From: a virus
Virus record (IMG/VR): IMGVR_UViG_3300005537_000055
Location: 1-27,680 of that record
Length of the DNA: 27,680 nucleotides
Reading direction: 5' to 3' (one strand)
In this document: in pieces, positions 1 to 27,680 of the stretch
Numbering within the stretch: the stretch's first letter is position 1
Layout: every line of letters begins with the position of its first letter
Notes under the pieces: generated by a model
Seen by the model: the letters and a program-made list of their open reading frames with translations, nothing else
Database searches by the model: none
What the model was told of the DNA's origin: nothing
Program-made: the position numbers and the translations under genes

Positions 1-1088
1 GCTTGCGTTGGCTGTTGTGCCTGGGCCTGCTGCGCGGCAGCGGGGACCAAAGTCGCGCCGGGGATATTCGCGGCGTTATCGCCGGCATATGTGGTGCCGT
101 CCGGCGTCCGATAGGTGGGTTGCGCCGCCACGGGTAGAGCGCTCGGCGATCCCTGAGCGGGCGAAGCCTGAGAGGGCGCCGCCGGCGTGGGGGTGCCAGC
201 CGAGGAAGCTACAGCAGAGGGCGTCGACGGCTGCTGCTTGGGCGCAGCGGGAGTAGCGGGCGTGGATCCACCGGCCGGAATTGCACCGACCGGGCCGCGC
301 TGCACCGGCGTCACAGGTGCGGTGCCCTGAGTGATCGAGCTGCCGAGCGCGACGCGCGCCTTGTTGCCATTATAGCCGTCCCAATGGCCGGCGCCGTTCG
401 AGCCCGGCAGGGCAGCCCACTCCTCGGACAGATTGTCGAGGAACTGGCCCTGCGAGATCTTGCCCGCCTTGAACGCTTGGAAGCCGCGGTTATTGATCTG
501 GGTGACGGCGAGCTGGCGCTGCACGTCGGGCGTGAAATACGTCGTGTTCGGGTCCATGCCCGTCTGGTGGACGAGCCCGGCGAGCGTGCTCTGGATGAAT
601 TGCGGACCGCCGACCGCGGTAGAATTGAGGTTCTGCTTCATCCCCTGTTGTAGCTGCTGCACCTGCGCGATCGTCATCTTCGACAGGTCCATCTTGGCCC
701 CGCCGTAGACCGCGTTCCAGTTGCCGTCCGACTCGCCCTGCACGATCTTGTCGACTAGGGCGTTAGGGTTTTGGAGGTCACTGGCTTCGAGGGTGCGCCC
801 AGGATTGCCGCCCTGGCTGTTGTTCTGGCCGCCCGCGTTCTGGTTTCCGCCGCCCGCGCGTGACTCCGCGTCTTGGATCGCCTGCTGGCCGCCGGTGGGG
901 TCGAGCGGCACGGCCTTGGCCATGTTCTTGGCCGCCGCGGAGTTATACATATTCTCCCGCGCGCCGTAGAGTTTCTCCATGGCCGCATAGTGCTTCTCAC
1001 GGGCGCTCTCTTGCTCGAGGCGCACCATGGTAGTGACGCCGCCCTGCATAGCAGCGACGAAGTCTTTTAGCTCTCTTCCCATGCTCAC
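1..1088 (-). CDS. internal virion protein with lysozyme-like domain (partial, 3' end outside window)
   Basis: About 362 residues are visible; the gene continues past the left edge. Residues 1-60 are helical and charged, 78-98 form a Gly/Asn/Gln-rich linker, and about 108-250 resemble the muramidase-like domain of podovirus ejection proteins. That domain shows ALVDKIVQGESDGNWNAVY (E119 is the likely catalytic acid), then TAVGGPQFIQSTL and GHWDGYNG. From about 260 it is Pro/Ala/Gln/Ser-rich and low complexity. By family analogy it would be packaged in the head and open the peptidoglycan during DNA entry. I chose GTG at 1088 because AGGA lies 9 bases upstream, the spacing common in this genome; the in-frame ATG at 1082 is the alternative. 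It follows another internal virion protein gene. Confidence 0.75.
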   Translation of the reverse strand, partial: MSMGRELKDFVAAMQGGVTTMVRLEQESAREKHYAAMEKLYGARENMYNSAAAKNMAKAVPLDPTGGQQAIQDAESRAGGGNQNAGGQNNSQGGNPGRTLEASDLQNPNALVDKIVQGESDGNWNAVYGGAKMDLSKMTIAQVQQLQQGMKQNLNSTAVGGPQFIQSTLAGLVHQTGMDPNTTYFTPDVQRQLAVTQINNRGFQAFKAGKISQGQFLDNLSEEWAALPGSNGAGHWDGYNGNKARVALGSSITQGTAPVTPVQRGPVGAIPAGGSTPATPAAPKQQPSTPSAVASSAGTPTPAAPSQASPAQGSPSALPVAAQPTYRTPDGTTYAGDNAANIPGATLVPAAAQQAQAQQPTQ

Positions 1089-1108
1089 CGGGCGGGATCC
1101 TTTGGGTT

Positions 1109-1124
1109 TTACCTACACAGGTAA
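1109..1124. repeat. dispersed palindrome TTACC-N6-GGTAA, copy 1
   Basis: Spacer TACACA. The stop codon of the internal virion protein gene (1113-1115) lies inside it. Confidence 0.85.
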
Positions 1125-2411
1125 GGCGTGGATGGAGCCGGCGGGGCGTTGCATCGCCGGATGCGGGGGCATTCCTCGGGGCATCCCTTGGGGTGCGCCT
1201 TGGGGCGGTACAGGGATGGCGCTTTGCTGCGGAGCTCCCGGCTGCGCGGCGGCCTGGCGCTCACTACGAGCCTTCTGGACAAGCTTCTGCAGGTTCTTCT
1301 CGCCCTCCCACGAAGCCACGTCCTTCGGCACGATAAACTCGCCCACGTTAAGCCGGGCCGTAACGTCGTCGACCGCTCGGCCGCCTGACGGCGACGCAGC
1401 CGGGGGGACAGCGGAGGCGCCGGCGCGGCCGTCGAGCGGGATGGCGCCCTGCGAGTCGGGGATGGCGCCGCCCGCGGCGAACATTGGCACCGCGCCGCCG
1501 GCTTCGAAGCCAGGCAGCGCGCTCTTGATGCCATTGAAGATCGAGTTGCCGCCACCGTAGAACGCACCAAGGCCCATGCCGGCAGTGGCGCCGATGAGCG
1601 CGCCGACGCCCGAGCTGGCCTGCTGGTTAGCTTGGAACCCGGCCAGCTGATCTTGGTATCCCATGTTGAGGGCGTTGCCCCAGGTGCCGAGCGACGCGTT
1701 CGACAGCGACGACCACTGCGGGGCGGTGCCCTCGGTGCTGCCGATGCTGGCCGTTGTCGCGAGAGAGTTGTTGAGCGTCTGATTGGTGTTGGACGCGGCG
1801 CTATTGCCGGAACTGTTCGACGCGCCGACGTCATTGACCGCCTGCTGCTGCTGTCCCTGGCCAGCTGCGACGGCGTTGCCGAGCAATTGCTCACCCTGTA
1901 GCTGAGTCTGCATGCGGGCGTTATTCGCCGCGGCGCCGGTCGCCGCAGCCTCGGAGAGATTGGTGCCGAGGTTGAGCGCAGCGTAGCGCGTCTGCGACGG
2001 GTCGATGCCGTAGGACTCGAGCTGGTCGATGTTGGCTTGCTTTGCGCCGGCGAACTGGTTTGCGACGGTGCCCGCCGCCTCGCCGGCCATAGCCCGCTCA
2101 CGCCCCGGCGAGTCCCAGCCCTTGGCCTTGGCCGCGTATTCCTTCGCGATGGGCGCAAAATTCTGGTTGTAGTTCTGCCGGTCCTGCGCGGCCCACTGCA
2201 TAGTCTTCTGCTGCATCCCCAACTCTTGGTTGGCGACGCCTTGGTCGAAATTCAGCACGGCCTGATTTTGCTGCGTGTTCATCGCAGCTTCTTGCTGCGC
2301 CCAATTCAGCTGCTCAGCCGCCGTCTGCGCCTGGATCTGCGCGGCTTGCTCGGAGGCCTGCGCGATCGGCGTGTAGTCAGGAGCGGGAGGTGCCTTCGAT
2401 TTGCTGCCCAT
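1113..2411 (-). CDS. internal virion (ejection) protein
   Basis: This 432-residue protein is Ala/Gln/Asn-rich. The first half is helical and carries segments typical of podovirus internal virion proteins: PIAKEYAAKAKGWDSPGRE near residues 87-105 and QLESYGIDPSQTRYAALN near 130-148. Residues about 266-285 are Gly/Ala-rich and could insert into a membrane (GVGALIGATAGMGLGAFYGG). The C-terminal part contains VDDVTARLNVGEFIVPKDVASW, a stretch often seen at the end of such proteins. Its probable role is to be ejected with DNA and help form the trans-envelope channel. The ATG follows the upstream HNH gene's stop by a few bases and has a GGGGGG ribosome binding site. Its stop codon lies inside a copy of the dispersed palindrome at 1109-1124. 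Confidence 0.8.
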   Translation of the reverse strand: MGSKSKAPPAPDYTPIAQASEQAAQIQAQTAAEQLNWAQQEAAMNTQQNQAVLNFDQGVANQELGMQQKTMQWAAQDRQNYNQNFAPIAKEYAAKAKGWDSPGRERAMAGEAAGTVANQFAGAKQANIDQLESYGIDPSQTRYAALNLGTNLSEAAATGAAANNARMQTQLQGEQLLGNAVAAGQGQQQQAVNDVGASNSSGNSAASNTNQTLNNSLATTASIGSTEGTAPQWSSLSNASLGTWGNALNMGYQDQLAGFQANQQASSGVGALIGATAGMGLGAFYGGGNSIFNGIKSALPGFEAGGAVPMFAAGGAIPDSQGAIPLDGRAGASAVPPAASPSGGRAVDDVTARLNVGEFIVPKDVASWEGEKNLQKLVQKARSERQAAAQPGAPQQSAIPVPPQGAPQGMPRGMPPHPAMQRPAGSIHALPV

Positions 2412-2822
2412 CTATGCCCCCCTACTAAGATAAACGATTGCTGCCTGTAGCGTCTGTATATTATCCCGCGCGTAACCAAGCATGGTGTTACAGTGCGGGC
2501 ACAGTATTCCTCGGATCACATTTGTGCTGTGGCAGTGGTCGACAGCCCACCCCAATCCAGAGGGCGTATCTGTCGCACATATGGCACACCGGCCACCCTG
2601 GGAGGCTAATAGCTCGGCTTTCTGCGCAGCTGTGATACCGTATTTGTCCTGCAACTTCTTACAAAGAAGGCGGGGCTTATTTTCCTCAGCCCACTTTCTG
2701 CTGCGCGCTATGCCCTTCTCTTTATTGGACGCATAAGCGGTCCTGCTACGGGCACGAAGGGTTTCCCTATTCCGCTCCCGGTAGCGCGCCTGCGCCTGCC
2801 TCTGTGCCTCTGTATACGCCAT
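2412..2822 (-). CDS. HNH endonuclease, recombination endonuclease VII-like
   Basis: This 136-residue protein has a basic, Arg-rich N-terminal helix (residues 8-45, AQARYRERNRE) and a C-terminal zinc-binding nuclease core. The core shows CAIC, then WAVDHCHSTNVIRGILCPHCN, matching the endonuclease VII fold (PF02945) with two Cys pairs and the DHCH catalytic segment. Free-standing genes of this type are common in phages and often behave as homing endonucleases. It lies between a GNAT-like gene and a structural gene, and its first 56 bases overlap the end of the GNAT-like gene. The surrounding DNA is visibly more AT-rich than the structural genes, which suggests later arrival. Confidence 0.85.
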   Translation of the reverse strand: MAYTEAQRQAQARYRERNRETLRARSRTAYASNKEKGIARSRKWAEENKPRLLCKKLQDKYGITAAQKAELLASQGGRCAICATDTPSGLGWAVDHCHSTNVIRGILCPHCNTMLGYARDNIQTLQAAIVYLSRGA

Positions 2823-3252
2823 TCCCAGCTCTTAAGTGCTTCGGGGTGAGAGAGAGCCAGCGGCAGCTATGGCGGCACATGCTCAGAACAACCATTGCGC
2901 CAGATGGGAAAACATCCGGGATTATGGCTACTTCCTTAAACCCTAATTTCAAGTCAAAATCAAGTGCATGTTTATTCGCCGCCTCGACTTTGCCAAATAA
3001 AGTCGTGACACCCAGCTGTATAAAAGGGTAGTGAAACGTCACCCAAAGCATATCTTTATTGATCCAACGCTTATCAAAAGCGTGGACATGAATGCAAATG
3101 CTAGAACCGGTGTAATCCGTGAACAGCACACCCCCCAGGATCTCCTTGTCCCGCACCCTGGCAATGGTCGCCATGCCATCGAACCAAGGGATGTCTGCGC
3201 ACGTAGCGAGCAGCCGCCCTATGCGCTCGTTGTTGATGACAATGTCATGCAC
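2767..3252 (-). CDS. GNAT-like N-acetyltransferase family protein
   Basis: This 161-residue protein starts with GTG and overlaps the preceding 58-residue gene by eight bases. The segment IQLGVTTLFGKVEAANKHAL followed by DFDLKLGFKEVAIIPDVFPSG resembles the C-terminal half of phage GNAT-fold proteins, where the 'NxxALxFxxKLGF' helix packs against the acetyl-CoA site. I see no clear Q/RxxGxG/A acetyl-CoA loop, so catalytic activity is unproven. The protein normally ends near CRWL (about residue 132). The last 25-30 residues (Gly/Ala-rich) run into the HNH gene and may have been acquired when that gene inserted. Its DNA is AT-richer than its neighbours. Confidence 0.6.
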   Translation of the reverse strand: MHDIVINNERIGRLLATCADIPWFDGMATIARVRDKEILGGVLFTDYTGSSICIHVHAFDKRWINKDMLWVTFHYPFIQLGVTTLFGKVEAANKHALDFDLKLGFKEVAIIPDVFPSGAMVVLSMCRHSCRWLSLTPKHLRAGNGVYRGTEAGAGALPGAE

Positions 3253-3421
3253 CGGAAGGCTTCTTTATGCGCTGTTTCACCTTGCCCACCTTCTCGAGAT
3301 AGGCGGCGAGCTTGCTCGAGTCGCCCTGCGCTTGGTGGTAAAGGGCGTCGGCGAGCTCCTCGAGCGGCGGGTATTCCATACGCCTGGCCTGGGCGTAGTC
3401 AGTGGTGTGGTGGATCTTCAT
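3245..3421 (-). CDS. small tail-region protein, 58 aa
   Basis: The ORF starts with ATG overlapping the upstream stop as ATGA, reads through 58 codons and ends in TGA. The product begins MKIHHTTDYAQARRMEYPP, then LEELADALYHQ, and ends in a Lys-rich tail. The pattern 'Y-x5-R-x3-YPP-x2-EL-x-DALYH' recurs in short phage proteins encoded beside tail fibre genes. The function is unknown; a chaperone or assembly role is a guess. Tight overlaps on both sides place it firmly in the tail operon. Confidence 0.75.
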   Translation of the reverse strand: MKIHHTTDYAQARRMEYPPLEELADALYHQAQGDSSKLAAYLEKVGKVKQRIKKPSGA

Positions 3422-3822
3422 ATCGTGACCGTGAACTGGGCAGTTAGGAACTTCGGGGATTTGAGAACCAGCTGATATGTGCCTGGATGCTCAAACGACA
3501 GGTCGACCGTCGACTCGGTGACGTCATAGGTCTGCTGGAAGATAGAGTTCTGCGAGATCGTCAGCTTGGACGGCACCGGGCAATTGATCAGGCTGGCGCC
3601 CGACAAGGTCGCCGGGCAGTTACCTTTCGGGGTAACTTTGAACACCGACGTGTCGAACCAATGCGCGTCGCAGGTGCCATAGTCGGGAAAGAAGCTCCCC
3701 GTGCCGGCGGTGTTCCAGTCATTGACGAACCCCACGCCCACCTGTCCACATGCGGTTATCTCCCCGGTGGCCGGGTCATATCGCACATAGGGCTCTGACT
3801 GCAGGTAGCTCGGATCGATCAT
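3418..3822 (-). CDS. hypothetical tail-associated protein, 134 aa
   Basis: The product is mostly beta-type and has four cysteines (ITACGQ, YGTCDAH, GNCPATL, INCPVP). The C-terminal half looks like an Ig-like or fibre-tip beta-sandwich ending GTYQLVLKSPKFLTAQFTVTI. No family is recognised with certainty. It overlaps the upstream fibre-like gene by four bases (ATGA) and the downstream 58-residue gene the same way. A copy of the dispersed palindrome (3620-3635) lies inside it and encodes VTPKGN. Confidence 0.75.
   Translation of the reverse strand: MIDPSYLQSEPYVRYDPATGEITACGQVGVGFVNDWNTAGTGSFFPDYGTCDAHWFDTSVFKVTPKGNCPATLSGASLINCPVPSKLTISQNSIFQQTYDVTESTVDLSFEHPGTYQLVLKSPKFLTAQFTVTI
3620..3635. 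repeat. dispersed palindrome TTACC-N6-GGTAA, copy 2
   Basis: Spacer TTTCGG; flanks extend the symmetry to GTTACC...GGTAAC. Located inside the 134-residue tail gene. Confidence 0.85.
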
Positions 3823-5015
3823 TTGCTGAGCTCCAATGCGACGACCGTGACGCCGCCGAGCCCGGTCGGGTTCGAGTCGAAGACTTCGAACGTGTGCGAC
3901 CCCACAGCCAGGGACGTCACATAGACGAGCGTCGTTTCGAGGTAGTTTGTATATTGGGTCGAGCCGACAAAAGCCGGCGAGTAGCTATTGGTTATGGCGC
4001 TGACGAGAACCCCGTCGATATACAGCTGCAGGCTTCCAACACTGGGCGGCAGGTAGAGGTTGCCTGGTGAGCCGGTGAACTGGCAGAACACAGCTACCGA
4101 TCCGGTCCCGCGTGTGGCCAAGGTCGCGAACGCCGTTTGCCCCGACGATGTTCCTGACGCTCCCTGGGTGGCCGCGGCGTTCTGCATGTTGCCATTGGCG
4201 ACCGCGAGCGAACCGATCTTGGCGTTGGTGACCGCCAGATTGGCGATGTTCGCCGTGGTGATGGACACCGGGACGTTGAAAGTGAACACGCCGCTCGAAT
4301 AGGAGAACACCGGCGTCGCCGTGCCGCTATCCGTCAGGGTGAAGCTCGTCGCCGTGAAGGCGATGGCCCCGCCGCCGCCCACCTTGGCGATAGCCGTCAT
4401 ACCGCACGAGACGCCGCCGGCGCTGAGCTCCCATGTGTAAGCCGCGCTGGCGCCTCCTGGCGCCGCGGTTGCCACGAGCGACACGTTCCCATTCGCTGAA
4501 ATCGAGTTGACGCTCGCGTTCACGGTGGTGATGCTCGACGACAGCGCCGAGTCAGAGCTGGCCCGAGTTGTCGCCTCGGACGTCAGGGACGCGTTGATGT
4601 TCGTGTTGTTCGTGTTGACCGTCGACGTCAGCGTGGTGATGCTCTGCGCTAGCGCGTTGTCGCCGTTGATGCGCGACTGGTCGACCTGTGTGATCCTCGC
4701 GGATAGGCTAGGTTGTCCCTGGCGAGCATTGTCAACCTCGGCGGTGACCTCGGTGATGAACGTGGCCAGCGATTGCGAGTTATTCAGGTTGACGGTGGCG
4801 TCATAGATCTGCGTGATGCGCGCCGTGATGGACGTGGTGCCATTGGAGATGGCATTTTTAATGTCCAGCACTTGCTGCTGCACGGAATATTGCGTCACCG
4901 GGCCGCGCTGCCCAGTGAGGAGCTCGACGTTCTCCTTGAGCGCAAATGCGCAGGCCTGCAGGCTCGGCAGGCTGGGGGCCGGATCAGGGATCGTGGCCCA
5001 GGTGGACCCGGCCAT
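3819..5015 (-). CDS. tail fibre-like protein
   Basis: This 398-residue protein has a helical N-terminal third with repeated 'ITxRITQxxxxxxNxxxSLAT' segments (about residues 62-165), typical of trimeric coiled-coil shafts and of DUF1983-type regions in tail proteins. A Gly/Ala/Ser/Thr-rich beta region follows (about 170-290), and a C-terminal jelly-roll-like domain (about 290-398) may be receptor-contacting. There is no signal peptide or membrane segment. The start overlaps the preceding stop as TAATG. The alternative is a structural tail protein without a binding role. Confidence 0.7.
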   Translation of the reverse strand: MAGSTWATIPDPAPSLPSLQACAFALKENVELLTGQRGPVTQYSVQQQVLDIKNAISNGTTSITARITQIYDATVNLNNSQSLATFITEVTAEVDNARQGQPSLSARITQVDQSRINGDNALAQSITTLTSTVNTNNTNINASLTSEATTRASSDSALSSSITTVNASVNSISANGNVSLVATAAPGGASAAYTWELSAGGVSCGMTAIAKVGGGGAIAFTATSFTLTDSGTATPVFSYSSGVFTFNVPVSITTANIANLAVTNAKIGSLAVANGNMQNAAATQGASGTSSGQTAFATLATRGTGSVAVFCQFTGSPGNLYLPPSVGSLQLYIDGVLVSAITNSYSPAFVGSTQYTNYLETTLVYVTSLAVGSHTFEVFDSNPTGLGGVTVVALELSK

Positions 5016-6715
5016 TAGACGCTCCTCAGCTCATTTACGGAGGTCGCGATCGTGAGCTGGTGGACGCGGACATACGCGGTGATCGACATCTGCCACACAT
5101 CCGAGCGCAGGGAGGCGGGGAGGCGGACCGCGCGCTCTGAGATGTCGACGGGCCCGCTGAATACCGTCACCTTCTGGTTGCCGGTCGCGCCGCGCTGGTA
5201 GGCATAGACCGTAAGCGTGACCGCGCTTACCCCGCCGGGTAACGTATAAGTCGGGGGGTCGAAATACACCTGCGCCACCCCGAGATTGCAAGGCTGCGGC
5301 AGGGTGAACTCGCGCGACGTCCACGTATAGGGCATGGGGTTTGCCGTCACGCACATGTATTCGTAGATACCCGCGGCGTTGAGGACGGACCACACCCTGC
5401 CCGACCAAATATCCACGCCGATCATTGTCACTATCTGCCCGGCGTTCAACTTCGCCAGCCCAAGGTTCAATCCATCGGGGCGCAGCAAGAACCCGGTCCC
5501 GTCGCTGCGCAGTGCGACATACATGCCGGCCACATAGACCGCCATCAGCTTCTTCGGGAGATAGATGTTGTTCCAGTCCTCGCGACTGACAAACTGCTCG
5601 GTGATATTGGCGATGCCATTGGGCCCGATTAGGATCAAGCCATTGTCCGAGGCGTAGTAGACCCCGTCCGGCGAGCTAACGATCGAGCGGCGCGATAGGC
5701 ATGGGATAGCGACGTTGTTCGTCGACATGGCCATGGTGTTGGGGCGCACGCCCGTGATCTGCACCGGGCGACCACTGGTGAGCACGACGAGCGTGTTGCC
5801 ATAGACGCCCATCCCCACGATTGCGTCCTGCGTCTGCAGCTCATAGGTCGTGGGCCAGGATTGCGGCTGGAAGGGCTCTGAGAAATAAACCGTGGACCCC
5901 ACCCAGCCGGCCATAATGCCATTCGGCATGGCGATAAGTCCTTGGAGGTTTGACGGCGGCGGCGTCCATGTGGTCGAAGGGATGATCTCGTTGGCGGTTA
6001 CGGCCGTGTCCGACGCCGTGTCGAGAAACACCGTGACGCCTACTGCTAGATCGGTCACCTTGTAGTAGTTACTCGACCCGTCGCTGGCCGAGACAGTGCG
6101 GTAGACCCGTATGACGTTGATGGGCACCTGGCCCGTCACGACCACGGGCTGCGGGATGTCGTTTAGCTGCCACTGAGCGTCGGCGTAGCCGGTGCCGCTG
6201 GCGGGGTTACAGGGCTGCGACTCTTCCCCGTAGATCGAGACGAATGACACCACATATGACCGGGTTTCGGTCACAGGCGGGTTCCCGGCGCCGCCCGTCC
6301 CCGGCACTGCGAACGCTACGAGCGAATAGCTGTTGGGCGGGGTGACGCCAACATTAAGCGGCGTGGACCCGGCAAGGATCTGCGCCTTCGTCGCGTATTT
6401 GAAGCCACCGCTCGGCGAGGTCCAATAGTAGCGCTCGAAGCTGTCATTGACGACAAGCGACCGCACGACGTTGGTGTCGGCGTCGGCGAACTGCATCCAG
6501 AACGAAGACGTCCAATCCGTAGGGTCGGAGCCCGTGGGGATGCGGAACACCGACGAGCAGGAAACATTCTGCACGGCGTTGAGCCCGGGAATGCCGGTGA
6601 GCGACCCGGGCTCAAGGTTAAAGTTCACCCCATCGACGGCCGCGTTGTCGGCGCCGTTTCGCGGCCCGTTCATGGGGAACGTGCCAATGAAATCGAGCGT
6701 CTTCCACCCGGCCAT
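5015..6715 (-). CDS. tail nozzle/tube-like structural protein
   Basis: This 566-residue protein is almost entirely beta. It has repeated blade-like segments around NGIMAGWVGSTVYFSEPFQPQ, VGMGVYGNTLVVLTSGRPV and SPDGVYYASDNGLILIGPNG (about residues 250-360), as expected for the propeller-like nozzle proteins of P22-type and related podovirus tails. The beginning (GADNAAVDGVNFNLEPGSLT) also resembles tail proteins of this group. It would form part of the short tail through which DNA exits. A copy of the dispersed palindrome (5227-5242) lies inside, in a reading frame different from the other coding copies (TLPGGV). It starts six bases after the coiled-coil gene's stop. Confidence 0.65.
   Translation of the reverse strand: MAGWKTLDFIGTFPMNGPRNGADNAAVDGVNFNLEPGSLTGIPGLNAVQNVSCSSVFRIPTGSDPTDWTSSFWMQFADADTNVVRSLVVNDSFERYYWTSPSGGFKYATKAQILAGSTPLNVGVTPPNSYSLVAFAVPGTGGAGNPPVTETRSYVVSFVSIYGEESQPCNPASGTGYADAQWQLNDIPQPVVVTGQVPINVIRVYRTVSASDGSSNYYKVTDLAVGVTVFLDTASDTAVTANEIIPSTTWTPPPSNLQGLIAMPNGIMAGWVGSTVYFSEPFQPQSWPTTYELQTQDAIVGMGVYGNTLVVLTSGRPVQITGVRPNTMAMSTNNVAIPCLSRRSIVSSPDGVYYASDNGLILIGPNGIANITEQFVSREDWNNIYLPKKLMAVYVAGMYVALRSDGTGFLLRPDGLNLGLAKLNAGQIVTMIGVDIWSGRVWSVLNAAGIYEYMCVTANPMPYTWTSREFTLPQPCNLGVAQVYFDPPTYTLPGGVSAVTLTVYAYQRGATGNQKVTVFSGPVDISERAVRLPASLRSDVWQMSITAYVRVHQLTIATSVNELRSV
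5227..5242. repeat. dispersed palindrome TTACC-N6-GGTAA, copy 3
   Basis: Spacer CCGCCG; located near the 3' part of the nozzle-like gene. Confidence 0.85.
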
Positions 6716-6721
6716 CGGAGC

Positions 6722-7153
6722 TTACTTCTTGAGAAGCGCGTCGAGATTGGCGATCGCGTCGAGCTTAGTCGTCTTGCGCTTGATCACGTCCGCGGCGGGG
6801 TGCAGCTCCTGCTCATGGCCGGGATTGTTCTCCTTGGCGCGCCTCAAGCCGTCGATATACGACTGGACGTTCACCTGCACCGGCTGGGGCGACGTCGACT
6901 TGCCGTCCATATTCGAGCCGTCCTTGATGACCGCGGTGCCGCTCACTGCAGCCAGCTTGGCCTCGAGCTCGGCGATGCGCTTGTCCTTCTCGTCCTGCGA
7001 AGCCTGCGCATCCGCGGCGGCCTCAGCTGCCTTCTTCTCGGCGTTCTCACGCATGCGCTGGCTCGAGGTGTGGGCGTGATGCTCGAGCCGCGCGCGCCCG
7101 GCCTGTTGCTCGGCATTGATGCGCGCGCGGTTTTCGTCCGTAAGGTGTTCCAT
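6722..7153 (-). CDS. coiled-coil protein, 143 aa
   Basis: Residues 1-70 form a strongly charged, Ala/Glu/Lys-rich helix with heptad character (QRMRENAEKKAAEAAADAQ and following). The C-terminal half has a helix SYIDGLRRAKENNPG and a Lys/Leu-rich end. No family is recognised. Its place between the lysis genes and the nozzle-like gene suggests a tail or internal structural component or an assembly factor. The ATG at 7153 has an AGAGG ribosome binding site. The 84-base gap upstream holds a dispersed palindrome copy. Confidence 0.7.
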   Translation of the reverse strand: MEHLTDENRARINAEQQAGRARLEHHAHTSSQRMRENAEKKAAEAAADAQASQDEKDKRIAELEAKLAAVSGTAVIKDGSNMDGKSTSPQPVQVNVQSYIDGLRRAKENNPGHEQELHPAADVIKRKTTKLDAIANLDALLKK

Positions 7154-7191
7154 GTATTCGCCTCTGTTTCAGTGGGGGATAGCTAGGGTTA

Positions 7192-7207
7192 TTACCTGCG
7201 CCGGTAA
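7192..7207. repeat. dispersed palindrome TTACC-N6-GGTAA, copy 4
   Basis: Spacer TGCGCC; intergenic between the spanin-like and coiled-coil genes. It is flanked by the inverted pair CTAGGG (7183-7188) and CCCTAG (7229-7234). Confidence 0.9.
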
Positions 7208-7237
7208 CTTCTATACCACAAAACGCGTCCCTAGTCT

Positions 7238-7519
7238 TTATGCTTTCGGCTTGCCCTTGAAGATGTCGAGCAGCGTCCCGTTTATACGGTCCGACATGGT
7301 GTCGATCTTCGATTCCAAGCGGTTTATGGCCGCAGCGCTGGCGAACTTCTCGCTCGCCTGGATGCGGTATTCATTGAAAGCGTGCTCGAGCTCGGTTTTT
7401 TCCTTCTCGACCTTAGCGATCCGCGACATGCAGACGCGGAACGCCCACGCACCGGGGGTGGCGAGGATCGCCGCCGCCGATAGGCCGTAATAGGCCAAGC
7501 CGATCCACTCGAAGGTCAT
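7238..7519 (-). CDS. membrane-anchored coiled-coil protein, spanin-like (Rz-like)
   Basis: This 93-residue protein has one N-terminal hydrophobic segment (about residues 5-26, IGLAYYGLSAAAILATPGAW) followed by a long charged helix (30-80). That is the architecture of inner-membrane spanins, which link the two membranes at the last step of lysis. It directly follows the holin gene, overlapping by four bases (ATGA), in the order expected for a lysis cassette. I found no Rz1-type lipoprotein with a lipobox nested in it. It could instead be an accessory holin or a regulator. Confidence 0.6.
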   Translation of the reverse strand: MTFEWIGLAYYGLSAAAILATPGAWAFRVCMSRIAKVEKEKTELEHAFNEYRIQASEKFASAAAINRLESKIDTMSDRINGTLLDIFKGKPKA

Positions 7520-8124
7520 TTTCCCCTCGCCTTTACTATGACGGCGGGCGGCTGCACTGAGGCGTGTGCCAGCGAGGTGAGCGCCGCCGTCTTGTCGGAA
7601 GATCCGGAGCTCGAGCCGAGCCAGTAATTGACCACCTGGGCGAACGCCGCACCGAGAGTGCCGGTGAGGATTAGCTCGGCCTGTCCAGATAGGTTGTTCG
7701 CGTCCACGCCGTAGCGCACGAGCAGCACCAGAGCGGCAAGGAACGCCAAGACGACGAGGACAGAGACGACGACCGCGCCCCAGGCCATGATCGACTTTTG
7801 GGCAACGAGCTGGACAGTGGTTGCGCGGGCGTCTTCGACGTCCTTGAATGCCGCCTCTTGCGCGTCGGTCTGCGCCTTGATCAACTCGGCGTGGGCCGCC
7901 TCCACTTGCGGGATCGCCGCCGCGGCCTTAGCGGGATCAGCTGCGATGGCCGCGGCAATGGCCGAGGGCTCAGAGGAGGGGGCGCCAACTGCCTTGGCGA
8001 CGGCGTCGATGACGACGCCGGCGAGCGCGCCGACAACCGGGCCGCCGGCGGCGGATGCGGCGGTCTTGAGTAGGCCCCCGATCAGGGGTGCGCCATTCTG
8101 GATGAGGAGGGATGCGAGGTCCAT
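7516..8124 (-). CDS. holin, 3TM_holin family
   Basis: The product has 202 residues. A hydrophobic Gly/Ala stretch lies at about 12-45, a charged amphipathic helix at 70-105, and two clear membrane segments at about 113-136 and 148-168. The signature QAELILTGTLGAAFAQVVNY followed by WLGSSSGSSDKTA matches the 3TM_holin family (PF11351). Its role would be timed permeabilisation of the inner membrane so that the endolysin escapes. It starts one base after the endolysin stop and overlaps the spanin-like gene, forming a compact lysis cassette. Confidence 0.85.
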   Translation of the reverse strand: MDLASLLIQNGAPLIGGLLKTAASAAGGPVVGALAGVVIDAVAKAVGAPSSEPSAIAAAIAADPAKAAAAIPQVEAAHAELIKAQTDAQEAAFKDVEDARATTVQLVAQKSIMAWGAVVVSVLVVLAFLAALVLLVRYGVDANNLSGQAELILTGTLGAAFAQVVNYWLGSSSGSSDKTAALTSLAHASVQPPAVIVKARGK

Positions 8125-8125
8125 G

Positions 8126-8827
8126 TTAGGTGACTTTCTTGGTGGGGGTGAAAAGGGCCGCCCAGAAGCGCGCCCAGAAGCCTGGTTGCGGCTGGGCCGG
8201 CTTGGCTACTGCGACTGCCGGTTGGTTCGGGTGAGGGACTGGGCTGGCCGGCAGGAGGACGGGCGCCGCGCCGGGTGGATGCGCCATGGGCGTCTTCTCG
8301 TCGACCTGGCCGATCGCGAGAGATGCGCGCGAGGTATAGAGGCGGCGCGTCGCGAGCCCGTTCTCGCCACCATTTACCTTGCGGGTAACACCCTCGATGT
8401 CCTGCTTGTCAGCGAGTGCATTGAGTCCGTGGTCGTGCCAGTAGAGCGCTGGGATAAGCGCCGCGACGGGAAACCCCGCCGCCAGTGCCGGGTTGTTCAC
8501 AAGGTCGACGCTGAGCTCCTTGCCATAACGCAGGTAGTTCGCGCGCCCGGTGAGCTGGATCAGGCCGCGTCCCTTGAAGCGAGGGCCGTCGCCGGCCTGC
8601 GTGTTGCCGAGGTCCTTGCGGCCCTCATATTCCTTGCCCGACGCGTATTCGACGGTGGTTTTGAAGCCATCGCTTTCTTCTGCGCACTGGCCGAGGAAAT
8701 AGGCCTGGCGTCGGACCGATGTGAGCTGGGCCACATTGATCACGTTGGGCATGGCAGCGGCGAGACCGGCGAGGATCTCAGGATTACCCTGCGGGGCGAT
8801 CTTCTTGAGGATGGGTAGCCAATCCAT
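8126..8827 (-). CDS. endolysin, glycoside hydrolase family 19
   Basis: The product has 233 residues. The catalytic domain (about 1-175) shows the GH19 hallmarks: LGQCAEESDGFKTTVEY with probable catalytic Glu51 and Glu60, GPRFKGRGLIQLTGRANY (81-98), and EGVTRKVNGGENG (145-157). Such enzymes cleave the glycan strands of peptidoglycan. There is no signal peptide, so it needs the adjacent holin. The tail (about 180-233) is Pro/Ala-rich and ends in an amphipathic aromatic stretch GFWARFWAALFTPTKKVT, which could contact membranes; this extension is not part of the core family. The start has AGGA nine bases upstream with a C-rich spacer. Confidence 0.92.
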   Translation of the reverse strand: MDWLPILKKIAPQGNPEILAGLAAAMPNVINVAQLTSVRRQAYFLGQCAEESDGFKTTVEYASGKEYEGRKDLGNTQAGDGPRFKGRGLIQLTGRANYLRYGKELSVDLVNNPALAAGFPVAALIPALYWHDHGLNALADKQDIEGVTRKVNGGENGLATRRLYTSRASLAIGQVDEKTPMAHPPGAAPVLLPASPVPHPNQPAVAVAKPAQPQPGFWARFWAALFTPTKKVT

Positions 8828-8857
8828 GGTGGTGGGTCCTTAGTGGGTGGGGGTGTA

Positions 8858-8881
8858 GGCATGCCCTCGTGAAGGCATGCC
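8858..8881. repeat. paired GGCATGCC palindromes between tail spike and endolysin genes
   Basis: GGCATGCC occurs at 8858-8865 and again at 8874-8881. Each copy is self-complementary, so the pair can form an 8-bp stem around the 8-base spacer. No T tract follows on either strand, so it is more likely a processing or binding element than an intrinsic terminator. The second copy continues as GGCATGCCCACAT, which recurs at 21349-21361. Confidence 0.5.
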
Positions 8882-8887
8882 CACATA

Positions 8888-11581
8888 TTAGGTGGTCAGC
8901 AGCTGGCCGGCGCTCGTGGTCGTGCCCGAATCGTGCAGATTGGCCGAGGTGTTGGCGTAGGAGTGGCCCGACACCATGGTGGTGGTCGCGCCCGTGTCGA
9001 TCTGGACGCCATAGGTGCTATTTCCCACTGCGCTAATGGAGAGAAGATCGCAGTGGTTGGCGTTTGCCCCAACCCAGAACCCAGGACCGGCCGTCGTGCC
9101 GTCAGCGTTACAGCCATCAATGCGATGGTAGTTTGTCGCCGGCGAGGACCCGCTTATGAGGAACCCCCCAGAGGTGCATGCAATGGCCGAGCACGCGCGC
9201 CATGAATTGTAGTAGCCCCCATACACCTCGAACCCATACAAAGAGTTCAACGCCAAGCAATTAACAAGGTTATTGTATTGCGGGAGGATACCGGCACCGT
9301 TTGCTGTTTGGATCAGGAACGCAGCCGATCCGGTGCTAGCGCCCGTGATGTTGGACGCAATACAGTTGGATACTTGGTTGTAGAACGACTGTTCACTGAT
9401 CGCGAGGCCTTGAGAGGAGCAATACTCCATATAACAGTTGTCAATACGGACGCGGGAAATAAGGTTGGCGCTGCCACTGCTGTTCGAGGGGTTGAAGTTG
9501 ATGCCGTAATTGCAGATGTTCCCGCCGAGGATCTGACACCCTTCGATTAGGAGCGCCGTCGCGGTCCCATAGATATAGATGCCCCTGTTCTGCGGGAGCT
9601 CAATGAGACAGTTACGAGCTATACAGTGGGTAACCTGAAACGCGCTAGTAGCCGGCGGGTTGAACGCCTGGAATAAGATGCCGATATACCAGTTGCCGGT
9701 TATACGAACACCCTCCACCCGGCTTCGGGTGACGTTGTAGAAGCTCATCGCAGCCTGGTTGACGCCGCCGGTGTTAAAGCTCCAATCCGTGAATGTTCCC
9801 GAGCCGAAATAGCCGGGGAAGCTGCAGGTAAGCGTCGTGCCGGTATATGTGGTCGCGGTGCCATCGAACCACTTCGTCGGGTCCGAGGTGCGATACACGC
9901 GGATGAACTGGCCAATGGCGACGTCCAATCCAGCCTGGGTGGTGAAGTTGAACGTGCCCGATCCCAGCGTGGAGCTCGTCGTGCTCGTGCCTAGGACGGC
10001 CGTGTTATTGAGCACGCCCCCTTCCCAGGTGGCATAGTTACCCATCTGGATAAACGCGTTGGTCGGAGAACCGAACTTCGAGTTCGATCCAAATCCACCG
10101 GGCCCGGCCGGCTCGCCGTTGCGCACGAAGGTGGCGGTCCTACCGCAGCGGACGGTCACACCATCAGGCACCACAATTCCAGTGATCCCGCACAGATAGG
10201 TCTTTCCGGCGGGGAAATAGGCGACCGCGCCATTGCTAGAACACGTCGTCAGGAACGTGTTGATAGCCGCCGAGTCGTCGACGATGCCGTTGCCCACGAT
10301 GCCATAATCGAGCGCGTTGAGCTGAGTGGAGGTGAACGCCGCGGCGGCGCCGATATTGGTGCGCGCCGTGACGACGTTACCGACGTCGGTAAGATTGTTT
10401 GACGCCAGCAATACGCCGGCGGTGCCGGCGAACACCGCGACCGCGACCCAGAACCCGGCCGTCGCGTCATATATCAGGTGCGCGCTCTGGCTGGGGCCAA
10501 GCACAATATCCGAGCCGATCAACAACCGGTTAGCCGACGCAGACGATGCGCTCTGGTTTTTGAGCGTAATGCTGTTGCTCGAGCCGACGTTGATGACCAC
10601 CAGATTGCGGGCCTCGTTGAAGCCCGTGCTCGCAATACCGGTGACGTTCCACGAGCCGCCGCTCGCCGACAGGCGCAAGATGCTAGCTGTGGCCAGGCCA
10701 GTCGGGGCGTAGTCATTGACGCTGGCGGACAGCGCCGGGGGAGTCACGGCCCCGCCGAAATATGTGTCGGCAGTGGGGACGAGGGAGGCGCCGAAGGTCT
10801 GTGCGGCGCCGAAGGTGTTGGCGCCATTCAGCAGCGGGACGACCGCGCCGCTCGTGCCAGTGTTGGCAGTGGCGGCGGATCCAAGCCCGAGGTTAGACCT
10901 GGCCGTGCTGATATTGGCCATGTCAGAGAGGTTGTTGGCGGTCTGCGCGGCACCCGTGATGCGCCCGTCATTGCCAGCCGCAACGGTTCCGGCGCCGGTG
11001 CCGATATTAGCGACCGCGGCGCCACCGAGCCCGAGATTTGTGCGGGCGGAAGATGGGCTGTTGAGGTCGGACAGGTTATTGCCGGCGGCCAGAAACCCCG
11101 AACCGACAAATACGCCAATGCAATACCATAGGGAGTTCGCACCGTCGTAGACGAGCTTGGCGCTCTGGTTAGGGGCCATCGTGACCGCGGCGCCGAGCGA
11201 GAACCGGTTGGCCGCGAGCGAAGACGCGTCGTTGTTCGTCAGGGTGATGCTCGACGCGCCAGCATTGTAGAGGGTGATCACCCGCTGCGACGCGCCGCCG
11301 GAAAGCCCCGTGATGTTGATGTTGGCCGAAGACGTTAGGCGCAGTGCCCCAGTATGGGCGCTATATCCGGTGGGGTTGAAATCGTTCTGGCTAGCGCTCA
11401 AAGATGACGGCGACAGGACCTCCACGAAGTTCTTCTTCTGCGCCCAAGCGCCACCAGCCGTCGCGCCGTCGCCCACTGTGAGCTCGAGCGTATCGGTGGC
11501 GTAGCCGATCTCGCCGGCCGCCGGCGTCTTTGTCATGATCGTCGCGCGGGTGTCGCGGCGGTGCTGGACTTGAATGCTCAT
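8888..11581 (-). CDS. tail spike with pectate-lyase-like beta-helix
   Basis: The product has 897 residues. Residues 1-50 (QHRRDTRATI, GEIGYATDTLELTVGDGA) match the N-terminal domain of major-tropism-determinant-type proteins, a virion-attachment module. A beta-domain at about 56-159 recurs at about 280-385. Between and after these are three linkers of the type NNLSD...ARTNLGLG (168-186, 216-234, 395-413). From about 425 (LDYGIVGNGIVDDSAAINTF) begins a right-handed beta-helix of the pectate-lyase superfamily, running to the C terminus. It probably binds and perhaps cleaves host surface polysaccharide. The start overlaps the upstream fibre gene as TAATG. Confidence 0.88.
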   Translation of the reverse strand: MSIQVQHRRDTRATIMTKTPAAGEIGYATDTLELTVGDGATAGGAWAQKKNFVEVLSPSSLSASQNDFNPTGYSAHTGALRLTSSANINITGLSGGASQRVITLYNAGASSITLTNNDASSLAANRFSLGAAVTMAPNQSAKLVYDGANSLWYCIGVFVGSGFLAAGNNLSDLNSPSSARTNLGLGGAAVANIGTGAGTVAAGNDGRITGAAQTANNLSDMANISTARSNLGLGSAATANTGTSGAVVPLLNGANTFGAAQTFGASLVPTADTYFGGAVTPPALSASVNDYAPTGLATASILRLSASGGSWNVTGIASTGFNEARNLVVINVGSSNSITLKNQSASSASANRLLIGSDIVLGPSQSAHLIYDATAGFWVAVAVFAGTAGVLLASNNLTDVGNVVTARTNIGAAAAFTSTQLNALDYGIVGNGIVDDSAAINTFLTTCSSNGAVAYFPAGKTYLCGITGIVVPDGVTVRCGRTATFVRNGEPAGPGGFGSNSKFGSPTNAFIQMGNYATWEGGVLNNTAVLGTSTTSSTLGSGTFNFTTQAGLDVAIGQFIRVYRTSDPTKWFDGTATTYTGTTLTCSFPGYFGSGTFTDWSFNTGGVNQAAMSFYNVTRSRVEGVRITGNWYIGILFQAFNPPATSAFQVTHCIARNCLIELPQNRGIYIYGTATALLIEGCQILGGNICNYGINFNPSNSSGSANLISRVRIDNCYMEYCSSQGLAISEQSFYNQVSNCIASNITGASTGSAAFLIQTANGAGILPQYNNLVNCLALNSLYGFEVYGGYYNSWRACSAIACTSGGFLISGSSPATNYHRIDGCNADGTTAGPGFWVGANANHCDLLSISAVGNSTYGVQIDTGATTTMVSGHSYANTSANLHDSGTTTSAGQLLTT
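10377..10392. repeat. dispersed palindrome TTACC-N6-GGTAA, copy 5
   Basis: Spacer GACGTC, itself a palindrome, so all 16 bases are symmetric. Located in a linker of the tail spike, encoding LTDVGN. Confidence 0.85.
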
Positions 11582-12237
11582 TACCAGGGTGTCCCGAAGT
11601 CAGTGGTGGAGGTGGGAGAGGTGGAAAACGTCCCGTAGTCGGGGCTAGCCAGGATGGCAGCGGCGGACTGGGCGGTGGTGGCAGCGTTCGAGGCCGTGGT
11701 GGCGGACGACGCGGCGGCCGTGGCCGAGTTCGCCGCATTGGTCGCGTATGTGCTCGCCGTGGATGAGGACCCCGCCGCATTGGTCGCGGAGGTGCTCGCA
11801 GCCGACGCCGAATTGGCGGCGTTGGTCGCCGACGTTCCTGCGGCTGTGGCTGAGCCGGCCGCGGCCGTCGCCGAACTGGCGGCGTTAGTGGCCGACGTCC
11901 CGGCAGCGGTTGCAGAGCTCGCGGCGTTCGATGCCGATGTGCCGGCGCTCGCTGCTGACCCAGCGGCGTTGCCCGCGCTTGTCGTCGCGCTGGTAGCCGC
12001 GTTCGCCGCAACCGAGGCGTCGGCGGCGATCGTCGACACCGCGCCGGTGGCAGTGGTGGAAGCGGCTTGCGCGGCGGCGGCAGATGCGGCGGCTTGCGCG
12101 GCGGCGGCCGAGGCCGCGTTCGAGTCGCTCGTGACGACGATTTGCGCGGTCGGCGGGACCGATCCGGCGATCATCCCGACCGGGGAACCGGGAGGAAAAT
12201 CGTTGATTGGGTTGGTGATGCGCTGGCGCTGGGTCAC
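11581..12237 (-). CDS. Ala/Ser/Thr-repeat tail fibre protein
   Basis: The product has 218 residues. A short N-terminal part (1-38, NDFPPGSPVGMIAGSVPP) is followed by about 150 residues built almost only of Ala, Ser, Thr and Asn. Quasi-heptad units such as AGTSATNAASSATAA recur here, as in the repeat shafts of phage fibres. The last 20 residues (PDYGTFSTSPTSTTDFGTPW) are distinct and may dock on the tail spike, whose gene begins at the stop codon. The gene starts with GTG, overlapping the upstream stop as GTGA. The repeats also make the DNA highly repetitive at 11680-12120. Confidence 0.8.
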   Translation of the reverse strand: MTQRQRITNPINDFPPGSPVGMIAGSVPPTAQIVVTSDSNAASAAAAQAAASAAAAQAASTTATGAVSTIAADASVAANAATSATTSAGNAAGSAASAGTSASNAASSATAAGTSATNAASSATAAAGSATAAGTSATNAANSASAASTSATNAAGSSSTASTYATNAANSATAAASSATTASNAATTAQSAAAILASPDYGTFSTSPTSTTDFGTPW

Positions 12238-13211
12238 GGCCGCCCACCCCAGTCAACGCGGAATTTCCGCTGCGCTGCGAACTGCGGGAACCGCCACGTC
12301 TGGCCGTCGACGACGTTGCCGGCATCGATCTGGTGCTTCTTGGTGCTCATGAGCATCCGGAAGCGCCGCGTGTGATACATGCCGAGCTGCGGATCGCTGT
12401 AGGGCTTACCTTTCTGAGACATGAGGCGCCCCAGCGCGCCCTCGAGCAGCACGTCGAAATCCGTGCTCCACATATCGGAGGGGATCCAGTGCTCGACGTC
12501 CGTGCCAGGGTCCAGCGACGGCGTGAGCGACATGGTCACGAACAGCTGCCCGTTCGTCACGTCCGTGGTAGTCGGGGCGTTGGAGAACGCCAGGGTGCCC
12601 TGGAAATATGCGGCCCCCGTCGTATCGAACGAGACGTGCGCGATCGACAAAATGTCGATGATCTCGGCTTGGGTCGGCGTGATTTGGTAGGACGACTGGC
12701 CGGCGACAAGAGTTATGGGATTGACGTCCTGCCAGCACCCGGTGGTGCGGCAGAACTCGTTGACGACGTTGTAGAGCTCGAGCTTGATCCACGGATCCTG
12801 CACGCCAGGCAGGTTCACGCGGAGATTGTCGACCAACCGCTGGATAAGCGACGGCGTCGGTGACGTCGTAACCGTCGTGTTGCCCGAGTCGCTCTGGACG
12901 ATAAAGAGCGCATCTTGGTAAAGCTGCTGGTGGATCTGGGCCAGCGTGTGGTTCGACCATGGCTTCCCGAGCTGAAACAGGAGCCGCGCGACCGTGCCGT
13001 CAATAATGAGGCGCGAATACTTCTGCCACTGGGCGTCGGATAGCCAGGTCGCGGGGTCCGTCGTCGGGTCGACCGGCGGGGTAATCTGAAGGTATTGGTT
13101 GCAGAGCTCCTCAACCACGTTGAACAGCTCAAGCGCCAGGCCACCATCGGTGACGCCCGGCGTCTGGATCCGAATATCGTTGAGGACCTTGGTGGTCGTA
13201 GTGGTGCTCAC
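12234..13211 (-). CDS. neck/connector-like structural protein with internal domain duplication
   Basis: The product has 325 residues and contains two copies of one helical unit. Copy 1 (about 9-107) has IRIQTPGVTDGGLALELFN and, later, DGTVARLLFQLGKPWSN. Copy 2 (about 126-290) has LRVNLPGVQDPWIKLELYN and, later, EGALGRLMSQKGKPYSDPQL. Copy 2 carries an extra beta-rich insert of about 80 residues. Its place between the head genes and the tail fibres suggests a head-to-tail adaptor or neck subunit; the family is not certain. It starts with GTG, overlapping the previous stop (GTGA), and ends in a GTGA overlap. Confidence 0.7.
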   Translation of the reverse strand: MSTTTTTKVLNDIRIQTPGVTDGGLALELFNVVEELCNQYLQITPPVDPTTDPATWLSDAQWQKYSRLIIDGTVARLLFQLGKPWSNHTLAQIHQQLYQDALFIVQSDSGNTTVTTSPTPSLIQRLVDNLRVNLPGVQDPWIKLELYNVVNEFCRTTGCWQDVNPITLVAGQSSYQITPTQAEIIDILSIAHVSFDTTGAAYFQGTLAFSNAPTTTDVTNGQLFVTMSLTPSLDPGTDVEHWIPSDMWSTDFDVLLEGALGRLMSQKGKPYSDPQLGMYHTRRFRMLMSTKKHQIDAGNVVDGQTWRFPQFAAQRKFRVDWGGRP

Positions 13212-13585
13212 TGATTAGCCCCCATCACGGAGATTGGGCTGATCGGCGAGGTGAGCCGCATCAGGAAGCCCTGTATGAAGGCCTGCGCGCGCGAGTCCTG
13301 ATTGGGCTCAGCGTCGAACGCTTCGCAATGGCCGACGACATAGTCGAGGAAGGCCAGCCGATACTGCACGTCGATGAACGATGTGCTGTCGCCGGAGGCG
13401 GCGAGGCTCGGGATCGACGAAGGATTTGGCAAGAATAGATCCGCGCGAACGCGGCGCGCCTCATACACGGCCTCGTTAAGGGCCGTGATGATCGTGGCAT
13501 CGGCGTAGCGGTAAGGCTGCGTGTAGTCTTGCAGCATATTACGCGCTTCCGTCAGATAATCGGCAACCGTGTCGAAAAGCGCCAC
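13208..13585 (-). CDS. head-tail connector-like protein, 125 aa
   Basis: This helical 125-residue protein contains YLTEARNMLQDYTQPYRYAD, TIITALNEAVYEARRVRADL and a C-terminal helix FIQGFLMRLTSP. This pattern is typical of small adaptor proteins encoded after the capsid gene in podoviruses. It probably sits under the portal. It starts with GTG (13585) just downstream of the capsid-gene terminator, with AGGG upstream. Expression therefore needs readthrough of that terminator or a promoter not recognised here. Confidence 0.65.
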   Translation of the reverse strand: MALFDTVADYLTEARNMLQDYTQPYRYADATIITALNEAVYEARRVRADLFLPNPSSIPSLAASGDSTSFIDVQYRLAFLDYVVGHCEAFDAEPNQDSRAQAFIQGFLMRLTSPISPISVMGANQ

Positions 13586-13595
13586 TTGACTTGCC

Positions 13596-13647
13596 CTGAA
13601 AAGAAAAAGTGGGGCGGACTTACCTCCTCAGGTAAATCGCGCCCCAC
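13596..13647 (-). terminator. intrinsic terminator after the major capsid gene
   Basis: Read on the minus strand, GTGGGGCG (13647-13640) pairs with CGCCCCAC (13616-13609), then TTACC pairs with GGTAA around a six-base loop, and the stem is followed by TTTTTCTTTTC. The apical part is a copy of the dispersed palindrome (13620-13635). It lies 17 bases after the capsid stop codon. Confidence 0.85.
13620..13635. repeat. dispersed palindrome TTACC-N6-GGTAA, copy 6
   Basis: Spacer TCCTCA; forms the top of the intrinsic terminator after the capsid gene. Confidence 0.9.
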
Positions 13648-13663
13648 CCCCCACTACCCCGCC

Positions 13664-14629
13664 TTACGGGGTGACGATGGCCTGGACGAGCGCCTTGCCG
13701 TCGAGGACCTTGAAGCCGTAGACCTGCAGGCCGCGGAGAAGCGTGCCGAAGGTCTGCTCGGAGCGGAGAGTCTCGAGCTTGGTCACCTGGCTGGCGAAGG
13801 TCAGGGCATGCGGATGGCCCGCATAGATAACCCACTCGCCGGCAGAGAGGCCGCCAGCGACGCCGTTGGGAAGCAGGTTCGAGGTGTAGAGCGTGAAGCG
13901 GTCGATCATACCCAGGCGGCCGGTGCGCAGCGTCGACGCGGAGTCACCCGAGATCGAAGCCTGACGCAGATCCGACTGCTTGAGATACTGAGCCGCCCAA
14001 GCCGGCAGGGTGATCCAGCGGCCCGTCTCGGGGATATTCTGCTCGTCGAGCGTCTGGCCGAGGCGGGTGATCAGGTCGAGGATTTCGACGCGGCCAGCCG
14101 AGGCATCACGCGGCACGAGGGCGAGCGGCGCCGCCGTGGTGCCAAGGTTGATCGAGCTCGAGATCGCGCCCGCGGTCGCGCCCGAGTTGGCGGCCACCGG
14201 GGTGTTGAGGATGTTGAGCAGGACCGCCGTGTCGATAACGATCTTCATCTGCTCGGCGGCGTCGTCGGCCCACATGGACATCAAGTTGATGTCGCTCTGG
14301 ATCTCCATGACGTCGTCGAGGACGAGGTTGAAATACTTCGCGTAGTCGATGGTCAGGTCGACAATCGCCGCTGCCGGGCGCTGCACGGCAAGCGCTTGGT
14401 TGACCTGATAGTCGGAGACGGTGATGGTCGGCTTCTGGCGGATATGGACGCGGTCGCCCTTGTCCTTGATCTCGCCTTCATAGTCGGTGTTCGAGATCAC
14501 GCTGAGCACGGTGCTCGCGTAGAACTTCTCGATGAGCTTCCCCGACCAAATCTCGGGGATAAACGTCCCCGAGTATGCCGGGTTCTGGTTGGAGCCAAGA
14601 TACGGGGAGCCGGAAACGGTAACGGACAT
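13664..14629 (-). CDS. major capsid protein
   Basis: The product has 321 residues. FIPEIWSGKLIEKFYASTVL (23-42) followed by DYEGEIKDKGDRVHIRQKPT and YAKYFNLVLDDVMEIQSD is the characteristic start of major capsid proteins of many podoviruses (HK97-type fold, P22/N4-like lineage). It assembles the icosahedral head with the scaffold encoded immediately upstream. The ribosome binding site GAGG lies in the 3' arm of the hairpin at 14638-14675. A second hairpin with a T tract follows the gene, so this gene can be made as its own message. Confidence 0.88.
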   Translation of the reverse strand: MSVTVSGSPYLGSNQNPAYSGTFIPEIWSGKLIEKFYASTVLSVISNTDYEGEIKDKGDRVHIRQKPTITVSDYQVNQALAVQRPAAAIVDLTIDYAKYFNLVLDDVMEIQSDINLMSMWADDAAEQMKIVIDTAVLLNILNTPVAANSGATAGAISSSINLGTTAAPLALVPRDASAGRVEILDLITRLGQTLDEQNIPETGRWITLPAWAAQYLKQSDLRQASISGDSASTLRTGRLGMIDRFTLYTSNLLPNGVAGGLSAGEWVIYAGHPHALTFASQVTKLETLRSEQTFGTLLRGLQVYGFKVLDGKALVQAIVTP

Positions 14630-14632
14630 AGC

Positions 14633-14675
14633 AAAAACCTCGAAGAGAGTGCTGCGGACAGCGCTCTCCCCGAGG
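14633..14675 (-). terminator. hairpin plus T tract directly before the capsid gene (attenuator or RBS-masking stem)
   Basis: On the minus strand CCTCGGGGAGAG pairs with CTCTCTTCGAGG (two G-T pairs), then GCTG pairs with CAGC around a TCCG tetraloop, giving about 16 pairs with one mismatch. It is followed by TTTTTGCT and the capsid ATG. The capsid ribosome binding site (GAGG) is part of the stem, so the structure could both terminate scaffold transcription and mask capsid translation. Confidence 0.7.
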
Positions 14676-14703
14676 GTTCACCATGTATTACAAGGATCGA
14701 GCG

Positions 14704-15723
14704 CTAGCGGATGCGCCCTTCTTTCTGAGCTTCGAAGATCTGCCGCTCGAACTTGGCGGCCTCTTCTTCACGACCGCGGAAACGTCCGTTCGCGCGATCT
14801 TTGTAGAACTCAATGATGTCAGAGCGCTTTATGAAGGGCTTGTCCGCAGGTGCCTGTGGGGTGCTGCTGGACCTGGCTCGACCCGGCGCCGCAAGTGTTT
14901 CCAGTTGGACCTTTGGGCCGGGCCTTGAGCCGGGCTCTGTCGGTTGCTGGCCACCTTGCGGGGCGTCGTCTGCTGTTGGGTTCTCGGCCGCGAAGGCCTC
15001 GAAGAACGCGGCCATGCGGGCGGCGTCATTTCCATTGAAAGCATTCATAAGCATATCGTGACGCTTTTGTCCAGAGAGAACGTCGCGATACTGCAACCAG
15101 GCAATAAAGTCAGGGTTAGAGTTGGTTTGCACCCAGTTTGGCACACGGTTATTCATGGTTTCGATCATGCGCTCGCGAGCGCTTTTCGAATTTTCCTGGC
15201 CAAAAGAGTCGATTTTTCTCTGCAGCTCACGCAATTTTGGCGCCACGATCTGCTTCGCCTTGCGCTCGACAATGGACATGAACTCCGGTCCGAAGTCGGC
15301 TTCCTCTTCCGGCGTGATGGTCACCTCGAGGTCGTCGGACGTCGGCTGCGGGCGCTGCGTATGCTGGCTCTGCAGCGTCTCGATGAGGCGCCGCATATCC
15401 GTCACCTCGGAGGCGAGCTGGCGGTTCGCGTTGTTGAGCTGGTCGAAGCGCGGCTTCAACGAGTCGTATTTGTGCTTCCAGTCGTCCGCCGCCGGTGCGT
15501 TATTACCCGGCGAGGTAACTTGCGGATCCTGAGGGGGATCCTGCGGTGCCGGATCCTGAGGGGGATCCTGCGGCGGGGGATCATTCGCCGGCGGATCTTG
15601 GGGCGGCGCCTGATTGAGCTCTTTCATAAGCTGATCGGCGCGCGCAGCGGCGTCGCGGGCCGCCCTCGGGATAATGACAGTCGGATCTTCGGGGAGCGGG
15701 GGGGCTTTGGTTGCAGGCTTCAC
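14704..15723 (-). CDS. scaffolding protein
   Basis: The product has 339 residues. Residues 39-68 are a PQDP-type repeat (QDPPQDPAPQDPPQDPQ), 82-130 a charged coiled coil, 135-150 acidic, and the rest helical and polar, ending FERQIFEAQKEGRIR, a basic tail that could bind coat protein. It lies directly before the capsid gene, which is typical of scaffolds. It starts with GTG at 15723 (AGGA upstream with a C-rich spacer), overlapping the previous stop as GTGA. A copy of the dispersed palindrome (15503-15518) encodes VTSPGN between the repeat and the coil. Confidence 0.75.
   Translation of the reverse strand: MKPATKAPPLPEDPTVIIPRAARDAAARADQLMKELNQAPPQDPPANDPPPQDPPQDPAPQDPPQDPQVTSPGNNAPAADDWKHKYDSLKPRFDQLNNANRQLASEVTDMRRLIETLQSQHTQRPQPTSDDLEVTITPEEEADFGPEFMSIVERKAKQIVAPKLRELQRKIDSFGQENSKSARERMIETMNNRVPNWVQTNSNPDFIAWLQYRDVLSGQKRHDMLMNAFNGNDAARMAAFFEAFAAENPTADDAPQGGQQPTEPGSRPGPKVQLETLAAPGRARSSSTPQAPADKPFIKRSDIIEFYKDRANGRFRGREEEAAKFERQIFEAQKEGRIR
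15503..15518. repeat. dispersed palindrome TTACC-N6-GGTAA, copy 7
   Basis: Spacer CGGCGA; within the scaffold gene after the PQDP repeat, encoding VTSPGN. Confidence 0.85.
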
Positions 15724-15977
15724 TGGGTGGGGGTCCTAGCGTTGGCCCGTTCGACCGTGGTCTGGGCGCCCTGCAGGTCCTGCAGGAGCTCGAGCATCAT
15801 TCGAGCCTTCCCTTGGTTGACCTGTAAGCCTTCGACCGGCGATTGGACGCAGTGGGTGGTGGTGTGGTGGCTGTATTCAGCAAGCTTCGCGAGGAACTCC
15901 TGCCAGGCGGCAGGGTCCGCGCGACGAAGCTTGAGCGCTATTTTGGCGAGCTCAAGCTTCGTCTGGGGGAATGTCAG
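15720..15977 (-). CDS. small head-region protein, 85 aa, apparent CTG start
   Basis: An open frame of 85 codons with normal composition (TKLELAKIALKLRRADP, WQEFLAKLAEYSHH, MMLELLQDLQG) fills the gap between two annotated genes. It ends in TGA overlapping the scaffold GTG. No ATG, GTG or TTG precedes the conserved-looking start in this frame. CTG at 15977 overlaps the upstream stop as CTGA, exactly like the ATGA and GTGA junctions elsewhere in the genome, and would give MTFPQTKLELAK. The function is unknown; the position suggests a head assembly or structural role. The alternative is a start at the internal ATG pair near 15795-15800, giving a much shorter protein. Confidence 0.7.
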   Translation of the reverse strand: MTFPQTKLELAKIALKLRRADPAAWQEFLAKLAEYSHHTTTHCVQSPVEGLQVNQGKARMMLELLQDLQGAQTTVERANARTPTQ

Positions 15978-16210
15978 AACAGCGGGGCCGGCAGCGAGAC
16001 GCTGTCGACGCCGCTCGTCCCGTCGTCCTTGCGGGCCTTCTCACGCTGGATGAAATCATCCACGATGGCGTGGGGGGATCCCTTCTTGCCATACCAGCCG
16101 TGGGCGCGGCTGGCAGGCGTGCCGGAAGTCAGGTCCTCGCGCTCATACATGCTGTCGAGGACCTGCTCTTTCGACTTCTTGCCCTTGGGATTGGCGTAGG
16201 GCTTATGCAC
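15974..16210 (-). CDS. small head-region protein, 78 aa
   Basis: The 78-residue product is basic at the N terminus (MHKPYANPKGKKSKEQVLD) and contains HGWYGKKGSPHAIVDDFIQREKA. No domain is recognised. It starts with GTG (16210), overlapping the previous gene by eight bases, with GGAG upstream. It lies in the row of small proteins between the portal and scaffold genes. Confidence 0.65.
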   Translation of the reverse strand: MHKPYANPKGKKSKEQVLDSMYEREDLTSGTPASRAHGWYGKKGSPHAIVDDFIQREKARKDDGTSGVDSVSLPAPLF

Positions 16211-16502
16211 CCCACTTCTCCTTAAGGGTCTTGGTCACACGGCCGCCGCCGGTGCCGGTGCTGCCACCGCCGCCGCTCGACTTGCCGCTGGTGCCCGAGC
16301 CCTGCGGCGTGGCGTGCTGCTTGGCGAACATGTGCCCGCTGCCGCCCTTGGCGAACTTGCCGCCGTCGCCGTCGCCCGACTTGCCGCTGGTGCCCGACGA
16401 TTGCGGGTTCGCATGCTGCTTGCCGAACATGTGGCCCTTGCCGCCCTTCGCCCAACTGGGGCTGCTGGCGCTCTTCTCTTTTCCGATAACCTTGCTGCTC
16501 AT
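16203..16502 (-). CDS. Gly/Lys-rich repeat protein with two GHMF-KQHA units
   Basis: The 99-residue product contains two near-identical units. WAKGGKGHMFGKQHANPQ (18-35) is followed by SSGTSGKS, and FAKGGSGHMFAKQHATPQ is followed by GSGTSGKS. A Gly-rich linker and a basic C terminus (RVTKTLKEKWGA) follow. The AKGG-x2-HMFGKQ word occurs in short proteins of many tailed phages near head genes; its function is unknown to me. The start has a strong GAGGAG ribosome binding site. Confidence 0.7.
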   Translation of the reverse strand: MSSKVIGKEKSASSPSWAKGGKGHMFGKQHANPQSSGTSGKSGDGDGGKFAKGGSGHMFAKQHATPQGSGTSGKSSGGGGSTGTGGGRVTKTLKEKWGA

Positions 16503-16521
16503 GTAGTTCTCCTCGGCGGCC

Positions 16522-16779
16522 TCAGAGCGTGACGGCCACGAGCCCCGAGGCCGTGGTTCCGATGTGCCTGACGGTCGTCCCGCTCATGTTGAAAAAACCG
16601 ACCGGCACGTTGGTGAAGGCGACGTCCACGCCGTCCTCGCCGGTCAGGGTGATGTTGCCGGTGACCCCGACCCAAAGAGAGTCGAAGTTCACCACGGCGT
16701 CGGTCGAGCTGACGTTTATGGCAACGCCCGCACGGCCGCTGATGCCCTTCCCTTTCGGGGGGTAGAGGGGAGGAGCCAT
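16522..16779 (-). CDS. small beta-rich head protein, 85 aa
   Basis: The 85-residue product has a basic, Pro-rich start (MAPPLYPPKGKGISG) and then an even, beta-type sequence with alternating hydrophobic residues (FDSLWVGVTGNITLTGEDG, VGFFNMSGTTVRHIGT). It resembles small decoration or stabilising proteins by size and position only. AAGGGAG precedes the ATG. Confidence 0.65.
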   Translation of the reverse strand: MAPPLYPPKGKGISGRAGVAINVSSTDAVVNFDSLWVGVTGNITLTGEDGVDVAFTNVPVGFFNMSGTTVRHIGTTASGLVAVTL

Positions 16780-16782
16780 TGG

Positions 16783-16830
16783 CTACTCCCTTCCAGGCTC
16801 GATCGAGCAGCGGACATGAGTCTTCTTCAT
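16783..16830 (-). CDS. possible 15-residue peptide between two head genes
   Basis: In the 56-base gap after the gene at 16836-17222, ATG is followed by 15 codons (MKKTHVRCSIEPGRE) and TAG, which stands two bases before the next ATG. The fit to the gap suggests a coupled mini-gene, but an ORF this short can arise by chance. Confidence 0.2.
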   Translation of the reverse strand: MKKTHVRCSIEPGRE

Positions 16831-16835
16831 GCCGA

Positions 16836-17222
16836 TTACTCTTCGTCGCCGTATACGAAGCCGTTGATGACTTCGGTGGACGCGCCCGTGAAGGTGAGCG
16901 CGTTGTTCGCAGCGGCCGACAGAATGCCGGTGCCGCGGAACACGATCTCGAACGCCGAGTCGACGGCGTTGTTAGGGATCACGGCAATGATTGTGCCGCC
17001 CGTGCCATCGCGGACGATAATCGGGCCCGCTGCAGTGTGGGACGAAAGCACTACACCGCGGAGGCGGAACTTCTTACCCGCCGCGGGCGTCCACACGGCC
17101 GTCTCCGAGGTGATGGTCACCGCGTTGATGGGGACGAACTTTGACACGCCATAGTCGGCGCTCGGGTTCAGATTGCCGTCCACCTGCTGCTGGACGACGA
17201 CGTGCTGAGAAGCAGAGCTCAT
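16836..17222 (-). CDS. beta-rich head-associated protein, 128 aa
   Basis: The 128-residue protein is Ser/Thr/Gly/Val-rich with a beta pattern (KKFRLRGVVLSSHTAAGPII, GTIIAVIPNNAVDSAFEIVF) and an acidic end. It follows the portal gene with a four-base ATGA overlap. Size and position suggest a head decoration or fibre protein; no family is recognised. Confidence 0.65.
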   Translation of the reverse strand: MSSASQHVVVQQQVDGNLNPSADYGVSKFVPINAVTITSETAVWTPAAGKKFRLRGVVLSSHTAAGPIIVRDGTGGTIIAVIPNNAVDSAFEIVFRGTGILSAAANNALTFTGASTEVINGFVYGDEE

Positions 17223-19375
17223 GCTGAGTTTCCTATGTTGCTGGGAGTCGGCGCGATTGCTCGACTCTGATCCTGTTGGTCCTGTCCGAGTTGGTTCGCG
17301 GCAGGGGCTGGCATGTTGCTCGGGTGAGCAAGAGGTGGCGCACCTGGCGGGGCGCCAGCCGCCGGCGAACCGGGCGGGCCTTGTTGAAGCGCAGACTGGG
17401 CACGCTGGGCTGCGTTCAATTCGTCGTCGGACGGGATGATGCCATCGCCGTCGATGCCGATGGTGTGGGCGACGGTGCGCAACACTTCGGCGCGCCCCTT
17501 GATGCCCATGATCTGTGTGTCAATCGGGTTCGCCGTGAGCTGCAGGAACTCGAGCTGACGCTGGCGGTTCGTCTCGCGCTGCATGGCGACGTCGACGCCG
17601 CGGACTTTGATCTCCTCGTCGCCACGGAAAAGGCCTGAGGTGTCGGTGAGCAACACCATATCGTAGAGGCCTTCGAGGACGGGCTGCATCACGTCGCGGT
17701 CAATGTTCGCGGCGACGGTTTGAAGCAGCTTGCCGGCGTTGCCCATGAGCATGGCCAAGCCGGATGCCGTGCGGCCGGCGCCGCCCATGCGGTCCGAGCC
17801 TGTCACGTAGCGGGGGATGGCGGATAGTTCATCGGCCATCTGCGTCCACTTCTCGTAGGCGACGAGGAGTTCCTGGGTATTCGCGTTCGGCTGGAAGAAC
17901 TCGACTGGCTTTTGCGACCCCGTGTTGTTGGCGGCAACAGGGTCATTACGCGTATACCAGCGCTTCCACGGGTAGAGATTCTGAGAGTCCTGCGACGGAT
18001 CCATGCGGTCTTCGTTGATGACCACCTGCGGGCCGCTCGCGATCGACAAGTTATTGATTAGGGCACGCAAAGTTGCGTTCGCGGCCTCTTGGATGTCCTC
18101 CAAAATGTCCGGCAGGGCGTTGCCCACGATGGTGCCCGGCACCTTCTCGAAGCTCGTGATGAAGTAGGGGTGCCGCTTGCGAGGCGAAGGCGACATCTGC
18201 GCCTTGATGACGTGCCGCCCGATCAGCCACGCCTGTATGAAGTAGTCCCGCAGTGGATCATCAATGAGATCGGGGTCCATGCCGTATTGCAGGAGCATCG
18301 TGCCCTGCACGGATCCGTGAAACTCCAAGCAGTCGATTAGGTTCGACTGATTGAGGTTCGGATTTTCCTTGTTCTCGTTGAGCGCCCGCTCGGAGTCGGT
18401 CGGGTCGAGCCAATCATAGAGGCCACCCTGGCCATAGTCCTGTAGGACCGAGCGCACGGCGTCGGTGTTGTAATCCGGCAGGTCCATGACGTCGTTGAGA
18501 TCGCCGCGCGACATCTTGGTGCGCTCGATGACGTCGGCGTCCTCGATGTTGCTGACCCCAGGCGTCCAATAGATGTCGAATGGCGACACGCGCATCCAGA
18601 ACATCTTCGGTTTGGTGACTTGTTGCGCTTTGGCGTTCACCCACTGGACCGACTTCGTCATGCGGACGACGGGGCCCTTGATCACCCCGAACGGGTAAAG
18701 CGGGATGTCGCTGATGAACTCAGCGAGCGCGTGCGTGTAGAACCCGCCCTCGATCAGAAGCGTGTCGAGGCGATCCTCGGCTTTCTGAGCTTCGTGGCGG
18801 GCCTTCTTCTTCGCGGCGTCGCGCGCCGCGTCCATGAGCGTCTCAATGCGGTCGCGGATGTCGGTGAGCTGGACCTGGCCGCCTTGTGCCAGCGACCCCT
18901 GCACCTCCTGCTCGACAAGCTGTTGCACGGCAGAGGTGACGTTGTCCGGCAGCTCGGGATCCGGAGTGGGGTCGAGGCCCCAGGGCTTCTCGGGCCCGAG
19001 GTAGACCTCCCGAAGTAGCGACGTCGCACCGCGGCACTTCGCAGCAATGACACGCGAGTAGATCTCGGAACCGCCGAACTGCCTGATGTCATAGAGCTGG
19101 GTCTGGTCGTATTCGCCCTTGAACGCCCGCTGCGCCTTGAGCAGCCGGTGGTTCCAGCCGGCCGTGGTCGAGCGGTGACGCCGCATGATGTCGAACTGCG
19201 TGCGGATATGGCCGGCGAGCCCGCCCTCGAGCGCGTCGTTGTTACCTGCGTCGGTAAGTTTCACGCGCGCGAGATCAGCCGCCTGCTCTTTCGCAGCCAG
19301 CTCGTCGGGCGACATAGCTTGGATCATCCCGCCGCCCCCGCGGGACGATAAATTGGTGGGCAGGGCCTGGACCAT
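17219..19375 (-). CDS. portal protein
   Basis: The 718-residue product is close to the length of the P22 portal. Features include LLKAQRAFKGEYDQTQLYD near residue 83, MFWMRVSPFDIYWTPGVSN near 260, and SFEKVPGTIVGNALPDILEDIQEAANATLRALINN, the conserved wing/stem region. AIPRYVTGSDRMGGAGRTASG and a Gln/Pro/Ala-rich tail follow. It forms the dodecameric ring through which DNA is packaged and exits, and diverges from the terminase genes. The ATG at 19375 has only a close AAGGG. A second in-frame ATG at 19327 would suit the promoter spacing better. The dispersed palindrome at 19242-19257 encodes LTDAGN. Confidence 0.85.
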   Translation of the reverse strand: MVQALPTNLSSRGGGGMIQAMSPDELAAKEQAADLARVKLTDAGNNDALEGGLAGHIRTQFDIMRRHRSTTAGWNHRLLKAQRAFKGEYDQTQLYDIRQFGGSEIYSRVIAAKCRGATSLLREVYLGPEKPWGLDPTPDPELPDNVTSAVQQLVEQEVQGSLAQGGQVQLTDIRDRIETLMDAARDAAKKKARHEAQKAEDRLDTLLIEGGFYTHALAEFISDIPLYPFGVIKGPVVRMTKSVQWVNAKAQQVTKPKMFWMRVSPFDIYWTPGVSNIEDADVIERTKMSRGDLNDVMDLPDYNTDAVRSVLQDYGQGGLYDWLDPTDSERALNENKENPNLNQSNLIDCLEFHGSVQGTMLLQYGMDPDLIDDPLRDYFIQAWLIGRHVIKAQMSPSPRKRHPYFITSFEKVPGTIVGNALPDILEDIQEAANATLRALINNLSIASGPQVVINEDRMDPSQDSQNLYPWKRWYTRNDPVAANNTGSQKPVEFFQPNANTQELLVAYEKWTQMADELSAIPRYVTGSDRMGGAGRTASGLAMLMGNAGKLLQTVAANIDRDVMQPVLEGLYDMVLLTDTSGLFRGDEEIKVRGVDVAMQRETNRQRQLEFLQLTANPIDTQIMGIKGRAEVLRTVAHTIGIDGDGIIPSDDELNAAQRAQSALQQGPPGSPAAGAPPGAPPLAHPSNMPAPAANQLGQDQQDQSRAIAPTPSNIGNSA
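19242..19257. repeat. dispersed palindrome TTACC-N6-GGTAA, copy 8
   Basis: Spacer TGCGTC; within the N-terminal part of the portal gene, encoding LTDAGN. Confidence 0.85.
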
Positions 19376-19396
19376 TTGCCCTTAATACAGTATAAG
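19368..19396 (+). promoter_or_regulatory. candidate sigma-70-type promoter for the terminase genes
   Basis: TGGACC (19368-19373) and TATAAG (19391-19396) are separated by 17 bases, putting the transcription start about 35 bases before the TTG start. The -10 region contains ATACAGTAT (19385-19393), palindromic except for its centre. It lies between divergent genes and could be an operator. Confidence 0.45.
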
Positions 19397-19437
19397 GCCA
19401 GTGAAATGCAATAGAAGCGCCGGGAACGGGGCGTGTT

Positions 19438-19908
19438 TTGGAAGTATCGGTTTTACCACTGGATGAGTATAGTATTCATACGCTCACCAGTATTGCACGT
19501 GAAATTGCTTTAGACATAAACCCACTAGAAACTATACTCAAAACCCACCAAATCCCTACCCAAACCTTCCGTCGAATTTCGAAAACGGCGGCCTTTCAAA
19601 AAATTTTGTCGGAACAGGTCGAGGCCTGGAACTCGAGCCTCAACATCTCCGAGCGGCTGCGCATCAAGCAAGCCGCAATGGTGGAGGCATCGCTCGAGCA
19701 TCTGTTCGAGCGGCTAATCGACAAGAAGGAATCCCTGGCCGGCGCGGTCGAGCTTTTCAAAGCCCTGTCGCGCAACGGCGGGATCGGCGTGGCCGCGGGC
19801 GAGAGCACCGGCGAGCGCGTCAAGATCACCATCAACATGGGCGCCGACGCGCAGCTGCAGTTCAAGAAGGACGCGGCACCGAAAATGATCGAAGGCGAGG
19901 TGCTGTGA
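19438..19908 (+). CDS. terminase small subunit
   Basis: The 156-residue product has a basic helical N-terminal part with a possible helix-turn-helix (residues 15-55, including PTQTFRRISKTAAFQKI), which would recognise the packaging site. A helical centre with ISERLRIKQAAMVEASLEHL and the C-terminal GERVKITINMGADAQLQF stretch are both typical of phage small terminases. The start is TTG at 19438 with GGGG six bases upstream. No in-frame ATG occurs before residue 81. The first 150 bases are clearly more AT-rich than the rest, a possible sign of a mosaic N-terminal domain. The stop overlaps the next start as GTGA. Confidence 0.8.
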   Translation: MEVSVLPLDEYSIHTLTSIAREIALDINPLETILKTHQIPTQTFRRISKTAAFQKILSEQVEAWNSSLNISERLRIKQAAMVEASLEHLFERLIDKKESLAGAVELFKALSRNGGIGVAAGESTGERVKITINMGADAQLQFKKDAAPKMIEGEVL

Positions 19909-21347
19909 CCACCATTGACTATGAGGCGTCGCCCACCGTCGCCGCCTTCATGAAGTCAGACGCGTCGTTCCGCCTGATCGCCGGCCCGGTCGGATCCGGC
20001 AAGACGATCGGGTGCATGATGGAGTTCCTGCGGCGCGCCTGCGAGCAGGATCCAGACGACGACGGTATACGGCGCACGCGCTTCGCCATTGTCCGGCAGA
20101 CACTTCAACAGCTCAAGATGACTGTCCTCAAGGACATCATGGGGTGGTTCCGTGGCATCGCCGAATACAAGGTCAGCGAGTCGACCGTGTATTTCTCGTT
20201 CGGCGATGTGCGCTCAGAATGGCTCCTGATCCCGCTCGAGGATCCGGAAGACCAGAAGCGCCTGCTGAGCTCACAGCTCACGGGCGCCTGGATGTCGGAG
20301 TGCATCGAGATCGACATCGGCCTGATCGGGCCCCTGAGGGGCCGCTGCGGCCGTTATCCGAAGGCGCCAAGCTGGGTCGGCGTTATCGCCGATACCAACA
20401 TGCCCACGGATGGGTCAGACTGGCACCGGCTAATGGCTCTTGAGAAACCAGCCGGCTGGGACGTCTTCACCCAGCCAGGAGGCTTGGAGCCTGACGCCGA
20501 AAATCTCAACTGGCTGATGCAGACGCAGGACACCCTGCGCCTTCCGATCGGCCATCCTGACCGCGTGGCGCGCGGGCGGCTCTACTATACGCAGCTGCTC
20601 GATGGGACCACAGATGACTACCAGCGGCGTTATGTTCACGCGAAATATGGGAACGACCCCAGTGGCGCGGCCGTCTTCAAGGCCACGTTCTCGATGCAGC
20701 GTCATGTGGGGCATGACCTCCAACCTGTGCCGGGATACCCTTTAATAGTGGCCCAGGATTTCGGCCGCAATCCCTGCGCGCTGATCACGCAGCCAAATCA
20801 CCGCGGCCAGCTGCTGGTGCTTAAGGAGATCGTCAGCGAGGGTATGGGGCTCGAGAAGCACATCAACGAGCATCTTCGGCCGGCACTGATGGAAGAGATG
20901 TTCCTCGGCCGGCAGTTCTACATCGTCGGGGATCCGGCGGGCACCGCTCAGAACTCGAGCTATGAGGAGACGAGCTTCACGCTGTTCGAGCGCGCCGGCA
21001 TGAATGCGTTCCCGGCGCCGACCAACCAAATCGACAAGCGGCTGAGGGCCGTCGAAGCATTCCTGCTCGGGGTGCGCGGCGATGGCGCGGCGCTAGTTGT
21101 CGACGCCGATAACTGCCCGAAGCTCGTGCGGGCGATGAATGGCATGTATCGATTCAAGAAAATGAAGTCAGGCCAGATGGCGCCGCTTCCCGAGAAGCTA
21201 CACCCGTGGTCGGACCTCGCCGACGCGCTGCAATACGCGTGCCTTACGGCCCACAATGGCTACTCGCAGTATATTGCGAACCGGCTGCATCGGCATAGGA
21301 TGAAGGCGCCGCCGAAGCCCGTATTCTCGGCGCGCGCCTGGACGTGA
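19905..21347 (+). CDS. terminase large subunit (ATPase-nuclease)
   Basis: The 480-residue product has a Walker A motif GPVGSGKT at 27-34, an acidic Walker B-like stretch LTGAWMSECIEI (about 125-136), and an RNase H-like nuclease domain with Asp285 (VAQDFGRNPCAL), Asp343 (YIVGDPAGTAQ) and Asp437/Asp440 (HPWSDLADALQYA). It drives ATP-dependent packaging into the prohead and cuts concatemers. It starts with GTG overlapping the small subunit stop. A palindrome follows before the convergent gene. Confidence 0.92.
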   Translation: MTTIDYEASPTVAAFMKSDASFRLIAGPVGSGKTIGCMMEFLRRACEQDPDDDGIRRTRFAIVRQTLQQLKMTVLKDIMGWFRGIAEYKVSESTVYFSFGDVRSEWLLIPLEDPEDQKRLLSSQLTGAWMSECIEIDIGLIGPLRGRCGRYPKAPSWVGVIADTNMPTDGSDWHRLMALEKPAGWDVFTQPGGLEPDAENLNWLMQTQDTLRLPIGHPDRVARGRLYYTQLLDGTTDDYQRRYVHAKYGNDPSGAAVFKATFSMQRHVGHDLQPVPGYPLIVAQDFGRNPCALITQPNHRGQLLVLKEIVSEGMGLEKHINEHLRPALMEEMFLGRQFYIVGDPAGTAQNSSYEETSFTLFERAGMNAFPAPTNQIDKRLRAVEAFLLGVRGDGAALVVDADNCPKLVRAMNGMYRFKKMKSGQMAPLPEKLHPWSDLADALQYACLTAHNGYSQYIANRLHRHRMKAPPKPVFSARAWT

Positions 21348-21367
21348 GGGCATGCCCACATGTGGGC
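21348..21367. repeat. overlapping palindromes at the convergent gene junction
   Basis: GGGCATGCCC (21348-21357) overlaps GCCCACATGTGGGC (21354-21367); both are perfect inverted repeats. They fill the gap between the rightward terminase gene and the leftward gene ending at 21372. A T tract is missing on both sides, so termination is uncertain. Confidence 0.5.
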
Positions 21368-21371
21368 GTAA

Positions 21372-21599
21372 TCAGATTTCCGTGAAGTCGACGTAAAATT
21401 TCTTGCCAGGCTTAAGCTGCTCGATCACGATGGGGTTGTTGACTAACATCTCGAACGTGGCGCTTGGCGTAGCGTCGTAGAAGCGCTTGTCTTCCGGAAT
21501 CGTGTCGTCGTATTGCGCGCTAAACTTGATAGTCCGCGCAGATGGGTTCCAATTATGCTGCGTGATCGATTCGACCGCGACCTTGCACCGAAAAGCCAT
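21372..21599 (-). CDS. hypothetical protein, 75 aa, with very strong RBS
   Basis: The 75-residue product shows FRCKVAVESITQHNWNPSAR, a beta-type middle part and LKPGKKFYVDFTEI at the end. Comparable short proteins are frequent in phages, but no function is known to me. Its leader reads AAGAGGAGATATACAATG, close to the strong T7 gene 10 type ribosome binding site, so high expression is likely. It is the last gene of the leftward accessory block. A dispersed palindrome copy (21622-21637) lies in its leader. Confidence 0.75.
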   Translation of the reverse strand: MAFRCKVAVESITQHNWNPSARTIKFSAQYDDTIPEDKRFYDATPSATFEMLVNNPIVIEQLKPGKKFYVDFTEI

Positions 21600-21621
21600 T
21601 GTATATCTCCTCTTGGGTTCA

Positions 21622-21637
21622 TTACCCGCGTCGGTAA
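21622..21637. repeat. dispersed palindrome TTACC-N6-GGTAA, copy 9
   Basis: Spacer CGCGTC; intergenic, in the leader of the 75-residue gene, 11 bases upstream of its AGGAG. Confidence 0.9.
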
Positions 21638-21654
21638 CTTAGAAACCAGGGCCC

Positions 21655-22158
21655 TTATACGGCGTCGATTTCTTGGTGGGCGGCGGCAAACCAGTTCCCT
21701 TCGGGGCTGCGACTGGCTTTGGCATTTTGGGCTTGGGCGGCGCTGATAGGGGCTTCCCGCCCGGCGCCCAGTTCCTCGGCGGCCTCGGATTGTTGTATGG
21801 GTTCGTCGGCATTCTCACGTTCCTTCCACCTGAAATCTTTCATCGTGCGATACTCGACCGGGATCCCGCGCGCACGCGCCTTGTGGATCCCCGCCTTCAT
21901 ACCCGAGCTCGTCCCGAGATCGGTATAGACGACGCAGGCCTGCGCCGCGCGATACCAGGCATGCCCAGCATCCATGCCCATGTCGCGCTCCCACTGCACC
22001 TGATCGTCGAGGATCTGGGTGTAGAGGAGGTGCGACGCGATCGGCGACTCGCCGCGCTCGAGACAATCAAGAAGCGCAGCGAGGGCGTAAGCGATGTTCT
22101 TCTCGGTAGGGTGGCCGTTGGCCGGCGAGTAAGGGCTTTCGAGGATGACTAGCCGCAT
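21655..22158 (-). CDS. DUF7768-like protein (nucleoside deoxyribosyltransferase superfamily-like)
   Basis: The 167-residue product shows MRLVILESPYSPANGH, IAYALAALLDCLERGESPIA, SHLLYTQILDD, CVVYTDLGTSSGMKAGI and RGIPVEYRTM. This order (ESPY, P-ASHLLYTQ, VVYTDLG-S-GM) is that of a short Rossmann-like phage family related to nucleoside 2-deoxyribosyltransferases. The domain covers about 1-118. The remaining 50 residues are polar, Ala/Glu-rich and probably disordered. A role in nucleotide salvage or signal degradation is inferred. The start overlaps the previous stop (ATGCGGCTAG). Confidence 0.7.
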   Translation of the reverse strand: MRLVILESPYSPANGHPTEKNIAYALAALLDCLERGESPIASHLLYTQILDDQVQWERDMGMDAGHAWYRAAQACVVYTDLGTSSGMKAGIHKARARGIPVEYRTMKDFRWKERENADEPIQQSEAAEELGAGREAPISAAQAQNAKASRSPEGNWFAAAHQEIDAV

Positions 22159-22487
22159 GGATTGTGTTCTGTGCTTTCCCCGCCTCCGGCGACATAGTCG
22201 ATGAGGCGGTGGCGGAACGCCTCAGTGACCGCAGCGACAAGAATTGCATTCGTGACCGGAAGGTCGTCGTCGATGTGAGAGCACACGGCTGGCATCATTT
22301 GACGGTCAAATGAGCAGATGAAATACGCCGGTGTGCCATCCCTATTGATCTCGGCTATCGATTGGGCGCTGCGCATGAACGCCCGCACAGACTCGTGCCG
22401 CGGCTTGCGGAACTCATGCAAAATCACGGCGTTGCCGGTCCGCTTGTCCGTCACCCGGCGTATGCGGGTGCGGAACTCCTCAGACAT
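22149..22487 (-). CDS. hypothetical protein, 112 aa
   Basis: The product starts MSEEFRTRIRRVTDKRTGNA and has a mixed alpha/beta pattern (AVILHEFRKPRHESV, AYFICSFDRQMMPAVCSHID, LVAAVTEAFRHRLIDYVAGG). No family is recognised. ATG at 22487 overlaps the preceding stop by eight bases. The frame stays open further upstream, but that part duplicates the neighbouring coding sequence in another frame. Confidence 0.65.
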   Translation of the reverse strand: MSEEFRTRIRRVTDKRTGNAVILHEFRKPRHESVRAFMRSAQSIAEINRDGTPAYFICSFDRQMMPAVCSHIDDDLPVTNAILVAAVTEAFRHRLIDYVAGGGESTEHNPCG

Positions 22488-22758
22488 TGCTGACCACGAG
22501 CTCGGGCTTGCGGCGCGGCTCGAGCGAGGCGCGGATGCAGCCGGCGACGTCATCCAGCCACTGGCTGCGCGACATGGTGTCGAGCTCGTCGACAATGGTG
22601 CCCCCATGCTTGCCGGGCTCGAAGTGGATCGCCACGAAATACCCGGTGCCACCGATGCTCATCTCGTTGCAGGGCGCAATGCGCACGTCGGTGACGTGGG
22701 GCATATCGCCTAGGCGCTTCTGCAGCTGCACGCGTATCGTCTCGGCCAGGTCATCCAT
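22480..22758 (-). CDS. hypothetical protein, 92 aa
   Basis: The product begins MDDLAETIRVQLQKRLGDMP, then a beta segment DVRIAPCNEMSIGGTGYFVA with HFEPGKHGG, and a helix QWLDDVAGCIRASL. No family is recognised. It starts on the stop of the metallophosphoesterase gene (TAATG), so the two are translationally coupled. Confidence 0.65.
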   Translation of the reverse strand: MDDLAETIRVQLQKRLGDMPHVTDVRIAPCNEMSIGGTGYFVAIHFEPGKHGGTIVDELDTMSRSQWLDDVAGCIRASLEPRRKPELVVSNV

Positions 22759-23789
22759 TATGCGACTTCCAGTGTCTTGGCGTCGCGCGCGGGCGGCGGG
22801 ATGTTGACCCGCTGGCGCTCGAGCTCGCCGTCTTCACGATGGAGGGTAATGCAGGAGAGGCTCTGGCCGGCGCTGTAGCCCGCGTTGGCGTGGTATGCGT
22901 CCTTGGCGGCGAGCGTCTGGAAGCTCTCGACGCGGCAGCTGGCGATCTCTTTGAGCGTCTCGTGGTGGATATGGCCCGTCAGGATCCAATGCCAGCGCGT
23001 CTCGCCCCAGTCCTTGCGGCGGACGTCGGACATATGGTTGACCAGCTGCTGGGCCCGGGCGCGGTGCCCGTGGTGGGCGCCAAGAAGGGTCTGCCCGAAC
23101 CGTAGGAAGAAGTGCTCGCTCGGGTCGCTGTCGATCTTCACGCGCTTGTCGTTGGCGTAGAACTTCTCGAGCGCGATGCTGAGCGCCACGGAGGCATGTG
23201 GATCGTGATTTCCCGGGATCACCTTCACGAGCACCCGCTCGTGCTTCGCCTTGGCCCCCTCGATCAGGTCGATGAACAGATCGACGCCGACGCGGACGAT
23301 CTTCGGGTAGCGGCTATCGACGTCTAGCCGGTTTCGATGCCCAGGCGTTTCATTTCGGCTGTCGTCGGTATGCGTCCAGTCTCCGAGATTGAGGACAAGA
23401 GCTTGGCGGCTTGCCGGGGACTGATTGAGCAGCCGGGCGGATACAGCACGCAGCCGTTTGGCCCCAAGCTCAAGGTCAGAGGACTCTCCTGTCTCTCGTC
23501 CCCATGCCATGAGCCCGAGGTGCTGGTCGGCAATGGGGTAGACACTGAGCAGGTCCTTATGTGTGCGTGTGGGCACGCCCACAGGCTTCGAGCGGCCTTT
23601 GTAGGTGGCAAATGCGTCTTGTAGCGCCTCTACGAGGCCGGGGAGGGTGGGGTCCTCTTTCGTCTTGATCCACTTGAGGTGGACGTTGTGCTCGGGATCC
23701 ACGAGCGCCGAGAGCCCGCGGAGCACCTGCCCCTGCGGGATCTCGAACTTAGGCGCCGGATCATGGCGCGTGATTAGCTTGCGCGGCAT
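22758..23789 (-). CDS. calcineurin-like metallophosphoesterase
   Basis: The 343-residue product shows all canonical metal-binding blocks: PIADQHLG (Asp88, His90), NLGDWTH (Gly136-Asp137), IPGNHDPH (193-200), LGAHHGH (237-242, unusual pair of His) and TGHIHH (271-276). An N-terminal extension of about 75 residues precedes the domain. Related phage proteins are dimetal nucleases or phosphodiesterases. The substrate here is unknown; DNA processing or removal of a nucleotide signal are both possible. Upstream is a 19-base gap containing a small hairpin and no clear ribosome binding site. Confidence 0.85.
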   Translation of the reverse strand: MPRKLITRHDPAPKFEIPQGQVLRGLSALVDPEHNVHLKWIKTKEDPTLPGLVEALQDAFATYKGRSKPVGVPTRTHKDLLSVYPIADQHLGLMAWGRETGESSDLELGAKRLRAVSARLLNQSPASRQALVLNLGDWTHTDDSRNETPGHRNRLDVDSRYPKIVRVGVDLFIDLIEGAKAKHERVLVKVIPGNHDPHASVALSIALEKFYANDKRVKIDSDPSEHFFLRFGQTLLGAHHGHRARAQQLVNHMSDVRRKDWGETRWHWILTGHIHHETLKEIASCRVESFQTLAAKDAYHANAGYSAGQSLSCITLHREDGELERQRVNIPPPARDAKTLEVA

Positions 23790-23791
23790 TG

Positions 23792-23808
23792 TCGTAGTCT
23801 GGCTACGA
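23792..23808 (-). promoter_or_regulatory. hairpin immediately before the metallophosphoesterase start
   Basis: TCGTAG pairs with CTACGA around a five-base loop in the 19 bases between two genes. It occupies the place where a ribosome binding site would be expected, and none is otherwise visible. Confidence 0.3.
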
Positions 23809-24231
23809 TTAGACGTCGACGCCGGCGGCCTTAAGCCAGCGGTCCCATGTGTGGCGGTCCATGTCGTCGACGTTCGAGAAGCATCCCGTGTCGGCGAACT
23901 GCACGGTGTAGCGGACCTCTTCCTTATAGACGACGGCGACGATCGCCGAGATGGCGCGCGCCTTCACTTCTGGGTTTGTCGCCCGCGCCTCTTTGGCAGA
24001 GGCTTCGGCCACCGCCTGGGCGCGGTCGCCCTCGAGCACGACGAGGCGAACTTCCTTTGAGGGGTCCTCGCCCTTGGTTTGCTCGACCGAAGTCGACGCC
24101 GCGGTGCGCATTTCATTGAGCTGGATGCAGTGCTGGCCTTGGATCTGGACGTCCTGCGCCTTAACAGGCGCGGGTCCGATCACGGCGACGCATAGCAGGG
24201 CTGCAACCAAGGCGCGGATAAGGTTCAACAT
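23809..24231 (-). CDS. secreted/periplasmic protein, 140 aa
   Basis: The product begins MLNLIRALVAALLCVAVIG followed by PAPVKAQ, a clear Sec signal peptide with cleavage likely after AQA-type residues near 25-26. The mature part is about 115 residues with two cysteines (QHCIQL and TGCFSN) that could form a disulphide, a Glu/Ala-rich helix and an aromatic end (HTWDRWLKAAG). No family is recognised. A phage protein sent to the periplasm may alter the host envelope or block superinfection. AGGAG stands upstream of ATG 24231. Confidence 0.7.
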   Translation of the reverse strand: MLNLIRALVAALLCVAVIGPAPVKAQDVQIQGQHCIQLNEMRTAASTSVEQTKGEDPSKEVRLVVLEGDRAQAVAEASAKEARATNPEVKARAISAIVAVVYKEEVRYTVQFADTGCFSNVDDMDRHTWDRWLKAAGVDV

Positions 24232-24296
24232 GGTAGCTCCTGGGTGGGAAGCAGAGGGGGTGATTGTCGATCCGCGGTGGTGGCGCGGTAGCAATT

Positions 24297-24360
24297 CCGA
24301 GGCGCCGGGCAGTATCCGGCGATTTTCATTAGGGGCCCGGGTGTTTTAATCCCGCCTCGG
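24297..24360. repeat. 64-bp inverted structure in the leader of the secreted-protein gene
   Basis: CCGAGGCG (24297-24304) is complementary to CGCCTCGG (24353-24360). Overlapping it, CGCCGG (24303-24308) pairs with CCGGCG (24316-24321), followed on the plus strand by ATTTTCATT. The region between the genes (24232-24364) has no ORF. It may be a leader RNA structure on the minus strand or a terminator for antisense plus-strand transcripts. Confidence 0.4.
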
Positions 24361-24364
24361 ATCC

Positions 24365-24661
24365 TCAGTGGTGCGTCGGCTTATAGACATACACGCGAGC
24401 CGCACCATTGATCATGGTGCCGCAGTAGACGAGATGGGCTTTGGACTTGTCGGTGGTGGGCGACTCGTCCTTGTCATACATCTCGACGATCGGCAGTGAG
24501 TGGACCCTGCTGCCCCAGGGTAGCAACTTGAGGAAGAATACGATCTGCTGATCTAGGTCAACCTTGAGGACTTCATCACAGGTGCCGGGGATCTGCAGCT
24601 CGTATGATCGCCAATACGGGCTGGCCGCTTCGGGAACAAACTGGGAACCCGAGTTGTCCAC
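24365..24661 (-). CDS. hypothetical protein, 98 aa
   Basis: The 98-residue product starts with GTG two bases after the preceding stop. It is beta-rich (YWRSYELQIPGTCDEVLKVD, QQIVFFLKLLPWGSRVHSLP, AHLVYCGTMINGAARVYVYK) with no signal peptide and no recognised domain. It is followed by the structured leader of the secreted-protein gene. Confidence 0.6.
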   Translation of the reverse strand: MDNSGSQFVPEAASPYWRSYELQIPGTCDEVLKVDLDQQIVFFLKLLPWGSRVHSLPIVEMYDKDESPTTDKSKAHLVYCGTMINGAARVYVYKPTHH

Positions 24662-24662
24662 G

Positions 24663-25064
24663 CTATTTGCTGTTGCTCGGCTTGGCGGAAGCTTCGACCG
24701 CCGGTGCAGCCTTGACGGGGCTTGTGACCGGCGCGGCCGGCACCGGAGCGTTGGCGAGGTTGGTGACGGTCTTCGCCACGGCGTTCATGGCACCAGCGAC
24801 CGCGCCGGTGACCTCCTCATGCGTGTCCATGTGCGCATCGTGGAGATCCTCGACGGCGCTGTGGACCTCATGGACCGCGCCATGGAGGTATGTGACCTTT
24901 GAACCGAGGGAATTGAGAACACCGACAAGTTCATTCGCGAGGCTATCGGCTGACACCTCGTGTAGGCCCTTGAGGTGGCGCTCATAGAGCCAGCCAACCA
25001 AGAGCGCAGCGAGGAGCGCGACGCCGCCGAGCTCTACGGGCGTGGTGCTGAAAAATTCGTTCAT
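24663..25064 (-). CDS. membrane-anchored helical protein, 133 aa
   Basis: Residues 11-27 (LGGVALLAALLVGWLYE) form one membrane segment near the N terminus. A His/Glu-rich helix follows (HLKGLHEVSADSLANELVG and LHGAVHEVHSAVEDLHDAH, heptad-like), then an Ala/Pro-rich tail. This is the layout of a single-pass protein with a cytoplasmic or periplasmic coiled coil. Function unknown. It starts as ATGA on the stop of the helix-turn-helix gene, with AGGA and a C-rich spacer upstream. Confidence 0.65.
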   Translation of the reverse strand: MNEFFSTTPVELGGVALLAALLVGWLYERHLKGLHEVSADSLANELVGVLNSLGSKVTYLHGAVHEVHSAVEDLHDAHMDTHEEVTGAVAGAMNAVAKTVTNLANAPVPAAPVTSPVKAAPAVEASAKPSNSK

Positions 25065-25387
25065 GGGGTGGGGGTTCCTGAGACTGCAGGGTGGGTTGAA
25101 GGCGCGGCGGCGGACACCGGAGAGAAATGCCCGCCGCCCGCCGATGCCACGCCAACGGGGTCCGTCGCTTGAGGGTGCGCCCCGGTCGTGGATTTCTTGC
25201 GCGGCTTGTCGTCGAGGTTATCCTCGACCCAGGCGCGAATGTCCTCAGCGCGGTAGTAGATGTTCTTACCGAGCCGGGTAAATTTCGGGCCGCGCTCGAG
25301 GCGCCGCCACTCGGCCAGAGTGAGCACAGACACTGAGAGGACTTCTGCAAGCTGCTTGGTGGTGAGCAGCTCAATTGATGCTGACAT
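25061..25387 (-). CDS. excisionase-like helix-turn-helix DNA-binding protein
   Basis: The start is placed at 25387 (MSASIELLTTKQLAEVLSVS), 45 bases after the predicted promoter and nine bases after AGGA; the longer open frame would begin inside the promoter. Residues 6-55 (LTTKQLAEVLSVSVLTLAEW, then RRLERGPKFTRLGKNIYYRA and EDIRAWVE) are the winged MerR-type HTH_17 fold of excisionases and small phage regulators. The remaining 50 residues are Pro/Ala/Ser-rich. It probably acts as a transcription regulator of the accessory block. A dispersed palindrome copy (25266-25281) lies within the gene and encodes FTRLGK. Confidence 0.8.
   Translation of the reverse strand: MSASIELLTTKQLAEVLSVSVLTLAEWRRLERGPKFTRLGKNIYYRAEDIRAWVEDNLDDKPRKKSTTGAHPQATDPVGVASAGGGHFSPVSAAAPSTHPAVSGTPTP
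25266..25281. repeat. dispersed palindrome TTACC-N6-GGTAA, copy 10
   Basis: Spacer GAGCCG; inside the helix-turn-helix gene, encoding FTRLGK. Confidence 0.85.
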
Positions 25388-25438
25388 TCGTGGTGGTCCT
25401 GGGTGGTGGACGACGCTGTCGTGGTGGTGTTCGAAGCT

Positions 25439-25468
25439 GAGATAGTCATGGGTGGCGGGCCATGTCAA
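25439..25468 (-). promoter_or_regulatory. sigma-70-type promoter for the helix-turn-helix gene
   Basis: On the minus strand TTGACA (25468-25463) is followed after 18 bases by TATCTC (25444-25439), giving a leader of about 45 bases to the ATG at 25387. Upstream, 25524-25536 (GGTATGGAATACC) is an inverted repeat that could be an operator. Confidence 0.55.
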
Positions 25469-25553
25469 TCCCGTTTTATCCTTTATTTTCAGTCACTTAC
25501 CGCGTCTGTTTGCCTCCTGTTTTGGTATGGAATACCTATGGTTTTGGTGGGGT

Positions 25554-25793
25554 TTAGATAGTGAGATGGGTGGCGTGCCCAGCGAGCACTAGCAGCTGTA
25601 GGCGTGCCCACATGTCCGCATCTGCGAAGGCCACTGGCCTGCCAAATACCGACAGCTGCCCGCCATAATGCCGTAGCGGCGTGTCGAATTTAGCTAGCAG
25701 CCGCACATCGTATTCAGACGCGTTGGTGTAGCAATATACCTCAGCCTCTACGACCAATAAGCCAGTCAGGATGAACTCGACCACCTTAGTCAT
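25554..25793 (-). CDS. small protein with C-terminal W-x2-LQLL motif (third of three)
   Basis: The 79-residue product starts as an overlap with the previous stop (GGTATGACTAA). The N-terminal half has a hydrophobic beginning (MTKVVEFILTGLLVVEAEVY) that is not long enough to be a sure membrane helix. The C-terminal ADMWARLQLLVLAGHATHL matches the ends of the next two upstream genes. Function unknown. Confidence 0.65.
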   Translation of the reverse strand: MTKVVEFILTGLLVVEAEVYCYTNASEYDVRLLAKFDTPLRHYGGQLSVFGRPVAFADADMWARLQLLVLAGHATHLTI

Positions 25794-26034
25794 ACCAGCG
25801 GCACTCCCACATGTGGGCCCGGTCGGCGAGCACGAGCAGCTGCAACTTCGACCACTCGCTCTCGCGCGTGCCGGGTTTGACTTTCGGCCGGGCGACGTAT
25901 GCGTAGGCCGGCAGGAACACCCATGCCGGCGGCATGCCAAGGAACCACCACCAGAACTTCCAGCGCGGCGTCTGCGTGAACGCCACCTTCGAGCCGTGCG
26001 GGTGGATGAAGATTATTGATCGCTCAGCCGACAT
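25786..26034 (-). CDS. small protein with C-terminal W-x2-LQLL motif (second of three)
   Basis: The 82-residue product begins MSAERSIIFIHPHGSKVAFT. It has a very aromatic segment (PRWKFWWWFLGMPPAWVFLP) that may associate with the membrane, and ends ESEWSKLQLLVLADRAHMW. The start overlaps the upstream stop and the stop overlaps the next start, so all three motif genes are coupled. No family is recognised. Confidence 0.65.
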   Translation of the reverse strand: MSAERSIIFIHPHGSKVAFTQTPRWKFWWWFLGMPPAWVFLPAYAYVARPKVKPGTRESEWSKLQLLVLADRAHMWECRWYD

Positions 26035-26308
26035 GCCAATACTCCCCGAGCCCGGCGATCGCAAGCAGCTGCAGATCCGCCCAGCGGTCCTCGGACACCT
26101 GTGCGATCTTCGTTGGGTAAGAGTGGTTCCCGATTGCGCAGTAACCGGCGATGAGCTCGTAGATCGTGTTGGTGACCTGGCTTAGCGTGTAGCAGCCGGC
26201 GTCGTCGCCTGATTTGATTAGCAGGAACTCGAACGGGCCGCGGGGCGGTGCCTTCGAAAGCACCCTTGCGCAGTGGCGGCTCCATGTCTGCTCGATGCGC
26301 GGCGTCAC
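26024..26308 (-). CDS. small protein with C-terminal W-x2-LQLL motif (first of three)
   Basis: The 94-residue product starts with GTG (GTGA overlap with the preceding 30-residue gene). Its body (FEFLLIKSGDDAGCYTLSQV, TNTIYELIAGYCAIGNHSYP) resembles phage proteins of unknown role. The end, EDRWADLQLLAIAGLGEYW, carries the common motif. The N-terminal parts of the three proteins are unrelated to each other. Confidence 0.65.
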   Translation of the reverse strand: MTPRIEQTWSRHCARVLSKAPPRGPFEFLLIKSGDDAGCYTLSQVTNTIYELIAGYCAIGNHSYPTKIAQVSEDRWADLQLLAIAGLGEYWHVG

Positions 26309-26397
26309 TGGACGGCACCGTAGAGGTGCGCGAGGAGCTCGAGCGCGATCAGGCCTACCACGAGCACGTAGGGCCCGGCGGCTAGGAAGCGAAGCAT
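26305..26397 (-). CDS. 30-residue single-pass membrane microprotein
   Basis: ATG at 26397 opens 30 codons ending in TGA that overlaps the next GTG as GTGA. The product begins MLRFLAAGPYVLVVGLIALE and is one hydrophobic helix from residue 4 to about 26. It stands one base after the stop of another short membrane gene. Coupling on both sides supports it being real. A role at the membrane (holin-like, exclusion or signalling) is open. Confidence 0.6.
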   Translation of the reverse strand: MLRFLAAGPYVLVVGLIALELLAHLYGAVQ

Positions 26398-26398
26398 C

Positions 26399-26533
26399 TC
26401 AGCGCACGAGGTCAGTCAAGAGGCTGAAAACGAAGCAGGCCCAGGCGATAGCAACTCCTACGCCAAGGATTACTGCACACGCGCCCATAAGGGCGATCGT
26501 CGCCTTACCGGCGACGTCGAGCAAAGTTTTCAT
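26399..26533 (-). CDS. 44-residue membrane microprotein
   Basis: ATG at 26533 opens 44 codons. The product begins MKTLLDVAGKATIALMGACA and continues as one long hydrophobic helix (about 12-38) with two cysteines. It is the first gene after the promoter at 26600-26572 and is followed directly by a second microprotein. The ribosome binding site is weak. The function is unknown. Confidence 0.6.
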   Translation of the reverse strand: MKTLLDVAGKATIALMGACAVILGVGVAIAWACFVFSLLTDLVR

Positions 26534-26571
26534 GGAAACACCGTGGTGGGGTGTAATGGGTGGTTTGGTTC

Positions 26572-26600
26572 TATGTATATGGTGGTAATTAGTATGTCAA
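26572..26600 (-). promoter_or_regulatory. promoter of the leftward accessory block
   Basis: On the minus strand a perfect TTGACA (26600-26595) is followed by TACATA (26577-26572) after 17 bases, or by TATACA (26579-26574) after 15. The first gene begins about 30 bases downstream of the likely start point. The DNA here is strongly AT-rich compared with the flanks. Confidence 0.6.
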
Positions 26601-26713
26601 TAGGGGTTTTGTGAGTAGTTTTACTATGGTATTTAAGTAGGCTCGGGTTTTTGGGTCCTATATATTTTTCAAACACCTAAAGAGCGCCGACCCCCCCTCC
26701 CCCCGTTGGGCGC

Positions 26714-26729
26714 TTACCCGGTGGGGTAG
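26714..26729. repeat. near copy of the dispersed palindrome (GGTAG right half)
   Basis: TTACC-CGGTGG-GGTAG differs from the consensus in one base. It starts at the last base of the C-loop hairpin in the structured region. Confidence 0.6.
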
Positions 26730-27096
26730 CCGGCCTCTATTCACTCAGCTCCTAGGGTGTCGGAACCGCCCTATAGCCCGCCCTCCGACCGAAGCGCCGA
26801 AAAGGTCTGGCTTCTAGTCGGTCTAGGGTGTTCGAAGTCTCCATCCCGAAGTGCCGCGCGCCACAGGCTTCATGCCTAGCCTACCACGCACCCGAAGGAT
26901 ACCGGGAGCTTGGGAAAGCTGGGGAGCGAAGCCGGTCCGAGCCCTCCCGCGAAAGCGCCCGGCTCGCAATGGCTCCCTGGGACTGAGTTCCAGGCGATAC
27001 CCGCTCCTAAAGCGATAGGGCCTATCGAGGCCCGAAAGGCAAGGGAGGGGCAAGGATGAAAGCCCTCGCGTGTGAGAGACGCGGGGCACCAATATT

Positions 27097-27122
27097 GCTC
27101 GGAGCCGCACTAGGCTCCGAGC
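27097..27122 (+). terminator. 10-bp hairpin at the end of the structured region
   Basis: GCTCGGAGCC (27097-27106) and GGCTCCGAGC (27113-27122) are perfect complements around GCACTA, followed by GTTTGTCAATTT. The T tract is interrupted, so termination would be moderate. Confidence 0.6.
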
Positions 27123-27132
27123 GTTTGTCAAT

Positions 27133-27148
27133 TTACCGAGCGGGGTAA
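27133..27148. repeat. dispersed palindrome TTACC-N6-GGTAA, copy 11
   Basis: Spacer GAGCGG; intergenic, between the terminator-like stem and the possible 70-residue ORF. Confidence 0.9.
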
Positions 27149-27152
27149 GACC

Positions 27153-27365
27153 ATGCGCTTCAATGCACTCACGCGCGCTGACATTTCGATCACTTCGTTT
27201 GTTGCTAGGCCGCAAGCGCCAAAGCTTGCAATCGAGCATATCCATGCGTTTCGGGTGTTCGAAGCTTCGAACGCTCCGGTTCGGACTTACTGTGAGGCCG
27301 GCAGGCCTGTGAAGGCCATGAAATACTGGGACCGCGACTTTCGGAGCGGCAAGGGGGGTTGGTAG
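27153..27365 (+). CDS. possible small basic protein, 70 aa
   Basis: ATG at 27153 opens 70 codons (MRFNALTRADISITSFVARP ... MKYWDRDFRSGKGGW). Composition is reasonable and basic, but the ribosome binding site is only GGGG ten bases away. An overlapping long frame exists on the other strand. A 16-bp palindrome GTTCGAAGCTTCGAAC (27257-27272) lies inside. A dispersed palindrome copy is five bases before the start, so if the gene is real the site could act as its operator. Confidence 0.4.
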   Translation: MRFNALTRADISITSFVARPQAPKLAIEHIHAFRVFEASNAPVRTYCEAGRPVKAMKYWDRDFRSGKGGW

Positions 27366-27370
27366 GTTCG

Positions 27371-27680
27371 GCAGTTGATAGACTGCCAACCTGTTACGGC
27401 AGTTCGCGAACAGGCGTAACAGGCTCTCTATCTATATATATTATAATTATAAACTAAGATTTCAATATATATACTATATGAAGCGAACGTTACGTCACCA
27501 TGTTCGCGTAACATCTGCTACAGCCTACCGCGCACGTAACGTGTTACGCGAACAGCCTAGGTATATTTGTCGTTCATTTGGCTCTTTATAATTAGTAATA
27601 AGCTAAGTGCCTATAAACACACAACAATTTTTGTGATATTATAAGAAAAGACCCCTTGAAATACCCTGTTACGCATGTTA
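27371..27680. other. repeat-rich, AT-rich region, candidate replication origin or operator array
   Basis: GTTACG or CGTAAC occurs seven times: 27393, 27416, 27489, 27507, 27535, 27543 and 27668. CCTGTTACG (27391-27399) and CGTAACAGG (27416-27424) are perfect complements around the palindrome GTTCGCGAAC (27403-27412). TGTTCGCGTAACA (27501-27513) is the exact reverse complement of TGTTACGCGAACA (27542-27554). Between them 27425-27480 is almost pure A/T, and A/T-rich DNA resumes at 27560-27660. Iteron-like repeats beside an AT-rich block are the usual features of a replication origin; an operator array for a divergent early promoter is the main alternative. No gene is seen here. Confidence 0.5.

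Follow-up and report, generated by a model that had tools for sequence, protein, structure and literature searches.

The hairpin array at 26660-27150 of the window (the whole 27,680-base stretch of viral DNA analysed here) is very probably a member of an undescribed family of structured RNAs, ~450-700 bases in length, found in a group of podovirus-like phages; no transcript has been observed. Judged from sequence, the claim rests on comparison and not on the folding of the window itself: profile homology across the 5' domain, a fixed position downstream of terL and on its strand, the lack of any Rfam match and compensatory base pairs in relatives together point to a new structured-RNA family. 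The original prediction, of a possible new phage non-coding RNA, thus gains the support of dozens of homologous contigs and of compensatory changes in two pairs of relatives. The family claim is independent of the antitermination mechanism discussed below.

Anatomy and setting of the hairpin array

The 27,680-base source record encodes a podovirus-type gene set that includes an internal virion protein, endolysin, major head protein, portal-type protein, large terminase and exonuclease. Most of these genes run leftward up to ~26300, and the hairpin stretch opens the rightward side. It is rich in GC, contains no gene and has many hairpins, its 3' end being an exact 10-bp stem. The GC content of ~0.63-0.64 inside the array drops to 0.38-0.46 in parts of both flanks, which bears out the GC-rich island between AT-richer flanks described originally; the C-run hairpin with its T-broken loop, the GAAA-capped stem and the final stem could likewise all be read in the sequence (Table 1). 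The RNA is placed as starting ~15 bases 5' of the array as first delimited and as extending nearly to the first early ORF at 27153, and may therefore form the leader of an mRNA instead of standing alone.

Table 1 Features of the window and of related loci (positions refer to the window unless a locus is named)
Feature	Position	Strand	Basis or remark
Large terminase	19905-21347	+	
Promoter-like block GGGTTTTTGGGTCC-TATATATTTTT	26640-26669	+	-10-like TATATT at 26661-26666; block conserved in family alignment
Conserved 5' domain: start block, C-run hairpin, small UACCC hairpin, CCTAGGGTGT motif	26670-26763	+	Leave-one-out profile match
C-run hairpin AGCGCC ... CCCCCCCTCCCCCC ... GGCGCT; loop of two C runs split by T	26683-26714	+	Sequence read directly
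Small hairpin UUACCC-GGUG-GGGUAG	26714-26729	+	Akin to the scattered palindrome of these phages
Motif CCTAGGGTGTCGG (family form CCTAKGNTGTARG)	26751-26763	+	Family comparison
Fast-evolving region with several hairpins, including GAAA-capped stems	26764-27096	+	MFE fold; equivalent region covaries in L048/L068 and L096/L105
GAAA-capped stem	near 26948-26957		Sequence read directly
10-bp 3' hairpin, arms GCTCGGAGCC/GGCTCCGAGC	27097-27106/27113-27122	+	Sequence read directly
boxA-like tail GCGTTTGTCAATTTACC after last hairpin	27121-27138	+	Degenerate; function inferred
TTACCGAGCGGGGTAAG hairpin (TTACC/GGTAA) over likely ribosome-binding site of first early ORF	27133-27149	+	
First early ORF, 70 aa	27153-27365	+	Predicted pI 10.3; no family match
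TTACC-N5/6-GGTAA copies	1109, 3620, 5227, 7192, 8374, 10377, 13620, 15503, 19242, 21622, 25266, 27133		
Conserved early protein, ~245 aa	L012 18372-19100; L016 3060-3800; L017 3977-4708; also L021, L022, L014	- in L016	
Micro-ORF RRxGGIWFIKIGRxNxSFSxSR	L012 18202-18309; L017 3802; L019 3767; L021 ~1250; L022 ~3140		

The last stem, described as terminator-like, is exact over 10 bp but is followed by GTTTGTCAATTTA, is not called by a terminator scan and fails the canonical criterion for an intrinsic terminator (a GC-rich stem, then an immediate T run). The block ahead of the RNA is promoter-like and conserved in the family, but a strict sigma-70 scan of the window called no promoter, and the promoter function of 26640-26669 is therefore only inferred. 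The array had also been said to resemble no RNase P, tmRNA, group I/II intron or riboswitch; in agreement with this, the window gave no match in a search with the Rfam covariance models, those for rRNA, RNase P, introns and riboswitches included, and no tRNA or tmRNA in a search with ARAGORN.

Folding of 26675-27130 gave z=-2.75 on the + strand, with 0/100 shuffles as stable, and z=-1.15 on the - strand, while 26769-27150 alone gave z=-2.45 (+) and -2.33 (-). One coding control in the same phage reached z=-2.81. Because coding controls overlap the z-scores in this way, we judged these values too weak, and the stability of the window sequence on its own is not decisive.

Homologues and compensatory changes in related phages

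The blocks shared by the family were first spotted by eye, by setting the gap at 17521-18202 of the phage isolate RHph_TM3_14A, which precedes its rightward genes, against the matching gap in locus L005. The terminase of RHph_TM3_14A is 48% identical to that of the window, its layout is the same and its RNA lies at 17.6 kb; three other phages are identical to it over the RNA. Loci were gathered by a pattern scan, a scan with the downstream early protein and a scan with the terminase alignment, followed by a profile of the 5' domain (the first ~180 bases), which was repeated in leave-one-out form because the first profile included the window. The leave-one-out profile matches the window at 26607-26787 (+) with E=6.9e-17 and the 12 other members tested at E=1e-12 to 1e-27, against a best E of 2.6 for reversed sequences. 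These are single-locus E-values, and the promoter block contributes to the scores.

Of 80 related phage loci, 42 have the module downstream of terL and on its strand, as do 13/16 of those with at least 6 kb of sequence downstream of terL. The number of independent members is lower than these counts, since there are near-duplicates among them (L062/L064, L081/L083 and L102/L104, for example). Two Bradyrhizobium assemblies (L021, L022) also carry the module, and a viral pattern scan added one new member (L115). Four other pattern-scan matches (L118, L119, L123, L124) were rejected as AT-rich and unrelated, and no convincing copy was seen in L008, L006, L035 or L061. Searches by DNA and by the first ORF found no close relatives of the window, and relatives of its exonuclease were too distant to help. 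An Rfam search had been proposed as a check, and neither the window nor 15 related loci gave a match; nor did we find a description of this RNA in the open-licence literature.

Read 5' to 3', family members comprise the promoter-like block (TTGTCA-N17-CATATT/TATATT in L019 and L020), a start block with the consensus AAGGTACCTAAAAAAG, C and G runs, CTGTCCA, a UUACC/GGUAA hairpin and the CCTAGGGTGTAGG motif. A fast-evolving region of several hundred bases follows, with a GC-rich hairpin in many members. The first early gene comes next, as a rule ~450-700 bases after the RNA begins; downstream ORF calls in the members are automatic and some are doubtful. Most members have the C runs and a 3' side like CTGTCCA. 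The flanking arms do not pair in every member, and a shared stem around the C run, which fits many members, was not retained as a family feature. In 13 of 30 members, compared with 0.7% of shuffles, the 160 bases preceding the first early gene contain a perfect stem of 8 bp or more. In L064 the CCCCCCCGATACTAGGGTGTG block occurs twice in one RNA (~3095-3115 and ~3150-3170). A segment of 16S rRNA, CCCTAGGGTTGTAAAGCTCTTT (L112, ~1880-1900), resembles the CCTAGGGTGTAGG motif, which may be chance.

Across 19 members, the window included, the mean folding z was -2.99 sense and -2.31 antisense, compared with -0.41 for eight coding controls. Alignment of the whole family is meaningful only in the 5' domain; the later stems cannot be aligned, and covariation was for this reason tested in close pairs alone. 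The consensus fold of L048/L068 (73% identity) contains 22 compensatory pairs and none broken (controls: mean 6.9, max 14), and that of L096/L105 (82% identity) 20 compensatory and 10 broken (controls: mean 5.8, max 10), the compensatory count of neither pair being reached by any of 60 controls. The consensus-fold energies of the two pairs have z-scores of -5.5 and -8.2 in the sense orientation and -2.7 and -6.2 in antisense, where there is a signal too since the complement of a paired sequence can also pair; covariation thus favours the sense strand, not exclusively. Covariation, a further check proposed at the outset, is hence seen in two pairs of relatives only: the window's own stems have no close relatives for comparison and its lineage lies outside these data. 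A conserved protein frame, named beforehand as grounds for refutation, was not found: on neither strand do the open reading runs of the members exceed those of shuffles in length, and no reading frame is conserved, in keeping with the earlier remark that the region has no convincing gene.

Palindromes and other neighbouring features

The interrupted palindrome TTACC-N5/6-GGTAA is dispersed through these phages, with 12 copies in the window, 30 in 45 kb of L012 and 18 in 19 kb of L005; shuffles give at most 0.2 per sequence. Seven of the 12 window copies lie inside genes, and some copies are near gene starts. They are possibly operator or stoperator sites, or RNA hairpins. A second palindrome, GTTAC-N6-GTAAC, often occupies the -35 place upstream of the -10-like block (as in L068 and L079, among many members) and is present in degenerate form near 26615-26635 of the window; its placement suggests a regulator related to the dispersed palindromes.

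Downstream of the RNA lies a conserved early protein of ~245 aa with no convincing match in Pfam or PHROG, and a conserved micro-ORF is found near the RNA (Table 1). A candidate origin lies at 27400-27680 of the window, where the DNA is AT-rich and the words GTTACG/CGCGAAC recur. In the 45-kb piece of RHph_TM3_14A the cumulative GC skew has its minimum at ~17 kb, beside the RNA.

Possible functions of the RNA

As to mechanism, the RNA probably affects the transcript that it heads, and we infer that antitermination is the best account, with a trans-acting structured RNA as its main rival. Window ~26670-27150 (+) would then be the 5' leader RNA of the rightward early operon and a cis-acting antitermination leader, a tentative identification, made without RNA data, that is quite possible but may well prove wrong. 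It is favoured by the enrichment of boxA with an upstream hairpin, by the order of these elements and by the small basic protein of the first gene. An exact boxA (GCTCTTTGACA, GCTGTTTGACA or GCTCTTTAACA) of the rrn type occurs in five of 41 members (L005, L012, L047, L064, L080) and in no shuffles, and a boxA within one mismatch, exact copies included, in 9/41 (shuffles, 0.13); most boxA-bearing members have a stable hairpin directly upstream. The host form of boxA is GCTGTTTGACA, and the rRNA leader of a Bradyrhizobium assembly carrying such a phage reads GGGCTGTTTGACAAGTGAAG, close to the boxA of the family; no host boxA turned up when sought at a set distance from 16S. The first downstream ORF in many members encodes 64-110 aa with a pI of ~10-12 and an N-terminus like NRNMQAKxxKAKxQ.

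How such a leader might work can be outlined. Host RNA polymerase would transcribe it from the promoter-like block and the RNA would fold while emerging; it would then recruit Nus factors much as nut sites and rrn leaders do, with NusB-S10 at boxA and the adjoining hairpin. The small basic protein encoded directly downstream would possibly act like lambda N, and the polymerase would then read through terminators in the long early operon.

In rrn leaders boxB precedes boxA, and lambda nut uses boxA and boxB together with N (PMC10250234). The hairpin-then-boxA order of most boxA-bearing members matches the former, not clearly so in the window; the family RNA, however, leads into phage early genes rather than rRNA, and a boxA within one mismatch is confined to the minority given above. 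With lambda nut/N the family shares an early promoter (here inferred), a leader that in some members has boxA with a hairpin close by, and in many a small basic first-gene protein, whose basic N-terminus recalls the arginine-rich start of N without any link in the libraries. It differs in that its leader is structured throughout its 450-700 bases, most members, like the window, have a degenerate boxA or none, and its small basic proteins show no detectable homology to N; ten first-gene proteins searched against Pfam and PHROG matched no antiterminator family. In phage HK022 the early leader RNA put influences RNA polymerase in cis, as is proposed for the family, but put is a short two-hairpin element.

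Against antitermination stands the finding that a clear boxA is missing from about three quarters of members, among them the window. The best 11-base match in the window has three mismatches and its boxA-like tail requires a gap (a similar hairpin-plus-tail arrangement is seen in L101, L102, L044 and L046, and as GTTGTTTGACAATTTACC in L111), and its first ORF lacks the shared N-terminus. Since a nut site needs fewer than 100 bases, antitermination alone also leaves 450-700 structured bases unexplained. That length, the extensive covarying structure, the 3' hairpin of many members and the fast divergence outside the 5' domain would all suit a free-standing RNA, made early, ended or processed at 27097-27122 and acting in trans on host or phage as an RNA or RNA-protein particle. 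The models here are GOLLD and ROOL, large structured phage RNAs of unknown function that often lie near tRNA islands (PMC12286853). The family RNA instead heads an early operon and matches neither these nor any other Rfam model at the gathering score, in many members it adjoins the ribosome-binding site of the first early gene, and the window has no good terminator, so we regard this reading as unlikely. Scarcely better placed is the broader idea that large structured early RNAs of phages form a new class and work as RNA or RNA-protein machines, for example as a scaffold that, along with the neighbouring small basic protein, would capture Nus factors of the host or proteins related to the ribosome; it too we think unlikely, if only a little less so.

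A long 5' untranslated region governing the stability or translation of early mRNA without antitermination, by 5' hairpin protection or a masked ribosome-binding site, would account for the G/C-rich hairpin that many members have close to the 5' end and for the TTACC/GGTAA hairpin over the start region (27133-27149), but it leaves the host-type boxA with its upstream hairpin unexplained and seems distinctly improbable. Still harder to sustain is an RNA that primes or regulates replication at 27400-27680: AT-rich, repeat-bearing DNA does lie immediately downstream and the skew minimum of RHph_TM3_14A adjoins the RNA, but transcription diverges at the same place, which alone can produce such a skew, and no origin has been shown. 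Least credible is a feature of the DNA or of coding, whether dispersed operators, in line with the genome-wide palindromes, or the 188-aa frame that is open antisense at 26823-27389 (-). Neither the loci nor the libraries contain a homologue of this frame, which is probably a chance product of GC-rich DNA; the unremarkable open runs of the members and the sense bias of the covariation also speak against such a feature.

Whichever function applies, the family is absent from Rfam and sits at a fixed, presumably important place in a phage group that is known from many metagenomes and from Rhizobium and Bradyrhizobium, with almost no cultured members. The existing isolates, RHph_TM3_14A and the three others, make its transcription, ends, structure and function directly testable. 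If the RNA is an antitermination leader, the mechanism would extend beyond the lambdoid phages, with far more structure than a nut site.
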